Shown here: piece after piece, positions 1 through 64,000 of the stretch | How positions within the stretch are numbered: position 1 is the stretch's first letter | How the letters are laid out: every line of letters begins with the position of its first letter | Assembly (NCBI GenBank): GCA_024277255.1 | Contig: JAJRVQ010000024.1 | Coordinates: forward strand, 1 to 64,000 | DNA length: 64,000 nucleotides | Reading direction: 5' to 3' | Source: Acidobacteriota bacterium | GTDB taxonomy: Bacteria > Acidobacteriota > Thermoanaerobaculia > Multivoradales > SZUA-115 | Program-made: the position numbers and the translations under genes | The notes under the pieces: model-generated | The model's input: only the letters and a program-made list of their open reading frames with translations | What the model was told of the DNA's origin: nothing | The model's database searches: none

Positions 1-78
1 AACAAACTGCGCTGAGATTTGCGTTGTCCGAGCATGTTCAATTATACGCCTGATTCACGCCACTTTCCGGCCGGACCT

Positions 79-2334
79 CTAGTCCGATATCGCGTCACTA
101 CCCGAGGACACGCTGCCCTCGGTCGACGGCGGCGGCTCCTTCGCTGGGATCACCTCGACCGGCGCACGCCGTGTGTGGCCGCCGGTCTTGTCGGCGAACC
201 AGGCGAGGTGCTCGAAGACCGGATCCAGCTCCAGGATGTAGCGCCCCGGCTGGTCCGGCGCGGTCAGCTGCATCTTCACGGTGGCCCGCTTCCCCGCTGC
301 CAGGGGCAATGGTAGCTCCGTGCGCCGGCCGTTGGCGATGACCACCTCGCCGGCTTCATTGAGCCAGTGGTACGACAGTTTCACCCGTGCCGCACCCTTG
401 GCTTCCCAGGCCACTGCACTGCTGTTGAACAGGCGAACCGGGAACTCGACGCCGGCGCCGGCTTCCACGGTCGTGGGAATCTCGAAGTTGCCCCAGCGAA
501 CGGCGAAGGGATCGCCGCCGGCCAACCCATCGACACCCATGAAGGTCAACCCGGCACCGAAGAAGAAGGTCTCGGCGGTCGACTCCTGGTAGGGGAAGTT
601 GTCGCACTGCGCCTGTGGGTAGTACCGGGTCCAGTCGCGCGGACGGCCGCGCTCGGGGGTGACGATCAGGCGGTAGACATAGAAGGTGGCACCGTTTTGC
701 CGGCGCACACGGTCCGGTTTTCGCGGCGCTAGGTCGACGCGCCGATGTTCACCCGGGCCCAACTCGATCCGCTGCTCATCCGAACCCATCCGCAGGCGAA
801 TCCGGTTGGCGACCGGGGGGCCGGTGAGCAGGAAGGAAGCGGTGGTCAGCGGCCGCTCACCGATCATCCACACTTCCACTCGGCTGGCGCCGCGCAGCCA
901 CAGGGAGTCCCCACGCGGCAGGATTAGGTCGCTACGGCCGGAGAAGGCGTAGTCGCCGATGCTCATCTTGCGATAGCCCGGAATCTCACGCAAGGACAAC
1001 TCGCGCGGAAAATAGCCCAACGGCAGGCCGCGCGCATGCGACTGCAAGGTCGGCTCCGGCGCGCTACGGCCAAAGGGCGAGAGGAGGAGCGTGCCCAAGA
1101 AGAGGCTGGCCATTGCGAAGCCGACCAGGGTCGCTTTGCCGCCGCGCAGCCGGGTCACCAGGAAGAGGAAGCCCGGATAGGCATTGACGAAGTAGCGGTT
1201 GCCGATGAAGCCGCCGCCGCCGTGCCAGTTGTGTGAGATGAAGATGAGAAAGAAGAGGGCGATGCCGGCCAGGGCGGCGAGGAGGGACCACCGTTCGGCC
1301 GTTCTGCCTCCAGCGGTGGCCAGAAAGAGCAGGAGAGCGATCAGAGCAAAGGGGAAGTAGAGAAAGAGGCCGGTGTGCCTCCCCCACAGAAAATAGCCGA
1401 CGTTCTCCGCCAGCTCGCGCGGGTGAATCTCGGGGATCCGGAAGATCCAACTCCAGGCTCCGCCGGTCGGCCGCTCGGTCCCCGGACCGATTCGTCCCGC
1501 GGCCGGCTGCGGTTCGATCGGGGTGACCTCCGGACCACAAAGAATGACCCCCAGCCGCTCAACTCCGAGGTAGGGCGAAGGGTGACCGGTCATGGCGGCG
1601 GAAATGCCGGTCACCATGGCGATCGAGAGCACCGCTCCGGCAACCCATGCCGTCGCCCGCCGCCAATGGCGCCGGCGCACCAAGGCGAGCAGGATCGGCA
1701 GGGCGAAGGCAGCCACCATTGGTTTGCCGTAAGCGGCGAACATCAGCGCCGCGCCGGACAACGCCGCAACCGTCCACCCACGGCCGCCTTCCACCTTCGG
1801 CAGCCAGTGAAAGGCGAGGAAGAGGCTGGCGGTGACCGCCGCCATCTGGAAGACCTCGGGCTGCAGCCAGAAGACGTAGGAGAAGCCGGCGGAAGCGAGA
1901 AAGAAGCCGGCGGAAAAGAGCGCCGCCAGCCAGTCGGCGTTGAAGGTTCGCAGGTAGAGAGTGCCCATCCACACCATCGACAGCGCTAGCAGCATGTTGA
2001 AGGCCAGGAGACCGTTGGCGGCGAAGAGGCGGGTCAGCGGCGCGGCGAAGAGCGAGTAGAGATAGGGCTTGCCGTAGAAAACATTTTGCCAACCATCGTC
2101 GGTCATCAGGATGACGTTGTCGATCTGCCGGTAGGGAAACTGGGCGAAGATCCGTTCGATGTCCTGCTTCTCCACCCGCAGGTCTGCGTCGTGGGCCAAA
2201 GACTGCGCCATCATCACGTAGGCCGCTTCGTCTGCCTTCAGCGTCGGCGGCGTCCCCGGCTTGGGCAGCGTCAAGGGGAAGAGGGCCAGCAAGAGGCTGA
2301 CCGCGAACAGGGTGTAGATAACGGAACGGCTCAT
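79..2334 (-). CDS. GT-C-type membrane glycosyltransferase-like protein
   Basis: A 751-residue protein with about ten hydrophobic segments in its first 430 residues and a soluble C-terminal domain rich in beta-strand patterns. After the first membrane segment it carries an Asp-Glu pair in KADEAAYVMMAQSLAHD, the position where GT-C (ArnT/PMT, GT39-like) enzymes place their catalytic acidic residues. GT-C enzymes transfer sugars from polyprenyl-phosphate carriers outside the inner membrane, so a role in cell-surface glycan assembly is inferred. It follows the preceding gene by 12 nt and ends a five-gene minus-strand operon (lipoprotein, wecB, GT2, GT39-like, this gene). The gene at 21184 is a clear paralogue, sharing the DEA-Y-MQ-SLAHD block and a GKPY-Y-LFAAP block. 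Substrate is unknown. Confidence 0.8.
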   Translation of the reverse strand: MSRSVIYTLFAVSLLLALFPLTLPKPGTPPTLKADEAAYVMMAQSLAHDADLRVEKQDIERIFAQFPYRQIDNVILMTDDGWQNVFYGKPYLYSLFAAPLTRLFAANGLLAFNMLLALSMVWMGTLYLRTFNADWLAALFSAGFFLASAGFSYVFWLQPEVFQMAAVTASLFLAFHWLPKVEGGRGWTVAALSGAALMFAAYGKPMVAAFALPILLALVRRRHWRRATAWVAGAVLSIAMVTGISAAMTGHPSPYLGVERLGVILCGPEVTPIEPQPAAGRIGPGTERPTGGAWSWIFRIPEIHPRELAENVGYFLWGRHTGLFLYFPFALIALLLFLATAGGRTAERWSLLAALAGIALFFLIFISHNWHGGGGFIGNRYFVNAYPGFLFLVTRLRGGKATLVGFAMASLFLGTLLLSPFGRSAPEPTLQSHARGLPLGYFPRELSLREIPGYRKMSIGDYAFSGRSDLILPRGDSLWLRGASRVEVWMIGERPLTTASFLLTGPPVANRIRLRMGSDEQRIELGPGEHRRVDLAPRKPDRVRRQNGATFYVYRLIVTPERGRPRDWTRYYPQAQCDNFPYQESTAETFFFGAGLTFMGVDGLAGGDPFAVRWGNFEIPTTVEAGAGVEFPVRLFNSSAVAWEAKGAARVKLSYHWLNEAGEVVIANGRRTELPLPLAAGKRATVKMQLTAPDQPGRYILELDPVFEHLAWFADKTGGHTRRAPVEVIPAKEPPPSTEGSVSSGSDAISD

Positions 2335-2346
2335 CGCGGGTGCAGT

Positions 2347-4254
2347 CTACCGAGGTCTGTGCCATCGGCAGAGATCGATTTGGGGAGTCCACGGAATTTC
2401 CAGCCGCTCCTCGAAGGCCAGCACCAGTTGCTCGGTCGGCTCGGTGAGGACGAAGCGAGCGGTCGTCTGGTGAGCCTTCTTGCTCGAACTCTTGGTCTCG
2501 AAGAGGGGCAGAACGTGGCCATTGACCCGCACCTCGCCGGGCCGTTTCACATGGCGATCGATCGGCATGCGAACCGCCAGCGAGATCACCTCACCCGCCG
2601 CCAATCCCTCGGGGAGCTCTACCCGGTAGCGATTGCGCTCGGGAAGTTCCTCGAGAGTCAACGGTAGCGGAGCCGTCACCGGCTGCCAGCCGTGCAGAAG
2701 AACCGCCAGCGGCGGACCGTGGGCGCGGAACCATCGGGGATCGAATCTCCGTGAGCGCGTGGGCGGCTGCGCCGCATTCGATAGGTAGAGGTCGGCCTCT
2801 TCTCCCCTCAGACGCCCCGCCTCGAAGACCTCGCCATCGGCCAGGGTGAGTTCAGCGGCGGCCACTTCACTCAACGAGCCGACCGGTATGGTCACCAGTC
2901 GGTGACCACCTCTGGCCAGGATCAACCGATCCTCGGCTCGCTCATAGTAAAGGTAGCGCTGCGACGCCGGGTGCAGGTTGTCGGCGACGAAGCGGCCAGC
3001 CAGAATCCAGGTAGAGGGCACGACCTGGTGGTAGGTGGTCGAAAGCGGGTACTGGAAGAGCGCCGCCATTGCCAGGCTCCAGAATCCTCCGGCGATCGCC
3101 GGTCGTGCCAGAGTTGCGGCTCGTATCTCCAGCCAGCGCCAGATCGAAACGGCGGCCGAGGCCGCCAAGACGGAGGTGAAGGCGGTCACCGGCAGGTAGT
3201 TCTGCCCCTTGAAGAGCTTGGTGGCGACAGCGCACAGCGCCGAGTACCCGAAGAGGTAGCTCAACATCATCCACGCTTGCCGCCGAGTGCGGCGGGAGAC
3301 TTGCCGGGAAAGACCCCGCCACCCCGCCATGCCGGTCCCCACCACGGCGAGCAGGAAGACCGGCCAGCGGTGGTGACGTAGCAGATAACGGCCTTCGAGA
3401 GCGAAGACGGTCCAATGCGAACCACCGGTCGCCTCCCCCTTGCTTTCCATGATCGACCACAGCCGAGGTAGGTATTCGACCACCAGAGCCATGTGTGGAT
3501 GCAACAGCAGGAAGGTGCCGAGCGAAGCCAGGGCGGCGATCACCAGCAGCCAGAGTGGCCGCCACCGAGACCACCCCGCCGGCCTCTCCACCAGCAGGGT
3601 TCCCACCACCAACGGGATGGCCACTCCCACTCCGGTGTATTTCGCCGCCACCGCCAGGCCGATTCCCACCCCGGCCAGGGCGAAACGGCGTGGTGTCGGG
3701 CGGTCGACGGCCGATAGACTCCACAGGAAGGTGACGGTGACCAGTAAGGCGACGAGAATGTCCGGTTTGATCAACGCCGAACTCACCACGTGCGCCGGCA
3801 AGGCAGCGACAAAGGCCGCCGCCAGCAGGCCGACCCAAGGCCCGTGCAATCTGCGCCCGAGCACAAAGGTTGCCCAGATCCCGAGGACGCCGAAGAGTAC
3901 CGAGACCGAGCGAGCTACCCAGTAAGAGGTGACCGACCAGCCGTCGGCGGCCTTCGGGTCGAAGATCGAGAGCCCTTCGATGCCGGTCACTCGGTGTAGC
4001 CCTTCAACCGCTGCCATGGCCGCGGTCTGCGGCAGGTAGGAGAGTGAGCCGTAGTAGGCGTTGACCGGCCGCCACCCGCCGTGCACCAGGATCACCGCGA
4101 CATTGCGCAGGGTGAAACGCTCGTCAAAATGGCGGCTGTTGTTCAACCGGTCGCTGGCCGACCACAGCCGCAGCACCAAACTGGCCAGCAGGAGAGCCGC
4201 CAACAGCCAATGAACCTGCCGCTGGACCGGAGCCGGTCGCACCCCGTTTACCAC
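2347..4254 (-). CDS. Glycosyltransferase family 39-like membrane protein
   Basis: A 635-residue multi-pass membrane protein of the dolichyl-phosphate-mannose:protein mannosyltransferase (GT39/PMT) type. The first membrane helix is followed by RHFDERFTLRNV, where the D-E pair fits the GT-C catalytic motif. Many hydrophobic helices follow, then a soluble C-terminal third. I place the start at the GTG at 4254, which overlaps the last codons of the upstream GT2 gene (GTGGTAA junction); a second GTG at 4242 is possible. The open frame reaches further upstream to 4554 but that part is Arg/Pro-rich and overlaps the GT2 gene, so it is not coding. The GT2 directly upstream is of the polyprenyl-phosphate-sugar synthase type and could supply the lipid-linked donor. 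Confidence 0.85.
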   Translation of the reverse strand: MVNGVRPAPVQRQVHWLLAALLLASLVLRLWSASDRLNNSRHFDERFTLRNVAVILVHGGWRPVNAYYGSLSYLPQTAAMAAVEGLHRVTGIEGLSIFDPKAADGWSVTSYWVARSVSVLFGVLGIWATFVLGRRLHGPWVGLLAAAFVAALPAHVVSSALIKPDILVALLVTVTFLWSLSAVDRPTPRRFALAGVGIGLAVAAKYTGVGVAIPLVVGTLLVERPAGWSRWRPLWLLVIAALASLGTFLLLHPHMALVVEYLPRLWSIMESKGEATGGSHWTVFALEGRYLLRHHRWPVFLLAVVGTGMAGWRGLSRQVSRRTRRQAWMMLSYLFGYSALCAVATKLFKGQNYLPVTAFTSVLAASAAVSIWRWLEIRAATLARPAIAGGFWSLAMAALFQYPLSTTYHQVVPSTWILAGRFVADNLHPASQRYLYYERAEDRLILARGGHRLVTIPVGSLSEVAAAELTLADGEVFEAGRLRGEEADLYLSNAAQPPTRSRRFDPRWFRAHGPPLAVLLHGWQPVTAPLPLTLEELPERNRYRVELPEGLAAGEVISLAVRMPIDRHVKRPGEVRVNGHVLPLFETKSSSKKAHQTTARFVLTEPTEQLVLAFEERLEIPWTPQIDLCRWHRPR

Positions 4255-5036
4255 CCCAGGCGACGTCGGATCAGCAGGGACACAGTCTTGCGAGCCGTGT
4301 TCGCCACCCGCATCTTGCTGGCTCCCGCCTTGCGGTCGTAGCGCAAGATGAAGGGCACCTCGGCGAAACGCAAGCGGGGGCGCAGCCGCCGAAGTTTGAG
4401 CAGCAGGTCGACCATGCACTGAAAGCCGTCTTGATCGAAAAGGTCGGTGCCGTAGTGTTGAAGCGCTCGGTTCAAGGACGCCGCACGGTAGGCCCGAAAG
4501 CCGCAGGTGTAGTCGCGCACGCCGCGAATCGGGAAGTAGAGGCGGAACAGCCAACCGCCCCAGTAGCTCAGCACCCGGCGCCGCCAGGGGACGCCGTGAA
4601 TCTCACTGCCCGGCCGGTAGCGTGAGGCGATCACCACATCGGCACCCTGGTCGATCCGCCGCACCATCTCAGCGATGCGAACCGGGTCGTGCGAGTCGTC
4701 GGCATCGAGCGAGACCACTACATCCTGCTCATCGGCATGCTCGACCGCCCAGATCAGCCCATCGCGCAGAGCGGCACCGAGACCCTCGTTGACCTCATGG
4801 ACGACCACGCTCAGCGCCATCTCTTTGGCGTAGCGCCGGGCGACTTCGAGTGTTCCATCGCTGCTTCCATCGTCGACCACTACCACCCGATAGTCGAGTT
4901 TGGCGTCTTCCATCGCGGCCGCGAGTCGATTCAGCAGCGGCGGCAGAGACAACTCTTCGTTGTAAGCCGGAAGGAAAATCCACACCCTCCGGCCCTGTCG
5001 ATCAGCGCATACCAGGTCAGTATCGGCGACACTCAT
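4248..5036 (-). CDS. Family 2 glycosyltransferase, dolichol-phosphate mannosyltransferase-like
   Basis: A 262-residue GT2 enzyme of GT-A fold. Visible motifs are FLPAYNEE at the nucleotide-sugar site, VVVVDDGSSDGT, and SLDADDSHDP as the metal-binding DxD-like motif. The length and the sequence pattern are those of polyprenyl-phosphate mannose/glucose synthases (DPM1-like), which make the lipid-linked sugars used by GT-C enzymes, and a GT39-like gene overlaps its 3' end by 7 nt. I chose the ATG at 5036 because GGAG stands 8 nt upstream; an in-frame start at 5108 would add 24 residues without family character. Lipid-linked donor synthesis is a family-based inference, and the sugar is not determined. 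Confidence 0.88.
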   Translation of the reverse strand: MSVADTDLVCADRQGRRVWIFLPAYNEELSLPPLLNRLAAAMEDAKLDYRVVVVDDGSSDGTLEVARRYAKEMALSVVVHEVNEGLGAALRDGLIWAVEHADEQDVVVSLDADDSHDPVRIAEMVRRIDQGADVVIASRYRPGSEIHGVPWRRRVLSYWGGWLFRLYFPIRGVRDYTCGFRAYRAASLNRALQHYGTDLFDQDGFQCMVDLLLKLRRLRPRLRFAEVPFILRYDRKAGASKMRVANTARKTVSLLIRRRLGW

Positions 5037-5130
5037 CAGCGATCTCCGAGCACAGCCGGGCGGATTGAGGGGAAAGGGCGACGGCGAACACGCCGCGCAC
5101 AATACCATTGCACCGGCATGAAATTGCCTT

Positions 5131-6285
5131 CTAACCGACGCTATTCCGATCGGCGTTTAACAGCGCGGCGACCACTCGCGCCGACGACTTGCCGTCGCCG
5201 AAAGCATCGCTGGCGACCGCCCGCCTCCGATACAGCTGCTCATCGCGCAACAGCCTCAACACCGCCGCGGCGACCGCCTCCTCCTCAACCCCCACCAACT
5301 CGGCAACCCCCGCCGCCATCGCCTCTTGTCGCTCGCTGGTGCGGCGGGTCACCAGGGTTGGAATGCCCAGCGCCGCGGCCTCTTCCTGCACCCCACCCGA
5401 GTCGGTGACGATGATGTGCGCCGCCGTCATCAAGCGCACAAAGGCCGGATAGTCCAGCGGCTCGATGAGCCGAACGTTCGGCGCATCTCCCAGCAGGGCT
5501 CGTGCTTGCCGGCGGACCTTCGGGTTGAGGTGAACCGGATAGATCACCTCCACCTCCTCACCGCCTTCGCGCGCCACCCTGCCGAGACCCCGGAAGATGC
5601 CGTCGAAGCCCTCTCCCAGGTTTTCACGCCGGTGGCCGGTCACCAGTACCAGTCTGCCCCGGTGCAGTTCCGGCAGACCGAAGTCGGCCAAGGGGCGGTC
5701 GCGCACCAACTCCACCATCGAATGCAAGGCATCGATGACCGTGTTGCCCACCAACTCGATACGGTTCGCGGCGACACCTTGCCGGGCGAGGTTCCGGCAG
5801 GCCGCGGGGGTCGGCGCCAGATGGAGATCGGCGAGATCGCCGAGCAAGGTCCGGTTCATCTCCTCGGGAAAGGGGTCGTCCCTGACCCGGGTTCTCAACC
5901 CCGCTTCGACATGAGCCACTGCAATCTGACGATAGAAAGCGGCGAGCGCCGCCATCGCCACGGTGGTTGTGTCGCCCTGCACCACCACCCAACTCGGCTG
6001 CAGCTGGTGCAGCAGCGCGTCCACGCCCTGCAACAGCGCCGCCGACAGGCCGGCGAGCGACTGCTCGGGGCGCATCAGCTTCAGGTCGTGGTCCGGGGTC
6101 AAGGAGAAGGCGGCGAGAATGGGATCGATCAGCTCGCGATGTTGCCCGGTGCTGAGCAGCCGGTGCGGCACTCCGCGGGCGGCGAGTTCGCGCACCACCG
6201 GCGCCAGCTTGATCACTTCCGGCCGAGTGCCGACGAAGACGGCCACCGGATGTCGCGGCGAGATCGACGGTCTCGACGGCTTCAA
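5131..6285 (-). CDS. wecB: UDP-N-acetylglucosamine 2-epimerase (non-hydrolysing)
   Basis: A 384-residue enzyme that interconverts UDP-GlcNAc and UDP-ManNAc in the cytoplasm, the first step towards ManNAc-containing surface polymers. Diagnostic motifs are present in order: GTRPEVIKLAPVV near the N terminus, QGDTTT, HVEAGLRT, EEMNR, GHRRENLGEG, and the UDP-binding DSGGVQEEAAALG followed by TSERQEA near the C terminus (most homologues have TxERPE). Its ATG overlaps the stop of the upstream lipoprotein gene (ATGA at 6282-6285), so the two are translationally coupled. No dehydrogenase of the WecC type is present in the window, so the fate of the UDP-ManNAc is not shown. Confidence 0.95.
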   Translation of the reverse strand: MKPSRPSISPRHPVAVFVGTRPEVIKLAPVVRELAARGVPHRLLSTGQHRELIDPILAAFSLTPDHDLKLMRPEQSLAGLSAALLQGVDALLHQLQPSWVVVQGDTTTVAMAALAAFYRQIAVAHVEAGLRTRVRDDPFPEEMNRTLLGDLADLHLAPTPAACRNLARQGVAANRIELVGNTVIDALHSMVELVRDRPLADFGLPELHRGRLVLVTGHRRENLGEGFDGIFRGLGRVAREGGEEVEVIYPVHLNPKVRRQARALLGDAPNVRLIEPLDYPAFVRLMTAAHIIVTDSGGVQEEAAALGIPTLVTRRTSERQEAMAAGVAELVGVEEEAVAAAVLRLLRDEQLYRRRAVASDAFGDGKSSARVVAALLNADRNSVG

Positions 6286-7250
6286 GGGGCCTGCTCGCCG
6301 GCCGGATCCACCTCGTCCGCCGCGTCCGGCGCAGCTTCCTGGTCGAGAATCAGATCGGTCCAGGTCACCCGTTCCAGACCCAAGGTGGTGCGCACCAGCG
6401 TTTCGGGGTCGATCAAGGTGAAGTTCGGAGCGAAATGAATGCGGCAGTCAGCGGGGTAGGTCGCCGGCAGGAGACGCACTCGCAAGTCGTGGTTTTCAGC
6501 GCCGAAGAAGCGGCCGCTTCCGGAGTTGCAGTCGGCGATGATGGTGAAAGCCGGCTCACTCTCGCTCTCCTCGAGGACGATGTGCAGACCATGCTCCTCC
6601 GCCTCTAGCAGACGCACGGACATGCGCAGGGAACGCTGGCGATCGAGGCCCTGGACCAGCAAGTCGCCGTCGTTCTCCAGCCACCGCTGACCGGGAAGTT
6701 GGCGGTCTTCAGCACTGGCGGACTCCTTCCACGAGCCGGCGAATGCCAGCTTGGGCAGCGGCTCCGACAACTCGGGGACCACCACCTGTGCCACCTCGTA
6801 GGCCCGATGATGGCCTCGAATCCCCTCGATCGCCAAGGGGATTCTTCCCTTCTCCTCAGATAGCAGGCCGACTCGCAACCGGTAGGTCCCGGCGGGCAAA
6901 GGCGCCGACAGCGCCGACTGCCACAGAGTGATGGGAGTCGTCACCACACACCCCTTGACCCGCGCCACCGAATAAGGGCGATCGAAAGTGCGGACGATCG
7001 CGCCCTCCTGGTCAAGAAGATGGGTGAAGAGGATCATCGGACCCTCGGGCAGCTGTTGCAGGCAGTCCATACGCATTGGAACGACCACCAGCGCCCCGTA
7101 GGGCAGGGGAATCTCTGAGGTGGAAAGTTTCAGCGATGCGAGTGGTGGGTCACTGCCCCGGCAGCCGGCTAGTAGGAGTATGGCGAGGGCTGGCAGACTC
7201 GTCGCCAGCAGCCGCCGAGGGTGGAATCGCTGGTGAAACCTGGTCATCAT
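6282..7250 (-). CDS. Predicted lipoprotein of unknown function
   Basis: A 322-residue protein starting with a basic segment and a hydrophobic stretch that ends in LLLAGC, a lipobox, so the mature protein should be lipid-anchored at that Cys. The rest is soluble with beta-strand patterns (PLPAGTYRLRVGLLSEEKGR resembles carbohydrate-binding or Ig-like modules seen in glycan-locus exoproteins), but I recognise no named family. The start at the ATG at 7250 is supported by GAGGAG 9 nt upstream; ATG 7247 or 7259 are also possible. It is first in the operon with wecB and the glycosyltransferases, which suggests a role in surface glycan assembly or sensing. Function is not known. Confidence 0.75.
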   Translation of the reverse strand: MMTRFHQRFHPRRLLATSLPALAILLLAGCRGSDPPLASLKLSTSEIPLPYGALVVVPMRMDCLQQLPEGPMILFTHLLDQEGAIVRTFDRPYSVARVKGCVVTTPITLWQSALSAPLPAGTYRLRVGLLSEEKGRIPLAIEGIRGHHRAYEVAQVVVPELSEPLPKLAFAGSWKESASAEDRQLPGQRWLENDGDLLVQGLDRQRSLRMSVRLLEAEEHGLHIVLEESESEPAFTIIADCNSGSGRFFGAENHDLRVRLLPATYPADCRIHFAPNFTLIDPETLVRTTLGLERVTWTDLILDQEAAPDAADEVDPAGEQAP

Positions 7251-7426
7251 GGGAATCATCTCCTCGTGCAAACGCTGAGCGAACGGCTCGGTCAATCACC
7301 CGGCAAATCGCCAGGCAAACTAACACACCCACAACTACGATTCACGGCTGTAGACTCGAACAGCGGAGCGGTTCGCGTCAACCTCTTCGCCTCTCCACCT
7401 CCACCAGCCAATACCACGAGCCCTCA

Positions 7427-8905
7427 GTGATCAAAGCAACCGTTCGCCTCCTTTCCCTCACCCTGGCCATGTCGCTGCTGGCAGCCTGCCCGCCCTCAGC
7501 TCCGCAAGAATCTGAGGGCGATGACCTGCCGCCACGTCATGTACTGCTGATCTCGGTCGACACTCTGCGCGCCGACCACCTCTCCGCCTACGGCTACCAG
7601 CGCCAGACCAGCCCGTGGCTCGACGCCGACAGCAGCCGAGGCGTCCTCTTCGAGCAGGCGATCAGCCAGTGGCCGAAGACCGGCCCCTCCTTCGCCTCGA
7701 TGTTCACCGGCCAATACCCGCAAACCACCGGTTTGACCCACAAGGCCGCGATCCACATCCCCGACGAGTACAGGACCCTACCCGAACTGATGCAACAAGC
7801 CGGTTTCGCCACCGTCGCCGTGATGTCCAACGGTGTCCTGTCGCGCGACCTGGGCTGGGATCGGGGCTTCGACGAGTACTTGCAGACCTGGGATCTGGCG
7901 CCGCAAGTGACCGACGATCCGGTGGAGTATCGCAAGACGATGAACGCTCGGCGGGTCAACGAGCTGGCGATACCTTTGCTCGAACGCATGCGAGATAGCG
8001 AGCGCCTCTTCGCCTGGATTCACTACTCGGACCCGCACGCCCCCTACCTGCTGCCCGAGGGGGTCGAGAATCCCTTCCTCGGCGACCCCTACGATGTGGG
8101 CGATGAGGTTGCACCACTCGATGAGTCGCACGCCGCTCTTCCCGGTGGCCATCAGCCGTTGCGTTACTACGTCGCCCAGTACGATGCCAACGTCTGGTTC
8201 ACCGATGGGCGAATCGGCCGCTTGCTCGACCATGCGCGCGGACTGGGTCTGCTGGACGACGCCCTGGTGATTTTCACCGCCGATCACGGCGAGAGTCTGG
8301 GCGAGCATGGGTACTTCTTCGGCCACGGTCGCAAGCCCTACAACCCTGGCGCCCATGTCCCCTTGGTCTTCTGGCTGCCCGGCCAACGCGGCGCAGGCCG
8401 CCGCATCACGCAGCCGGTCGAGCTGGTCGACCTCTATCCCACCGTGCTCGAACTCGCCCTGCCGGAGCAAGAGGTCCCGGGGCTCGAGGGGCAGAGTCTG
8501 GTTCCATTGTTGGTGGGCGAAGCAACGGCAAGCTCGGACTCAGCCGACTCAGCCGGCGAGCCGCACGACTACGCCTTCTCGGAGGCGGGCGGCGGCTCCC
8601 CCCTCACCCATTTCCGCAGTGTGCAGAGTTCAGATTGGAAGCTGATCTACCATCCGCGCCTTCAGCACAAGGGCAAGGAAATCGCTCAGCGGTGGGAACT
8701 CTACGATCTCAACGCCGACCCGGCGGAGAGCCGCAACTTGATCGACCAACGACCGGCCGAGCTACGCGACTTGCGCACCCGGTTGCAGGGCTGGATGAAG
8801 GGCAGCGAGTGGATTCGCCGAGACCACGGCCAGGTCGAAGAACAGGGCCGGCAGCACAGCGAAGAGACGCGCAAGGCGCTCAAGGCTCTGGGCTACGTCG
8901 ATTAG
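7427..8905 (+). CDS. Sulfatase-fold (alkaline phosphatase superfamily) lipoprotein
   Basis: A 492-residue protein starting at a GTG, with a short signal peptide ending in LLAAC (lipid anchor at Cys21). The sulfatase-fold metal site is visible: SVDTLRADHLSAYGY at residues 44-57 and FTADHGESLGEHG in the second half. The catalytic motif C/S-x-P-x-R of type I sulfatases is replaced by T-G-P-S-F at Thr85, so it lacks the Cys/Ser needed to make formylglycine. It may therefore act with a Thr nucleophile, as phosphoethanolamine and glycerol-phosphate transferases of the same superfamily do; that is inference. It ends in LKALGYVD, and its stop codon overlaps the stop of the convergent homologous gene. 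Confidence 0.87.
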   Translation: MIKATVRLLSLTLAMSLLAACPPSAPQESEGDDLPPRHVLLISVDTLRADHLSAYGYQRQTSPWLDADSSRGVLFEQAISQWPKTGPSFASMFTGQYPQTTGLTHKAAIHIPDEYRTLPELMQQAGFATVAVMSNGVLSRDLGWDRGFDEYLQTWDLAPQVTDDPVEYRKTMNARRVNELAIPLLERMRDSERLFAWIHYSDPHAPYLLPEGVENPFLGDPYDVGDEVAPLDESHAALPGGHQPLRYYVAQYDANVWFTDGRIGRLLDHARGLGLLDDALVIFTADHGESLGEHGYFFGHGRKPYNPGAHVPLVFWLPGQRGAGRRITQPVELVDLYPTVLELALPEQEVPGLEGQSLVPLLVGEATASSDSADSAGEPHDYAFSEAGGGSPLTHFRSVQSSDWKLIYHPRLQHKGKEIAQRWELYDLNADPAESRNLIDQRPAELRDLRTRLQGWMKGSEWIRRDHGQVEEQGRQHSEETRKALKALGYVD

Positions 8906-8928
8906 TCGAGATACCCCAGAGCCTTGAG
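8879..8928. terminator. 50-nt near-perfect inverted repeat over two convergent stop codons
   Basis: Bases 8879-8901 pair with 8906-8928 in 20 of 23 positions, with the four bases TTAG (8902-8905) as the loop. The loop contains both stop codons: TAG (8903-8905) on plus and TAA (8904-8902) on minus. The arms encode the similar C-termini LKALGYVD and LKALGYLD of the two convergent genes, so the palindrome arises from homologous codons facing each other. It could act as a bidirectional terminator for both genes although there is no U-tract. Confidence 0.7.
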
Positions 8929-10794
8929 TTCGCGGATGGTCTCGGCGTCGAGTTCGACCCGTTCCGCCTTGCGCACTCCGCGCAGCTCCACCGCCGCCAG
9001 GGCGAGCCGTTCGAGTTTCAGCGGCTCACCGCTCAGCGGCACCGCGGCCTGCCCGCCCGCCGCCAGCAGGTTCTCTAGCTCGCCGGGATCATGCGCGAGG
9101 TCGTACAGCTCGTCACCTCGATGTTGGTGGTGGATGTACTTGAACCGCTCGCTACGCGCGGCGACGACCGGGTAGGCGCCTTCTTGCGCGATCTCCACCA
9201 CCGCTTCGCCGCAGTGGGCCATTTCGGGTGGCCGGCTACCTAGCCGGATCATCGGTACCAGGCTGCAACCGGCGAGGTCGGCTCGCCCGCCACCGTCCGT
9301 CGGTGCCTTGACCCCGGTCAGGTCGAGAATCGTCGGCAGCAGATCGATCAAGCGCACCTGCTGGCCGATCCGCCGGCCCGCCGAGCGATTGTCCGGCAGC
9401 TTGATGATCAACGGCACGCGGACCAATTCCTCGTAGGGGACCGTGCTGTGCGAGATGAAGCCGTGTTCCCCAAAGCCGTCGCCATGGTCGGAGGTGACCA
9501 CGATGAGGCTGCTGTCGTAGCGCCCCTCGCGCTTCAATTTCTCGAAGAGCCTCCCGATTTGCCCGTCGATCGCCCTCAGCTGGCCGTCGTAGTAGGAGCG
9601 CAGCTGGGCGATCTGGGCCGAAGTCAGCGTTCGCTCACCGCTGCGCACCTCGTGCAGGAAGGAGCCCCACTGGGCGAGATCGATATCCTCGTAAAAACCC
9701 AAGTCCGCCGCACCACCGAACATCGTGTCGTAGGGCGGTGAGGGCCGGTAGGGGTCGTGCAGATCGATGTAGTGCAGGTAGGCGAAGAAGGGGTAACGGC
9801 GGCCGGCGCGACCCAACCAGCGGCCGAATCGGCGGTTGATGCGCTCGATATTTCCTTGCTGGTCTTGGTAGTCGACGAAACCCTGAGCAAAGCCCATCTC
9901 GCCCCGCAAGTGGCTATTCTGCACCCAGGCTGCGGTCAGGTAGCCATGACCGCGCAACGCCTCGGCCAGCGTGGTCTCCTCGGCCGAGAGCAGGTCGGCG
10001 GTGACCGAATCGGGATCGTTCGGATCCTCACGGTGGCTTCCCCAGTAAACGCCGTGCTGGTACGGGTAGCGACCGGTGAACAGCGAGGCGATGCTGCTCT
10101 TGGTGAAGGTGCTGGCGCTCACCGCCTGCTCGAAGAGGATGCCGTCGGCGGCAAAGGCGTCGATGGCCGGTGTCGTCGCCCGCGGGTATCCGTAGGCGCC
10201 CAGTTCGTCGGCACGCAAGGCATCGACCAGCAGGACGAAGACGTCGAGCCGTGCCTTGTCCTGACCGGGGCGAAACGCAGCCGCGGTGACCAGTGCCAGG
10301 CCGCCGGCCACGATCAGGGGAGCGTAGGACCACCGCAGCGCTCGCCCACCGCGCTGAGCGGCCGGCGTTCGCCGATCGGCCGTGCGCACGCGATAGGCGG
10401 CCAGGAGGAGCGCCACCGCCGCCGCGCTGACCAAGGCCAGATTGGGCCACAGGGCGTAGGGCTTGAAGATCTCCGCGGGACGAACTCCCAACTCCCGATT
10501 AAGCCGGTAGCCTAGCCAGGCGACCACCGGTGCTAAGGCCAATGCAGCACCGAAGTGGCTACCCCAGAACCTCGTGGCACGAGTCCCCATCACCGCCGAC
10601 CACAGCTTGGCGAGAACGAGAAAGAGAGAGGCCAGAAGTAGCCCCTCGACGGCCAAGGGCAAGACACTGGCCGCCAACAGCGCCGGGAAACCGGCCTTGG
10701 CCAGAGGCGCGGCGTCGGCGAGCGCTACCAGGATGCCACCGAGAACTCCTAGACTCAGAGGCCAGGGCAGAGGCCGCCGGAGGTTCACCGCCAT
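8902..10794 (-). CDS. Membrane-anchored sulfatase-fold (alkaline phosphatase superfamily) protein
   Basis: A 630-residue protein with about five hydrophobic helices in the first 170 residues, followed by a sulfatase-type catalytic domain. The topology (N-terminal membrane helices, then an outside catalytic domain) is like LtaS/EptA-type transferases. Metal-site motifs are LLVDALRADELGAYGY and VTSDHGDGFGEHG. The nucleophile region reads T-K-S-S-I-A-S-L-F-T-G, with Thr231 where formylglycine sulfatases have Cys or Ser, as in its convergent partner. I chose the ATG at 10794, preceded by GAGG at a good distance; an upstream start at 10833 is possible and would overlap the GT4 gene. It lies 10 nt downstream of the GT4 gene, in the same operon. 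Confidence 0.85.
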   Translation of the reverse strand: MAVNLRRPLPWPLSLGVLGGILVALADAAPLAKAGFPALLAASVLPLAVEGLLLASLFLVLAKLWSAVMGTRATRFWGSHFGAALALAPVVAWLGYRLNRELGVRPAEIFKPYALWPNLALVSAAAVALLLAAYRVRTADRRTPAAQRGGRALRWSYAPLIVAGGLALVTAAAFRPGQDKARLDVFVLLVDALRADELGAYGYPRATTPAIDAFAADGILFEQAVSASTFTKSSIASLFTGRYPYQHGVYWGSHREDPNDPDSVTADLLSAEETTLAEALRGHGYLTAAWVQNSHLRGEMGFAQGFVDYQDQQGNIERINRRFGRWLGRAGRRYPFFAYLHYIDLHDPYRPSPPYDTMFGGAADLGFYEDIDLAQWGSFLHEVRSGERTLTSAQIAQLRSYYDGQLRAIDGQIGRLFEKLKREGRYDSSLIVVTSDHGDGFGEHGFISHSTVPYEELVRVPLIIKLPDNRSAGRRIGQQVRLIDLLPTILDLTGVKAPTDGGGRADLAGCSLVPMIRLGSRPPEMAHCGEAVVEIAQEGAYPVVAARSERFKYIHHQHRGDELYDLAHDPGELENLLAAGGQAAVPLSGEPLKLERLALAAVELRGVRKAERVELDAETIRELKALGYLD

Positions 10795-10804
10795 ACCGCT
10801 GCCC

Positions 10805-12064
10805 TCACGGCCCTTCCACTGGCCGCGGAACAACAGCGCGCGGGGGCTCGCCCGCTACCGCGGCTCGATAGAGCCGATGGTGAACCTCGGCCACGGCGTC
10901 CCAGTTGAGTTCCTCGGCCACCCGCAGCCGGGCGGCCTCTCCCAAGCGGCGAGCCAGTTCGCCGTCCGCCAGCAATCCGTTGACCGCGGCGGCGAGGGCA
11001 TCGGGGTTCTTCTCCTCGACCAGTAAACCGGAAACATCGTCTTCGATCGCCAGGGGCATTCCGGAGACATCGCTCGCCACCACCGGGCGGCCTCCGGCCA
11101 TCGCCTCGAGAACGACGATCGGCAAACCATCCACGTTGCCCTTGGGGTCGCGGATCGAGGGCATGACAAAGATCTCCGAGGCGGCGATCAGGGCCAGAAC
11201 CTCCGGGTGGGACAGCCCTCCGGTGAAGAGAATTCGATCGCCCAAATCGAGCTGCGCGGCCTGGGCGCGCAACTCTTCCTCGATGTCGCCATCGCCGCCG
11301 ATGACGATACGGACCTCCGGGTCCTGCGCCAAGATCTGAGGCGCCGCCTGCAGGAGGTAGCGAAAGCCTTTCTTGTAGACCAAGCGGCCCACCGCCACCA
11401 CCAGGCGGCCGGAAAGGTCGAAGCGATGACCCAACTCCTCGACGGCGTTGCCGACCGGCGGTTCGATGTCGGTGCCGTTGGCGACCAGCAGGACCTTCTC
11501 CGCGTGCCGCTCTCCACCGATCGCCAACAGCCGGTGGCGCAGCTCCGAACTACACGATGTGACGTGCGCCGCGCCGCGCAACGCTCGCCGGGCCAGCGCC
11601 CGAAAGAGGCCGTTGCGTTCCGCCATGAAGACATCCGAACCATGCAGTGTCGCCGCGTAGGGAATGCCGGCGGCCGCTGCCGCCCGCGCCGCGACGAAGC
11701 CGTTGGGCAGAATCCAGTGGGCATGAACGAGATCGATCCTCTGAGCGGCGATCAGCCGCCGCAAGGCACGCTCGGCGGCCAGGAAGTAGAGCGGCGCCTG
11801 CAGATAGGCTCTGGCGCGCAATCCGACATCGCGCTTCATCGTCCTCGAATAGCCCAGTTGATGAGCACTATCCGGAAAGACGTAGCGGAACGAGTGGATC
11901 CGCAATGGGCCATGCGGATCCGGGGCGAGTTGCGGATCGAACGGCACCAAGATGTGCATTTCGTGGCCGCGCCGGGCCAGTGCCAGGCAGAGCCGTTCGA
12001 CAAATGTGCCGTGCGTATCGCCGGGAAAACGCGGAAAGCTGTGGGCGAGGACCGCGATTCTCAA
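10805..12064 (-). CDS. Family 4 glycosyltransferase (GT-B fold)
   Basis: A 419-residue GT4 enzyme. N-terminal features are VLAHSFPRFPGDTHGTFVERL and HAHWILPNGFVAARAA, and the C-terminal Rossmann half has GRLVYKKGFRYLL followed by the donor-binding EAMAGGRPVVASDVSG motif with the usual E-x7-E spacing region (DGLPIVVLEAMA). Such enzymes retain the anomeric configuration and build surface polysaccharide in the cytoplasm. AGGAG lies 10 nt before the TTG at 12064, giving an MRIAVLAH start; a TTG at 12073 is an alternative. The gene is followed by the sulfatase-fold membrane gene. Donor and acceptor cannot be told from sequence. Confidence 0.9.
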   Translation of the reverse strand: MRIAVLAHSFPRFPGDTHGTFVERLCLALARRGHEMHILVPFDPQLAPDPHGPLRIHSFRYVFPDSAHQLGYSRTMKRDVGLRARAYLQAPLYFLAAERALRRLIAAQRIDLVHAHWILPNGFVAARAAAAAGIPYAATLHGSDVFMAERNGLFRALARRALRGAAHVTSCSSELRHRLLAIGGERHAEKVLLVANGTDIEPPVGNAVEELGHRFDLSGRLVVAVGRLVYKKGFRYLLQAAPQILAQDPEVRIVIGGDGDIEEELRAQAAQLDLGDRILFTGGLSHPEVLALIAASEIFVMPSIRDPKGNVDGLPIVVLEAMAGGRPVVASDVSGMPLAIEDDVSGLLVEEKNPDALAAAVNGLLADGELARRLGEAARLRVAEELNWDAVAEVHHRLYRAAVAGEPPRAVVPRPVEGP

Positions 12065-12124
12065 CTTCGACAAGCTCCTACGGAGAGGTTCGATCAGGCT
12101 GGCTCGAACAACCGAGCGCGCCGC

Positions 12125-13312
12125 CTACTGCGAGGTGGAACCGAAGTTGGCCGCGAGTTGTGCCAGGTCGACTCCATCGACGACTCCGTCCATGTTGAAG
12201 TCGGCTTGTGAATTGTAGGCCGTGGCCCCGGTGCGCGCCCCAAAGGAAAGTCCGAACTCCACCAAGTCAGCACCGTCCACCCGCCCGCTGAGGTCGAGGT
12301 CGCCGGTGAGGAAGACCGTTCCGGCGGTGATGAAGCGGGCGATCTGACGATCGGTCACATTGGTGGGAACCGCCTGATCCCGCGAGCGCAGACCGACGGT
12401 GACCACGGCGCCAAACGGATCCCCGTTGCGAAAGCGAAACTCGGCCTGCCGGCTGTTGCCGTTGGCGGTGGCGGCCACGACCTGGCCGTTGACCAGCAGG
12501 CTACTGTTGGCCAGATCGAGGCCGGCACCGAAATCCCAGATCTCGACCACGATGTCGGTGTTTCGATTGACCCCGCGCTCGCCGTTGAACGGGCGCAAGA
12601 GTCCGGTCACCGGCGGCACCGTGTCGTTGTCGGTAATCACGTCGAAGAAAATCCGCGCCATCAAGTCGTACCCGGATGCGTTCGGATGGCCGACGTGATC
12701 GACCGGGTCATCCCAGTAGAGCCCGGCGAAGCGGTTGGGTTGCTCGCCGAAGACTTCAAAGTTGTCGGCCAGCTCACGAGAGGTGACCCCGGCTTGATTG
12801 CGAATCTCTTCGCAGGTGCGCTGGTTGGCCAGGTTCTTCGAGTCGGTACTGGCCGTGGGGATGCGCGGAATCAAGGTCGCCTCGATCACTTCAAAACCGG
12901 CGTTCTCGGCCTTGCGGGCCATCTCACCCAGATTGAAGATGGTGGTGTTGCGCGAGATGAAGCGCGAGATGTCGTTGGAGCCCTCCATCAGCAGCAGGAC
13001 ATCGCCCCCCTCCGCCAGCACGGAGTCGATACGGGTCAATCCTTCCGGCGTTCGCTCACCGCCCAAGCCGCGATTGACCACCACCGCGTTGCGACCGGCA
13101 TCGGTCAAGAGAGTCTGAAGGCGAGGCACATAGCCGCAAGGGTCGCACCCATCGGTGTCGCCGGTGCCCTCGGTGATGCTGTCGCCAAAACCGACGTAGC
13201 GAGTCTGCGCCTGAAGCGACCCGCACAGCGCGAGCAGGACTAACACCAGGGCCAGCGGGAGAGAACGCACCGCCGGCCGGCAGGGCACTGAGAACCTCTC
13301 AAGGTGGCTCAT
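12125..13312 (-). CDS. Secreted SGNH/GDSL hydrolase with dockerin-like C-terminal repeats
   Basis: A 395-residue exported protein: signal peptide ending in GSLQAQ, then an SGNH esterase domain with GDSITEG (catalytic Ser, block I), GSNDI (block III) and DHVGHPNASGY (Asp/His, block V). A middle part (about 215-330) is beta-rich. The last 60 residues hold two EF-hand-like repeats, DLDLSGRVDGADLVEFGLSF and DFNMDGVVDGVDLAQLAANF, as in type I dockerins. Family members are carbohydrate esterases or lipases; the substrate is unknown. Its ATG has GGGGAGGT just upstream and overlaps the stop of the preceding gene by ATGA, so the two are coupled. No cohesin is seen in the window. Confidence 0.87.
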   Translation of the reverse strand: MSHLERFSVPCRPAVRSLPLALVLVLLALCGSLQAQTRYVGFGDSITEGTGDTDGCDPCGYVPRLQTLLTDAGRNAVVVNRGLGGERTPEGLTRIDSVLAEGGDVLLLMEGSNDISRFISRNTTIFNLGEMARKAENAGFEVIEATLIPRIPTASTDSKNLANQRTCEEIRNQAGVTSRELADNFEVFGEQPNRFAGLYWDDPVDHVGHPNASGYDLMARIFFDVITDNDTVPPVTGLLRPFNGERGVNRNTDIVVEIWDFGAGLDLANSSLLVNGQVVAATANGNSRQAEFRFRNGDPFGAVVTVGLRSRDQAVPTNVTDRQIARFITAGTVFLTGDLDLSGRVDGADLVEFGLSFGARTGATAYNSQADFNMDGVVDGVDLAQLAANFGSTSQ

Positions 13313-14361
13313 TGCACCTCCCCGTCGACCCAGGCGACCACCCTTGCTGCCTTTGCTCGACCGGGCCAGCGCAGCCGCAGAGCGCCCTGTGCCGTTTCAC
13401 CGGCAACCGGCCGGCTCGGCCCCGGTGCCGCGACCTTGGCGTGGCGCAGGACCTTGCCTCGTGAGTCGAGTTCCACCACCGTCCAGCTGCGCGGCAACGC
13501 CGTGCGGTAGAGCAACTTGCGGTTCTGCCCTTCCCCCGAGAAGCTAGGGAAGAGCGAACCCGCCTGGCCGATCATCGTCTCGCCGAGCCATTGGCCGGCG
13601 GTGTAGCGGGCGGTCACCAACCTGTAGTCGCTGCCGTCATAACGGCTCCAGGCGAGCAGCGCGCCGGTACCGGCGGCGCTCAAGGCCGGCGCGATGTCCG
13701 GGACCGCGTTGTTCGCCGAAACCCGCTGCACGGCGGACCAGCCTTCTCCGTAGCTCGAACTGGCGACAATCTCGTCGTCCTCGCCGTCGAAGCGGCTCCA
13801 CACCAAGAGCCAGGAGCCGTCGGCCAGCACGGCGCCGGAGAGAGCCAGCTGGCTTCCCCCCTCGAATCCGGCCACCGTCTCGACATCCCGCCAGCCCTGA
13901 CCGTTCCACCGCGCGGCGCGCACCGCCAGAGTGTCCTGCGCGGCGCCCTCGAGCCAGGCGATGCCGACCAGTTGCCCCCCTTCCGTCATCAAGACGGGTT
14001 GGCAACGAATGGCCGATGTTGTGGCGGGCAGCGCTGGCAAGGTGCGCGACCGGCTGTCGCCGCCTTCGACCACGAACAGGCGGTGGACGCCCTGGTCGGT
14101 CTGCCGGCTTCCAGCGAGCAGATAGCCACCGGCAGCGCCACGCAGCGAATCGAGGAAGAAACCGGATGGCAACTCGATCAATTCGGCCGCATTGCCGGCG
14201 ACCTCGACGAGAACACCGGCTCGGGTGGGCCAGGCAACGATGGAGTGACCTTCAAAATCCGCCCGCAACGGCGGTTCGCCGGCCATCGAGGCACCGGCAG
14301 CGGCAAGGATCAAACAGGCTGCAGCGCAGCAGGCCAGCAGCGAAGAACGCGCAGTCATCAT
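13309..14361 (-). CDS. Exported beta-propeller-like protein of unknown function
   Basis: A 350-residue protein with a signal peptide (hydrophobic stretch, then AGASMAGE). The body contains repeated blade-like patterns such as SWLLVWSRFDGEDDEIVASS and ALLAWSRYDGSDYRLVTARY, typical of sialidase-like or other beta-propellers; I cannot name a family. The ATG at 14361 lies only 7 nt behind a TAGTAT -10 box, so the mRNA may be leaderless; an ATG at 14358 is the alternative. A frame extension to a TTG at 14397 is unlikely since that TTG is part of the -35 box. It is first in an operon with the GDSL hydrolase. Confidence 0.75.
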   Translation of the reverse strand: MMTARSSLLACCAAACLILAAAGASMAGEPPLRADFEGHSIVAWPTRAGVLVEVAGNAAELIELPSGFFLDSLRGAAGGYLLAGSRQTDQGVHRLFVVEGGDSRSRTLPALPATTSAIRCQPVLMTEGGQLVGIAWLEGAAQDTLAVRAARWNGQGWRDVETVAGFEGGSQLALSGAVLADGSWLLVWSRFDGEDDEIVASSSYGEGWSAVQRVSANNAVPDIAPALSAAGTGALLAWSRYDGSDYRLVTARYTAGQWLGETMIGQAGSLFPSFSGEGQNRKLLYRTALPRSWTVVELDSRGKVLRHAKVAAPGPSRPVAGETAQGALRLRWPGRAKAARVVAWVDGEVQ

Positions 14362-14368
14362 GAGCGCA

Positions 14369-14397
14369 ATACTAGGAACCCGCTCAACTGCTGTCAA
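14369..14397 (-). promoter_or_regulatory. Sigma70-type promoter of the 14361/13312 operon
   Basis: On the minus strand TTGACA (14397-14392), a 17-nt spacer and TAGTAT (14374-14369) match the sigma70 consensus closely. The predicted transcription start falls at or next to the ATG at 14361, implying a leaderless or nearly leaderless message. Confidence 0.7.
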
Positions 14398-14505
14398 CGA
14401 AAAGCACTACCGCACGCCGGGCAAGATCATGTCCACCGTGAATCTCGCTCGGGCGTGAGGCTGCAACGCCTTTGTTCATGCAGGTTTACACGGCTAGGCT
14501 GAATC
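14398..14505. other. Intergenic stretch between divergent promoters
   Basis: Together with the flanking promoters and the plus-strand leader, the non-coding stretch between the divergent genes runs 14362-14663 (302 nt). Apart from the two promoters described separately I see no RNA gene and no convincing open frame here. Confidence 0.5.
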
Positions 14506-14534
14506 TTGCCTTCGATCACTGAATCGCCTATACT
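14506..14534 (+). promoter_or_regulatory. Sigma70-type promoter of the 14664 gene
   Basis: TTGCCT (14506-14511), a 17-nt spacer and TATACT (14529-14534) form a strong sigma70-like promoter. It implies a leader of about 120 nt ahead of the ATG at 14664. Confidence 0.7.
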
Positions 14535-14663
14535 TCTGACGCAAGAATTGCTGTAGTGGCATGAAGATCCTTCTTGAACGCCCCTTGAGGTACCGGCCAT
14601 GCCATCGCTCTTTGCTTTGGTTCACCGCAGGACCAACCCCGCCATCCACGGAGAATCCCCCGC

Positions 14664-16034
14664 ATGAAGAAGCTCAGTCTGTATGCAATCGCCTTTACCT
14701 TCGCTCTGCTCGCCGCGCTACCCGTGCTAGCCGGCTCGGTCTACGTTCCGCTGGCGACGGTCCGCGAAATCGGCCCCTACACCTTCACCACTGAGATTAC
14801 CGTCACCAACAAGGGTGGGACGGAAGATCGGCGGTTCACGACCTTCTTCATCGAGCAGGGCACCGACGGCACTCCCCGACCAGGCGCCAACAACTCGGCG
14901 ACCCTGACCCCGGGAGCCTCCAACGTCTTCGGCCTTGGCCTGAAGCAGGGCGACACCGGAATGCTCGAGATCGACGGCCCGCCACAGATCGCGGCCAGCG
15001 CCCGCTTGATGGTCTCGGAAGATGGTGTCGACATCGGGCGCGTCGCCTTGCCGGTCATCTCCTCGGACAACGTTTTCCGCGCCGGTACCACCGCCTATCT
15101 TCAATCCTGGGGTCGCGACAGTGGTTCCGGCTTGGTCACCGACTTTGGCATGATGAACCTGTCCAAAGAGGCCTCTTCGTGCGAGGTCGATGTCCATTCC
15201 GCCAATGGAACCGAATTGACGCCAACGGTTCTCCTCGGGATGAAACCGTTGAGCCACATTCATTTCATCGATGCACTGAACATCCTCCAAGTCGACAAGA
15301 TCGATCTGGCTCGGGTCGCGGTGAGCTGCAACCGCGAGTTCTTCATCTATTCGCTGCGCTACAACCAGCAATCCGGACAACTCGCCTTCCAGGTGCCTTC
15401 CGGCACCGGTGCCTCGACCCTGCCCACCGGCGGCGCCCCGCCGGCTGGTCCCGGCTGCTCGGCAGCCGGTAACGATGTCTGCTTCGAGGAGCAGGGGATC
15501 TTCTTCACCCCGGATCCGGGCAACCCGGTCAAGCGGCTTATCTACGATCCGCCGGATGGTAGCTACAGCAAGCTCGTCGCCACCTTGCAGGTGCGCAACG
15601 GCGGCTGGTTCGCCGGGCGGCCGAACGGCTCTCACAACATCTTCTGGCTGGTCCGGGACAAGAACAAGGACATGTTCGGCTATGTCAACGTTCGCGGACC
15701 CAACACCAACGACCTGTTCGTGCGCCACGGCTTCAACCTGTCGCAGGGCGACAAGCCGCGCCTCTCAACGGGCTTCCAACACCCGGAGGGTGCGACTTAC
15801 ACCTACCAGTACACCTATGACGCCGCGCAGCGGATCGTCGAGCTGATCGTCTCCGACGAGAGTGGGATTCCGATCCTCAACCTCCGTGGTACGCCCAACA
15901 TCAATGCCATCGGCTTCGGCGCCAACAACCGAATCTTGATGGACTTCGGCTTCCCGCTGGGTGTCAACCCGAACGAGCCGCCCACCTACGGTTGGGACTA
16001 CAAGAACCTGGTGATCAGGCTGACCCCGCAGTAG
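14664..16034 (+). CDS. Abundant-type secreted protein of unknown function
   Basis: A 456-residue protein with a textbook signal peptide (MKKLSLYAIAFTFALLAALP, cleavage near VLAGS). The first half is beta-rich and resembles Ig-like or fibre-type domains (YTFTTEITVTNKG); a Pro/Gly-rich linker near residue 260 (TLPTGGAPPAGPG) leads to a second domain with two Cys and many aromatic residues. I recognise no catalytic motif. It is transcribed alone from a strong promoter with a long leader and is closed by a strong hairpin terminator, which suggests high, independent expression, for example of a surface or secreted structural protein. That role is inference. Confidence 0.82.
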   Translation: MKKLSLYAIAFTFALLAALPVLAGSVYVPLATVREIGPYTFTTEITVTNKGGTEDRRFTTFFIEQGTDGTPRPGANNSATLTPGASNVFGLGLKQGDTGMLEIDGPPQIAASARLMVSEDGVDIGRVALPVISSDNVFRAGTTAYLQSWGRDSGSGLVTDFGMMNLSKEASSCEVDVHSANGTELTPTVLLGMKPLSHIHFIDALNILQVDKIDLARVAVSCNREFFIYSLRYNQQSGQLAFQVPSGTGASTLPTGGAPPAGPGCSAAGNDVCFEEQGIFFTPDPGNPVKRLIYDPPDGSYSKLVATLQVRNGGWFAGRPNGSHNIFWLVRDKNKDMFGYVNVRGPNTNDLFVRHGFNLSQGDKPRLSTGFQHPEGATYTYQYTYDAAQRIVELIVSDESGIPILNLRGTPNINAIGFGANNRILMDFGFPLGVNPNEPPTYGWDYKNLVIRLTPQ

Positions 16035-16048
16035 CCACCCTTCCCTTC

Positions 16049-16085
16049 GACTCGCAAGGGCCTCCTTCCGAGGCCTTTGCGGGTC
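16049..16085. terminator. Bidirectional hairpin terminator
   Basis: Bases 16049-16063 pair with 16071-16085 over 15 positions (two G-U), around a 7-nt loop. It lies between the stop of the secreted-protein gene (16034) and the stop of the convergent flippase gene (16110). Confidence 0.8.
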
Positions 16086-16109
16086 ACACCTCTACTTCTA
16101 GCAGCCCGG

Positions 16110-17507
16110 TCACTCCTTCTTACGGCTGGCCAGAAAGTCTCGAAACGGCGAGTAGAAGCGTAGCGCCAGCAAGGAACCGGCGACTCCTGTCGCCGCGAAC
16201 GAGGCGATGAAGCGCGGCCACGAGTCGGCAGCCAGCATCGCCGCGGCGATGAGAAAGAAGGGCAGCGGTACCGTGTAGAGCAGTACCAGGTCGGTGACCA
16301 ATCGGCGGATACGCAGCGAGAAGATCTGTGACATGCGCCAGGCCATCAGCAGGTTTCCCAGCGGCAAGAAGTTGGCCCAGGCCATGCCGGCGGCACCCCA
16401 GCGGTGGGTGAACCACGTTCCGAAGACAACCAGCGAGACCAGGTTCACTGTCGAGCACAAGAGCCAGAGTCGATCTTCGTCTCGCACCTTGAGCACCTCG
16501 CCCCCGAGTTCGGCGAAGAGATCGAGAAAGGGGACGAAGCAGAGGATCCTGAGCAGCGGCACCGCCGGCCCCCACTGCGGCCCGAGCAGGATGGCCACCA
16601 CCTTCTCGGCGTTGAAGAAGAGGAAGTAGCCGGCGGTCACCTGCGAGAAGCACAAGATGACCGTGGCAAAACGAAAGGCCTCGAAGAAGCGGTCTATCCG
16701 ATCGCGGTACTCGACCAGCGCCGGCAACAGGGCGCGGGGTGCCATGATCACCGGTACCAGGAAGACGATCCCGTAGGCCCGGGCGTACTGCCCAACCGTC
16801 GCGGTCGCGGCAAAGGTCTCGATGATGTAGATGTCGATGTAGGCCACCAGCTGGAGGACGATCCAGACCAGAAAGAGCACCCGGCTGCGTCGCATCAGGT
16901 CGACGATCAACTCCGGCTCGAGAACCAGCGGCACCTTCCTCCAGGCCTGCATCCAGACCGCGGTGGCAAAGACCGCGGCGGCGGCCAGCTCGCCGGCCAC
17001 CAAGCTCCACACGCCCCAGCCCAGCCATGCCAGGGTCAACGAAACCGCGGCGGCCACCAGCCCACGGCCGATCTCCGGCATGACCAGGCGGCCGATGCGC
17101 AGTTCCCGTTCAAAGAAGGTACGCGGCGCCACCACGATTCCGTCGAGAATCACCCAGACGGCCATCGCCCGGATCAGGGCCGGCAACTCCGGCGTCAAGA
17201 AGGCGAACAGCGGCGCGGCGAGAAAGAGGCCGAGCGCCACCAGGACTCCCATTACCAGACTGAAGGCCAGCACTGTGCCGTAGGGTTTGCGCCGGTCGCG
17301 CATGAGCTGGAAGTTGAGTCCCAGATCACGCACGGCGGAGGCGAGGATGATGGCTCGCAGCGCCTGCTCGTAGAGTCCGTGCGCCTCCGGCACCAGCAGC
17401 CGAGCGAGGATCATCCGGGTGGCAAAGGCCACCAACAACCGTGTTCCTAGGCTGAAGTAACTGGCGACGGTCGAGCTGAGAAAGCGCCGCTCGGTGCTAG
17501 CGCTCAT
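16110..17507 (-). CDS. Polysaccharide flippase (MOP/MATE-type Wzx-like)
   Basis: A 465-residue integral membrane protein with 12-14 predicted helices. It has the basic N-terminus and helix pattern of oligosaccharide flippases, e.g. TRMILARLLVPEAHGLYEQA near residue 30, the family's 'ARLLxPxxxGxY' hallmark. It would flip lipid-linked glycan units across the inner membrane for assembly by polymerase or ligase (an O-antigen-type ligase is at 22962). I chose the ATG at 17507; it overlaps the last codons of rfbG (stop at 17497), so the two are one operon. The frame upstream of that start lies inside rfbG and is not coding. Confidence 0.87.
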   Translation of the reverse strand: MSASTERRFLSSTVASYFSLGTRLLVAFATRMILARLLVPEAHGLYEQALRAIILASAVRDLGLNFQLMRDRRKPYGTVLAFSLVMGVLVALGLFLAAPLFAFLTPELPALIRAMAVWVILDGIVVAPRTFFERELRIGRLVMPEIGRGLVAAAVSLTLAWLGWGVWSLVAGELAAAAVFATAVWMQAWRKVPLVLEPELIVDLMRRSRVLFLVWIVLQLVAYIDIYIIETFAATATVGQYARAYGIVFLVPVIMAPRALLPALVEYRDRIDRFFEAFRFATVILCFSQVTAGYFLFFNAEKVVAILLGPQWGPAVPLLRILCFVPFLDLFAELGGEVLKVRDEDRLWLLCSTVNLVSLVVFGTWFTHRWGAAGMAWANFLPLGNLLMAWRMSQIFSLRIRRLVTDLVLLYTVPLPFFLIAAAMLAADSWPRFIASFAATGVAGSLLALRFYSPFRDFLASRKKE

Positions 17508-18573
17508 CGAGCAAGCCGCTGTAGCGCTCGATCTGAGCGAGTGAGAGTTGGCGTACGTCTCCCCCGACGGCGTGCAAACGATGCCATTCGACCACCCACT
17601 CGAGGGCCTGATCGAGGGCGAGTCGCGGACGCCAGCCGAGCCGCGAACGGGCGCGGCTCGAGTCCAACTTGAGGTACCCCGCCTCATGCGGGTGCGGCGC
17701 AGAATCGGCGACCCAGGTGGGTGCCCCCGGCCACAGAGAGTGCAACTTCTCCACCACCCATTCCACTGTTCGCGCGCCGTCCTCGTCAGGGCCGAAGTTC
17801 CAGCTCGTGGCCAGGCTGGCGCCGGCCGTGCCGCACAGCTGCTGCCCCAGAGTCAGATAGCCGCTGAGCGGCTCCAGCACATGCTGCCACGGGCGGACCG
17901 CCAAAGGGGAGCGGAGCTCGACCGCCCTGGCCTCCTGGAGCGCTAGCAGGAGGTCCGGAAGCAGCCGATCCTCGCCCCAATCTCCACCGCCGAGGACGTT
18001 GCCCGCACGGGCTGTAGCCAGGCGCGGTGAGCCGGCTTCCTGCGGGTTGAAGAACGAAGCGCGGTAGGCGGCGCAGATCAATTCGGCGCAGGCCTTGCTG
18101 GCGGCGTAGGGATCTCGCCCGCCCAACTCGTCGCTCTCGCGATATCCCCAATCCCATTCGCGGTTCTCATAGCACTTGTCGGTGGTCACCACCACGATGG
18201 CTTCCAGCTCGGCGCAGGGGCGCAGGGCTTCGAGCAGACGGGCCGTTCCCAGGGCGTTGGTTTCGAAGGTCTCCAAGGGGAACCGGTAGCCGCGACGCAC
18301 CAGCGACTGGGCCGCGAGATGAAAGACCACCTGCGGCCGGCTGCGCTCGACAGCCGCCTCCAGCTGCTCAATGTTGGCCAGGTCGCCGCGCAGGTCGACT
18401 ACCCCTTGCGCAACCCCCGCCGCGGTGAACAGGTTGGGGGTGGTGGGCGGTTGCAGAGCGTAGCCGTAGACCTCGGCCCCCAGCGACTGGAGCCAGAGAG
18501 AGAGCCAGCTTCCCTTGAAACCGGTATGACCGGTGACCAGCACCCTCTTGTCTTGCCAAAATGCGGTGTCCAT
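17497..18573 (-). CDS. rfbG: CDP-glucose 4,6-dehydratase
   Basis: A 358-residue short-chain dehydrogenase (extended SDR). It converts CDP-glucose to CDP-4-keto-6-deoxyglucose, the precursor of 3,6-dideoxyhexoses and related sugars in O-antigens. NAD-binding motif VLVTGHTGFKGSWLSLWLQS is typical of this enzyme (G-x-x-G-F-K-G). VTTDKCYENREW and the active-site YAASK (DPYAASKACAE) follow. The length matches the family. The usual partners, CDP-glucose pyrophosphorylase (rfbF) and the rfbH dehydratase, are not in the window. The next gene, overlapping by 11 nt, is the flippase. Confidence 0.93.
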   Translation of the reverse strand: MDTAFWQDKRVLVTGHTGFKGSWLSLWLQSLGAEVYGYALQPPTTPNLFTAAGVAQGVVDLRGDLANIEQLEAAVERSRPQVVFHLAAQSLVRRGYRFPLETFETNALGTARLLEALRPCAELEAIVVVTTDKCYENREWDWGYRESDELGGRDPYAASKACAELICAAYRASFFNPQEAGSPRLATARAGNVLGGGDWGEDRLLPDLLLALQEARAVELRSPLAVRPWQHVLEPLSGYLTLGQQLCGTAGASLATSWNFGPDEDGARTVEWVVEKLHSLWPGAPTWVADSAPHPHEAGYLKLDSSRARSRLGWRPRLALDQALEWVVEWHRLHAVGGDVRQLSLAQIERYSGLLDER

Positions 18574-18750
18574 CCGTGTGATGCCTCTCCAATCGAATAC
18601 CCGGCTTACGAGCGGAAATCTGAGCCGGAACTGCCGCAGCTTAGCAGCCAGCGGTCAGGCCAGCGAGCAGACCGGCGGAAGCCTGGCCGCCACGGCAATG
18701 CTGTGCGATCTGGTATGGTTTCGCCGCTCCCAACCTCTGCTCGACCCGCG

Positions 18751-19449
18751 ATGAAATCTCTTCCCGACAAGATCTACCGTCGGCTGCTGCGCCCACTGGA
18801 TGCGCTCTATTACCGCTTCTTCGCTGGCAGCGACTCTGCATTGAGCCGGCGGCTGGCCGCCGGGGTGCTCGCCCGCGAGCAACGCAGCGGACGCGGAGAC
18901 GTACCGCAGTCGCAGGCGCAATGGGATGAGCAGTACGGCGGTGGAGAGTGGGATTTCCTGGCCCAGCTCAGTGAACTGCCGCGCTACGCGGTGATCGCGG
19001 GCTTCTTGCGGGGTCTGGCCCACGGCGGCGCGATCCTCGATGTCGGCTGTGGCGAAGGCATTCTCTTGCGCCACCTGGATGAGGGGCAATGGAGTCGCTA
19101 CCTGGGGATCGATCTCTCCACTTCGGCTATCGACCGCGGCAAAGCATCGGCTCCTCAGGGTGCCCTCTTCGAGGTGGCCGATGCAGAGGAGTTCCAGCCG
19201 GCGGAGCTGTTCGACGCCGTGGTCCTCAACGAGTGTCTCTACTACTTCCATCAGCCGGTCGCCGCGGCGCGGCGCTATTACCAGGCACTGAAGCCGGGAG
19301 GTGCCATGGTCCTGTCCATTTTCAGCGGTCGCCGCAGCCGGGCGATCGTGCGCCAGCTGGAGCAAGAGTTCCCGCCCCAGGAGGCCTTCGAAATCCGCAC
19401 TTTGCGCGGCAGGTGGATGATCTCGCTCTACCTCTCGAATCCGCGGTGA
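18751..19449 (+). CDS. Class I SAM-dependent methyltransferase
   Basis: A 232-residue enzyme with the Rossmann-type SAM-binding motif ILDVGCGEGILLRHL at about residues 95-109, an acidic motif near YLGIDLS, and VLNECLYYF in place of motif post-II. It resembles methyltransferases found in polysaccharide loci, but the acceptor is unknown. I chose the ATG at 18751; upstream sequence in this frame is antisense to rfbG and not coding. Transcription is divergent from rfbG. There is no Shine-Dalgarno sequence of note before the ATG. Confidence 0.83.
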   Translation: MKSLPDKIYRRLLRPLDALYYRFFAGSDSALSRRLAAGVLAREQRSGRGDVPQSQAQWDEQYGGGEWDFLAQLSELPRYAVIAGFLRGLAHGGAILDVGCGEGILLRHLDEGQWSRYLGIDLSTSAIDRGKASAPQGALFEVADAEEFQPAELFDAVVLNECLYYFHQPVAAARRYYQALKPGGAMVLSIFSGRRSRAIVRQLEQEFPPQEAFEIRTLRGRWMISLYLSNPR

Positions 19450-19480
19450 AACCTCTCACCAGGAGACCAAGGCACAAGAA

Positions 19481-20383
19481 CTACAGTGCCGAGACGCGGT
19501 GTTTGAGGCATCCGCGCAGCCGCCCCAGTCGCCAGGCTAGCTGGTGGATCCAGCGACTGCGCCGCCCCGGGATGAGCACCGTGGGGCAGCTCAGCAGCAA
19601 CTTCGCCCAACGGGCCAGGCCGGGCATCCACCCTAACCGAGGCATGCCTCGATCGCGGTAGGCCCGGTAGATCGCCACGTTGTGCTCACCGTAGGCCAGG
19701 GTCTGGCGGAAGATCCCATCGAGGCTCTGCCGGTAACGGATGTGGACCACGGCGTCGCCGGCAAAGACCAGCGGTGTTCCGGCCAATTGGATCCGCCAGC
19801 AGTAGTCGGTGTCCTCGAGCACCGACATCGTCTCGTCGAAGCCCCCCACCTGCCGGTGCAGGCTCCGTTTGACGCCTAACCCGCCACCGCCGGCATGGGG
19901 CAAGAAGGGCGGATAGGTGTACGGGTTGAGGCCCTCGGCTTGCGGGTTGCCGCGCGAGGCGGCGATTCTCGGTGGGTTCAAGCGCTCGATTTCATAGCGG
20001 CTGGCGACGAAGTCGTGGCTGGCCAGAGCGGTTCCCAAGGCGGCGACCCAGCCCGGCGCCACCACGTCATCGGCATCGCAGAAGAGCAGGCCCTCTCCTT
20101 CGGCCGCAGCCGCCCCCACGTTGCGCGCGTGGGCTTGGCCGCGCCGCTGAGAGGCATCCACCGCTCGCAAGCGCGGTAGACGCTGCGCGAAGAGCTCGAC
20201 CACCGCCAGCGAGCCGTCGCTCGATCCATTGTCGGCGACGATGACCTCCCACCAGCCGGGCCATTGCTGAACGGCGAGGGCCTCGAGTTGCTCACCGAGC
20301 GTCGCCTCCGCGTTGAGGCAAGGGATGATCACGCTCAGCCGCAACGGGGTGGCGGCGGCGTTCAAAGTAGCCGCCGCTGCCAC
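19481..20383 (-). CDS. Family 2 glycosyltransferase
   Basis: A 300-residue GT2 enzyme. Motifs in order: SVIIPCLNAEATLGEQLEAL, VADNGSSDGS (nucleotide binding), GLLFCDADDVVAPGWV (DxD metal site), and EDTDYCWRIQLAG, which corresponds to the E-D-x-D/catalytic base region. Such enzymes add sugars to surface glycans in the cytoplasm. Its GTG start at 20383 overlaps the end of the polysaccharide deacetylase gene by 22 nt, so the two are coupled. It converges on the methyltransferase gene. Confidence 0.88.
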   Translation of the reverse strand: MAAAATLNAAATPLRLSVIIPCLNAEATLGEQLEALAVQQWPGWWEVIVADNGSSDGSLAVVELFAQRLPRLRAVDASQRRGQAHARNVGAAAAEGEGLLFCDADDVVAPGWVAALGTALASHDFVASRYEIERLNPPRIAASRGNPQAEGLNPYTYPPFLPHAGGGGLGVKRSLHRQVGGFDETMSVLEDTDYCWRIQLAGTPLVFAGDAVVHIRYRQSLDGIFRQTLAYGEHNVAIYRAYRDRGMPRLGWMPGLARWAKLLLSCPTVLIPGRRSRWIHQLAWRLGRLRGCLKHRVSAL

Positions 20384-21102
20384 TCGAGATCACCGCGCCT
20401 GTACCAGTGCTGCTTGCGTGCCCGTCCGCGGGCGAGCAGTTCGGGGACGGTGATGAAAGAGAGCTTCTGCCGAGTCTCGCTCAGCAACTGTTCGACCGCC
20501 TCCAGGGTCGCGCCACGGTCGTTGTAGCGGCGATCCACCGTCGTGTAGAGGGCGTCGTGAAGTAGGACGATCGCCCCGGGGCGTAGCGCCGGGCGCAGCT
20601 TGGCGAGCAGGACCTCCGCTGGATGGTCCAGCCAATCATCTGCCACGGCGCTCCAGGCGACCACCCGATAACCCTGGCGGACGGCGGCCCACTGGGTGGC
20701 CGGTGTCTGATCTCCGTAGGGGGGGCGAAACAGGCCGCAATCGTGGCCGCCCAGCGCCTCCCTGCACCAGCGAATCTGCGCCCGCACCGCGCGCGGTCGC
20801 AAGAGCGGAAGCGATGGATGGTCCCACGAATGGTTGCCGATGGCATGGCCGGCCTCGGCCACCTCTTCGACCAGCTCAGGATGGTTCTGCGCCGCCTTGC
20901 CCACCATGAAGAAGGTGGCGTGCGCGTCGTGGCGGCGCAAGATCTCCAGCAGGCGAGGGGTCACCTCCGGATGCGGACCGTCGTCAAAGGTCAACGCCAC
21001 CACCGGCTCATCGGTGGCGACGTGGGTCAGCGTACCGTTCCAGGCGGCGCTCATCGTCAACAGGCGGCACGCCACGTCCTTGGTTTGCTGGGAGAGCGGC
21101 AT
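20362..21102 (-). CDS. Polysaccharide deacetylase (NodB homology, CE4)
   Basis: A 246-residue CE4 enzyme. TFDDGPHPEVTPRLLEIL carries motif 1 (catalytic base Asp plus metal Asp), NHSWDHPSL is motif 2 (metal His pair), RPPYGDQT motif 3, and IVLLHDALY motif 5. Such enzymes remove acetyl groups from GlcNAc in polysaccharide or peptidoglycan. I see no signal peptide with the ATG at 21102, so it may act on a cytoplasmic, lipid-linked intermediate; an upstream start at 21174 would not supply a clear signal peptide. AGGA lies about 10 nt before the chosen ATG. Confidence 0.9.
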   Translation of the reverse strand: MPLSQQTKDVACRLLTMSAAWNGTLTHVATDEPVVALTFDDGPHPEVTPRLLEILRRHDAHATFFMVGKAAQNHPELVEEVAEAGHAIGNHSWDHPSLPLLRPRAVRAQIRWCREALGGHDCGLFRPPYGDQTPATQWAAVRQGYRVVAWSAVADDWLDHPAEVLLAKLRPALRPGAIVLLHDALYTTVDRRYNDRGATLEAVEQLLSETRQKLSFITVPELLARGRARKQHWYRRGDLEWQRRLL

Positions 21103-21183
21103 CGTTGCGGCATCCTGTGGTGAAGCTTGTGCAGATCGGCTCGGGTGCCTCCATCCTACCAGCCTGCGGTACACTGGAGCGCG

Positions 21184-22965
21184 ATGAGGCCACTGCTGAG
21201 ATGGAGCCTACTGGGCCTCCTACTGGGTACTAATTTGCTGCTCGCCGCCTCGCTGGATCGCCGCGATTGGCCCGGTTTTCTCGGCGACGAGGCGACCTAC
21301 CTGATGCAGGCCGCGAGTCTGGCGCACGACTTCGATCTGCGCTACGAGCGCGGCGACTACGACCGCTTTGTCGCGACCTGGGGCCGACCTCCCGAGGGGC
21401 TCATCTTGCAGTCCAAGGATCAGGGCTCGTCGCTCACTTTCGGCAAGCCCTATTTCTATCCCCTGTTCGCCGCGCCCTTTGTGCGCTTGTGGCCGAGGCG
21501 CGGAGCCGCCATCGCCAACGCCCTGCTTCTCGCCTTGGTGGGCGTGATGGCCGCACTCGCTCTCGCCAGGCGGGTGGGGCCGGCGGCACCGCTGTGGGTG
21601 GCTACCTTCCTCTTTGCATCGGTCACCTTCGCCCACACTTTTTGGGCCCATGCCGACCTCTTCTTGATGTCTCTCACCGCGCTGGCGCTCTCTCTGGCCT
21701 ATGGCGGCCCGCGGGAAACGGTTGCCGAGCTACCCCAGGTCTTCGGCCAGCCGGACGCGCAGCCGCGACCCCGACGGTTCGCCCTGCGTTGGCTGCTCAT
21801 CGGCGCACTTCTCACCGTCGTCGCCTTCTCCCGGCCTTTCTATCTCGCCCTTCTCTTCGCCGTCTTTTTCGCCATTCCGCGAGGCCGGCGCAAAGTCGGC
21901 GCGCTGGCACTGTCCACCGGCGCCCTCCTGCTGGTGTTGGTCGTGGCGTTGTCCAACCAAGCGATGCGCGGCAGTTGGAGCAGCTACGGCGGTGAACGGC
22001 TCAGCTTCTATTCCTACACCGGCTTCCCCTTGGTCGAGTTACCGGCCGATGGTTGGAGCGAGGAGATAGCCAAGCGCACCGGCCCCGGCTCATGGATCAG
22101 GCCTGGAGCGACGCTGCCCTACGACCTGGAGCCGCGGCTGACCGCCTACAACTTCTTCTACTTCATGGTGGGACGCAATGTCGGCCTGCTGCCCTACTTC
22201 CTACCCATCGTGCTCGGACTCGCCGCCTTCCACAGGGGGGAGGGACGGGTGGCCTTGCTGGCCGCGGTGGCATTGGCCGTCGCCTGCTTCTTCTTCGTCC
22301 GACCTTTCAACTTCTACGGCGGCGGCGGTGCTCTGGCCAACCGCTACTTCTTGCCGCTCTACCCCGTTTTCTGGTTCCTCGCCGCCCAGCCGGTGCGCGG
22401 TATCTGGTTGCCGCTCGCAGCCGTGGCGGGAGTCTATCTCTGGCCACTATGGTCGGCACCCCAGAGCTACCCGCTGCGCCCCTCCGGCGGCTTCCGGTAT
22501 GTCAGCCGGTTCGCGCAACGGTGGCTCCCCTACGAGACGACGCAGAGTCACCTCAAACCCTCCGGCCAAGACGATGTCGAGCATCACGGTTTGTGGATCA
22601 AGCCTCTCTCCCCCGGAGCGGGCTCCACCACCGAGGGCACTCTTCTGCGCTTCACCGGCCGCTCCACGGGCGAACTGCTGGTGGGAAGTCCTCGCCCCCT
22701 CGCCGGCTTGACCCTCGATCTCGCACCCCCGGGCGCGGCGCAGATGCGCCTCGGCGGGGCTACGCTGCGCGCCACCACCCTGCTACCCAGCGGCGGCACC
22801 AGGTTCGACCTGAAACTCGGCCGGCCCACGGCTCGCCATCGCATGTGGTGGAGTGAGCACGACTACTACCTCTACCGCCTGCGCCTCGACTTCGCTGTCG
22901 CTGCCGCCGCTGCCGGCGTCAGCTTCACACTCGACCCGACCTTCGCCCCAGCAGATCAGCCGTGA
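21184..22965 (+). CDS. GT-C-type membrane glycosyltransferase-like protein (paralogue of 79-2334)
   Basis: A 593-residue multi-pass membrane protein. After helix 1 it has FLGDEATYLMQAASLAHDFD, matching the block of the 79-2334 gene and carrying the D-E pair typical of GT-C enzymes. GKPYFYPLFAAPFVRLW is another shared block. About ten hydrophobic helices follow, then a beta-rich C-terminal domain. The ATG at 21184 has GGAG five nt upstream and is preceded by an A/T-poor region containing TACACT. The stop overlaps the GTG of the next gene (GTGA), so it is cotranscribed with the O-antigen ligase. Substrate unknown. Confidence 0.82.
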   Translation: MRPLLRWSLLGLLLGTNLLLAASLDRRDWPGFLGDEATYLMQAASLAHDFDLRYERGDYDRFVATWGRPPEGLILQSKDQGSSLTFGKPYFYPLFAAPFVRLWPRRGAAIANALLLALVGVMAALALARRVGPAAPLWVATFLFASVTFAHTFWAHADLFLMSLTALALSLAYGGPRETVAELPQVFGQPDAQPRPRRFALRWLLIGALLTVVAFSRPFYLALLFAVFFAIPRGRRKVGALALSTGALLLVLVVALSNQAMRGSWSSYGGERLSFYSYTGFPLVELPADGWSEEIAKRTGPGSWIRPGATLPYDLEPRLTAYNFFYFMVGRNVGLLPYFLPIVLGLAAFHRGEGRVALLAAVALAVACFFFVRPFNFYGGGGALANRYFLPLYPVFWFLAAQPVRGIWLPLAAVAGVYLWPLWSAPQSYPLRPSGGFRYVSRFAQRWLPYETTQSHLKPSGQDDVEHHGLWIKPLSPGAGSTTEGTLLRFTGRSTGELLVGSPRPLAGLTLDLAPPGAAQMRLGGATLRATTLLPSGGTRFDLKLGRPTARHRMWWSEHDYYLYRLRLDFAVAAAAAGVSFTLDPTFAPADQP

Positions 22966-24161
22966 AGCGAGCGACACCACAGGTGGAGCCCGCCCGCCGA
23001 CCATCTTCCACTGCAGCCTATTGGCTGTTCGCTTCTCACCTCTGGCTGCTCTTCGGCATCGCGCTGTCCAACATCACCCTTGGCCTGGCGCTGCTCTCGG
23101 CTCCGTGGAGCCGCCAGCGCCGCCCACTGCCCGAGCCGGCAAGGCCGCTGTTGCTCGCTCTGGCCGCCTATGTCCTGCTGCTGGCCGCTTCGATCTTCTT
23201 CTCCTACGACCCGCGGACCAGCCTCGCCGGGTTCGGCGACCTATTCACCCTCGCCGCCGTACCGCTTGGCCTCATGCTCGTGCGCGGTCAACGGCAGGCG
23301 CGGCGCATCGTGGACTATCTGATCCTCATGTCGGTGGTCGTCGCCGCCCTCGGCTTGACCCAGTATCTGGCCGGTCTTGGGGACATGCACCATCGCATTC
23401 GTGGTCCGCTCTCGCACTACATGACCTTCGCCGGCATCTTGATGATGGCCAATCTTCTCTTGCTGGCGAGAATCCTCTACCGCCCCGCCGGCAGGCGGTT
23501 GCGGGCGGCGCAGGGTCTGGGGCTGGCGATCCTCACCGTGGCACTGCTGGGCAGCTATACGCGCAGTGCCTGGCTCGGAATGACCATCGGTGCCGCCATC
23601 CTGGTGGTGATGAGTTCCTGGCGTCGTTGGGTGGTTCTGCTTCCCGTCGTGCTCGCCGCCGCCGTGCTCCTCTCGGCACCGGTGCGCCAGCGCGTCGGCT
23701 CGATCGCGGACCTCAATGACCCGTCCAACTACGATCGAATCTGCATGGCCAAGGCGGGGTTGACGATGATCGCGGAGCGCCCCCTGTTCGGCATCGGCCC
23801 CAACTTGGTCGACGAGCGCTACCCCATCTACCGCCACCCGACCGCCCCTCGCTACTGGGTGCCTCACTTGCACAACAGTTTCATTCAACTCGCCGCCGAG
23901 CGCGGCCTGCCCGAGTTGCTGGCCTATGGGCTGATGATGGCGCTGAGCCTCGCTGCCAGCTGGCGGCGCTGGCGCGCCGAAGGTCGCCGGCAAAGTCCCC
24001 GTGCCGACCTGCTCCTCGGCTCCTTCGCCGGTCTCATCGCCTTCAACGTCGCCGGCCTCTTCGAGCACAATTGGGGCGACACCGAGGTTCAGCGGCTGGC
24101 GCTCTTCCTCTTGATCCTGCCCTTCATCAGCGACCAGGACGAGGCGACGGAGCGCGGATAG
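22962..24161 (+). CDS. O-antigen ligase/polymerase family protein
   Basis: A 399-residue membrane protein with about 10-12 helices and a periplasmic loop carrying HLHNSFIQLAAERGLPELLAYG, the Wzy_C hallmark with the conserved histidine. Family members either polymerise O-units (Wzy) or ligate glycans to lipid A core or to proteins (WaaL, PglL); which one cannot be told here. An earlier loop reads GSYTRSAWLG, also typical (conserved Arg). The GTG start at 22962 overlaps the upstream stop. It converges with lpxB with only three bases between the stop codons. Confidence 0.88.
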   Translation: MKRATPQVEPARRPSSTAAYWLFASHLWLLFGIALSNITLGLALLSAPWSRQRRPLPEPARPLLLALAAYVLLLAASIFFSYDPRTSLAGFGDLFTLAAVPLGLMLVRGQRQARRIVDYLILMSVVVAALGLTQYLAGLGDMHHRIRGPLSHYMTFAGILMMANLLLLARILYRPAGRRLRAAQGLGLAILTVALLGSYTRSAWLGMTIGAAILVVMSSWRRWVVLLPVVLAAAVLLSAPVRQRVGSIADLNDPSNYDRICMAKAGLTMIAERPLFGIGPNLVDERYPIYRHPTAPRYWVPHLHNSFIQLAAERGLPELLAYGLMMALSLAASWRRWRAEGRRQSPRADLLLGSFAGLIAFNVAGLFEHNWGDTEVQRLALFLLILPFISDQDEATERG

Positions 24162-24164
24162 AAC

Positions 24165-25289
24165 TCAGCTAGGACGCAGCATCGCCGCGATCTCATCCGC
24201 CGCTCGGCCGCTGGCGCCGCTATCGCCCAGGAGGTGGCGCAGCCGGCCCAGCTCTCGACGCATTTCGCCAATTCGGCCACCGTCGCTCAACAGCTTCACG
24301 ACTTCGCCGGCCACCCGCGTCGGATGGACATCCGCCTGGATCAACTCCGGCACCACCTGTTGATCGAGAACCAGGTTGACCAGCGAAAAACTGGGCAGCC
24401 TCACCAACAGCCGAGCCAATAGATAGCTCCAACCGGTCAGCCTGTAGACCACCACCATCGGCGTGGTGAGCAGCCCCAGTTCCAGCGTTGCGGTACCGGA
24501 GGCGCACAGCGCCAGATGCGCTTGGCTCAAGTGCTCGAAACGGTTCCCGGAAATGATCCGCACCGGCAGGCCAGCCAGCTCCACCGCCTCGGCCAGCAAG
24601 GAGCGAGGCACCGTCGGTGCGCGAATGAGTTCAACCGTGATTGGCAGTCGTCGAGCGATCTCGGCGACCGACTCGAGCATCGTAGGCAGCAAGGCTTGAA
24701 CCTCGCTGCGCCGTGACCCCGGTAGCAGGGCCAGAACGAACGGGCCCTGCTGAGCGTCCTCTCGATCCCAGACCTGCGAGAGCTGCGGCACCTCGTCGAC
24801 GAGAGGATGGCCGACGTGGACCGCCTCCACATCGTGGCCGCGATAGAAGTCGGCTTCGAACGGGAAGAGGACCAGCATCTTGTCGACCACCCGCGCGATG
24901 TCACGGACTCTGCGCCGGCGCCAAGCCCATACCTGCGGGCTGATGTAGTAGGCGACGCGGATGCCTCGCCGCTTCAATTGGCGGGCCAGCCGGAGGTTGA
25001 ACTCCGGAAAGTCGACCAGGATGGCCAACACCGGCTGGCGGCGATCGACCTCGGCCAACAACTGGTCGAAGATCTGCCGCGCACGGGAGAGGACCTTCAG
25101 CACCTCGGTGATCCCCACCACGGAGATCTCCGAGCTGTCGGCTAGCCGCTCGACACCCTGCGCCGCCATCTCCGAGCCGCCCAAGCCGAAAGGACGCAGG
25201 TCGGGCAGGCGCTGCCGCAACTCGCTGAGCAAACGAGCAGCGTGAAGGTCACCGGACGCTTCGCCGGCGACCACCAGGACCGTGGTCAT
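24165..25289 (-). CDS. lpxB: Lipid-A-disaccharide synthase
   Basis: A 374-residue GT19 enzyme that condenses UDP-2,3-diacyl-GlcN with lipid X to form the lipid A disaccharide at the inner membrane. Motifs: VVAGEASGDLHAARL at the N terminus, the conserved VDFPEFNLRLA, YISPQVWAWRRRR, ALLPGSRRSEVQALLP and ASGTATLELGL. The presence of lpxB shows an LPS-bearing outer membrane. The ATG at 25289 overlaps the stop of the small upstream gene by ATGA, and the usual MTTVLVVAGEASGD start agrees with the family. No other lpx genes are in the window. Confidence 0.95.
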   Translation of the reverse strand: MTTVLVVAGEASGDLHAARLLSELRQRLPDLRPFGLGGSEMAAQGVERLADSSEISVVGITEVLKVLSRARQIFDQLLAEVDRRQPVLAILVDFPEFNLRLARQLKRRGIRVAYYISPQVWAWRRRRVRDIARVVDKMLVLFPFEADFYRGHDVEAVHVGHPLVDEVPQLSQVWDREDAQQGPFVLALLPGSRRSEVQALLPTMLESVAEIARRLPITVELIRAPTVPRSLLAEAVELAGLPVRIISGNRFEHLSQAHLALCASGTATLELGLLTTPMVVVYRLTGWSYLLARLLVRLPSFSLVNLVLDQQVVPELIQADVHPTRVAGEVVKLLSDGGRIGEMRRELGRLRHLLGDSGASGRAADEIAAMLRPS

Positions 25290-25477
25290 GGGAAGGGAGC
25301 AGGAGGCTGGGCGGGAAACGGGTACATCAGCCAGGCGACCAGCAGTCCACCGAGGACCATCCCCAGAAAGACCTGCAGGAACAGCTTCACCTGCCCCCGG
25401 CGGGTCCGGCGCCACAGCAGGGCGAAGAAGAGACCCACCAAGAAGGCGTAGGCGACCATGAGAAGAAAGTGGCTCAC
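25286..25477 (-). CDS. Small single-pass/hairpin membrane protein
   Basis: A 63-residue protein starting at a GTG (25477), consisting of two hydrophobic helices (MVAYAFLVGLFFALLW and LQVFLGMVLGGLLVAWLMY) separated by a basic RRTRRGQ loop. It has no motif I recognise. It begins four nt after the stop of the DUF6677-like gene and overlaps the lpxB start by ATGA, so it is part of the same operon. The coupling to lpxB hints at an envelope role; that is inference. Confidence 0.6.
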   Translation of the reverse strand: MSHFLLMVAYAFLVGLFFALLWRRTRRGQVKLFLQVFLGMVLGGLLVAWLMYPFPAQPPAPFP

Positions 25478-25481
25478 CGCT

Positions 25482-25913
25482 TCACTTCTCCGCCGGCTGG
25501 GCTCGCACCCGGCCATGCGCAAGATCCCACGCATCGAGGATCAGCAGCACATTCATCAAGCCGGCGGTGACCAGGAAGGTAGTGCCGTATTCGAAGCCGG
25601 GCGAGGTCGTCAGCCCTTGATAGTGAATCACCTTGGCCAAGAGAAAGTAGGTCACTCCCATGGCCAGGGAGTCCACCAGGCCCAGCAAGCTCAAGGGGCT
25701 CAGGGGTTGGCTGCTAGCCCAGGTGGCCAGCCGGCCGTCGAGTTCACAACCGAGCCACAGGCAGGCCAGAAAGATGAGAAAGAAGCCGATCGCTCGGCGC
25801 CGATGTCCCAAGTACAGGTGGCCGCCCCCGGGAATCAGCCATGCCGAAACCGCGGCGATCCATGGATTCTTGCTCCGCGGTGAGCCACCGGCGGTTGTCT
25901 CTCTACGCGCCAT
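25482..25913 (-). CDS. Small membrane protein, TM2/DUF6677-like
   Basis: A 143-residue protein with four hydrophobic segments. The motif IPGGGHLYLGHRRRAIGF near residue 27 is the 'P-G-x-G-H-xYLG' pattern found in TM2-domain and DUF6677 proteins. No catalytic residue is evident. It lies between the HU/IHF gene and the small membrane protein upstream of lpxB, all on the minus strand, so it may be cotranscribed with lpxB. Function is unknown. Confidence 0.7.
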   Translation of the reverse strand: MARRETTAGGSPRSKNPWIAAVSAWLIPGGGHLYLGHRRRAIGFFLIFLACLWLGCELDGRLATWASSQPLSPLSLLGLVDSLAMGVTYFLLAKVIHYQGLTTSPGFEYGTTFLVTAGLMNVLLILDAWDLAHGRVRAQPAEK

Positions 25914-25940
25914 TATCCACCAACGAAGGAGTAATCAGCT

Positions 25941-26240
25941 TCAGTTCTTCGAGTTGAGAAGTTCCCGCAATTCCTTGCCGGGCTTGAAATAGGGAATCCT
26001 CTTCGGCGGAACATCGACCGGCTCACCCGTCTTCGGATTGCGACCAACCCGGGCGCCCCGACGACGGATTCGAAAGCTGCCGAATCCTCGCAGTTCGATC
26101 TTCTCTCCCGACTTCAGAGAGTGAACGATGCTGTCGAAGACAGTATTGACAATGATCTCAGCGTGCTTCTTGGTCAGTTGGGTGTTGCGAGCCACCTCTT
26201 CGACCAACTCGGCCTTCGTCATTCCGTCTCGTGTCGCCAA
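25941..26240 (-). CDS. HU/IHF-family DNA-binding protein, IhfB-like
   Basis: A 99-residue bacterial histone-like protein. MTKAELVEEVARNTQLTKKH is the dimerisation helix, KIELRGFGSFRIRRRGAR the beta hairpin core with the family's GFG-F motif, and GRNPKTGEPVDVPPKRIPYFKPG the DNA-binding arm with its intercalating Pro. MTKAEL at the start is like IhfB, and the gene follows rpsA as ihfB does in enterobacteria. The TTG at 26240 has a strong GGGAGGG five nt upstream; the conserved MTKAEL would favour the ATG at 26222. Both are possible. Confidence 0.93.
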   Translation of the reverse strand: MATRDGMTKAELVEEVARNTQLTKKHAEIIVNTVFDSIVHSLKSGEKIELRGFGSFRIRRRGARVGRNPKTGEPVDVPPKRIPYFKPGKELRELLNSKN

Positions 26241-26268
26241 CTCGCCCTCCCTAGACTAAAACCGTGCC

Positions 26269-26302
26269 GGCACGCCATCCGCGGTGCTACGAATGGCGTG
26301 CC
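26269..26302 (-). terminator. Hairpin between rpsA and the IHF-like gene
   Basis: Bases 26269-26278 pair perfectly with 26293-26302 (10 bp, 14-nt loop). On the minus strand a TTTT run follows about 7 nt beyond the stem. It would end or attenuate rpsA transcription before the IHF-like gene, which starts at 26240. Confidence 0.55.
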
Positions 26303-26312
26303 AATGGCCGTC

Positions 26313-28523
26313 CTATTCCTCGTCCGAGTCTGCCTCGTCTGAGTCCGCCGCTTCGGCATCGCCCGCGTCCTCATCAGTCGCTTCAGCAACCGGTTGCTCA
26401 GCCTCAGCTTCGCCAGCCTCAGCTTCGCCACTCGGTTCATCGGCCTCCGCTTCAACCGGCTCTTGCTCGGCTTCCGCCTCAGTCTCGACCGGCTCAGCCT
26501 CTTCGGCCTCAACCGCTTCGACCTCGGCCGCCTCTTCACCGTCGGATGCCGCCTCGGTGGCATCGTCGGCTTCCGTGTCAGCCTCGGCTTCCACCGTCTC
26601 TGCGGCCTCTTCTGTAGCCTGCGCCTCGACCTTCTCTACCGGCTCCTCCCCGGCGCTCTCGCCTGTAGAGTCTCCATCGTCGGCAACCTCGTCGACGGCA
26701 CCGCGCTTGGCCTGGTAGGCAGCTTCCAACTCGGCGATTTCATCCTCGCTGGGCTGGGGCACACCTTGCATGGTCAAGCCGACCTTCTTGTCCAGCTCCT
26801 CGATACGCAAGATACGGGCGCTGACCCAATCTCCGAGCTTGAAGTGATCTTCCACCTTGCCTGAAGGCAGGTCGATCTCACTGACGTGAGCCAGCCCTTC
26901 GAGCCCTTCGTAGATATCGATGAAGAGTCCGAAGTCGGTCACGTTGACCACCCTGCCATCGAGAGTCGCACCGACCTGATGGCTAGAGACGAAGTCTTCC
27001 CACTCGTTGGGCATGAATTCCTTGATCGACAGCGAGACACGCTGGTTGGCAGTATCGATGTTGGTGATCCGCGCCCGCACCGACTCGCCCTTGCGGAGCA
27101 CTTCGTTGGGGTGCTTGACACGCTTCGTCCAGCTCATGTCCGAGACGTGGATGAGGCCGTCGATGCCCTCGGTGATCTCCACGAAGGCGCCGAACTCGGT
27201 CAGATTGCGGACCTTGCCTTCGATGATGCTACCAACGGGGAACTGGTCGCCCAGCTCTTCCCAAGGGTTGCGCTCCGTCTGGCGCAGCGACAGGCTGATG
27301 CGCCGCTGATCCATATCCAACTCGGAGACGATCGCCTGGACTTCCTGCCCTACGGAGAGGATCTTCGATGGGTTGACCACCTTCTTGGTCCACGACATCT
27401 CACTGACGTGGATCAGCCCTTCTACACCCTCTTCGATCTCGACAAAGGCGCCGTAGTCCACCAGGCTGACCACCTTGCCCTCCACCCGCGAGCCGATCGG
27501 ATACTTCTTGTCGACCAGCGACCAGGGATCATCACCCTTCTGTTTGTAGCCGAGGGAGACGCGCTCCGTTTGCGGGTCGAACTTGAGAACGATGATTTCG
27601 ACTTCATCGCCGACACCGAAATGCTCGGACGGATGGTTGACGCGGCCCCACGAGATATCCGTGATGTGCAGCAGTCCATCGATACCACCGAGATCGATGA
27701 AGACACCGTAGTCGGTGATGTTTTTGACCACACCGGGCAGGCGAGCGCCGGCCTCGAGCTTGGTCAGCGTCTCGGCCTTCTTCTTGGCGAACTCTTTCTC
27801 GAGTACCGCCTTGCGAGAGAGGACGATGTTGTTGCGCCGGCGATCCAGGCTGATCACTTTGAACTCGAGTTGCTCGCCCTTGAGCGACTCGAGATGCTTG
27901 ACCGGCTTGATGTCGACCAGCGAGCCAGGGAGGAAGGCGCGCAGACCGACGTCGATGGTCAGGCCGCCCTTGATGCGGTCGATGACCCGGCCGTGGATGA
28001 TCAGACCTTCCTTGTAGGCTTGCTCGATGTGCGACCAGCGGCGCATGCGCTCCGCCTTGGTGCGCGAGAGCAGCACATGGCCTTCTTGATCCTCGGTTTT
28101 CTCAAGGAGGACCTCCACTTCGTCCCCCACCGCCACTTCCAGAGTACCGGTGGCGCGGTCGGTGAACTCGTGCTTCGAAACGAGGCCTTCGGATTTGTAG
28201 CCGACGTCAATGATGACGTCGTTTTCCGTGATCCCGATGACGGTGCCAGTAACAATCTCCCCTTCCTTGAGATTGCGCATGCTCTCGTCATACAGCTCGG
28301 TGAGCTGCTGACGGTCGATGCCGTCGACTTCATCGGCGAACTCATCGTCGTCGTCAAAGTCGATATCCGCCATCGTTGCTGGCTCTGGCGGGCTGTCGGC
28401 TGTCTCTGCCGCAGCCTCCGGCGGCTGCACAGCCTCTTGCGGCTGCTCCTCGGTGGTGGCTACCACCTCGCTTGCGGCCGCTTCCGCGACCACTGGGTCG
28501 CGGTTCTCTTCGCTGGACTCCAT
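26313..28523 (-). CDS. rpsA: 30S ribosomal protein S1 with long acidic C-terminal tail
   Basis: A 736-residue protein with six S1 (OB-fold) RNA-binding domains, beginning at KEGEIVTGTVIGITENDVII, GLIIHGRVIDRIKGGLTIDV, ARLPGVVKNITDYGVFIDLG, SRVEGKVVSLVDYGAFVEIE, SIIEGKVRNLTEFGAFVEIT and ATLDGRVVNVTDFGLFIDIY. S1 binds mRNA leaders and delivers them to the ribosome. The N-terminal 50 residues and the last ~140 residues are Glu/Ala-rich low complexity; typical S1 is 550-570 residues. AAGGAGGT (28541-28534) is a perfect Shine-Dalgarno 10 nt before the ATG, and a consensus promoter lies upstream. Confidence 0.95.
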   Translation of the reverse strand: MESSEENRDPVVAEAAASEVVATTEEQPQEAVQPPEAAAETADSPPEPATMADIDFDDDDEFADEVDGIDRQQLTELYDESMRNLKEGEIVTGTVIGITENDVIIDVGYKSEGLVSKHEFTDRATGTLEVAVGDEVEVLLEKTEDQEGHVLLSRTKAERMRRWSHIEQAYKEGLIIHGRVIDRIKGGLTIDVGLRAFLPGSLVDIKPVKHLESLKGEQLEFKVISLDRRRNNIVLSRKAVLEKEFAKKKAETLTKLEAGARLPGVVKNITDYGVFIDLGGIDGLLHITDISWGRVNHPSEHFGVGDEVEIIVLKFDPQTERVSLGYKQKGDDPWSLVDKKYPIGSRVEGKVVSLVDYGAFVEIEEGVEGLIHVSEMSWTKKVVNPSKILSVGQEVQAIVSELDMDQRRISLSLRQTERNPWEELGDQFPVGSIIEGKVRNLTEFGAFVEITEGIDGLIHVSDMSWTKRVKHPNEVLRKGESVRARITNIDTANQRVSLSIKEFMPNEWEDFVSSHQVGATLDGRVVNVTDFGLFIDIYEGLEGLAHVSEIDLPSGKVEDHFKLGDWVSARILRIEELDKKVGLTMQGVPQPSEDEIAELEAAYQAKRGAVDEVADDGDSTGESAGEEPVEKVEAQATEEAAETVEAEADTEADDATEAASDGEEAAEVEAVEAEEAEPVETEAEAEQEPVEAEADEPSGEAEAGEAEAEQPVAEATDEDAGDAEAADSDEADSDEE

Positions 28524-28533
28524 GGGATCTCGT

Positions 28534-28541
28534 ACCTCCTT
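28534..28541 (-). promoter_or_regulatory. Perfect Shine-Dalgarno of rpsA
   Basis: AAGGAGGT on the minus strand lies 10 nt before the ATG at 28523, setting the rpsA start. Confidence 0.85.
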
Positions 28542-28603
28542 GATTGGGATTCAGGCCTGGGGCCTGCGCCTGGCAAAGCCGGCGTCGAGCTCAAGCTAAC
28601 TCC

Positions 28604-28631
28604 TTGGAAACTCGAAGATTCGGAGTATAGG
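28604..28631 (+). promoter_or_regulatory. Candidate promoter of queG
   Basis: TTGGAA (28604-28609), 16-nt spacer, TATAGG (28626-28631). It overlaps the -10 region of the opposing rpsA promoter, so the two may interfere with each other. Confidence 0.5.
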
Positions 28632-28653
28632 TGGGCCCTCGGTAGGGTGTCAA
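28624..28653 (-). promoter_or_regulatory. Consensus sigma70-like promoter of rpsA
   Basis: On the minus strand TTGACA (28653-28648), an 18-nt spacer and TATACT (28629-28624). This gives a leader of about 90 nt for rpsA. Confidence 0.75.
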
Positions 28654-28671
28654 CAACCGTACAATAGAGCG

Positions 28672-29814
28672 GTGGACTCCGCGCCGATCTCAGCCTTGCT
28701 CAAGCAGCTGGCCTTGTCAGCGGGATTTGACCGCGCGGGGGTGGCCAGGCTGGCCCCTTCCGACCATCCAGCTGCCCTGAACCGCTGGCTGGAGCGCGGC
28801 GATCAGGCCTCGATGGAGTGGATGGCCCGGCGCACCGAGCTGCGCTTGGATTCGAGGCAGCTCTTCCCCGGCGCCCGTAGCGCGCTGTGCGTAGCACTGC
28901 AGTATTCACCGCCTGCCGACGGCCGGGAAGCCAGCGGCGATCTATGGCCGCGGGTGGCTCGCTATGCGCGAGGCCGCGACTACCACAACGTGATGGGTAA
29001 GCGGCTGCGCAAGCTGGCCAAGCGGGTGCGGGAGAACTTTCCCGGAACCCAAACGCGGATTTACGTCGACACCGGTCCGGTGCTCGAACGGGAGCTGGCC
29101 GCCCGGGCGGGACTGGGAGCCGTCGGCAAGAACACCCTCCTCCTCCACCCGGAGGCTGGCTCCTGGTTCATGCTGGGCGAGCTGTTCACCAGCCTGGAAC
29201 TGGTGGCGGATCCACCGATCGCCGATCTTTGCGGAAGCTGCAGCCGCTGCCTCGAAGCCTGCCCCACCCAGGCGCTCTTCGCACCCTACTCGCTGGATAG
29301 CCGCAAGTGCATCAGCTACTGGACCATCGAACACCGCGGGCCGCTGCCCAACGAGGCGCGAGAGCAGATGGGCGATTGGGTCTTCGGCTGCGATCTCTGC
29401 CAGGAAGCCTGCCCGATCAACGCCGCGCCAACGCTCGAAGGCCGCGATCCCGCCTTCGATTTGCCTGCGCAGCGCGGCCGGCTCGATCTCACAGCGCTGC
29501 TTGAGATCGACGCCGACGCCTTCGCCGAGTCTTTCCACGGCAGCCCCATGCAGCGGGCCAAAAGGCAGGGACTTCGACGCAACGCGGCGGTGGCGATGGG
29601 AAATCGGGGCGACGCTCGCTACGTCGAGCCGCTGGTGAGAGCGCTGACCGACCGAGATCCACTAGTGCGCCGGCACGCCGCGTGGGCCTTGGGCAAGATG
29701 CAAAGCCGGACGGCGATCGGAGCGTTGGAGAGCGCCCTCGAAAGGGAGTCGGATGCGGAGGTCATCGTCGAGCTACGCGAAGCTCTCGGCCTGGCCGACT
29801 GCCATGCGGACTGA
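28672..29814 (+). CDS. queG: Epoxyqueuosine reductase
   Basis: A 380-residue cobalamin- and iron-sulfur-dependent enzyme that reduces epoxyqueuosine to queuosine in tRNA anticodons. Two 4Fe-4S clusters are visible: CGSCSRCLEACP near residue 185 and CDLCQEACP near residue 240. N-terminal hallmarks are YARGRDYHNVMGKRL and the active-site region YVDTGPVLERELAARAGLG. A short HEAT-like repeat (MGNRGDARYVEPLVRALTDR) ends the protein, as in other QueG. It starts at a GTG. Divergent from rpsA, with its own promoter. Confidence 0.95.
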   Translation: MDSAPISALLKQLALSAGFDRAGVARLAPSDHPAALNRWLERGDQASMEWMARRTELRLDSRQLFPGARSALCVALQYSPPADGREASGDLWPRVARYARGRDYHNVMGKRLRKLAKRVRENFPGTQTRIYVDTGPVLERELAARAGLGAVGKNTLLLHPEAGSWFMLGELFTSLELVADPPIADLCGSCSRCLEACPTQALFAPYSLDSRKCISYWTIEHRGPLPNEAREQMGDWVFGCDLCQEACPINAAPTLEGRDPAFDLPAQRGRLDLTALLEIDADAFAESFHGSPMQRAKRQGLRRNAAVAMGNRGDARYVEPLVRALTDRDPLVRRHAAWALGKMQSRTAIGALESALERESDAEVIVELREALGLADCHAD

Positions 29815-30064
29815 CCACCGACCCTCGACATCAGCGATTTCTCGTCCGCTGGGCGATCGGGTATCATCCCATCGACCATTCAGGTCTCCAACCTGGAAAT
29901 ACGGACCCGAACAATTCGCTCTTCCGGCGGCGAAGTCGTCGCGGCGGGTTGAGGGCAGGCCCTCAGTCGCGGCGCGAACCGCTGCACGGTGTACGACTCG
30001 CGCGCCCTCCCGGCAGCGCTGAGTGTGCTTCTCTATCCCGGAAGATCGCTAGCTACACAAGTTT

Positions 30065-30072
30065 AAGGGGAG
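30065..30072 (+). promoter_or_regulatory. Shine-Dalgarno of the dehydrogenase gene
   Basis: AAGGGGAG stands six nt before the ATG at 30078 and settles the start. The open frame upstream (from 29682) overlaps the end of queG and is not coding. The 29815-30077 stretch shows no clear RNA gene. Confidence 0.75.
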
Positions 30073-30077
30073 TCAGC

Positions 30078-31181
30078 ATGGATATATTTGAACAGGTGGG
30101 TCGCATGAAGCACGAGAGAGTGCTCTTCTGCTCGAATGCTGACGTCGGCCTCAAGGCGATCATCGCGATTCACTCCACCGTCCTCGGTCCTTCGCTGGGC
30201 GGGGTACGCATGTGGCCCTACAACACTACCGACGAAGCCCTCACCGACGTATTGCGCCTCTCCCGCGGCATGACCTACAAGGCGGCGGCGGCCGGCCTCA
30301 ATCTCGGCGGCGGCAAGGCGGTGATTCTCGGCGACCCGAAGCGAGACAAGAGCGAGGCCCTCTTTCGAGCCTTCGGCCGCGCCATCGATTCGCTCGGTGG
30401 TCTCTACATCTCGGCGGAAGATGTCGGCGTCGACATGGAGGACATGGAGCTGATCCTCACCGAGACCCGCTGGGTCACCGGTGTCTCGCCCGCCCACGGC
30501 GGCAGCGGCGATCCCTCCAGCGTCACCGCCTTCGGCGTCCTGCAGGGGATCAAGGCCGCCGCCCGCTGGCGCTATGACGAACCCTCGCTCGAGGGCAAGC
30601 GAATCGCCATCCAGGGGCTGGGCAGCGTCGGCGGCTACCTGGCGATGTACCTCATGGAGAAGGGTGCGAAGTTGGTCGGCTGCGACATCGACGCGGAGCA
30701 GGAGGCACACTGCGCCGAAGCCTACGGTGTCGAGATCGTCCCTCCGGAGGAGATCTTCGATGTCGAGTGCGACATCTTCGCTCCTTGCGCGCTGGGCGCC
30801 GTGCTCAACGACGAGACGATTCCGCGACTGAAGTGCGACATCGTCGCCGGAGCCGCCAACAACCAACTCGCCGTGCCCAAACGGCATGGGCCGGCGATCG
30901 AGGAGCGCGGTATTCTCTACGCTCCCGACTTCGTGATCAACGCCGGCGGCCTGATCAATGTCTACAACGAGATTACCGGTTCCGGGTACAACCGCGAACG
31001 AGCGCTGCGCATGACCCGCGGCATCTACCTCAACATGATGCGGGTCTTCGAGATCAGCAAGACGGAAGGGGTGCCCACCTACGTCGCCGCCAATCGCGTC
31101 GCCGAGGAACGGATCGCCAACGTCAACAAGCTGGGCGCCACGCACTGGGGGCGTCTGGTGATGCGCCAACACCCAGTTTGA
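30078..31181 (+). CDS. Leu/Phe/Val-type amino-acid dehydrogenase
   Basis: A 367-residue NAD-dependent enzyme of the Glu/Leu/Phe/Val dehydrogenase family that reversibly deaminates branched-chain or aromatic L-amino acids to 2-oxo acids. LGGGKAVILGD holds the catalytic Lys; GLGSVGGYLA is the Rossmann dinucleotide motif, and GAANNQLA lies in the active site. The length fits leucine dehydrogenase (about 365) and is shorter than glutamate dehydrogenase. Substrate choice between Leu, Val and Phe is not clear. It could consume L-amino acids made by the NSAR cluster some 4 kb away, but it is on the other strand, so that is only a possibility. Confidence 0.9.
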   Translation: MDIFEQVGRMKHERVLFCSNADVGLKAIIAIHSTVLGPSLGGVRMWPYNTTDEALTDVLRLSRGMTYKAAAAGLNLGGGKAVILGDPKRDKSEALFRAFGRAIDSLGGLYISAEDVGVDMEDMELILTETRWVTGVSPAHGGSGDPSSVTAFGVLQGIKAAARWRYDEPSLEGKRIAIQGLGSVGGYLAMYLMEKGAKLVGCDIDAEQEAHCAEAYGVEIVPPEEIFDVECDIFAPCALGAVLNDETIPRLKCDIVAGAANNQLAVPKRHGPAIEERGILYAPDFVINAGGLINVYNEITGSGYNRERALRMTRGIYLNMMRVFEISKTEGVPTYVAANRVAEERIANVNKLGATHWGRLVMRQHPV

Positions 31182-31197
31182 GCAGGTACTTGAGGAA

Positions 31198-32364
31198 ATG
31201 TTGATCGTCGGCCGTCGCCACGCCCTGCTGGTGGGTGCCGCCATTGTGGCGACCCTGTTCGGCTCCGCCTTGCCGGCGGAGGCCCAACTCTGTTCCGAGC
31301 CCACTTCGATGACCGTCCTGGCGCTGGACACCGCCGGCGGCAAGGTGCTGTTGAGCCTGGCTGACTTCGCGGACCAGGGGAGCTCCTCAGGGAGTTACCT
31401 AGTGGAGTTCGACACCAACGCCAAGAGCGCCCGGCGCTACCCCGGCTTCACCGTCGGCGAGCGTTTCGCCGGATCGATCGGTCCCGGTCCCATCCTGGCT
31501 CTGAGCCGTTGCGGCGAAGGATGCGTGCAGGCGCAACGCTGGTCCGACGGTCTGTGGGAACCCATCGCCAGCCCGCTGCGCACACCGGCGGCGGCCAACC
31601 TGCACCTGACCTATGATCGCTCCGGCACCGCCTGGATCACCGTCCACCAGCTGACCGGCGAGCGCGGCTTGACCGACATCTCCGCCTACCGCTTGACCGC
31701 CGGCGAATGGCGGCCCGAGGGCAGGTTGATCGTCCATTCCTCCGGAACACCGCCGGTGGCGCCCGCCCCCTGGCAGCGCGACGGGATCGTCGCCGGCTCG
31801 GGTCTGTTCAGCGCCGGCCGGCCGGCATCCTTGTGGGTGCGCGGCCTGCCGCCCATCGACAAACCCAACCGCGGCAGTTTGATCGCCCTCACCGAGACGA
31901 CCGCCGCCTTCGTAGCCGAAAACGGCGCACTGCTCTACAGCGACGATCTGGGGAGCAGCTGGGTGGTCGACAAATGGCGGCCCTGGGGAGTCGAGCGGAC
32001 CCCGCTGTGGAGCTACGGATCCGACTACTCGATCGATCTTCCGCTGGGCTCCCTCACCGGCCCGCTACCGGTCGTCTGGTTCGATCAGCGCCCGACGCGG
32101 ATCCCCGAGCTGCACCTCACCGAACTATCGGCCGGAGGGCACTGGAAACGGTTGGCTGAATCGGTACCGGAGGTCCAGGGCCCCGCAGGCGAGCCGCTGG
32201 AGGTGGTCACCTTCCTGCACACCGCCGCCGGCCGCTGGCTGCTCTTCTCCGACTGTCACCGCAACGGCGCGAACCCCGGCTTCCTGCTCAGAAGCTGCCC
32301 TCCGACCGGCCTCTCCGCTCCACGTTTCATCCCCATCCTGCCGGCCAAGAAAAACGGCGGCTGA
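31198..32364 (+). CDS. Exported protein of unknown function, propeller-like
   Basis: A 388-residue protein with a signal peptide (hydrophobic stretch ending in LPAEAQ). The body has sialidase-like patterns such as SDDLGSSWVVDKWRPWG, an Asp-box (S-x-D-x-G-x-x-W), suggesting a beta-propeller; no catalytic residues are assigned. Two Cys pairs (CGEGC, and Cys near the C terminus) may form disulfides. It follows the dehydrogenase by 16 nt with GAGG before the ATG, so the two are probably cotranscribed, and is closed by three tandem hairpins. Function is not known. Confidence 0.7.
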   Translation: MLIVGRRHALLVGAAIVATLFGSALPAEAQLCSEPTSMTVLALDTAGGKVLLSLADFADQGSSSGSYLVEFDTNAKSARRYPGFTVGERFAGSIGPGPILALSRCGEGCVQAQRWSDGLWEPIASPLRTPAAANLHLTYDRSGTAWITVHQLTGERGLTDISAYRLTAGEWRPEGRLIVHSSGTPPVAPAPWQRDGIVAGSGLFSAGRPASLWVRGLPPIDKPNRGSLIALTETTAAFVAENGALLYSDDLGSSWVVDKWRPWGVERTPLWSYGSDYSIDLPLGSLTGPLPVVWFDQRPTRIPELHLTELSAGGHWKRLAESVPEVQGPAGEPLEVVTFLHTAAGRWLLFSDCHRNGANPGFLLRSCPPTGLSAPRFIPILPAKKNGG

Positions 32365-32374
32365 GAAGCCGCCG
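32355..32374. terminator. Hairpin 1 of 3 after 32364
   Basis: An 8-bp perfect stem (32355-32362 with 32367-32374) closed by a GAGA tetraloop. The stop codon of the plus-strand gene is inside it. Confidence 0.65.
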
Positions 32375-32378
32375 GAAG

Positions 32379-32395
32379 ACCCTCGTAGCGAGGGT
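32379..32395. terminator. Hairpin 2 of 3 after 32364
   Basis: A 7-bp perfect stem (32379-32385 with 32389-32395) and a 3-nt loop. Confidence 0.6.
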
Positions 32396-32403
32396 TCTAA
32401 CAA

Positions 32404-32428
32404 GAGAGGGTCCCGGGGGAACCCTCTC
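32404..32428. terminator. Hairpin 3 of 3 after 32364
   Basis: An 8-bp perfect stem (32404-32411 with 32421-32428) around a 9-nt C/G-rich loop. It sits just downstream of the convergent kbp stop (32444) on the minus strand and so can serve that gene too. Confidence 0.65.
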
Positions 32429-32443
32429 AATTCAATGGAGTCA

Positions 32444-32950
32444 TCAGTCGCCCAGAGGCGGAATGCGCAGGACTTGGCCGGGATAGATCTTGTCCGGATC
32501 CTCGAGCATCGGCTTGTTGGCCTCGAAGATCACCATGTACTTGCTGCCCTTGCCATAGTGCTTCTTGGCGATTCCGGAGAGGGTGTCACCGCGCTCGACG
32601 GTGTGGAAGATCGCTTCCGGCTCCGGGTTGCTCACCTCGAGGTTGTCGTCCACGGCGGCGATACCGGCGGTGTTGCCGATCGCCAGCACGATCTTCTCGC
32701 GATCCGCTTGGGTGCCGACCGTGCCACTGACGGTGGCGGTGTCACCCTCGACACGAACGTTCAACCCTTCGACCCCAAAACCGAGGCCTTGAACAAACTG
32801 CACCAGACGGGCAGCCTGCTTGCGGTTGTTGAGGGCGGCGATCTCAGCCGCGCTCGGTCCTGCGCTCGCTGCGGCAGCCGGTGCCGCGGCCTCCTCATCC
32901 TTGCCAAACATGGCGCGCCCGGCATTCTTGACGAAACTAAACAGACCCAT
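32444..32950 (-). CDS. kbp: BON-LysM protein, Kbp (YgaU)-like
   Basis: A 168-residue cytoplasmic protein with a BON domain (about 45-105: [20 protein letters not shown]) and a C-terminal LysM domain ([16 protein letters not shown] to [12 protein letters not shown]). E. coli Kbp (YgaU), a K+-binding protein, has the same order, the same start (MGLF-FVK-AG) and the same ending ([22 protein letters not shown]). An Ala-rich insert follows the first 20 residues. AAGGAG lies before the ATG. It probably follows the DUF937 gene in one transcript. K+ binding here is inferred from homology. Confidence 0.88.
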   Translation of the reverse strand: [168 protein letters not shown]

Positions 32951-32994
32951 ATCGTTCTTCTCCTTGTTGGAAGGTCGTGATTGAGGATTCCCAC

Positions 32995-33013
32995 GCCGGC
33001 CTCGGCGGCCGGC
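32995..33013 (-). other. GC-rich hairpin between DUF937 and kbp genes
   Basis: Bases 32995-33001 pair perfectly with 33007-33013 around a 5-nt loop, between the DUF937 stop (33040) and the kbp start (32950). It has no U-run, so it may attenuate rather than terminate. Confidence 0.4.
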
Positions 33014-33039
33014 TCTTGGGGTTGTGGTTGGCTCCTTGG

Positions 33040-33642
33040 CTACCGTCCTTTGAACATCTTGCCCAAGAGGCCGGCGCCCATGCGCATCATGTCGTCCTTG
33101 ATGTCGCCGTCACCATCGGCGTCCAGGAACGAGGCGGCCAGACCGCCCAAACCGGAGGGCATGGCGCTCTTCATCTGCCGGCCCTCGCGACCGAGGAAAT
33201 TACCGAGGTCGCCGGCACCGAGGTTGTTCTGGCGCTTGGACTTGCCGAGCGCGCCGAGGAGCATCGGGGCCAGCATCTTCAGCAGGTTGCCGGCCTGACC
33301 GGCGTCGATGCCGCTGGAGCGACCCAAGGCCGCCTCGGCAGTCGCTTGCTCGCCACCGAGTACGTGGCGCAAGATACCGGCGCCGTTGCCGGAAGTCGGA
33401 TTGCCCAGGAAGCCGCCCAGGTTATCGAAGATGCTGCCGTCGTGATCACGGTCGAGCGCCGAGGCCAGGGCGGATGCACCGCCCTCTTGCGCGGCGTTGC
33501 GGGCGAGACCGCCGGTCAGCACGGCGATCGCCGAAGGCAGCGCCTTGGCCAGCTGATCCTGGCCGAGTCCGAGCTGACCGCCCATCTGTTCCATGGTGTC
33601 CGGCGTGAGGTGACCTCCGAGTAGATCGAGTATTGAAGCCAT
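33040..33642 (-). CDS. DUF937-family protein with EF-hand-like loops
   Basis: A 200-residue protein of the DUF937 type (LGGHLTPDTMEQMGGQLGLG and LPSAIAVLTGGLARNA are the family's N-terminal pattern). Two Asp-rich calcium-binding-like loops, DRDHDGSIFDNLG and DADGDGDIKDDMM, resemble EF-hands, though flanking helices are not proven. Function of the family is unknown. I chose the ATG at 33642, where AAGGAG stands 10 nt upstream; a GTG at 33648 is too close to it. It lies 90 nt upstream of the kbp gene. Confidence 0.8.
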   Translation of the reverse strand: MASILDLLGGHLTPDTMEQMGGQLGLGQDQLAKALPSAIAVLTGGLARNAAQEGGASALASALDRDHDGSIFDNLGGFLGNPTSGNGAGILRHVLGGEQATAEAALGRSSGIDAGQAGNLLKMLAPMLLGALGKSKRQNNLGAGDLGNFLGREGRQMKSAMPSGLGGLAASFLDADGDGDIKDDMMRMGAGLLGKMFKGR

Positions 33643-33895
33643 GGGCACGAGTCTCCTTGATTCTGCGCACGGGTACCGTCAGGTCTCCGTCCCTAAACCA
33701 GTCATGTAAGTGAGGCAGGCTGGAAGCCTACCCTCGGCATTCCTGCAAAAGGCGATCCATCGGTAACGCAGTTTGCGGGCGAAGGAAAAGGCTGAAAAAA
33801 CGGCACTAACTCTAACAAACCGAGTTCGAATCGCCGCTGTTCGCCGTGATCAAGACAGGGAGTTTCTCCGTGCAGGGGAGATTTGGGCTGCTGCG

Positions 33896-35113
33896 TCAAG
33901 TTCCGGTGGACAGATCGGCGCTGGCCTGCCTCACCGCCGCGGCGAGCAGGGCCGCGCCGGCATAAATCGCTCCATCGGCGGCATAGAAGCGCGGAGAGTG
34001 GGCCGCGATCACCTCGCCGCCGGGCTCGCGGGCGCCGACGCGGAAAAAGCAGCCCGGTATCTTCTCCAGGTAGAAGGCGAAGTCCTCGCCGCCCATGTTC
34101 ACCTCCGGCAGGGTGCGCAGCTTCTCGGCTCCCAGAAGTTCGACTGCCGGTTTTCGTACCCACTCTGTCGCTCGCCGTCGATTGACGATCGGCGGGGTGT
34201 GGTCGAGAAACTCCACCTGCCCATCGAGCCGATGGACCGCCGCCACGGAATGGACCATCTCGCCCAACCAGCCCTTCAGTCGATCGCGGTCCTGTGAGGT
34301 GGTGGCGCGCAGCGTGCCGAGCAGCTCCGCCGTCTCGGGAATCACGTTGCCGGCCATCCCCGCGCACACCCTTCCGATGCTCACCACCCCCGGGCTCCCC
34401 GGATCCAGCCGTCGAGAAACCAAGGTTTGCAGTTGCATGATCAGCGCGGCCGCCCCGATCACCGGGTCCCGCGCTTCGTGCGGCCGAGCACCGTGCGCCC
34501 CTTCACCGCGCAGTTCGATGCGGAAAGCGTCGCTCGCCGCATTCATCGGCCCCTCTTCGATGACCGCCTCGCCGACGGCGAAACGGCGATCGACATGGGC
34601 GCCGAAGATCGCCTCCACACCATCGAGAAGGCCGCTGGCAAGTACCGCGTTGGCTCCCCAAGCGGTCTCCTCAGCCGGCTGAAGCACGACCAGAACATCC
34701 CCCGCCGCGCGATCGGCGGTGAGTAGCGCCGCCGCTCCAACGGTCCAGGTGGCGTGAACGTCGTGGCCGCAAGCGTGTATCACGCCGCTGTGGCGCGAGG
34801 CGTAGTCGAGGCCGGTCGCCTCGGAGATGGGCAGTGCATCGATGTCGCCGCGTAGCGCCACGGTGGGGGCCGCGCGATCCCGGCCGGCGATGCGCGCCAC
34901 CAGCCCGGTGCCGGCGACCCTTTCCACCCCCACCGGATCGAGCGCCTCCAGCTCTTCGGACAGACGGGTCGCGGTCGCCTCTTCCTGCCGCGACAACTCC
35001 GGGAATCGGTGGAGGTGACGCCGCAGGCTGAGCAAGCGCTCAGCCAAAGAGGCAGGGAACAGATCCTTCAGTGGCGGTGGGATCGCTGCCGGCGGATCAT
35101 CGGGAGGAGCCAT
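33896..35113 (-). CDS. M20-family amidohydrolase (hippurate/N-acyl-amino-acid hydrolase type)
   Basis: A 405-residue metallo-amidohydrolase. HACGHDVHATWTVG holds the family's metal ligands; EETAWGANAV contains the catalytic Glu region, and HGARPHEARDPVIG the dimerisation-domain His. It hydrolyses N-acyl amino acids; which acyl group is not shown. It is last in the minus-strand cluster GNAT - NSAR - fabI - this gene, and in the NSAR pathway of other bacteria an M20 enzyme removes the succinyl group from N-succinyl-L-amino acids. That role is plausible here. Its ATG follows the fabI stop by six nt. Confidence 0.88.
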   Translation of the reverse strand: MAPPDDPPAAIPPPLKDLFPASLAERLLSLRRHLHRFPELSRQEEATATRLSEELEALDPVGVERVAGTGLVARIAGRDRAAPTVALRGDIDALPISEATGLDYASRHSGVIHACGHDVHATWTVGAAALLTADRAAGDVLVVLQPAEETAWGANAVLASGLLDGVEAIFGAHVDRRFAVGEAVIEEGPMNAASDAFRIELRGEGAHGARPHEARDPVIGAAALIMQLQTLVSRRLDPGSPGVVSIGRVCAGMAGNVIPETAELLGTLRATTSQDRDRLKGWLGEMVHSVAAVHRLDGQVEFLDHTPPIVNRRRATEWVRKPAVELLGAEKLRTLPEVNMGGEDFAFYLEKIPGCFFRVGAREPGGEVIAAHSPRFYAADGAIYAGAALLAAAVRQASADLSTGT

Positions 35114-35119
35114 TGGCGC

Positions 35120-35914
35120 CTATCCGTCGTCTTCTTCGAGTTGCATTCCCATGACGTGATAACCCGCATCGACATAGACCGTCTCACCGGTAATGCCGCC
35201 AGCCAGCTCCGAGAGAAGGAAGAGACCGAGGTTGCCCACTTCGTCCTGAGTGACATTGCGACCCAGCGGCGCGGCGTCCCCCACCTTGTTGAACATCTTG
35301 ATGAAGCCCGGAATGCTACGCGCCGCGACAGTGCGCACCGGCCCGGCGGAAACCGCGTTGATGCGTATCCCTTTCTTGCCCAGATCGTAGGCCAGGTAGC
35401 GCACCGTGGATTCGAGGGCGCTCTTGGCGACCCCCATCACGTTGTACTTGGGGATCACCTTCTCCGCCGCGTAGTAGGAGAGGGTGACCAGAGATCCACC
35501 TTCGTCGAGCAGGGGCTCCGCTTTCCTGGCTACCGCCAGCAAGGAGTAGGAGGAGATCTCCAGCGCCGTGATCCAGTCGTCACGAGTGGTGTCGATATAG
35601 CGACCGTCCATCGCCGGGCGCGGAGCGAAGGCGATGGCGTGGACCACATAGTCGAGCTTTCCCCAAGCGGTGCCGAGATCGTTGAATGCCGCATCGAGTT
35701 CCTCTTCCACCGTCACATCGCACTGGTAGAGCCGGGAGTTGGGCAGCTCGGCGGTCAGCTTCTCAAGTTCGCCGCGCAACCTCTCCCCCTGGTAGGTGAA
35801 GGCCATCTCGGCGCCTGCCTCGGCCAACTTGGTGGCGATCGCCCAACCGAGACTTCGCCGATTGGCCACTCCCATCACGAGCGCCTTCTTTCCCGTCAGA
35901 TCAATTTGCATCAT
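35120..35914 (-). CDS. fabI: Enoyl-[acyl-carrier-protein] reductase (NADH)
   Basis: A 264-residue short-chain dehydrogenase that performs the last reduction of fatty-acid elongation. KALVMGVANRRSLGWAIA is the FabI-type NAD motif; the catalytic Tyr-x6-Lys is in KYNVMGVAKSALESTVRYLA, and SYYAAEK precedes it as in E. coli FabI. It lies between the NSAR and M20 genes on the same strand, 33 nt after the NSAR stop, and six nt before the M20 start. It would be cotranscribed with amino-acid genes with which it has no known link. Confidence 0.95.
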   Translation of the reverse strand: MMQIDLTGKKALVMGVANRRSLGWAIATKLAEAGAEMAFTYQGERLRGELEKLTAELPNSRLYQCDVTVEEELDAAFNDLGTAWGKLDYVVHAIAFAPRPAMDGRYIDTTRDDWITALEISSYSLLAVARKAEPLLDEGGSLVTLSYYAAEKVIPKYNVMGVAKSALESTVRYLAYDLGKKGIRINAVSAGPVRTVAARSIPGFIKMFNKVGDAAPLGRNVTQDEVGNLGLFLLSELAGGITGETVYVDAGYHVMGMQLEEDDG

Positions 35915-35947
35915 GGGGCGTAGTCTACCTCTCTTCAGTGGGGAAAC

Positions 35948-37099
35948 TCAGCCCGTGTTGCATCGCAGTGTCTCAGTGCGAACGGTGGTTTCGGCCAACC
36001 TGCGGGGGTCGATGTCGCCGCCGCAACCGGCTCGATCCCAGCGCACGGCAACGAGACCCTCCGCATCCATCGTCCACTCTTGCTCGACGATGTCCCGCCG
36101 CCAGTAGCGGCTGCTGGGGGATAGATCGCCCGGCAGCGTGAAGCCCGGTAGCGAAGCCAGCGAGACGTTGTGGCCGCGGCCGACGCCGCTTTCGAGCATC
36201 CCTCCGCACCACACCGGTACCGACGCCGCGCGGCATAGCCGATGAATCTCCAACGATGGGGTGAAACCGCCCACCCTTCCCGGCTTGATGTTCACCACCC
36301 GGCCGGCATCGAGTTCGATCATGTCGGCGGCGCGTTGCACACTGGTGATCGACTCATCGAGGCAGAGGGGAGTCGCCAGCCGGCGCTGCAACTGCGCGTG
36401 GCGCAGGAGGTCTTGCCTGCCCAACGGCTGCTCGATCATCAGCAGATCGAACTGGTCGAAGGCGGCCAGGTGATCGCTATCGTCCAACGTGTACGCGCTG
36501 TTGGCATCGGCCATTAGAGCAGCCTCGCTGCCCAGTGCGGCGCGAACCGCACGCAAGAACTCGAAGTCGTTACCGGGTTCGATCTTCATTTTCACTTTGC
36601 GATAGCCGGCATCGACAGCCGCCTGCGCTCTTTCGACCAGCTCGCCGACGCTGCTCTGGATGCCGATCGAGATCCCGGTCGCTACCTCTTTGCGCTCACC
36701 GCCCAACAACTCTGCCAGGGGTCTGCCCGCCCGGCGAGCTGCCAGATCCCAGCAAGCCATCTCGACCGCCGCCTTGGCCATACGGTGGCCACGAAAACCG
36801 GGTTGGAGAAGGGGCCACACCTGCCGCGGATGGTCCCATGCCATACCCAAAATGCGCGGGGCTATCCACCGCCGAATCGCCAGCCAGGCGGTGTCGATGG
36901 TTTCAGGGCTGTAGGTCGGCTCTTCGCCGGCAACACACTCTCCCCAACCGGAGAGCCCGCCGCCATCGATCACCTCCACTAGAAGAATGCGCCGTTGCGA
37001 GGTGACTCCGGAAGAGATTCGAAACGGCTCCACCAGGGCGAGAGAGATCTCCCGAAGGACGATCCGGGCCAGGGCGAAGCTCGTTGGATCGCCGCTCAT
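35948..37099 (-). CDS. Enolase-superfamily N-succinylamino acid racemase / o-succinylbenzoate synthase
   Basis: A 383-residue enzyme of the MenC type 2 (NSAR/OSBS) family. Catalytic features: K-x-K in YRKVKMKIEPG, metal ligands Asp in MADANSAY, Glu in LMIEQPL and Asp in CLDESI, and the second catalytic Lys in NIKPGRVGGF. The C-terminal PVWCGGMLESGVGRGHNVSL is a family hallmark. It may racemise N-succinyl amino acids, or make o-succinylbenzoate for menaquinone. No other men gene is in the window, but a GNAT enzyme lies directly upstream and an M20 enzyme downstream, as in the known NSAR pathway. GAGGAGA stands about seven nt before the ATG. Confidence 0.9.
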   Translation of the reverse strand: MSGDPTSFALARIVLREISLALVEPFRISSGVTSQRRILLVEVIDGGGLSGWGECVAGEEPTYSPETIDTAWLAIRRWIAPRILGMAWDHPRQVWPLLQPGFRGHRMAKAAVEMACWDLAARRAGRPLAELLGGERKEVATGISIGIQSSVGELVERAQAAVDAGYRKVKMKIEPGNDFEFLRAVRAALGSEAALMADANSAYTLDDSDHLAAFDQFDLLMIEQPLGRQDLLRHAQLQRRLATPLCLDESITSVQRAADMIELDAGRVVNIKPGRVGGFTPSLEIHRLCRAASVPVWCGGMLESGVGRGHNVSLASLPGFTLPGDLSPSSRYWRRDIVEQEWTMDAEGLVAVRWDRAGCGGDIDPRRLAETTVRTETLRCNTG

Positions 37100-37163
37100 C
37101 GCCGTCTCCTCTCTACATAGCCATATCCTGGTCCGGAATGGAGGTTCAACTCGCCGTCACACC

Positions 37164-38006
37164 TCACCGCTTCGCCCGGCTCAAGCCGAAGAAGCAGCGT
37201 CCACTGGCACCGTCGCGGTAGAAGGCGTCCACCCGATAACCGCGCTCCAGGTAGGTTTCAAAGGCGTTACGGGTCGAGCCTCGCCACCGGGCGCCGAGTT
37301 GCGGCATAGTGACCTTGAGATGCTGGATGTGGGCTGGAACCTCGATGCGAATCCGCTTCTCCGCGAGGAGAACCGCCGGCTGGATCGGTCGCGGCTCTAC
37401 TTCGCCCTCATGCCGAGTATTGACCACCGGGGTCGCGGCGAACTTCTCCACCATCTCGGGCTGTGCCGGAGCGCCGTCCTTCAGCGTCTCTACCCGGTCC
37501 TCGCGGAGTCGCCAGGCAACGACCATTCGATCGGTGCCGATGTCGGCAAAGCGGCGACTGCGGCTAAGACCGAGGTAGAAATCCCGCCGGTACTCCTCGC
37601 ACTCCGCTCCGAGACGGTTGAAATTGAGGTGCGCGTTGCGGCTCTCCAGCGGGTCGAAGGTCCAATAGATGGTCTCGACACCCTGCGCCAGAACCAGCTC
37701 TCGCTGTAGCCATTTCAGCCGGCCACCCAGCCCCAGATCGCGGTAGCCCGACTTGACGGCCAGCATGTGCGACCAGTGAGCGGGCGCCCCCTGTCTAAAG
37801 CCGCTCAGCCCGCAGACCATGCCTACCAACTCGTCGTCGTGGGTGAGAGCACCGGCGACGATTCCACCGACCTCCTGCATGACCTTGAGCATCAACGGAG
37901 GGACGCAACCCATCGGATCGTCGCCCCAGATCTCCGTTTGAAGATCGAGGCAAGCCTCCAACTCCGCAACCGAGTCGAGAGACCGGAAGGTGATGCCCGC
38001 ATCCAT
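37164..38006 (-). CDS. GNAT-family acyltransferase associated with NSAR
   Basis: A 280-residue protein whose first half is a GNAT fold: MLAVKSGYRDLGLGGRLKWL is motif A with the acyl-CoA-binding R/Q-x-x-G-x-G/A pattern (RDLGLG). The length exceeds plain GNAT enzymes and the C-terminal part (VPAHIQHLKV, FETYLERGYRVDAFYRD) fits the COG3375-type proteins found with NSAR, which N-succinylate D-amino acids. I chose the ATG at 38006; an in-frame TTG at 38039 is less likely. It begins the minus-strand cluster NSAR - fabI - M20. Succinyltransferase activity is inferred from neighbours. Confidence 0.85.
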   Translation of the reverse strand: MDAGITFRSLDSVAELEACLDLQTEIWGDDPMGCVPPLMLKVMQEVGGIVAGALTHDDELVGMVCGLSGFRQGAPAHWSHMLAVKSGYRDLGLGGRLKWLQRELVLAQGVETIYWTFDPLESRNAHLNFNRLGAECEEYRRDFYLGLSRSRRFADIGTDRMVVAWRLREDRVETLKDGAPAQPEMVEKFAATPVVNTRHEGEVEPRPIQPAVLLAEKRIRIEVPAHIQHLKVTMPQLGARWRGSTRNAFETYLERGYRVDAFYRDGASGRCFFGLSRAKR

Positions 38007-38048
38007 GGCGGCGGATTCTACCCCGCCCGCGACTCGCAATGCGGCTGA

Positions 38049-39242
38049 CTAATTGTCGACGTAGCCTTCTCGGTGGCGAACCCGAATACCAGCTCGACCC
38101 ACCGCGACCCTGACCTTGCGCCATGAGCCGTCGCCATGGGACTCGCTGGGGTAGTAGCCGATCACATATTGCTGTCTGAGTTCATCTAAGATGTCACGGA
38201 AAGCCTCGGGTAGCTGCTCGGCACGCTCGATGGTGTAGGTGCTGCCGCCCGAGTCGTTGACCACCTTGTTCAGCAGCCTGCTCTCCTCGCGACTGGCTTC
38301 ACCATTGCGCCAGGCGGTGGAAATAGTGTCCCCTTGGGCTCCCATCGCCTCCAGCCGGACCCAGTAGACCAGAGCCTGACTGCGACGGGCTTTCCACAGC
38401 ACATCGTCCATCGACATGACGCTGTGCGCATCCGTACCGTCGGAGAAGAGGAGCACTACCGGGCGCCCCGACTGCGTCTCCAGTTGCTTGAGCGCCATGA
38501 AGAGGTGGTCGTTCACCGCCGTTCCGCCGCTCGGCCTGGCACCCTTGAGAGAACGCAGAATCTCTTCCGGCCGATTGGTGAAATCAGTGCTGACCAGCAC
38601 CTGGTCGGAGAAGAGCAGGAGCCGGCTCTGATCGATCTCCTGCAATCCTTCGACGAAGGTGCGGGCGCCGCTCAGCGCTTTGTCCAGCCGCCCACCGCCC
38701 ATGCTCTCACTGGCGTCGAGCAGCATCACCGCGGTGATCGGCACGTCGCCCCGCTCGAAGGTGACGATCTCCTGACGTTGGTTGCCGTCGAAGATCGAGA
38801 AGTCGGCCCGCTTCAGGTCGAGGGCCCGCTCGCCGCTGCGCAGAGCGGTGACGTAGAGCTGCTGCAACTTGAGATCGATTTCCATGTCCACCGAGAGCGC
38901 CGGCGTGACCAGAATCTCCTCCTTGGTGATACCGGTGACGGTGGTGGCGATGATTCGGTAGGTGTGTTCCTCGTTTTCATAGCCAACATCCACCCGCAGG
39001 CGATAGGGACGTTGCGTCGCCACTCCGAGCTTCGCGCCGTCGACCCAAAACTCGACCTTGGCCAGTACCTCTTCACTGAAGACGTCCGCCTCGAGGTCAA
39101 ACTCGCCGTAGGAGGTTTCACCCGCCAGCGGGTTGATGATGGCGATGGCCACCGCGGAACCTCCTTCTGCCGCCAAGAGGGCGACCGGCGCGAAGGCCAA
39201 TGTGCAGAGGATGGCAGCGACAACGATCCGCCGCCCGTTCAT
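38049..39242 (-). CDS. Secreted VWA-domain protein, acidobacterial type
   Basis: A 397-residue protein with a signal peptide (ILCTLAFAPVALLAA). A beta-rich N-terminal part is followed by a von Willebrand A domain: MIDAS motif DASESMGGG (D-x-S-x-S), the Thr in SGGTAVNDH and FSDGTDAHS as the third metal-binding element. The order and the sequence fit the 'VWFA-related acidobacterial domain' family, whose role is unknown, though metal-dependent protein binding is probable. Start at ATG 39242, with GGGAGGGG upstream. It overlaps the next upstream gene by ATGA. Confidence 0.87.
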   Translation of the reverse strand: MNGRRIVVAAILCTLAFAPVALLAAEGGSAVAIAIINPLAGETSYGEFDLEADVFSEEVLAKVEFWVDGAKLGVATQRPYRLRVDVGYENEEHTYRIIATTVTGITKEEILVTPALSVDMEIDLKLQQLYVTALRSGERALDLKRADFSIFDGNQRQEIVTFERGDVPITAVMLLDASESMGGGRLDKALSGARTFVEGLQEIDQSRLLLFSDQVLVSTDFTNRPEEILRSLKGARPSGGTAVNDHLFMALKQLETQSGRPVVLLFSDGTDAHSVMSMDDVLWKARRSQALVYWVRLEAMGAQGDTISTAWRNGEASREESRLLNKVVNDSGGSTYTIERAEQLPEAFRDILDELRQQYVIGYYPSESHGDGSWRKVRVAVGRAGIRVRHREGYVDN

Positions 39243-42200
39243 CGCCCCCCTCCCGCCGGCTGCGACTCGCGCATCGCTTGCGCCAGCACGCTGCGCCTGC
39301 TCTCCGCCGTCTCTTTGAGCTGCCTGCGGCCGAGTTCGATGACCGATCGTGGCCACCGGTTGTAGAGATAGCGCGGCGACTCATCGCTCCGCGGCAGTGC
39401 GGTCATCTTTTCGACCCACTCGCTGGACTCCGCCCCACGACCCGTTCGATCGAGCACCATCGCCAGTTGCAGATAGAGGCGCTGCTCCCCAGGAAGCTCC
39501 TCGATCCCCTGGCGCAACAGCTCCTCGGCTCGCTCAAAACTGCCGCTGCTGATCTCCAGTCGCGCCAGCTCCTGGTAGGCGAGCGACCGAACCCAGGACG
39601 GTGCCGACTCCCGACGCGCCTTGTCGATCCACAGCCGGGCCCCATCGAGGTCATCACAGCGCCGGAGGTTGAGCCCGTAACGAAGCCACCCCTCCTCATT
39701 GTCAGGATTGGTCGCTACCAACTGCTCCAGGTAGTCCCGCGCCTTCTCGTAGTTGCCCATCTTCTCGTGGAAGGCTGACAAGCCGAGCAGTGCCGCCTCG
39801 TCTCCGGGAGAAAACTCGAGAACCTCGTCAAACAGGAAGTTGGCGCTGGTCGTCGCCCCGGACTGCTGTAGGGCACCTCCCAGGCTGGTCAAGACGCGGG
39901 CCGCCAGCTGCAGCGACTCCGGCGGCTCTCCCGCGCTCTGGTACAAGCGGGCCAGCTCCTGGACCATCATTCGGCTATGCAGGGCCAAGAGCATCTGGCG
40001 TTCGTTCAGGTAGCGCTGGTAGGCCTCGAAGTGCAGTTCGGCGACCGGGATCAGCGAGTCCGCATGGCGTGCCAGATCGCGGCTCGCCACCTCCATCAAA
40101 GCTCGACGCAGGAGCTTGAGTTCAACGTCCTTCGTCTTGCCGGCGAAGGCTGACTCGAGCTGTATCAGCCGCTCTCTCGCCGTCTCGTCTTGTCCCTCCG
40201 CGAGAGCCGCCAAGGCCTCTCGGTATTGCACTTGCAGTCGGTCGGCGATGGCGCGCTGCCGTTTGCGCATCTGCTGCTTTCGTTCGACTCTTGCCGCCCG
40301 CTCGGCGGCGGCTTCGACGCCGGCAGAACCTTCGGCGATACCCTCCACTTTGAACGGAATGCTGCTCAGCTCCCGCGCGCCGCGAGCCTCCTCGGCGACG
40401 CCCAGCACCAGCGTGTACTCCCCTTCGGGCACTCCCACCAGCGAGAGACCGGCGAGGATCCGAGTGAGGCCATCCTCCCCCGCTTCCTGGCGTGACACGG
40501 CGAGTTGCTGGCCCAGAACCACCGCGCCGGTGACGTCGAGCAACTGCGCATCGAGAGAAACTTCGCCGGATCGGTTGTAGACGAAGGCGGCCAGCGGCAC
40601 GACTCCTCCCGACGCAGCGACCGGGTGGGCGACGGGAACGAAGGCCTGATCAGCCCCGATCAAGAACGGTGACGGCTCCTCCTCCTCATCGGGCGGCGTG
40701 GGTAGGCGCATCATCAGCCAGTGCTCCACCGAGCCGGGAATCAACGGCGGTAGGACTGCCAGTCTCCCATTGTCAAAATCCGGTACCACCAGAGCCGTCG
40801 ACTGCAAACCGGTGGCACCGGTCGCGGTATCGCGCACCAGAACCCGAATCTCGTAGGAGCCGGGAGGAAGATGCATGTTGCCGAGGAACTTGAGGCCACC
40901 CGCCTTAAGGGTCGCCTCCGTCTTGCTGCGATCGAAAGTCAAAACGGTGCTGAAATGGTCGGTGGCCGCACCCTCGGCGTTGATCGCATAGGTGAAGAAC
41001 TCGGTTTGCAGCGACTTGCCGCTCGCTGCACCGTCCAGTAAGTCTTGACCGTCCACTTCGATCAGGACCGGCACCAGCGCTCTTTCGCCGTCGGCTTGAA
41101 ACGGCACCGCCAAGACCGAAAGATCCAACTGGCCTCCCGACCGTCCGGTGAGCAGCTGTGAGGCGGTGCGCAACCTCGCCTGCATCGGCGTTTCTTGCTT
41201 CGCGCCAGGGCCGAAATACCCCGGACGGGCAACGATGCGTACCCCTTTCACTTTCTCCTGGAGCTCCACCTTGAGCTTGTGGTACTTGCCGTCCGCCTTG
41301 AGATCGTTGGGCTGAATGGTCAACACGTAGGTGACCGTGGTGCGCTTGAGCACCTTGTCCATGGCGCGGCCCAGATCGGTGAAGTTGCGCAGCAGCTCAC
41401 CGCCGGTCGATCGCGCCATCATCGTCAACCCTTCATGACGAGCTCCGCCGAGGGTCACCTCCCGCAGACTGGCGATATCGATCGAGTGGACGACACAATC
41501 GGCCCGCCGAAATTCCTCGAGCATTCGTTCCAACCGGTTCAGCAAGGAGCCGCTACCGTAGACCTGGTCACTGTCGACGTTGAACGTCTGGCCGGACTCC
41601 ATCGCCAAACGGGTTCGAACGTCCACCTTCTCGGTGCCGCGCAAGAGTTCGCCGTCGAATCCCTCGGAGAGAAAGACCACGTGCTTGCGCCCGTTGATCG
41701 CTCCCATCAGCGATGCCAGGCCCGCCAACGAATCCGCGAAGATCTCCACCTCTTGCGCTTCGTTGCGTTTGGCCGTCCGCTGAGCCCGCGCCCCCATTTC
41801 TTCGACGTAGGCTTCAGCCTCGCTCTTGAAGGCCCCCCTGCCATCTTCGCCTGAAGGCCGGGTTTCCTCCACACTCACCGTCGAACCGGTCGCCGCCTGG
41901 CCGAATCCGGTTTGGCTGCCGCTCTTGGCTCTCGCATTGGCCAGGACCAGCTGCAGAGGATCGGCATTTCGATCGACCAGCTTGGGCGAACCCAGGCTGA
42001 GAATCGCCAACTCCGCTTGCCTCCGATCGGTGGTGAAAGCCATCAGGAGCTGGGGTCCCTTGACCCGGCTGTAGGTGGCCACGGAGACCAGGTCGCTCGG
42101 GTGGAGATGGTCGAGCATGTCGACCGCCGCCTCGCGGGAACGGACGATGGATGTTGGCTCTGAGAAGGTGAGGTCAAAGAGGAAGAGGAAATGACGCCGC

Positions 42201-42517
42201 GCCGCGGTCGGCAGCTGCTCCTCCGGTCCCGACTCATCGCGGTCGTAGACTTCGAAAGAGACAATCTCCCGCCTCTTCTTGCCCTCCTTGACTACGAAAT
42301 CATCGGCGCTCAACCCTCGCACCGGCTGACCGTCTCTGTCGACCACTTGAACGGGGATCTCGACCACCGTGACCGACGTCGACCCACGAAACGTCTCAGT
42401 CTTGGCACCCAGCGCCAGAGGTAGAAGAAGGCCAAATGCAAAAAGACCCGCCCAGTGGCGAGTACGGCGGCGGGAACGGTGACGGTCACGGCCTCGCGGC
42501 ACGATCTCCAAATCCAT
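39239..42517 (-). CDS. Large secreted VWA- and TPR-containing protein, acidobacterial type
   Basis: A 1092-residue exported protein with a basic N terminus and a signal peptide (LFAFGLLLPLALGAKT). A 'VWFA-related' domain follows (EIPVQVVDRDGQPVRGL, then FLFLFDLTFSEPTS with a D-x-T-x-S MIDAS-like motif). A middle region (about 450-740) has beta-rich domains. The last 300 residues are helical repeats of TPR type (ALLGLSAFHEKMGNYEKARDYL, GWLRYGLNLRRCDDLDGARL). AGGAGG stands ahead of the ATG at 42517. It is coupled by ATGA to the smaller VWA gene, suggesting that the two work as a complex. Function unknown. Confidence 0.85.
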   Translation of the reverse strand: MDLEIVPRGRDRHRSRRRTRHWAGLFAFGLLLPLALGAKTETFRGSTSVTVVEIPVQVVDRDGQPVRGLSADDFVVKEGKKRREIVSFEVYDRDESGPEEQLPTAARRHFLFLFDLTFSEPTSIVRSREAAVDMLDHLHPSDLVSVATYSRVKGPQLLMAFTTDRRQAELAILSLGSPKLVDRNADPLQLVLANARAKSGSQTGFGQAATGSTVSVEETRPSGEDGRGAFKSEAEAYVEEMGARAQRTAKRNEAQEVEIFADSLAGLASLMGAINGRKHVVFLSEGFDGELLRGTEKVDVRTRLAMESGQTFNVDSDQVYGSGSLLNRLERMLEEFRRADCVVHSIDIASLREVTLGGARHEGLTMMARSTGGELLRNFTDLGRAMDKVLKRTTVTYVLTIQPNDLKADGKYHKLKVELQEKVKGVRIVARPGYFGPGAKQETPMQARLRTASQLLTGRSGGQLDLSVLAVPFQADGERALVPVLIEVDGQDLLDGAASGKSLQTEFFTYAINAEGAATDHFSTVLTFDRSKTEATLKAGGLKFLGNMHLPPGSYEIRVLVRDTATGATGLQSTALVVPDFDNGRLAVLPPLIPGSVEHWLMMRLPTPPDEEEEPSPFLIGADQAFVPVAHPVAASGGVVPLAAFVYNRSGEVSLDAQLLDVTGAVVLGQQLAVSRQEAGEDGLTRILAGLSLVGVPEGEYTLVLGVAEEARGARELSSIPFKVEGIAEGSAGVEAAAERAARVERKQQMRKRQRAIADRLQVQYREALAALAEGQDETARERLIQLESAFAGKTKDVELKLLRRALMEVASRDLARHADSLIPVAELHFEAYQRYLNERQMLLALHSRMMVQELARLYQSAGEPPESLQLAARVLTSLGGALQQSGATTSANFLFDEVLEFSPGDEAALLGLSAFHEKMGNYEKARDYLEQLVATNPDNEEGWLRYGLNLRRCDDLDGARLWIDKARRESAPSWVRSLAYQELARLEISSGSFERAEELLRQGIEELPGEQRLYLQLAMVLDRTGRGAESSEWVEKMTALPRSDESPRYLYNRWPRSVIELGRRQLKETAESRRSVLAQAMRESQPAGGGR

Positions 42518-42739
42518 GGTGCTACCTCCTGGCGATTGCCGTTTCGAGCCTACGTTTCCAGGCTCGAAGCAAGCGCCGTGACTATTGCCCCCCAAGACAG
42601 CGAGTTCGTCGAGACTACATCATCGATCTTGGCACCGCATCTAGGCAGAGCGAATTACCGGCGTTCCGTAAATAAGACTTGACTTCCCGGCGAGAAGAGA
42701 TTGGCGAAACTGCCCGCTTCGAGCACTCTCCGCAGCCGT

Positions 42740-44269
42740 TCAGCGCGCTGCTTGCGTGCCGCGCTCGAATAGTTGAAGGACCGCGACCAGCGAACGCGGC
42801 GCCGCGGGACAATTCCACCATCTCTCTTGCCCGGCCGCCAGCTTTCTCGATCGCTCCTCGGTGCCGTCTGCGGCGGCGATGAGAACCGTCGTGTCCGGCC
42901 CCGGTCCCTGAGTCAGCCGTGCGAGGATCCGTGGTACGGCGGTTCCCCCGTCATCGCGACTCAACCAGATTCCCACGCCATGGCACAAGGGGAGAATGGA
43001 CTCGACCCGCGGTTGCACCGATGGGTTGAGCAGCTGAACGACGACCGATAGCGTTCCCTGAGGGCGACGCACGGTGGTGCTACCTCCGCCGCCGCGTTCG
43101 AGCTGCCGCGCCAAGGAAAACCACACCGAATTGCCGTTGCCGCTCGGAGCGGTGGCGAAGAGCTTGACCAGAGAGTCCCAGGAATCCGCTTCGCCGAGTA
43201 GCAGGAGTCGTAGGGTTCCATCGCGGCCAACATTGGCTGAACTCAGCAGGCCGTCGACGGCAAGGTCGAGAAGAAGGCCGGCGTCGATCTCCATCGTCGT
43301 GGGCTGATAGGAGGCCATGTCCTCGACCCTGGCCACGGCCCCGGCCTCGAGCAGCAAGAGCACCGAGAGCTCGATCCTCTGCGGGGCCAGATCCATCGTG
43401 CGGCACATGGTGGCCAGCGTCGCCCCGGGTTGATCGCGAATCCTCTCAAAAACCTCCTCGATGGGCAGACCGCGAACCGGTCCTCCCAACGGGGGAACCA
43501 CGGTCAATAGGGCACGCAGTTGCGTCCGCCGATCGGGTAGGAAGGGCTGGCGCGCCCGCAGTTCGTCGCGCAACCAGGCCGCTTCCATCAGCAAAGTCTT
43601 GACATCCGGCCCGTCCTCCGGCGGCTCGGCCAGATCGGTGGTGGCAGGAACGAAGCGAAAGTGTCCCGCTTCCAGCCGCAGCATGGCGATGATCGCTTCG
43701 CCTCGGCGCAGAGTTCCGTAGCGGGCCTCCGTCAGCCGCCCGGAACTCAGCGTGAGATCGGCCGGTTTCTTGCGTGAGGCGAGAGTCAGGCGACCGCTCT
43801 TGTCCCCTTGGTGGAGGAACTGAAGCAGCTCCCAAAAAGGATAACAGGAGAGATCCCCTTCGAGCAGCGAGCGACCGGGGGATCGCGTGGAGACCAGCCG
43901 GCTCAGGGTCAGAGCCAGCTCCTCGGGGTCGTATGGCTTGATCAAGTAATGGTTGGCGCCCTCGCGCAACGCGCGCACCCCTTCTCGCGCTACCTTTCCG
44001 GCCACGGCGCTGCTCGTCTCGCCTTCCAGCAGCATCATGATCGGCAGCGCCTCGGTGCGGGAATCTCGACGCAGCTCACCGAGAATGGCGAAAGCGGATT
44101 GCGCTGGGCTGGTGGCCACCAGCACGGCATCCGCGTGCTCCTCCATGGCGCGATCCGCTACCTGGAGAGAGCTGTCGTGTAATACAGCGACGAACCCTTC
44201 GCTGCGCAACTGATCGACGGTCAAGATCCCTGAGACTGCGTCGCTATCGACAACCAGCACTTTGGACAA
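42740..44269 (-). CDS. Receiver-like / DUF4388 / degenerate GTPase-like protein
   Basis: A 509-residue cytoplasmic protein. Residues 1-128 have a CheY-type fold (SKVLVVDSDAVSG, and LIKPYDPEEL with the conserved Lys111), but the phosphoacceptor Asp is Ala52 (VLVATSP). Residues 134-207 are a DUF4388 (PATAN) domain: LLEGDLSCYPFWELLQFL, then RYGTLRRGEAI. A helical/winged part follows (269-313), and the C-terminal 150 residues resemble a Ras/MglA-like GTPase that has lost its P-loop (LRLLLLGEADSWDS). I chose the TTG at 44269, which gives MSKVLVVD with AGAGG eight nt upstream. It is probably a scaffold in signalling or polarity; inference. Confidence 0.72.
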   Translation of the reverse strand: MSKVLVVDSDAVSGILTVDQLRSEGFVAVLHDSSLQVADRAMEEHADAVLVATSPAQSAFAILGELRRDSRTEALPIMMLLEGETSSAVAGKVAREGVRALREGANHYLIKPYDPEELALTLSRLVSTRSPGRSLLEGDLSCYPFWELLQFLHQGDKSGRLTLASRKKPADLTLSSGRLTEARYGTLRRGEAIIAMLRLEAGHFRFVPATTDLAEPPEDGPDVKTLLMEAAWLRDELRARQPFLPDRRTQLRALLTVVPPLGGPVRGLPIEEVFERIRDQPGATLATMCRTMDLAPQRIELSVLLLLEAGAVARVEDMASYQPTTMEIDAGLLLDLAVDGLLSSANVGRDGTLRLLLLGEADSWDSLVKLFATAPSGNGNSVWFSLARQLERGGGGSTTVRRPQGTLSVVVQLLNPSVQPRVESILPLCHGVGIWLSRDDGGTAVPRILARLTQGPGPDTTVLIAAADGTEERSRKLAAGQERWWNCPAAPRSLVAVLQLFERGTQAAR

Positions 44270-44592
44270 GATTACCGACCTCTGTTGTTGGAGTTCGGGC
44301 GATGAAGAGAGAGAGAGTCGCAGTGGATCGGCGTCGCGACGCGGTGCCGCTGGAGAAGGCCCGAGAGGCAAGCGCGAGTATGATCGCGGTGCAAGCCCGC
44401 CCAAGAGAGAAAAAGAACCCTAGAAGAACCGTGACCATTCCACGTTTGAACGCCGATGATACACCGTTCAGTCTCTTCAACAAGCGAGATCGCCGCGATG
44501 CGGCAGGCCGATCCCGAACTCCGGTCGAGAGAGTGCGCTCGCTCGCGCTTCATTTTGGCCACACGCCTCTTCAGCCCGTGAAAGGAACCGCA
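44270..44592. other. Divergent intergenic region
   Basis: 323 nt between two divergent genes. I find no convincing open frame or RNA gene. A 24-nt inverted repeat (TGAACG-N12-CGTTCA, 44447-44470) could be an operator. No clear -35/-10 pair stands out for either gene. Confidence 0.45.
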
Positions 44593-47500
44593 ATGAACCT
44601 ACCGCTATCGACGAGGGTCGTCCTCGTTTTTCTTCTCCTGGTGCCGATCCTCACCACAATGCCAGCCGTCGCCGTCGAGCCGGCACTCGCTCACCTCGCC
44701 GCCGCCGAGGAGGGCTATCCCCAGCTCAGCGAATCCGAGGCCCGCGCCACCCCCGGCGCCGAACGCCCGGACCGGGCTGCCAGGAAGGCGAAAAAAGCAG
44801 CGAAGAAGGCACAGCGCAACGCGACCGGAGAGGAAGCGGAGTCAGAGGATGAGACGTGGAGTGTCGATCAGCCCGCCGAGCAGCCGGGCCACCAGGTCGA
44901 GATCGACACCACCAGCGGTACTTGGATGAATCTCGATGTCAGCCCGGATGGTCGCGAAATCGTCTTCGATCTTCTCGGCGACCTCTACCTGCTGCCGATC
45001 GAAGGTGGCGAGGCGCGCAACCTGACCTCGGGTATGGCCTGGGACATGCAACCCCGATTCAGTCCGGACGGTAGCCGCATCGCCTTCACCAGCGATCGAG
45101 CGGGCGGCGACAACATCTGGATCATCAACCGGGACGGTTCCGACGCCAGACAGGTCACCGAGGAGAGCTTCCGGCTGCTCAACAGTCCGGCATGGAGCCC
45201 GGACGGTGACTACATCATCGCGCGCAAACACTTCACCGCGCGCCGTTCACTGGGGGCTGGCGAGATCTGGCTCTACCACCACACCGGCGGCGACGGCGTG
45301 CAGCTGACCGAGAAGCCCAATGAACAGAAGGACGCGGGCGAGCCGGTCTTCTCCCCCGATGGCCGCTACGTCTACTACAGCCAGGACACGACACCTGGCC
45401 CCCTCTTCGAGTACAACAAGGATCCGAACACGCAGATCTACGTGACCCAGCGCATCGACCTCGAGAAGGGTAAGGAGGAGGTCTTCCTCGACGGTCCGGG
45501 AGGCGCCATCCGACCGACCCCGTCGCCCGACGGCAAGCTCCTCGCCTTCGTCAGGCGGGTGCGCTACAAGAGCACCCTCTTTGTCCACCAGATCGAGACG
45601 GGCCGCCAGTGGCCGGTCTACGACGGTCTCGAACGGGACATGCAGGAGACCTGGGCGATCCACGGCGTTTACCCGACGATGGCCTGGATGCCGGACGGCG
45701 GCTCGATCGTGCTATGGGCCGGTGGCGAGATTCGCCGCATCGACATCGCGAACAAAAGCGCCGCGACCATCCCCTTCCACGTCGCCGATCACCGGCGGGT
45801 ACTCGAGGTGGTGCGCTACCGCCATCCGGTGGCGCCGGATGAGTTCGACCTCAAGATGCTGCGCTGGGTGCAGGTCTCGCCCACCGGCGATCAGCTCCTC
45901 TTCCAGGCTCTCGGCAAGATTTGGCTCCGCGACCTGCCCAACGGCGAGGCGCGGCGGCTGACCGGCCAGAACGACCACTTCGAGCTCTACCCCTCCTTCT
46001 CTCGCGATGGCCGCTCCATCGTCTACGTCAGTTGGGATGATGAGGAGCTGGGCGCGGTTCGCGTCGCCGACGCCGGCGGCGGCGAGGGGCGCAAAGTCAC
46101 CAGCAAGCCGGGCCACTACCTGGAACCGGTGCTCAGTCCCGACGGTCAGTCCATCGCCTACCGCCGTATCGGTGGCGGCTTCCTGCGCTCCCCCACCTAC
46201 TCCCGCGATCAGGGTGTCTACCTCATCCCGTCCGCGGGCGGCAGCGAGCGACTGGTCACCGAGGAAGGGATCAACCCCCACTTCGGCGCGCGCAGCGACC
46301 GCCTCTTCCTCACCACCTTCCCCGGCGAAGGCAAGCGGGTGCTCAAGAGCGTGGAGCTGAGTGCCAACGGCGACGAGCGCAGCTGGTTCACCAGCGACAA
46401 CGCCACCGAGATGCGGGTTTCTCCCGACGGCAAGTGGATCGCCTTCACCGAACGGTTCAATGCCTACGTGGAGCCGTTCGTCCGCGGCAGCAAGCCTCTC
46501 GCTCTCGGCCCCAAGGCCTCCGCGGTGCCGTTGACGCGGGTATCCAAGGACGCCGGCGAGTACATCCACTGGTCGGGCGACAGCCAGGCTCTACACTGGG
46601 TTCTTGGGCCGGAGCTGTTCACCCGCAAGCTCAGCGAGGCTTTCGCCTTCGTCGACGGTGCACCGGAAGAGCTACCCGAGCCGGCCGCCGCCGGCACCGC
46701 CATCGGCTTCAGCGCCGAGGCGGACCTGCCGAAAGGCTCGGTCATCGCCCTCATCGGCGCCCGACTGGTGACCATGAAGGGTGACGAGGTGATCGACAAC
46801 GGCACCGTCGTCGTGCGTGACAACCGAATCGCCGCCATCGGCCCCGCGGCCGAGGTGGCGATCCCCGAAGGTGCCACGACGATCCGGGTGGACGGCAAGA
46901 CGATTACTCCCGGCTTGGTCGATGTCCACTGGCACGGAGCCTTCGGCACCGCCGAGATCGTCCCGGAGGAAAACTGGATGAACTACGCCAGCCTCGCCTT
47001 CGGGGTGACCACCATCCACGATCCGTCGAACGACACCAGCACCACCTTCGCCGCCAGCGAGATGCAACGGGCGGGAGCCATCGTGGGACCGCGAATCTAC
47101 TCGACCGGCACCATCCTCTACGGCGCCAAAGCACCTTTCAAGGCGGTCATCGACAGCCTCGACGACGCCCGTTCGCACCTGCGCCGGATGAAGGCGGTCG
47201 GCGCCATCTCGGTCAAGAGCTACAACCAGCCGCGTCGCGACCAGCGCCAGCAGGTGATCGCTGCCGCCCGCGAGTTGGAGATGATGGTGGTGCCCGAAGG
47301 CGGCTCGCTCTTCCAGCACAACATGACCATGGTGGTCGACGGCCACACCGGCATCGAACACTCCATCCCGGTGCCCGCCATCTACGACGACGTCCTACAA
47401 CTCTGGTCCGGCACCGAGGTCGGCTACACGCCCACCCTGGTCGTCGGCTACGGCGGCATGTGGGGCGAGAACTACTGGTACGCCACCACCGACGTATGGG

Positions 47501-47970
47501 CCAACGAGCGGCTGCTCAGCTTCGTCCCTCGCGAGTTCGTCGACCCGCGCGCGCGACGGCAAATCCACGTACCCGACGAGGAGTGGAACCACTTCGACAA
47601 CGCCCGCGTCGCCCGTAAGCTGCACGACGCCGGGGTCGGCGTCCAGATCGGCGCCCACGGTCAGCGCGAAGGACTGGGTGCCCACTGGGAGCTGTGGATG
47701 CTCGAACAGGGCGGCATGACCGCCCACGAGGCGCTGCGCGCCGCCACCCTGGAAGGAGCCCAGTACCTCGGTCTCGACGGGGATATCGGCTCCCTCGAAG
47801 TCGGCAAGCTCGCCGACCTCATCGTCATCGACGGCAACCCGCTCGAAGATCTCAGAACCTCTGAAAACGTCGACTACACCATGCTCAACGGCCGCCTCTA
47901 CGACGCCGCCACGATGAACGAAGTGGCGCCGCGCAAGCGGGAGAGGGGGAAGTTCTGGTGGGAGGACTGA
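44593..47970 (+). CDS. Exported WD40/TolB-like and amidohydrolase fusion protein
   Basis: A 1125-residue protein with a signal peptide (STRVVLVFLLLVPILTTMPA), a Lys-rich segment (ARKAKKAAKKAQRN), then a long TolB-like PD40 propeller (about 100-690; repeats such as SPDGREIVFDLLGDLYLLP, FSPDGSRIAFTSDRAGGDNI). The C-terminal 400 residues are an amidohydrolase of the metal-dependent type (TPGLVDVHWHGAFG, H-x-H; EHSIPVPAIYDD later), but the usual Asp of the last strand is replaced by IGAHGQREGLGAHWE. The same architecture is known in tricorn-like/amidohydrolase proteins of Acidobacteria; substrate unknown. AAGGA stands before the ATG at 44593; upstream codons to 44302 are not coding. Confidence 0.87.
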   Translation: MNLPLSTRVVLVFLLLVPILTTMPAVAVEPALAHLAAAEEGYPQLSESEARATPGAERPDRAARKAKKAAKKAQRNATGEEAESEDETWSVDQPAEQPGHQVEIDTTSGTWMNLDVSPDGREIVFDLLGDLYLLPIEGGEARNLTSGMAWDMQPRFSPDGSRIAFTSDRAGGDNIWIINRDGSDARQVTEESFRLLNSPAWSPDGDYIIARKHFTARRSLGAGEIWLYHHTGGDGVQLTEKPNEQKDAGEPVFSPDGRYVYYSQDTTPGPLFEYNKDPNTQIYVTQRIDLEKGKEEVFLDGPGGAIRPTPSPDGKLLAFVRRVRYKSTLFVHQIETGRQWPVYDGLERDMQETWAIHGVYPTMAWMPDGGSIVLWAGGEIRRIDIANKSAATIPFHVADHRRVLEVVRYRHPVAPDEFDLKMLRWVQVSPTGDQLLFQALGKIWLRDLPNGEARRLTGQNDHFELYPSFSRDGRSIVYVSWDDEELGAVRVADAGGGEGRKVTSKPGHYLEPVLSPDGQSIAYRRIGGGFLRSPTYSRDQGVYLIPSAGGSERLVTEEGINPHFGARSDRLFLTTFPGEGKRVLKSVELSANGDERSWFTSDNATEMRVSPDGKWIAFTERFNAYVEPFVRGSKPLALGPKASAVPLTRVSKDAGEYIHWSGDSQALHWVLGPELFTRKLSEAFAFVDGAPEELPEPAAAGTAIGFSAEADLPKGSVIALIGARLVTMKGDEVIDNGTVVVRDNRIAAIGPAAEVAIPEGATTIRVDGKTITPGLVDVHWHGAFGTAEIVPEENWMNYASLAFGVTTIHDPSNDTSTTFAASEMQRAGAIVGPRIYSTGTILYGAKAPFKAVIDSLDDARSHLRRMKAVGAISVKSYNQPRRDQRQQVIAAARELEMMVVPEGGSLFQHNMTMVVDGHTGIEHSIPVPAIYDDVLQLWSGTEVGYTPTLVVGYGGMWGENYWYATTDVWANERLLSFVPREFVDPRARRQIHVPDEEWNHFDNARVARKLHDAGVGVQIGAHGQREGLGAHWELWMLEQGGMTAHEALRAATLEGAQYLGLDGDIGSLEVGKLADLIVIDGNPLEDLRTSENVDYTMLNGRLYDAATMNEVAPRKRERGKFWWED

Positions 47971-47974
47971 CCTT

Positions 47975-48442
47975 CTACGCTTCGAGCGCCCGGTCGATCC
48001 CGGCCATCAGCCTCTCGTTCTCGGTCAGCACCTGGTGTTCGATCCACAGGGTTTTGATCTGGGCCAGGATGGTCAGCCAGAAGAGAGTGTGGTGGATCCA
48101 CTTCGGAAGGGTGTTGTTGTAGACGCCGCCGCCGAGGATGAAGGTCGCCATGCACAGCCCCATGGCGATCATCATCCAGCCGTTGGAGCGCATTTTGAAG
48201 CTCTTGGTCTTGTCGAGGACGGAAGCGTCCAACGAGTGTTCCGCCACCGCCTCTTTGATCGCCTTGCCGGTGCCGATCAAGTAGAACATGATCCAGCAGT
48301 GGGAAAAGAGCAGCAGCAGCGCGGAGCCGAGGCCGAGCATCAAGTGGTGGACGATGGGCTGCCCGAGATAGGCCACCACGGCGGTGGCGATCAGTCCAAG
48401 GGTAGCCAGGGCGCCAACGACCAGCAACGAACGTCCCATCAT
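47975..48442 (-). CDS. Four-helix membrane protein of unknown function
   Basis: A 155-residue protein with four hydrophobic helices: near the N terminus, HHLMLGLGSALLLLFSHCWIMFYL, MMIAMGLCMATFILGGG, and HHTLFWLTILAQI. The conserved-looking His residues (HH at the start of helices 2 and 4 and FSHCW) might bind heme or metal, as in several four-helix membrane cytochromes, but no family match is certain. Its stop lies four nt from the stop of the convergent amidohydrolase gene. Downstream of recG (stop 48492) on the same strand. Function unknown. Confidence 0.7.
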   Translation of the reverse strand: MMGRSLLVVGALATLGLIATAVVAYLGQPIVHHLMLGLGSALLLLFSHCWIMFYLIGTGKAIKEAVAEHSLDASVLDKTKSFKMRSNGWMMIAMGLCMATFILGGGVYNNTLPKWIHHTLFWLTILAQIKTLWIEHQVLTENERLMAGIDRALEA

Positions 48443-48491
48443 CAGGTCAGTCTCCTACAACAGCCGCGTTGAGAAAAAGGGCGCGGCGAGT

Positions 48492-50573
48492 CTATCGAAC
48501 TCGGGCGGGTTGCTGCGGTCGAAATCTCATCAGCAAGGCCGTTACCTCCTCGCCACCACTCTCCATCAGCCTGGCAGCATCTTCTCTCGCCCGTTCCAGC
48601 CACCCTTCATCGACCACCGGATCAGCCACCCGCAGAACGGCGACGCCCGCCTGCCGGGTGCCCGCCAGATCTCCCGGCCCGCGCAACGCCAGATCGGCCT
48701 CGGCGATCTCGAACCCATCCGTGGTCGCCGCGAAGATCTCCAGCCGGCGCCGAGCTTCGTCGCTCAGCCTGCCGTGCAGAGCTATACAGCGCGCCTGCCG
48801 AGTGCCTCGGCCTACCCTACCGCGGAGTTGATGCAGCTGAGCCAAACCGAAGCGCTCGGCGCTCTCGATCACCATCCAGTTGGCGTTGGCCACGTCGATG
48901 CCAACCTCGACGACGGTGGTGGCCAGCAGGATGCCCACCTCCCCCGCGGCAAAGGCGCGGGCCACCTCAAGCCGCTGGTCCACCGGCATGCGACCGTGCA
49001 GGAAAGCCGACGGAATCTCTCCGAGCGCCCGGCGGACGGCTTGCCCCTCCTTTTCCAACGCCGCGGCGGTGATGGTTGTGCTCTCTTCGATCAACGGAAA
49101 GACCACGTAGCCTTGCTCGCCGGCTTGGGCACCGTCGCGCAGCCGGTTCAGCACCTTCCCGCGCCGGCTTACCGGCAGCAGCTCGGTGATCACCGGAAGG
49201 CGGCCGGGAGGCACTTCGTCGAGAAGCGAGATATCGAGATCACCGTAGGTGGTCAGCGCCAGCGAACGGGGTATCGGCGTCGCCGTCATCACCAGCAAGT
49301 CGCAGTCCATCCCCTTCTCCACCAGCGCTTGGCGTTGCCCGACGCCGAAGCGGTGCTGCTCATCGATCACTGCCAGGGCAAGGCGCGGCAGATCCACCGA
49401 ATCTTGGATCAGCGAGTGCGTGCCTACCGCCAGGTCGATCTTTCCATGGCGCAACCGCCGGCGCAGAGCCGTAGCCTCGGAGGTGGATCCGGTGAGCAGA
49501 GCGATGCGCCAGCGATCGCCCAGCAGAGCCCGTAGCACGGTGTAGTGTTGCTCCGCCAGAAGCTCCGTCGGCGCCATGAAGGCCGCCTGATGTCCGCTGG
49601 CCAGCGCCTCCGCCAGGGCCAGGGCGGCGACCACCGTCTTGCCGCTACCGACATCGCCCTGCAGCAGGCGACGCATCGGCCTCCTCCGGCGAAGGTCTTG
49701 TTGGATCTCCTCAACCACACGAGCTTGCGCGGCGGTCAGGCGGAAAGGCAGAGCGCGACGCACAGCGGCAACATCGCGCGCCGATCGGTAACCATGGCCC
49801 TTGGCGACCTGAGCCCGGCGGCGCCGCGCCGCGAGGTGCAGCTGAAGGGACAACAATTCGCCGTAGATCAAACGCTGGTGGTAGGGCGTGGCACGATTGT
49901 TGAGCGCCTCCCCCGGTGCATCGTCCGGCGGCCGATGAAGCATGGCGAGTGAGTCGCGAAGGGTAGGTAAGCGGTACTTCTCCAGCAACCACGAAGGAAG
50001 CGGATCAGCGCCAGCACGGTCGGAAGCCGCGGCCCCGATCTGCTCGACCGGCGCCGCCTCCAGTGCCGGCAATGCCCGTTGCACCAAGTCGCGAACCAGG
50101 GCTGGCCCCAGCCCCGGCGCCAATGAGCTGTAGACCGGTGTCCACCGTCCTTGCCCCTGCAAGCGGTCGGTGCGCTCGCAGCTGGGGTTGAGCAACTCGA
50201 CAGCGCCCCCGCGACCGCTGCGCAACTTGCCATGCAGCAGGTACTCGGCTTGGGCGTCCACCTGGCGGGCCAGATAGGGCCGGTTGAACCAGACCACCGG
50301 CACACTGCCGCTGCCGTCGAGCAGTTCGGCGCGCACCATCGAGCGCCGGCCGCGCAGGTGGATCGTTCGCACCTTGCGCAACCGGCCGACCAGGGTCACC
50401 GGCCCCGGCTGATCCAGGTCGGCGATGCGCGTGGAAGAGCTGCGGTCCTCGTAGCGTAGCGGCACGCACCACAGCAACTGCTCCACCGTGGCGCAGCCGG
50501 CTTCGCGCAGCAGAGCAGCCCTGGCGGGACCGACTCCGCGTAGCGCGGTGAGGGGACTGTCCAGCTTCAGCAC
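48492..50573 (-). CDS. recG: ATP-dependent DNA helicase RecG
   Basis: A 693-residue superfamily 2 helicase that reverses stalled replication forks and processes Holliday junctions. The N-terminal OB-fold wedge (about 55-150) is followed by Walker A LLQGDVGSGKTVVAALALAE, DEQH in VIDEQHRFGVGQR (motif II), TATPIPRSLALTTYGDLDIS (motif III), and RFGLAQLHQLRGRVGRG (motif VI). Length is normal for RecG. Start at GTG 50573 with GGAGGGG just ahead. It follows the cNMP-FHA gene by 16 nt. Confidence 0.96.
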   Translation of the reverse strand: MLKLDSPLTALRGVGPARAALLREAGCATVEQLLWCVPLRYEDRSSSTRIADLDQPGPVTLVGRLRKVRTIHLRGRRSMVRAELLDGSGSVPVVWFNRPYLARQVDAQAEYLLHGKLRSGRGGAVELLNPSCERTDRLQGQGRWTPVYSSLAPGLGPALVRDLVQRALPALEAAPVEQIGAAASDRAGADPLPSWLLEKYRLPTLRDSLAMLHRPPDDAPGEALNNRATPYHQRLIYGELLSLQLHLAARRRRAQVAKGHGYRSARDVAAVRRALPFRLTAAQARVVEEIQQDLRRRRPMRRLLQGDVGSGKTVVAALALAEALASGHQAAFMAPTELLAEQHYTVLRALLGDRWRIALLTGSTSEATALRRRLRHGKIDLAVGTHSLIQDSVDLPRLALAVIDEQHRFGVGQRQALVEKGMDCDLLVMTATPIPRSLALTTYGDLDISLLDEVPPGRLPVITELLPVSRRGKVLNRLRDGAQAGEQGYVVFPLIEESTTITAAALEKEGQAVRRALGEIPSAFLHGRMPVDQRLEVARAFAAGEVGILLATTVVEVGIDVANANWMVIESAERFGLAQLHQLRGRVGRGTRQARCIALHGRLSDEARRRLEIFAATTDGFEIAEADLALRGPGDLAGTRQAGVAVLRVADPVVDEGWLERAREDAARLMESGGEEVTALLMRFRPQQPARVR

Positions 50574-50589
50574 AGCCCCTCCGACGGGA

Positions 50590-51378
50590 CTATTGGTGGT
50601 GGAAGGTCATCACCACCATGCCCAAGCGCACCTCATCACCGTCGCGAATCTCCTGTGGAACACCGGTTTCGAGCCGCTTTCCGTTGGCGAAGGTACCGTT
50701 CATGGTGCCGATCTCTTCGGACAGAAAGTACTTGTCGCCGCGGCGGTAGATCTTGGCGTGACGGCGGCTGATCGAGCGTTGACTGTCCACCGGAGTGACA
50801 TCGATGTCCGGATAGATGCCGGTGACCGGATCCTTGCGCCCCATGGTGGTCTCGGTGGCTCCGGCCAGGTAGAACTCCATCCCTGACTTCTCGTGCACCA
50901 ACCTCTCCGGCCCCACATCCTGCCGCTCGGACGGTGGCTCCGGCGAAGGCATGTCGGGAGAACTGCGGGGAGTTTCGCCGGCGGCGGCCAAGGCCTCGCG
51001 CAGCATATTGTCCGCTTCACGCAACCGGCGGGAGAGCTTGCGCATCATGCGCACCGCAATCTCGGGGTTGTCTTTGAGCATCTGGGCGAAGGTCGCGCTG
51101 TTGATCTGCAACAGCTTCGCATCGGTCACCGCGCGTGCCGATGCGGTGCGCGGCAGGCTCTCGAGCACCGACATCTCGCCGAAGAAATCACCCTTCTCAA
51201 GCAAGGTGAGCATCTTCTCCTGGCCGGCGATCTCCTGCACGATCTCTACTTGCCCCTCGTGCACGATGTACATGTGGCTTCCCAGATCGCCCTCGCGAAA
51301 GACGAACTCCCCCTCTTGCACGGCGATCGATGGATCGCTCCGCGGCTTGCGGGTGGTCTTGAAAACAGGCTTACTCAT
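50590..51378 (-). CDS. Cyclic-nucleotide-binding and FHA domain protein
   Basis: A 262-residue cytoplasmic protein. Residues 15-130 are a cNMP-binding domain (EGDLGSHMYIVHEGQVEIVQ; phosphate-binding cassette FGEMSVLESLPRTASARA with the Arg that contacts the cyclic phosphate). After an Asp/Pro/Ser-rich linker, residues 165-262 form an FHA domain (TTMGRKDP, QRSISRRHAKIYRRGD, GTMNGTFANGKRL), which binds phosphothreonine peptides. No effector domain follows, so it is a possible adaptor between cyclic-nucleotide and Ser/Thr kinase signalling. ATGA overlap with the LD-carboxypeptidase stop couples the two. Confidence 0.92.
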   Translation of the reverse strand: MSKPVFKTTRKPRSDPSIAVQEGEFVFREGDLGSHMYIVHEGQVEIVQEIAGQEKMLTLLEKGDFFGEMSVLESLPRTASARAVTDAKLLQINSATFAQMLKDNPEIAVRMMRKLSRRLREADNMLREALAAAGETPRSSPDMPSPEPPSERQDVGPERLVHEKSGMEFYLAGATETTMGRKDPVTGIYPDIDVTPVDSQRSISRRHAKIYRRGDKYFLSEEIGTMNGTFANGKRLETGVPQEIRDGDEVRLGMVVMTFHHQ

Positions 51379-52361
51379 CGGTGGTGAATTCTAGCATCCC
51401 GAGCTGATCTTGGGCCGATCGACAAATGCTCGTGTCGGCGACTCAGCCTCCCCTGCAGGCCCAAAGGCACGGTGAGGTTTGGAGGGAAGTGGCCGCACGG
51501 CAAGCCGTAGGCGATCGGCCAGTCGAATCCGCCGAGGACCTCTTCCAGCAACCGAGGCCAGCTCTCCTCGACCTCATCGCCGTCCTCGTCCTCCGCTGCA
51601 GCCGCTTCCTGCCCTGCAGCGGGATCGCTGAAATGGCCGAGAACCAAACCGGCGAGCTGGTCGAAAGCCCCGGATCCGCGCAGCTGGGTCAGCATGCGAT
51701 CCAGCCGATAGGGCGGTTCATGGACATCCTCCAAGACCAGGATCTTGCCATCGAGCCGCGGCGCGTAGGGCGTCCCCAAGGTGGCGGCCAGCATGCTCAG
51801 ACAACCGCCGGTCAAGGGGCCAACGGCGTCGCCACGACGCAACCAACCAGTCAACGGCATGGTCTGGGGAAAGCGACCGGCCAGAGCCATCAGCAACGAG
51901 GCTTCCTCCTCCGCGCTCAAACCGCTAGCCAGATCCGCCGCCACCATCGGTCCGTGAAAGGCGGCGATTCCGAGCCGCTTCACGACCTCGTCGAGAAACG
52001 GGGTGAGATCGGAGTATCCGATGTAGGCGCGCGGATAGCGGGCCAGCAGAGACCAGTCGATGCGTTCCAGGATGCGGGTCAAGCCGTAGCCACCGCGAGC
52101 GAAGAAGATCGCCTTGAGCGAGGGATCGGCGGCGAGTTCGTGGAAGGCCTGCAACCGCTCGTCGTCGGTGCCGGCGAAGAACAGGTGAGGAGGAGCGCTG
52201 ACGTTGGCCGCCACCACGGGATCGAAGCCGTACCGGCGCAGGGCGCCGAGCCCGCTTTCCAGCCGCAGCGGATCGACCGGTCCGGACAGCGCGGCAACAC
52301 CCACGCGGTCCCCGGGCAGGACGGGTGGCGGTGGCGAGATCGGTGGAGTTCGCATCATCAT
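51375..52361 (-). CDS. LD-carboxypeptidase (S66 family)
   Basis: A 328-residue serine peptidase that removes the terminal D-Ala from murein tetrapeptides in recycling. Motifs: GDRVGVAALSGPV at the start, ARGGYGLTRIL, the nucleophile region YIGYSDLTPFL (Ser), the Glu-containing LEDVHEPPYRLDRMLTQL and the His in LPCGHFPPNLTVPLG, forming the Ser-Glu-His triad. Between them is an acidic insertion (AAAAEDEDGDEVEE). The start lies 24 nt beyond the 3' end of rnpB, with three ATG codons in a row (52361, 52358, 52355). It lacks a signal peptide, so it is cytoplasmic as LdcA is. Confidence 0.92.
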   Translation of the reverse strand: MMMRTPPISPPPPVLPGDRVGVAALSGPVDPLRLESGLGALRRYGFDPVVAANVSAPPHLFFAGTDDERLQAFHELAADPSLKAIFFARGGYGLTRILERIDWSLLARYPRAYIGYSDLTPFLDEVVKRLGIAAFHGPMVAADLASGLSAEEEASLLMALAGRFPQTMPLTGWLRRGDAVGPLTGGCLSMLAATLGTPYAPRLDGKILVLEDVHEPPYRLDRMLTQLRGSGAFDQLAGLVLGHFSDPAAGQEAAAAEDEDGDEVEESWPRLLEEVLGGFDWPIAYGLPCGHFPPNLTVPLGLQGRLSRRHEHLSIGPRSARDARIHHR

Positions 52362-52384
52362 CGAACGGGCGGGAGACGCGACGG

Positions 52385-52811
<427 letters not shown>

Positions 52812-52831
52812 CATCCCTAGGATACCACTCG

Positions 52832-55800
52832 CTAGCCATTGCAATGGATCAACAACCTGGCCAGGGGCATCACACGAGGTTCATAGATGAAACTCGTGTG
52901 GCTGCCGTCAACCCATTTGACTTGAAGGTCGCTGAAATAGGTGGACCAACCCAGTGTTGGCTCCTCGCCCATCTCTCGATGAACCGCTTCGTCACCGGCG
53001 CGAACCAGAAGTGCGTGGAGATCGAGAGGCGTTGGAACGTGTTCGCGCACCGCCCGCATCACTTCCTTGAAGACCAGCCACCGGCGGAGTAACTCCTCGC
53101 CTGAGAAATCGTTACGCCCCTGAGCAGACTGAGCGACAGCCGCAAGGAGGGTCGACAACCGGGTTTCTTCATCCAATTGCTCGAAGTTCGCTGGAAGCAC
53201 CGAGTTGCTTCCCCTGGCCTTCAGGCCAAGAGATCCGACGAAAGCCCGCTGTAACTCGGCGTCGCCCCAGGCCGGCATCCGCGCGGGAGTGAGTGTATCC
53301 AGAAGGACCAGCGACGCCACCCGCTGGCCCTCGGCACGAAGAATGCGGGCCATTTCCACCGCGATCACCCCGCCAACAGACCAACCGAGGATCCGGTAGG
53401 GGCCTTCGGCTTGATGACTTCGCACAGCGGCGACATAGCTGGCGGCCATCTCGACGACCGTTTTCGCGGGTTCGGTGCCGGCCACCAGGCCAGCCGCTTG
53501 CAGCCCAAGGACGGGACTCGCCGGCCCCAGAGCCGCAGCTAGGTCGGCGTAGCAAAGGACCTCTCCGCCCGCCGGGTGGACACAATAGCGAGGAGTTCCG
53601 TCCCCCCGACTCTGTATCTCGACCAGGATTGAACTGCTGGATGGACCACCCGCCTCGGCCGCTACCGCGCGCGCCAGCTCCGCGATGGTGTCGCCTTCGA
53701 ACAGCCGTGCCAGGGGCAAGCTGACACCGGTGCGCTGACGGATCTCCGACATCAGGCGCAAGGCGAGAATCGATTCGCCGCCGAGTTCGAAGAAACTCTC
53801 TTCGACCCCGATTTCCGGGCGCTTGAACAGCGCCGACCAGATCCCCGCCAGTTGCTTCTCCAGTGCGCTGCGGGGCGCGGTGTGGGTAGTCGCCGCGGCC
53901 GCGGGAGCGCAATGGCGCCGCGCCAAAGCACCTCGATCGATCTTCTGACTGGTCGTCCTTGGCATCGCATCGATCTCCACCACCGCCGAAGGCACCATGT
54001 AGTCTGGCAGCCGGCTGGTCAGCCGCCGACGCAAGGCCGCGGATTCAGGCAGCTCTGCGGCAGAGACGACAAAGGCGACCAACCGCGCCCCACCCCCGTC
54101 ACGCACCACGACCACCGCTGCTTCCTCGATCTCCGGCAAAGCCTGGAGAGTCGCCTCGATCTCGCCGAGTTCAATGCGGTATCCTCGAACCTTGACCTGA
54201 TCATCGATTCGACCGAGGAACTCCAGTTGACCGTCGTCGCGCCGGCGGACACGATCCCCGGTCCGGTAGAGGCGGCTCCCAGCTTCCAGAGAAGAGGGAT
54301 CAGGAACGAACCTCTCGGCGGTCAGCGCAGCTCGCGCCATATATCCACGCGCCAGACCGGTGCCCCCCAGGTACAGTTCACCGGGAATCCCGGCCGCCAG
54401 TGGATTGGCGAAACGATCCAAGGCAAAGGCTCGAGCGTTGGCGCGAGGCGCCCCGATGGGTACCTCGCTCCACCGGCCGCCGCCGTAGGTCGGATGTAAA
54501 ACCGGTTTGGTGTCCAAGAGGGCCTGCGTCGCGACCACGGTCGTTTCAGTGGGACCATAGGTGTTGATCAGGCGAACCCGGGGCGGAACAACTTCCATCC
54601 ATTGCACGAGAGTCTCCGCCCGCGCCTTCTCCCCCCCGATGATCACCAACTCGATCGATAGCGGCAAACGCAGCCCCTCGCGTTTCATGGCGACGGTCAG
54701 CTCCCTCCAGTAGGCTGTCGGCAAATCGAGTACGGTCAATGCGTACTGATGGCAGGCGTCCACGAACCGCGCCAAATCCAACATCGCGTCGTCGCGCAAC
54801 ACTAAGGTCCCACCCGCCAGCAGCGCTGGAAAGATCTCCTCGACACTCGTATCGAAGGCGATCGAAGCAAACTGAAGGACGCGGTCCCGGCGGCGAATTG
54901 GCCCGGCCTCGGCCGTGGCTAGAACGAAATCAACCATCGAACGGTGGGTGATCATCACCGCCTTAGGTAGACCGGTAGAGCCTGAGGTGTAAATCAGATA
55001 CGCCAGGTTTTCACTCGACATACGGGGCGCCTCGCGTTGCGCCAAGAATTGGTCACCGGGCGTGCCGAACTCCACACCGAGCTTGTCGAGCGCTATCACC
55101 TCCCGGGGGCCGTCCGGCTTTGCCGGTGAGTCGGAGTCTCGCCAGGTCGAGTCGGTAAGGACTAGTGACGCGCCGGAGTCATCGAGCATGAAACGCAACC
55201 GTTCGGCGGGAAGATCGGGATCAAGCGGAACATAAGCTCCCCCGGCTCGCAAGACGGCAAGTATGGCGGTAATCTGTGAAGTGGAACGACGGGCACGGAT
55301 CGCCACCCTCACTTCGGCGCCGACCCCCTTGCGGCGTAGCAACCGGGCTAAGCGGCCCACTCGCCGATCGAGTTGCCCGTAGGTGATGTGCAGCTCGCCC
55401 TCCACGAGTGCAATCGAGTCCGGCCATTCACTCCAGTTCGCCACGAGCCGCCGCGCCATTCCCAGTTCCGCGCCGTGGAATTCGACTTGTGTCTGGTTGG
55501 AAGCGATGAGCTGCTCGATCTCACTGGACAACATCAGCCGAAGATCTCCGAGCCGATCTTGCGGCTGCTGAGCCATCGAGATCAACACCGTACGCAACGT
55601 GGCGAGCAGCCGAACGGCCAGCGTACTGTCCAGGTAGTGGAGATCGTAGCCGAGGCGAAGGGTCCACGTCTCGGTCCCGGGCATCACCACAACGGTGATC
55701 GGATAGCTGGTGCGTTCGAACCCACCCAGCGCGATCTCCGAAGTCTCTTGGGCGTCGGTTGCCGTGGTCGCCGAAGTTACTTGGGCTGTTGAGGGAGTCT

Positions 55801-58800
55801 TGCGGGCGGCAGCTTTTCTTCTCACCGGTGCGGCGACCGGCGTGGTGGCCGACGGCGCATCGTCGTCAAAGCGAAAGGATAGGTCCGCAGGATAATTCTC
55901 GAAGACGACGAGCGACTCGAAAAGCATCCGGTTGGCCGCCACCTCGCTCCACCCTTGGACTTTCATCAGCGGGCTGTACTCGAACTCGCGAGCCGCTAGC
56001 TGACGATCCTGCAAGCGCTGGATCCACTCGCCGACCTGGGTCTCGGGCTCGACCCGAACGCGCACCGGCAATGTGTTGATGAACAAGCCGAGCATCGTCT
56101 CGATGCCCGGCAAGGGTGCCGATCGACCCGACACGGTAGCACCGAAGAGGACATCTTCTTGGTTGGCGACCCGGCTCAAAACGAGCGCCCACGCCGCCTG
56201 CACGATCGAGTTCTGGGTCACGCGGTAGCGGCTTCCCAGTCGCTGGAGAGCCTCGGCAGATTCCCCCAGCAAGCGGACTTCGACTGCCCCAAAGGACTCT
56301 GGTTGATCCGATCGGTTGATCACGGCGGCTTCAAGAGCTACCGAGGTGGGCTCGCGGAAACCGCTCAATTCACTGCGCCAGAATCTCTCGGCCTTGGCCA
56401 TATCCTGATCGAGATGCCAGGCAACATAGTCGCGGTAGGGCCGCCGTCTTAGTAGGGGCCTCGCCTGGCCCGTCGCGTAGCCTAGGTAGCGCTGGAATAG
56501 TTCGTTGTTGAGGATCGGCAAACTCCATCCATCGAGCAAGATGTGGTGATAGCTCCAAGTAAAGATGTAGGAGTCATCACTTGTGCAGATCAACGCCAGC
56601 CGCATCAAGGGTGGCTGCGACAGATCGAATCCACGCTGACGATCTTCTTCCTGGTGGCGCGCGAACATCTGTCCAAGCTCTTCGCGTGGCGAGGTGCGCC
56701 AGTCGAGGAACTGCCAGGGAACCTCGACCTCCTCGTGGACGATCTGCAACGGTTCGTCGAGATTCTCCCAGTGGAACGAGGTTCGCAGGATCGGATGGGC
56801 GGCGACCATGTCTTTCCACGCCTCGATCAACGCCTCAATTTCTAGCGCCGAATCGAACCGACGGACGCTCTGCTGATGGTATGCATAGGATGTTGGAGCA
56901 TAGATGCGGAAGAAAAGCATTCCCTGCTGGGTGGGCAGTAGAGGATAAATACTTTCGATTCCGCGCCGGCCGGCGACCACTCGTTGTAGCGTCGCCGAGT
57001 CGAGCCGTGCGAGGGGAAAATCGGAAGGGGTATAGCCGCCACTATCGCTCTGGCAGCAGTGAGCGATCAACTGACGCAGCTTGGAACAGATGAGTTCCAG
57101 TAGCCGGCGCGCCGTCTCCTCGCTGTGGGTCGCCTCGCCATAACGAAGCGCGAGATGGAAGTGTCCGCCCTCGATCCGCCCGTCAAACTCCAAGAGATAC
57201 CATCGCTTCCCGCGCGGGCTGTAGCCATTGCCCGCCGGCTCCGGGGCAAAGCTGAAACGGACCGTAGTATCTGCATCGCCCGCCGGAGATACCGTCGCGG
57301 GTGGTGCCGGCGGCGCAACGATGGCCAGCGAATTCGCCGTGGTTGGAGGCGCGCCCACCGATTCGTTCCTCGTGGAGTTGCCGGTTGGTTTCGACTGCGC
57401 CATCCGATCCAACTGGCCCAGGTAGTTGAAGCTGACCTGGGCTGACGGCAACTCGGCAAGCCGCCGCCGCACCGGCTCAGCGGCAAGATAGCGCAATACT
57501 CCAAAGCCCAGCCCCTTACCCGGCACCGAGCGCAGTTGCTCCTTGACGGTCATCAAAGCCTCACCGGGAGAACTCCCTGCGCCAGGGTCGAGAAGGACCG
57601 GGTAGATGCTGGTGAACCAGCCGAGAGTCCGCGAAAGATCGATCTCCTCGAACGGTGCTTCGCGACCGTGACTCTCCAGATCGATCAAGACCGCTCCGCC
57701 GGCCAACTCGCGTAGCGCGCCACTGACCGCGGTCAACAGAACATCGTCGATCCGCGTCCGGTAGGCCCTGGGTACCTCTTCGAGCAAAGCCACGGTCTCC
57801 TCAGCGGAGAGTTTCAAATTGATCAGACGGGTCGTGCTTTGCAGGTTCTCTCCCCCCCGGCCATCCAGCGGAAGCTCGACGGCTCGGCCACGCTCCAGGC
57901 CAGTCCAAAAGCTCACCTCGTGGCGCAGTTGCGAGGAGTCGGTCGCATACTCCACCAGCCGGCGAGCCCAGGATTGGTAGGAACTGCTCTTGGGCGGCAG
58001 AGCGTCCGCCGGCGCCCCATCCTCGGCTCGGCTCGCCTCGTTGGCCATCTCCAGGTAGAGCTTGGGCAGGTCCTCCAGCAAGATCCTCCACGAGACCCCG
58101 TCCATTGCCAGGTGATGCATGACCAGGAGAAGTCGTGCCCCTTGTTGGATTCCTAGGTTGAAGAGGATACAGCGGAAGATCGGTCCCTTTTCGAAGTTTA
58201 GGCTGGCGTGAGTCCGCTCTACCAACCTCCACATCGCCGCACCGCGAGCGGCGTCGGCAAGGGAGGACAAGTCGATGGACAGAAACTCGCCACCGGGGCC
58301 CTGCGGCGCCAGAATCCGTTGTTCCACGCTCCCCGATGCGGTCACCTCGAAGCGACTGCGCAGCACGTCGTGATGAACCATGAGCTTCTCTACCACCCGG
58401 CGCATCACCTGATGGTTGGGAACCGGCCGGGCGGCGAGGAGGAAAGCTTGGTTGAAATGGTGAGGCTCGGCGCGATGCTGCTCGAAGAACCAGTGTTGGA
58501 CAGGAGTCAGCGGTACCGAGCCGACGACCGCGCCCTGCTGTGCAACAACCTCGGTGGCACTACCAGCGACGGCCGCCAGCTCCGCGATCGTATTGTGGGT
58601 GAAGACCTGGCGTGCGGTCAGCTGCAGGCCAGCTCGTGCCGCCAGGGAGACCACCTGCAAACTGAGGATCGAGTCTCCACCGAGTTCAAAGAAGTTGTCA
58701 TGGACGCCGATCTGTTCGCGGCGAAGAACCTGCCGCCAAATAGTGGCGAGCGCTTCCTCCACCTCGTCGCGGGCGGCGACGAAGAGTTCAGCGCTCTCCA

Positions 58801-61800
58801 GCCGTTCCTCCTCCCCCGACGGTAGAGCCTTTCGATCCACCTTGCCATTGGGCGACAGAGGCAGCCGCGGCAGCGGGATGAACAACGATGGCACCATGTA
58901 CTCGGGCAACCGGAGCGCCAGCCGCTCGCGTAACTCTCGTAGTGTTGGCAGTTCCCGATCTTGCTCGGCGACCAGGTAGGCGACCAATCGCTGGCCGTCG
59001 GAACCGTCCTCGCGCACCAGAACCACCGTCTCGTGGATCCCGTCCAGGGCCAAGATAGCCGCCTCGATCTCCCCCAGTTCGATGCGCAGGCCATGGATCT
59101 TGACTTGAAAGTCGATCCGGCTCAGAAACTCCATCGCACCGCCCGGCCAACGGCGAACCAGATCACCGGTCCGATAGAGGCGCGAGCCGGCCTCGCCAAA
59201 GGGGTTGGGAACGAACTTCTCCGCGGTAAGAGCTGGTCGCTTCCAGTAGCCCCGCGCCAGCCCCGTGCCACCGATATGAAGCTCGCCGGGCACGGCGACC
59301 GGCACCGGCTCTCCACGTCCGTCGAGCAGGTGAACCTCTAGGTTGGCGATCGGCTTGCCGATAGGTACCGTCGCCGCCTCGCGGCAAGCCTCGATGCGCT
59401 CTACCGAGGCAGGAGAACCATCACCGAAGCAGGACCACTCGGTGACATCGACGGCAGCTTCGGTCGGGCCATACAGATTGTGCAGTTCGCAGGAGAGACG
59501 CTCCGCGAAGCTCTGCTCCAGATCTCGCGGCAGAGCCTCACCGCTGCAAATCACCCGCCGTAGCGAGGTGCAGGCCGAGAGGTCCGGTTCGGTCAAAAAG
59601 ATGCGCAGCATCGACGGCACGAAATGCAAGGTGGTGACGCCGGTGGAAGCGATCAGATCGACCAGGTAGAGACTATCTTGATGGCCGCCGGGTCGCGCCA
59701 CGACCAGGCGAGCACCCACGGCCAAGGGCCAGAAGAACTCCCAGACCGAGACGTCAAACGAGTACGGAGTCTTCTGCAAGACCACGTCGCTCTCGTCGAG
59801 TGGGTAAGCTTCCTGCATCCAGAGAATCCGGTTGAGGATCGCCGCGTGCGAGTTCATGACCCCTTTGGGCTGGCCGGTGGAACCCGAGGTGTAGATCATG
59901 TAGGCCATGCCCTGCCCCGCCACCGGTAGGTCGAGATTGGCCCCGTCGTAGCGAGCGACCTCGTCCCATTGCGTATCGAGCGCGACTTGGCGGGCCGAGG
60001 TTGCAGGCAACTCGACGAGTAGCTTCGCCTGCGTCAACAGGACGCCGACATCGCCGTCACGCAGCATGAACGCCTGTCGTTCACCAGGGTGCGAGGGATC
60101 GACCGGCAGGTAGGCTCCCCCCGCCTTGAGGATGGCCAACAGGGCGATCACCAACTCCAACGAGCGCTCCGCCGCGACGGCGACCAACGTTTCGCCGCCC
60201 ACCCCAAGCGACCGCAAGTAGCGGGCCAGTTGGTTGGACCGAGTGTTTAGCTCGCCATAGCCAAGCCACTCTCCCGCGAACTCTACCGCCTTGCGCTGCG
60301 GATGGCGCTGGGCCTGCTCCTCGAACAGCTGCACCAAAAAGGGCTCCTGAGGGTAGGCCACAGCGGTCGAGTTCCACTCCACTACCAGCTGCCGTCTCTC
60401 CGCCTCCGGGAGCATTTGAAGGCTGCCGAGGTGAATCTCCTCGCTCTCGCACATCGACTGCAAGAGGGTCGAGAGATGGCCCAGCATGCGCTCGATGGTG
60501 ACCGCGTCAAAGCGGCGTTCGTCGTACATCACACCGAATCGCAAGAGGGAGCCCAAACTCGCCATCAGGGTCAAGCCGAAGTTGGTCTGCTCGAAATTAT
60601 CGACCTCGGCAACGCTGAAGCCACCGCTGCTGCGCTCGACCGCTTGCTTGCGCACCGTGGAGTCGACCGGGTAGTTCTCAAACACCACGATGCTGTCGAA
60701 GAGCGGCGTGCCACCTGGAAGATCACTCCACCCCTGCACTTCGCTCAAGGAGCTAAACTCGTATTGCCGCATCTCGGCTTGGGCGACCTGGAGGGCTCCC
60801 AACCAGCTGCCCAGCTCGCTGTCGTCGGCGGTCTCGACCCGCGACGGAAGGGTGTTGATGAAGAGGCCGACCATCGACTCCACTTGATCAAGATCCGCCG
60901 GGCGACCGCTAACGGTGACCCCAAAGAGCACATCGGTGGTAGCGCTGTAGCGGGCTAGCAGAATCGCCCAAGCTCCTTGAACCAGTGTGTTGGCGGTCAG
61001 CCTTTGGCGCTGTGCGCTGGCTTTCAGCCTCTCGGTCTGAGCTAGCCCCAGCACTTGCCGACTCTCCACTGGAGCCACCTCGCCGCCGCTACCGTCCGCC
61101 CACTTCGGTCTATCCACCACCAGTGAAGTCGGAGCGTCGAGACCACCGAGAACACGCCGCCAATACGCGCGCGCGGCGTCCGCGTCCTGCTCGGACAACC
61201 ACCGGATGTAGTCCCTGTAGGGTCGAACCGCCGGCAATACAGCGACCTCGTTGTTGAGTTGAGCTTGGTAGAAAGCGAAGACCTCCTTGTACACCAGGTG
61301 CATGCACCAACCGTCGAGGAGCAAATGATGATGGCTCCAGATCACCCGGTAGCGCTCCTCGGCGAAGCGCATGACGCGCAGCCGCATCAGCGGCGCCTTG
61401 GACGGATCAAAGCCAGCTCGTCGATCCGCGGCGAGAAAGGCGGCCAGGTGCGCCAGCTGCCGCTCGCTGCTCAGACCGCGTAGATCCTCCTCGGCAAATG
61501 GCACTTCCACCGTCTCCAGAACCACCTGGAGCGGAGTCTTGACGCGCCGCCACTCAAACTGTGTGCGCAGGACGGCATGTCGATGCGCCACCTGTTGCCA
61601 CGCCCTTTGGAAGGCACCCACATCGAGCGGCCCGTCGAAGGCGCAGGCCAATTGCATGTGATACGCCCCAGCGGTTGGCGCGAAGACGGCGTGAAAGAGA
61701 ATGCCATGCTGCAAAGGTGCCAACGGATAGAGATCGGCCATGCCGTCGTGGTGACGCGACAGCTCGTCGAGCACCGCTTGGTCGAGGCCGGCCAGCGGAA

Positions 61801-64000
61801 AGTCCGACGGGGTGAAGCCTCCCACTGCCGGCTGGCGGCAGTGCTGCACCAGTGCTTCGATCGCCCGTTTCAAGGCGGTACCGAGCCGCTCGATGGTTGA
61901 ACGCTGATGCAGATTGCGGCTGTAGAGTAGATTGAGCTGGAGACAACCAGCCTCCACCAGGCCGACCACATCGAGCACATGGCGACGCAGCGCGCGCGGG
62001 CTGATCGGGGGGCCGGTGTTCTCGGGGGCTCGATGCACTCGGACCGCCGGCAGCGCAGCGTCGTCTCCCTTGGCCGTCGCTGTGGTCGACTGCCGCCCAA
62101 ACTGACCTAGATAGTTGAAGCTGATTTCCGGATGGCGCAAGGCGCCCAGCCGGCGCGACACCTCCGGGTCCGGCGAGAGATAGCGCAGGATGCCGAAGCC
62201 GACGCCGTTGTGAGGCACGGCCCGCAGCTGTTCTTTGATCGTCTTGAGTTCTTCGCCCGGCCCGTCGGTCGCCGCAAGGTCGAGGAGAAGCGGAAAGACG
62301 CTGGTAAACCAACCCACGGTGCGCGACAGGTCTACGTCGTCTAGGATCGATTCCCGGCCGTGCCCTTCCAGATTGATCAGTACGTTCGACTCGCCCGTCC
62401 AGTCGGAGCAAGCGCGGGCCAGGGCGGCAAGAAGAGCATCGTTGATCTGGGTGTGATATTTGGGTGGCACCTCGTGCAACAGGGCCCGCGTGGTCTCGGC
62501 GTCCAGCCGTACAGCCACGACCCCGGCCGATTCTTCGGTGTTCTCCCCTCCCTGATAGTCGACCGGCAAGGCCGCCACCGACGACTGCTGCTGAATCCAG
62601 TACTCAAGCTCGCGGCGTAGCCGCTGCGAACCGGCGTAGTGGGAGAGACGTTGTGACCAGCGTTGTACCGAAGTGGTCTTGGCCGGCAGCTCCAACTCTT
62701 CGGCCAAGGGGATAGAGCTACCGGGTGGTCGCTTCGCCAGTTGAGTCGCAAGCTGCTGCAGATCGCTTTGCAGGATGCGCCAAGAAACACTGTCAATAGC
62801 GAGATGGTGCACCACCCAGAGCAGCCGAGTCGAGCGTTCATGGCCGAGGGTGACATGGAGGATCCTCAACAAGGGGCCGGCGATCGGGTCGAGCGATGCT
62901 TGAACTCGCGTCGCTAGCTGCTGCAGGGCCAGGCTATGCAGCCGCTCATCGAGACGCGAAAGATCGAGCTGTGCGAAGGGCAATCTCTTGCCGGTCAAAG
63001 CGCTCACCGGCTCCAGGTACTGGTGCCACCTCTTGGGTCCTTCTCCTTGCTGCTGATACGAGAACCGCAGGCGCAACGCGTCGTGGGCCGCCAGCAGGCG
63101 ATAAACCATGACGCGAACAGCACCGGCCTTCAGAGCAGGGGTCAGCAGCAGATAGTGTGCCTGGTTGTAGTGGTGGAGATCGACCGGATCGGCCTCGAGG
63201 AACCAGTGCTGAATGGGCGTTAACTTAACCGGCCCCACCACCTCCCCCTGCTGGGCCTGAATGCGCTCCAGCGAACCGGCAACCGCCGCCAGTTCCGCGA
63301 CGGTCTGGAATTGAAAGATCTGCCGAGGTACCAGTGTCAAACCGGCGCTGTTGGCTCGGGCGACAATTTGCAGTCCCATGATCGAGTCGCCCCCCAGGTC
63401 GAAGAAGTTGTCGTCCCTTCCGACTCGCTCAACCCCGATCACATCGCCCCAGATTTCAGCCAGCAGCCTCTCGGACGGCGTCTGGGTAGTGCTGTAGTTC
63501 TCCGCCGTGGTACCCCGCGACCGCCCCGGCGCCGGCAAGGCGCGCCGGTCGACCTTGCCGTTGACAGTGAGTGGCAGACAACTCAAAGGAACCACGACCG
63601 CGGGCACCATGTAGTCCGGAAGAGTCGAGGAAAGACGCTCGCGGACTTGGCGCAGCGACAACTCGGATTCCCCCTCAACCATCACCAAATAGGCCACCAA
63701 GCGGTTCCCGCCAGAGCCGTCTTGGCGCACCATCACCACCGCCTCTCGAACACCCGGTAGGGCCACCAAAGCGGCCTCGATCTCACCGAGTTCGATGCGA
63801 AAACCCCGAACTTTGACCTGGTTGTCGATTCGCCCCAGGTAAGACAGCTGCCCGGTTGCGATGTAGCGCGCCAGGTCGCCGGAACGGTAGAGCCTCTCTC
63901 CCGGTACGTCGGTGAAGGGATCGGGCACGAAGCGCTCAGCGGTCAGCGAGGGCCGTGCCTGGTAGCCGCGCGCCAACCCGGGGCCACCGATCCACATCTC
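52832..64000 (-). CDS. Nonribosomal peptide synthetase, C-terminal part: (A)-T-E / C-A-T-E / C-A-T-TE
   Basis: About 3,720 codons remain open to the window edge; the true start lies outside. Counting from the Met at 63997: partial A domain (1-160, LGRIDNQVKVRGFRIELGEI), T1 (Ser205 in LGGDSI), E1 (256-720; HHLAIDS, EGHGRES, RTVGWFTSVFP), C1 (750-1190; HHLLLDG), A2 (1210-1730), T2 (Ser1776), E2 (1828-2315), C2 (2335-2830; HHILLDG), A3 (2840-3360), T3 (Ser3409), TE (3455-3721; Ser3540 in GWSVGG, Asp3567, His3700). The A2 specificity residues read DVWHISLVDK, near-identical to serine-activating codes. A3 reads DTEDIGTVVK, which I cannot assign. The product should include D-configured residues at two positions and D-Ser. 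Confidence 0.93.
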   Translation of the reverse strand, partial: EMWIGGPGLARGYQARPSLTAERFVPDPFTDVPGERLYRSGDLARYIATGQLSYLGRIDNQVKVRGFRIELGEIEAALVALPGVREAVVMVRQDGSGGNRLVAYLVMVEGESELSLRQVRERLSSTLPDYMVPAVVVPLSCLPLTVNGKVDRRALPAPGRSRGTTAENYSTTQTPSERLLAEIWGDVIGVERVGRDDNFFDLGGDSIMGLQIVARANSAGLTLVPRQIFQFQTVAELAAVAGSLERIQAQQGEVVGPVKLTPIQHWFLEADPVDLHHYNQAHYLLLTPALKAGAVRVMVYRLLAAHDALRLRFSYQQQGEGPKRWHQYLEPVSALTGKRLPFAQLDLSRLDERLHSLALQQLATRVQASLDPIAGPLLRILHVTLGHERSTRLLWVVHHLAIDSVSWRILQSDLQQLATQLAKRPPGSSIPLAEELELPAKTTSVQRWSQRLSHYAGSQRLRRELEYWIQQQSSVAALPVDYQGGENTEESAGVVAVRLDAETTRALLHEVPPKYHTQINDALLAALARACSDWTGESNVLINLEGHGRESILDDVDLSRTVGWFTSVFPLLLDLAATDGPGEELKTIKEQLRAVPHNGVGFGILRYLSPDPEVSRRLGALRHPEISFNYLGQFGRQSTTATAKGDDAALPAVRVHRAPENTGPPISPRALRRHVLDVVGLVEAGCLQLNLLYSRNLHQRSTIERLGTALKRAIEALVQHCRQPAVGGFTPSDFPLAGLDQAVLDELSRHHDGMADLYPLAPLQHGILFHAVFAPTAGAYHMQLACAFDGPLDVGAFQRAWQQVAHRHAVLRTQFEWRRVKTPLQVVLETVEVPFAEEDLRGLSSERQLAHLAAFLAADRRAGFDPSKAPLMRLRVMRFAEERYRVIWSHHHLLLDGWCMHLVYKEVFAFYQAQLNNEVAVLPAVRPYRDYIRWLSEQDADAARAYWRRVLGGLDAPTSLVVDRPKWADGSGGEVAPVESRQVLGLAQTERLKASAQRQRLTANTLVQGAWAILLARYSATTDVLFGVTVSGRPADLDQVESMVGLFINTLPSRVETADDSELGSWLGALQVAQAEMRQYEFSSLSEVQGWSDLPGGTPLFDSIVVFENYPVDSTVRKQAVERSSGGFSVAEVDNFEQTNFGLTLMASLGSLLRFGVMYDERRFDAVTIERMLGHLSTLLQSMCESEEIHLGSLQMLPEAERRQLVVEWNSTAVAYPQEPFLVQLFEEQAQRHPQRKAVEFAGEWLGYGELNTRSNQLARYLRSLGVGGETLVAVAAERSLELVIALLAILKAGGAYLPVDPSHPGERQAFMLRDGDVGVLLTQAKLLVELPATSARQVALDTQWDEVARYDGANLDLPVAGQGMAYMIYTSGSTGQPKGVMNSHAAILNRILWMQEAYPLDESDVVLQKTPYSFDVSVWEFFWPLAVGARLVVARPGGHQDSLYLVDLIASTGVTTLHFVPSMLRIFLTEPDLSACTSLRRVICSGEALPRDLEQSFAERLSCELHNLYGPTEAAVDVTEWSCFGDGSPASVERIEACREAATVPIGKPIANLEVHLLDGRGEPVPVAVPGELHIGGTGLARGYWKRPALTAEKFVPNPFGEAGSRLYRTGDLVRRWPGGAMEFLSRIDFQVKIHGLRIELGEIEAAILALDGIHETVVLVREDGSDGQRLVAYLVAEQDRELPTLRELRERLALRLPEYMVPSLFIPLPRLPLSPNGKVDRKALPSGEEERLESAELFVAARDEVEEALATIWRQVLRREQIGVHDNFFELGGDSILSLQVVSLAARAGLQLTARQVFTHNTIAELAAVAGSATEVVAQQGAVVGSVPLTPVQHWFFEQHRAEPHHFNQAFLLAARPVPNHQVMRRVVEKLMVHHDVLRSRFEVTASGSVEQRILAPQGPGGEFLSIDLSSLADAARGAAMWRLVERTHASLNFEKGPIFRCILFNLGIQQGARLLLVMHHLAMDGVSWRILLEDLPKLYLEMANEASRAEDGAPADALPPKSSSYQSWARRLVEYATDSSQLRHEVSFWTGLERGRAVELPLDGRGGENLQSTTRLINLKLSAEETVALLEEVPRAYRTRIDDVLLTAVSGALRELAGGAVLIDLESHGREAPFEEIDLSRTLGWFTSIYPVLLDPGAGSSPGEALMTVKEQLRSVPGKGLGFGVLRYLAAEPVRRRLAELPSAQVSFNYLGQLDRMAQSKPTGNSTRNESVGAPPTTANSLAIVAPPAPPATVSPAGDADTTVRFSFAPEPAGNGYSPRGKRWYLLEFDGRIEGGHFHLALRYGEATHSEETARRLLELICSKLRQLIAHCCQSDSGGYTPSDFPLARLDSATLQRVVAGRRGIESIYPLLPTQQGMLFFRIYAPTSYAYHQQSVRRFDSALEIEALIEAWKDMVAAHPILRTSFHWENLDEPLQIVHEEVEVPWQFLDWRTSPREELGQMFARHQEEDRQRGFDLSQPPLMRLALICTSDDSYIFTWSYHHILLDGWSLPILNNELFQRYLGYATGQARPLLRRRPYRDYVAWHLDQDMAKAERFWRSELSGFREPTSVALEAAVINRSDQPESFGAVEVRLLGESAEALQRLGSRYRVTQNSIVQAAWALVLSRVANQEDVLFGATVSGRSAPLPGIETMLGLFINTLPVRVRVEPETQVGEWIQRLQDRQLAAREFEYSPLMKVQGWSEVAANRMLFESLVVFENYPADLSFRFDDDAPSATTPVAAPVRRKAAARKTPSTAQVTSATTATDAQETSEIALGGFERTSYPITVVVMPGTETWTLRLGYDLHYLDSTLAVRLLATLRTVLISMAQQPQDRLGDLRLMLSSEIEQLIASNQTQVEFHGAELGMARRLVANWSEWPDSIALVEGELHITYGQLDRRVGRLARLLRRKGVGAEVRVAIRARRSTSQITAILAVLRAGGAYVPLDPDLPAERLRFMLDDSGASLVLTDSTWRDSDSPAKPDGPREVIALDKLGVEFGTPGDQFLAQREAPRMSSENLAYLIYTSGSTGLPKAVMITHRSMVDFVLATAEAGPIRRRDRVLQFASIAFDTSVEEIFPALLAGGTLVLRDDAMLDLARFVDACHQYALTVLDLPTAYWRELTVAMKREGLRLPLSIELVIIGGEKARAETLVQWMEVVPPRVRLINTYGPTETTVVATQALLDTKPVLHPTYGGGRWSEVPIGAPRANARAFALDRFANPLAAGIPGELYLGGTGLARGYMARAALTAERFVPDPSSLEAGSRLYRTGDRVRRRDDGQLEFLGRIDDQVKVRGYRIELGEIEATLQALPEIEEAAVVVVRDGGGARLVAFVVSAAELPESAALRRRLTSRLPDYMVPSAVVEIDAMPRTTSQKIDRGALARRHCAPAAAATTHTAPRSALEKQLAGIWSALFKRPEIGVEESFFELGGESILALRLMSEIRQRTGVSLPLARLFEGDTIAELARAVAAEAGGPSSSSILVEIQSRGDGTPRYCVHPAGGEVLCYADLAAALGPASPVLGLQAAGLVAGTEPAKTVVEMAASYVAAVRSHQAEGPYRILGWSVGGVIAVEMARILRAEGQRVASLVLLDTLTPARMPAWGDAELQRAFVGSLGLKARGSNSVLPANFEQLDEETRLSTLLAAVAQSAQGRNDFSGEELLRRWLVFKEVMRAVREHVPTPLDLHALLVRAGDEAVHREMGEEPTLGWSTYFSDLQVKWVDGSHTSFIYEPRVMPLARLLIHCNG
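52836..52847. repeat. 12-bp perfect palindrome at the NRPS/rnpB junction
   Basis: CCATTGCAATGG overlaps the last NRPS codons, about 25-36 nt upstream of the rnpB 5' end. The rnpB promoter must lie in this area, with TTGCAA and TATCCT (14 nt apart, too short for a good sigma70 match) as the only hint. Confidence 0.45.

Follow-up and report, generated by a model that had tools for sequence, protein, structure and literature searches.

The window, a stretch of 64,000 nucleotides in all, belongs to a metagenome-assembled genome (MAG) that is rated 8% contaminated and whose named relatives are Acidobacteriota. On its minus strand lies a gene (Table 1) whose frame has no internal stops and whose TTG at 44269 co-aligns with the ATG and GTG starts of homologues; the plus strand of 42740-44269 is stop-rich. 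This minus-strand open reading frame is real. Its product consists, in order, of a receiver, a PATAN domain (DUF4388), a winged-helix-like region and an alpha/beta tail. A VWA/TPR gene flanks it on one side and a beta-propeller amidohydrolase gene on the other, and a genome of the same genus carries a copy that is 66% identical and has the same neighbours. Elsewhere on the minus strand, the window encodes a 3721-residue nonribosomal peptide synthetase with condensation, AMP-binding, carrier and thioesterase domains (52832-63997) and an FHA domain fused to a cyclic-nucleotide-binding domain (50590-51378).

Table 1. Features of the gene and their positions in the window
Feature	Position	Strand	Basis
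Whole gene, 509 aa, TTG start	42740..44269	-	Open frame; start matches homologue starts
Shine-Dalgarno-like AGAGG, nine bases upstream of TTG	44279..44283	-	Read from sequence
Aspartate-less pseudo-receiver, residues 1-128	43886..44269	-	Pfam, PDB, Foldseek, alignment
Ala52, position of the phosphoacceptor Asp	44114..44116	-	Alignment with LDVMMP homologues
PATAN (DUF4388, PF14332), residues 137-237	43559..43861	-	Pfam E 9.8e-15; whole-genome search, same span
Winged-helix-like region, residues about 265-316	43322..43477	-	Model, assigned by inspection
G-domain-like tail, residues 345-508	42746..43237	-	AlphaFold model, Foldseek
GEADSWDS at the P-loop place, after first tail strand, residues 359-366	43172..43195	-	Alignment, motif scan

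Receiver, PATAN domain and winged-helix-like region

The receiver is recognizable by several approaches, although its Pfam score is below threshold (Response_reg at residues 4-119, 24.3 bits against a cut-off of 30.2). Its sequence matches in the PDB are the receivers of PhoB, CheY and FrzS, and among its best Foldseek matches to solved structures are FrzS (2i6f) and the D53A mutant of PhoB. The original prediction of a receiver without its aspartate, with Ala52 at the phosphoacceptor position, is borne out by the homologue alignment, in which the loop following Ala52 is also one residue shorter than in Asp-bearing homologues. In the same alignment the position of the second metal-binding acid is occupied by Ser9 and that of the conserved Ser/Thr by Leu81. 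More specifically, three of the five receiver catalytic residues are gone; because Asp8 and Lys111 remain, the further claim that all catalytic sites had disappeared does not hold. A pseudo-receiver has been defined as a receiver without at least one of the DD, D, T and K residues, and as aspartate-less (ALR) where the D is absent (PMC12632262). By this definition, the window receiver is an aspartate-less pseudo-receiver.

The second domain is assigned with more ease, scoring 55 bits against the DUF4388 cut-off of 25 in Pfam. DUF4388 (PF14332) is the same domain as PATAN. The description of the protein as triply degenerate was mistaken on this point, since PATAN is a non-enzymatic module, is not degenerate and scores well.

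Following PATAN, the AlphaFold model places three helices and a strand (270-279, 285-291, 296-308 and 312-315) with a pLDDT of about 90, a region for which no Pfam match was found. This helix-helix-helix-strand arrangement, predicted with high pLDDT across 270-315, could suggest that the protein is a phosphorylation-independent transcription regulator, in which DNA would be bound by the winged-helix-like region and the tail would serve for regulation or dimerisation. Among the characterised atypical response regulators, several are transcription factors, e.g. ChxR and BldM. However, the protein has no DNA-binding Pfam match, the PATAN regulators studied to date bind the pilus motor, and the winged-helix-like region sits between two interaction-type domains, all of which make a DNA-binding role unlikely.

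Predicted fold of the C-terminal tail

The full-length AlphaFold model was built from nine sequences and has a mean pLDDT of 81 and a pTM of 0.41; the arrangement of the domains is therefore uncertain, though the domains themselves are credible. Within the tail, the model predicts the element order b1 a1 (a) b2 b3 a2 b4 a3 b5 a4 b6 a5. The first half comprises strands at 352-359, 395-402 and 405-413 and helices at 361-372, 381-393 and 416-428, and the second half strands at 431-436, 461-466 and 484-487 and helices at 444-454, 471-478 and 494-508. As modelled, this is the element order of a G domain with one extra helix at the place of switch I. The von Willebrand A fold was also considered because its element order resembles that of the tail; by inspection, the second strand of the hairpin (405-413) is the more hydrophobic one, which probably suits a G domain better than a von Willebrand A fold.

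Against solved structures, the 50 listed Foldseek matches of the whole model look like receivers or receiver-containing proteins, whereas against viral models receiver-type proteins come first and are followed by many Ras, Rab, ypt1 and AIG1 entries, some of which may themselves stem from the receiver because the table gives no query range. A model of the tail only, made with no alignment, reached a pLDDT of 37 and drew Rab and Ras proteins first, none of them below an E of 0.08, and was therefore used as a hint only.

Comparisons by sequence are less favourable. The tail has no Pfam match and no sequence match in the PDB. When aligned with 31 MglA-like GTPases using hhalign, it scored below 2% probability, no better than controls, and seven of 60 column shuffles scored as high. 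The b2-b3-a2-b4 segment falls in the expected register, but this is non-significant against shuffled and unrelated profiles. Since sequence and profile comparisons give no support for GTPase homology, the tail is named here G-domain-like, and its descent is left open. The Ras/MglA order originally proposed thus stands as regards the predicted succession of elements and the Ras and Rab matches, while a link to MglA is unproven in Pfam, PDB-sequence and hhalign comparisons.

The nucleotide-binding motifs are a separate question. VLIAAADG overlaps the predicted strand 461-466 and lies at the G4 place, where NKxD should be, as had been proposed. A motif scan of the window tail finds no GxxxxGK[ST], in agreement with the claim that GEADSWDS stands in its place; the scan finds neither this motif nor [NT]KxD in any of the 30 homologue tails, a lone GxxxxGKT in one homologue (L040) being a chance match in its PATAN part. 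The P-loop was therefore not lost in the window protein. All homologues are without it, among them the 20 whose receiver bears the Asp; its absence therefore characterises the family rather than reflecting decay of the window gene, and predates the absence of the receiver Asp. Beside the P-loop place, 23 of 30 homologues have Trp at position 364.

These results may also be read as those of an alpha/beta interaction domain of independent origin, whose element order coincides with that of the G domain by chance. The lack of a Pfam or PDB-sequence match, the hhalign scores at control level, the absence of the P-loop throughout the family, and the single residue that separates strand 1 from helix 1 in the model, leaving no room for a P-loop, all favour this explanation. 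Against it stand the predicted G-domain-like order including the b2-b3 hairpin, the many viral Ras-, Rab- and ypt1-type matches that follow the receiver-type proteins, and the Rab and Ras matches drawn first by the low-confidence tail-only model. Chance resemblance is the less probable of the two, and the tail probably keeps a small-GTPase shape, as judged from the models. If the domain were of independent origin, pseudoGTPase would be a misnomer for it, yet a role as an adaptor could still hold.

Homologues, selection and the DegV neighbour

Searches for relatives yielded about 30 full-length homologues, and the named records are Acidobacteriota MAGs, including one Holophagales and one Thermoanaerobaculum record. 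Of 149 genomes in the class, 23 contain the tail, and in a phylum sample of 396 genomes the seven that possess it are all from the window's class. By these counts, the tail is restricted to this one class. At the phosphoacceptor position, 20 of the 30 homologues have Asp and ten are without it. On a tree built without the receiver columns, the Asp-less members all lie inside one 14-member clade (support 95/93). The Asp state requires a minimum of three changes, or six if only losses are allowed, because an Asp-bearing second gene (in L038) is nested in the clade.

The missing residues, three of five in the receiver, together with the contamination rating of the MAG, could indicate that the gene is decaying or that assembly or contamination has introduced an error. 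However, the copy in the same-genus genome is 66% identical and sits among the same neighbours, the frame is uninterrupted, and dN/dS is far below 1 overall, in the receiver and in the tail. Compared with the same-genus copy, dN/dS is about 0.21 for the receiver and likewise for the tail, with synonymous sites near saturation; this estimate covers the receiver and the tail, the other two domains not being estimable. A second pair of homologues (L033 and L035) gives 0.04-0.05 for receiver and tail both, while a tandem pair (L038) is more relaxed (0.46 overall). The window gene is under purifying selection and, by dN/dS, functional. The missing Asp is not due to chance or an assembly error, because it is shared by the same-genus copy and the family counts about 30 full-length homologues. 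Homologues with an intact receiver do exist, an observation named in advance as damaging to the original prediction if combined with assembly errors, but here the same-genus copy shows the same loss, and selection acts on the gene. The dN/dS values and the same-genus copy led to the rejection of a pseudogene or assembly artefact, and decay or error of any kind is now highly improbable.

In eight loci of the 14-member clade (L032, L034, L037, L038, L039, L040, L042 and L044), a gene for a pseudo-receiver-PATAN-DegV protein lies directly downstream on the same strand. These loci include both Asp-less and Asp-bearing members, and the readable DegV partner proteins are also without the receiver Asp. 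The DegV domain of the partner is complete, and all of 11 further complete DegV proteins from the order (L147-L157) have the same pseudo-receiver-PATAN front end. In another locus (L041:4947-8033), a 1028-residue fusion joins receiver-PATAN to PATAN-DegV and is without the G-like tail. Beside two homologues (L041:8025-9977 and L042:5128-7116) there are also genes whose products resemble Ser/Thr kinases with a sensor-like N-terminal part.

DegV was detected in 18 of 58 genomes but in neither the window's genome nor its two family members; judging from gene content, the window's genus has lost DegV. The Dak2 domain of the kinase FakA was detected in none of the 58 genomes, though control genomes were positive, so that the pairing of DegV with FakA known as fatty acid kinase was not found for the DegV neighbour. 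The partner probably binds lipids, and DegV in this order most likely no longer belongs to the fatty acid kinase system and has been repurposed as a sensor.

Proposed role and comparison with known systems

Taken together, the protein is read here as an atypical response regulator (aspartate-less receiver, PATAN, winged-helix-like region and G-domain-like tail) that would act as a docking adaptor independent of phosphorylation and nucleotide, a reading that we infer with a probability of roughly 0.5. The adaptor would be constitutive, requiring neither phosphorylation nor GTP. Its front half, pseudo-receiver and PATAN, would dock to PATAN partners, e.g. pilus-motor or MglA/MglB polarity proteins, and the tail, which would undergo no nucleotide cycle, would expose a fixed G-domain surface towards either a GTPase partner or the DegV protein. 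The input of the ancestral two-gene system would come from the binding of lipid to DegV; since the window's genus appears to have lost DegV and kept the adaptor, the latter would now have to serve a DegV-independent partner. Strong conservation fits the scaffold pseudoenzyme originally suggested, of which the scaffold role itself is inferred.

Candidate partners are available. Published work reports that PATAN regulators bind PilB, the pilus extension motor (PMC10519157; PMC7690835), and some mglA and mglB genes have PATAN genes nearby (PMC4316618). Genes for T2SSE/PilB-type ATPases are present in the window's genome, as are real MglA-like GTPases, one of whose genes adjoins a roadblock gene (on C51) and another of which is long and has intact motifs. 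An MglA-like GTPase of 533 residues (L070:1288-2889) carries, besides an intact P-loop and NKRD, a long tail of unassigned type. The closest homologues of this GTPase (E below 1e-30) were found only in families carrying the G-like-tailed PATAN protein or its relatives. Counter to the adaptor reading, the window gene is not beside motility, polarity or DegV genes, and the relation of its tail to GTPases comes from predicted structure only.

A broader and decidedly speculative version, less probable even than a DNA-binding role, would make this a class-unique, kinase-free, GTP-free and lipid-linked module of two proteins that share a PATAN front end. One would carry a dead G domain, in which the conserved Trp motif took the place of the nucleotide pocket at an early stage and which would serve a live MglA-type GTPase as a fixed decoy or partner surface; the other would carry a fatty-acid-binding DegV no longer tied to the fatty acid kinase system.

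The way in which pseudo-receivers are turned on and off has been stated as an open question (PMC12632262). The present family may be of use in this respect as a natural series in which the tail stays constant and members with and without the Asp share one tree, and the probable lipid-binding partner in the same operon is a candidate input in place of phosphate.

Several known systems share parts of this architecture. FrzS of Myxococcus xanthus (2gkg, 2i6f) has a receiver that is likewise without critical phosphorylation residues and that serves protein docking in the MglA-SgmX pathway (PMC11580455; PMC12632262); FrzS has a coiled coil where the window protein has PATAN and the G-like tail instead. 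MglA and other prokaryotic Ras-type GTPases have the strand and helix order predicted for the window tail, which differs from them in having no P-loop, NKxD or detectable sequence similarity. The pseudoGTPase domains of eukaryotic p190RhoGAP and CENP-M (PMC10211241) are non-GTPase G folds within larger signalling or scaffold proteins, as is predicted here, whereas the window tail is bacterial, is attached to a response regulator and has a fold that is predicted only. A literature search of limited scope turned up no bacterial response regulator with a G-domain-like tail devoid of nucleotide motifs. DegV/FakB fatty-acid-binding proteins share the full DegV domain with the partner gene of the related loci, where DegV instead follows a pseudo-receiver-PATAN front end and a Dak2 kinase domain of the FakA type was not detected. 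The closest comparison is with the PATAN response regulators (PatA, PixG, PixE, LsiR and their kin), which have receiver and PATAN in common with the window protein. It departs from them in that its receiver is N-terminal, aspartate-less and hence not phosphorylatable at Asp, that a winged-helix-like region and a G-like tail are added, and that it is found in Acidobacteriota. The finding is a class-specific variant of these regulators, for which related genomes hold an unexpected partner, DegV.

Follow-up and report, generated by a model that had tools for sequence, protein, structure and literature searches.

The NRPS gene that runs along the minus strand of the DNA analyzed here (the window; 64,000 nucleotides, bases 1-64,000 of contig C186, which totals 130,974 bp) very probably encodes the terminal subunit in an NRPS-PKS hybrid assembly line from an uncultured acidobacterium, a line that appears to differ within the genus at a C-A linker. 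The window carries the 3′ part of this gene, 3,722 of its 4,581 codons; the whole gene lies at C186:52,832-66,577 (minus strand), with its start near 66,577, and forms an open frame of 4,581 aa with the domain order C-A-T-E / C-A-T-E / C-A-T-TE. Upstream of it, five more collinear NRPS or NRPS-PKS genes extend to the contig end, and the C186 locus as a whole contains 17 A domains (one truncated at its N-terminus) and four KS-AT-KR-ACP modules, which amounts to an assembly line of ~21 modules spread over 78 kb of a single strand (Table 1).

Within the window, the reading frame at 52,832-64,000 is free of stops for 3,722 codons, and a search of this frame for frameshifts found none, in agreement with the first-pass annotation, whose domain order of (A)-T-E / C-A-T-E / C-A-T-TE is borne out by the open frame and by Pfam and NCBIfam. 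Pfam identified four condensation-family stretches (two E and two C), AMP-binding domains, three AMP-binding C-terminal domains, three carrier domains and one thioesterase, with E-values between 1e-24 and <1e-300 that exclude chance matches, and the NCBIfam calls agree. The HHxxxDG, YTSGST and LGG[DE]S motifs are present in all three modules of the terminal gene, the type I thioesterase at its C-terminus (PF00975, E-value 1e-24) carries GxSxG in the form GWSVGG, and a motif scan found all of its catalytic motifs intact. The C-A-T-E / C-A-T-E / C-A-T-TE order is a textbook arrangement, and the NRPS machinery of the terminal gene is ordinary. On its right-hand side the locus is bounded by rnpB, which lies outside it and is followed by genes such as those for LD-carboxypeptidase and RecG. 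The NRPS stop codon precedes rnpB, which is read from the same strand, by 24 bases (52,385-52,834), and this adjacency is kept in a member of the same genus as far as the contig of that congener reaches.

Table 1. Features of the NRPS-PKS locus and its right-hand boundary, in coordinates of contig C186, listed in the direction of transcription.
Feature	Coordinates	Strand	Description
Upstream gene, at least 8,790 aa	104,605-130,974	-	cut C, half A + T, six C-A-T, then KS-AT-KR-ACP
Upstream gene	101,120-104,695	-	C-A-T
Upstream gene	86,400-101,186	-	three C-A-T, KS-AT-KR-ACP
Upstream gene	74,926-86,472	-	two C-A-T, KS-AT-KR-ACP
Upstream gene next to terminal gene	66,581-75,292	-	C-A-T, KS-AT-KR-ACP
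Terminal NRPS gene, 3′ part	52,832-64,000	-	open frame without stops; dN/dS 0.16 versus congener
A1 adenylation, C-terminal portion (full domain extends to 65,041)	63,530-64,000	-	code DFWNIGMVHK, predicted threonine
T1 carrier	63,287-63,472	-	LGGDS
E1 epimerisation	61,826-63,229	-	HHLAIDSVSW; EGHGRE read by eye; TIGR01720
C2 condensation, predicted D-donor type	60,383-61,738	-	HHLLLDG; clade of C-after-E domains
A2 adenylation	58,820-60,331	-	code DVWHISLVDK, predicted serine
T2 carrier	58,574-58,762	-	LGGDS
E2 epimerisation	57,356-58,519	-	HHLAMDGVSW; ESHGRE read by eye
C3 condensation, predicted D-donor type	55,508-56,956	-	HHILLDG; contains low-complexity stretch; C-after-E clade
A3 adenylation	53,921-55,432	-	code DTEDIGTVVK, predicted basic residue (Arg/Lys/Orn)
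T3 carrier	53,672-53,863	-	LGGES
Type I thioesterase	52,835-53,635	-	PF00975; GWSVGG; by eye, Asp of LLDTLTP and His of GSHTSF
rnpB, bacterial class A RNase P RNA	52,385-52,807	-	RF00010, E-value 6e-87

The pocket residues of the three A domains were taken by alignment to GrsA (PDB 1AMU, residues 231-526). For A2, this alignment returned the same ten residues, DVWHISLVDK, that had previously been read by position, with numbering begun at the ATG (second codon in the frame), so that both routes confirm the pocket. The earlier assignment of A2 to serine agrees with the published Ser codes DVWHLSLVDK and DVWHMSLVDK, from which A2 departs at position 299 alone, one of the two variable positions of the Ser code (PMC12283262); judged by this list, the predicted specificity of A2 fits the serine code DVWHxSLVDK. 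The A1 code is a published Thr code, found in cyanopeptolin OciA-A2 (PMC2533009), and A1 is predicted to activate threonine. A literature search for the exact A3 code gave no match, and its near relatives in the anabaenopeptins, DVEDIGAIEK for Arg and DVEDIGGVEK or DVEDIGGIEK for Arg and Lys (PMC5311044), make a basic residue (Arg/Lys/Orn) the best call for A3. The two C domains located behind an E domain group in a single clade with a support of 1.0, in a tree built without a reference DCL set; the clade also holds the congener orthologues, one further C domain of the congener, and the leading C domain of a gene in a probable second NRPS (described below), which stands behind a degenerate E-like domain. 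Such a grouping is what D-donor C domains would be expected to show (PMC1894796). The E motifs, this clade and the PF00975 thioesterase support the two epimerising modules and the TE release proposed in the first-pass annotation. For the product, a tail of D-(allo)Thr - D-Ser - Arg/Lys/Orn is predicted, with the TE as the releasing domain.

The upstream part of the synthetase, which had been described as missing, is indeed absent from the window; contig C186, however, carries the remainder of the gene together with the five upstream genes, which contribute 14 A domains and four PKS modules. Extension beyond the window retained the NRPS end as first read and placed it in a hybrid, with KS-AT-KR-ACP modules collinear with the NRPS modules and with A1 and A3 assigned to threonine and a basic residue by prediction. 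Three of the four PKS modules contain the KS Cys-His-His residues, the AT motifs GxSxG and HAFH, the latter of which we take to be of the malonyl type, and the KR Tyr. In the remaining one, which belongs to the 8,790-aa protein (C186:104,605-109,338), the KS and ACP are intact, the AT reads GFGLG and has no Ser, and the KR has no Tyr; the AT and KR steps of this module are probably inactive. The first module on C186 (128,881-130,974) has an A domain without its N-terminal half, and the next C domain has HRMVCDD instead of HHxxxDG, which would reflect genuine decay or else a join made during assembly. Because of these two degenerate-looking modules, strict collinearity upstream of the terminal gene, which is an assumption, may fail. 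The upstream end of the assembly line is absent from C186.

Several of the upstream pockets correspond to published codes: DAWQFGLIDK to Gln and, probably, DVQFIAQVVK to Pro (table in PMC2866473), and DAFFLGVTFK to Ile/Val (PMC2533009). Two further codes are serine-like, and other codes include DPRHFVLRAK, DALFLGHVVK and a group of the form DVxxxARxGK. The codes DVILFARIGK, DVCSYARVGK and DVLAFARIGK, found on C186 outside the window, share a common pocket type with Arg at position 322, for which an acidic substrate would be a guess.

When 59 genomes of the order were compared, the end of the terminal gene had a close orthologue only in a congener (taken as Acidobacteria bacterium SZUA-115), on contig C82 (QIHU01000319). 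The two proteins share 76.7% amino acid identity over 4,049 codons with a dN/dS of 0.16, which indicates purifying selection on the terminal gene after the two species separated. All 12 domains occur in the same order in the orthologue, which is followed by the start of rnpB up to the contig limit; its A2 and A3 codes are identical, and its A1 code, also of Thr type, departs at one residue (DFWNVGMVHK). Its own first C domain, in contrast, is not orthologous to that of the terminal gene.

This difference has a sharp position. Whereas A1, A2 and A3 show 75%, 83% and 80% identity, respectively, to their C82 counterparts, the first C domain of the terminal gene is far less similar to that of C82 and shows 74% identity to a different congener gene, here called gene X, located on contig C63. 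Gene X encodes C-A(Ser)-T-KS-AT-KR-ACP and lies directly after the counterpart of the terminal part of the 66,581-75,292 gene; another gene, Y, begins next. Windowed identity changes partner around amino acids 478-498, where the C domain ends and the C-A linker starts, and the best single split, at C186:65,130 (477 informative sites), was equaled in 0 of 2,000 shuffles, a value to be taken as a guide only, as the sites are non-independent. An orthologue of the A-T-KS part of gene X was sought in the present genome and none was found, the best match being 52%; modular KS domains number four here versus five and one partial in the congener. From the sharp partner switch, it seems that at least one, and probably two, aminoacyl-PKS genes just upstream of the terminal gene distinguish the genus-mates, the congener having gene X and probably gene Y as extra genes between the C82 orthologue and the orthologue of the next upstream gene. 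The simplest reading of the alignments is that gene X, and probably Y, was lost here or gained in the congener through exchange at the C-A linker. We regard it as somewhat probable that whole aminoacyl-PKS units have been naturally gained or lost between the genus-mates by crossover in the C-A linker, with one C domain being followed by a Ser acceptor in one case and a Thr acceptor in the other. Natural recombination has been surveyed, with a reported tendency for the native C-A linker to stay intact (PMC8097286), which would make a crossover in the linker mildly unusual.

Repeated NRPS modules offer another explanation, in which both the switch at the linker and the half A domain where the contig ends would be artefacts of assembly. 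C186, C75 and C2 end within C domains of 89-96% shared DNA identity; in C75, a stop falls within a C domain and reading frames are interrupted at C domains; and both of the compared genomes are metagenome bins, this one with 8% contamination, so that a misjoin could, in principle, account for the crossover. Near the switch, however, protein identity to the partner that is not followed is only ~40-60%, which leaves no long exact repeat evident for a misjoin, and no fragment orthologous to gene X occurs anywhere in this bin. Taken for both features, this explanation is unlikely; if only the half A domain at the end of C186 is considered, an artefact is quite possible.

The truncated first A domain, the HRMVCDD motif and the PKS module without AT Ser and KR Tyr would also suit a decaying or silent locus whose terminal gene is no longer used, but the dN/dS of 0.16 since the split, the intact motifs throughout the terminal gene, and the intact KS, AT and KR motifs of the other three PKS modules make this quite improbable. 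It is scarcely credible that the locus is a self-contained three-module NRPS of unrecorded type with a short peptide product. Taken alone, the terminal gene does encode a three-module protein that is complete and has a TE of its own, but it starts with a normal elongation C domain instead of a loading module and directly follows a collinear gene that ends in a PKS-ACP, with five such genes upstream.

As the terminal subunit of a hybrid line, the protein would receive at C1 the acyl chain of the last upstream subunit, which ends in KS-AT-KR-ACP. Threonine would be added and epimerised, followed by serine and then Arg/Lys/Orn, and the TE would free the chain by hydrolysis or cyclisation. Upstream, each aminoacyl unit with a working malonyl KS-AT-KR module behind it would give a statine-like β-hydroxy-γ-amino acid, and lines within the genus would diverge by crossover at the C-A linker. 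A literature search for a cluster with these pocket codes found none; given ~21 modules and no matching cluster in the literature searched, a new hybrid peptide-polyketide product is likely.

Other contigs of the same genome carry related modules. C2 probably belongs to the C186 line, since congener contig C128 places the C2 orthologues beside those of the first C186 modules, while a tie between C75 and the C186 line is only suggested, by a 92% repeat and by related Gln/Pro modules. C75 opens with a fatty-acyl-AMP-ligase-like (FAAL-like) loading module; this start, together with the C-domain repeats at contig ends, means that the line in its full form may make a lipopeptide. C142 and C158 were also considered as parts of the C186 line, which is probably ruled against by their orthologues being joined on congener contig C166; this linkage points to a second, separate NRPS. 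The second NRPS ends in an E domain beside an MFS transporter, with no TE seen. Only a single MbtH gene (C130) and a single PPTase gene (C151) were found, both off C186. Giant single open frames were observed in two relatives of the same taxonomic order, one of 18,228 codons with 17 A domains and a TE (G009:C18:4,562-59,245; L057-L059) and one of 17,425 codons with 16 A domains and a TE (G017:C18:32,849-85,123; L061-L064); in one internal module, no C domain was detected. Kolossin synthetase, at 16,367 aa, is shorter than both. From the giant NRPS genes of relatives, the present genome may tentatively be placed in the UBA5704 lineage.

If the proposed exchange is real, it would show that NRPS units can be swapped at linkers in nature as well, and the genus pair would suggest the sites at which NRPS-PKS lines are naturally cut and joined, a point of relevance to their engineering. 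The nearest solved structures by sequence are those of PvdL and linear gramicidin synthase LgrA (PDB 9lcp and 6mfz), of which the PvdL chain aligns to residues 175-1815 of the window protein (T-E-C-A-T); both systems have other products and other substrates. The suggestion that this NRPS end is of unrecorded type is not supported, as its module order is ordinary and large acidobacterial NRPS-PKS loci, which place the locus in an already known kind, have been published (PMC8041624; PMC6355793; PMC9723581). Compared by description, one similar system is the largest BGC of the GEM catalogue, from a UBA5704 acidobacterium (PMC8041624), which likewise combines acidobacterial NRPS/PKS chains of extreme length with a cluster-rich bacterium and differs in having 62 modules in three chains and in coming from soil. 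The acidobacterial loci from marine biofilms (PMC6355793), also compared by description, resemble it as long NRPS/PKS systems, the longest being 127 kb and one genome holding 14 loci, and belong to other species; Ca. Angelobacter represents Acidobacteria with very large NRPS/PKS loci (PMC9723581).
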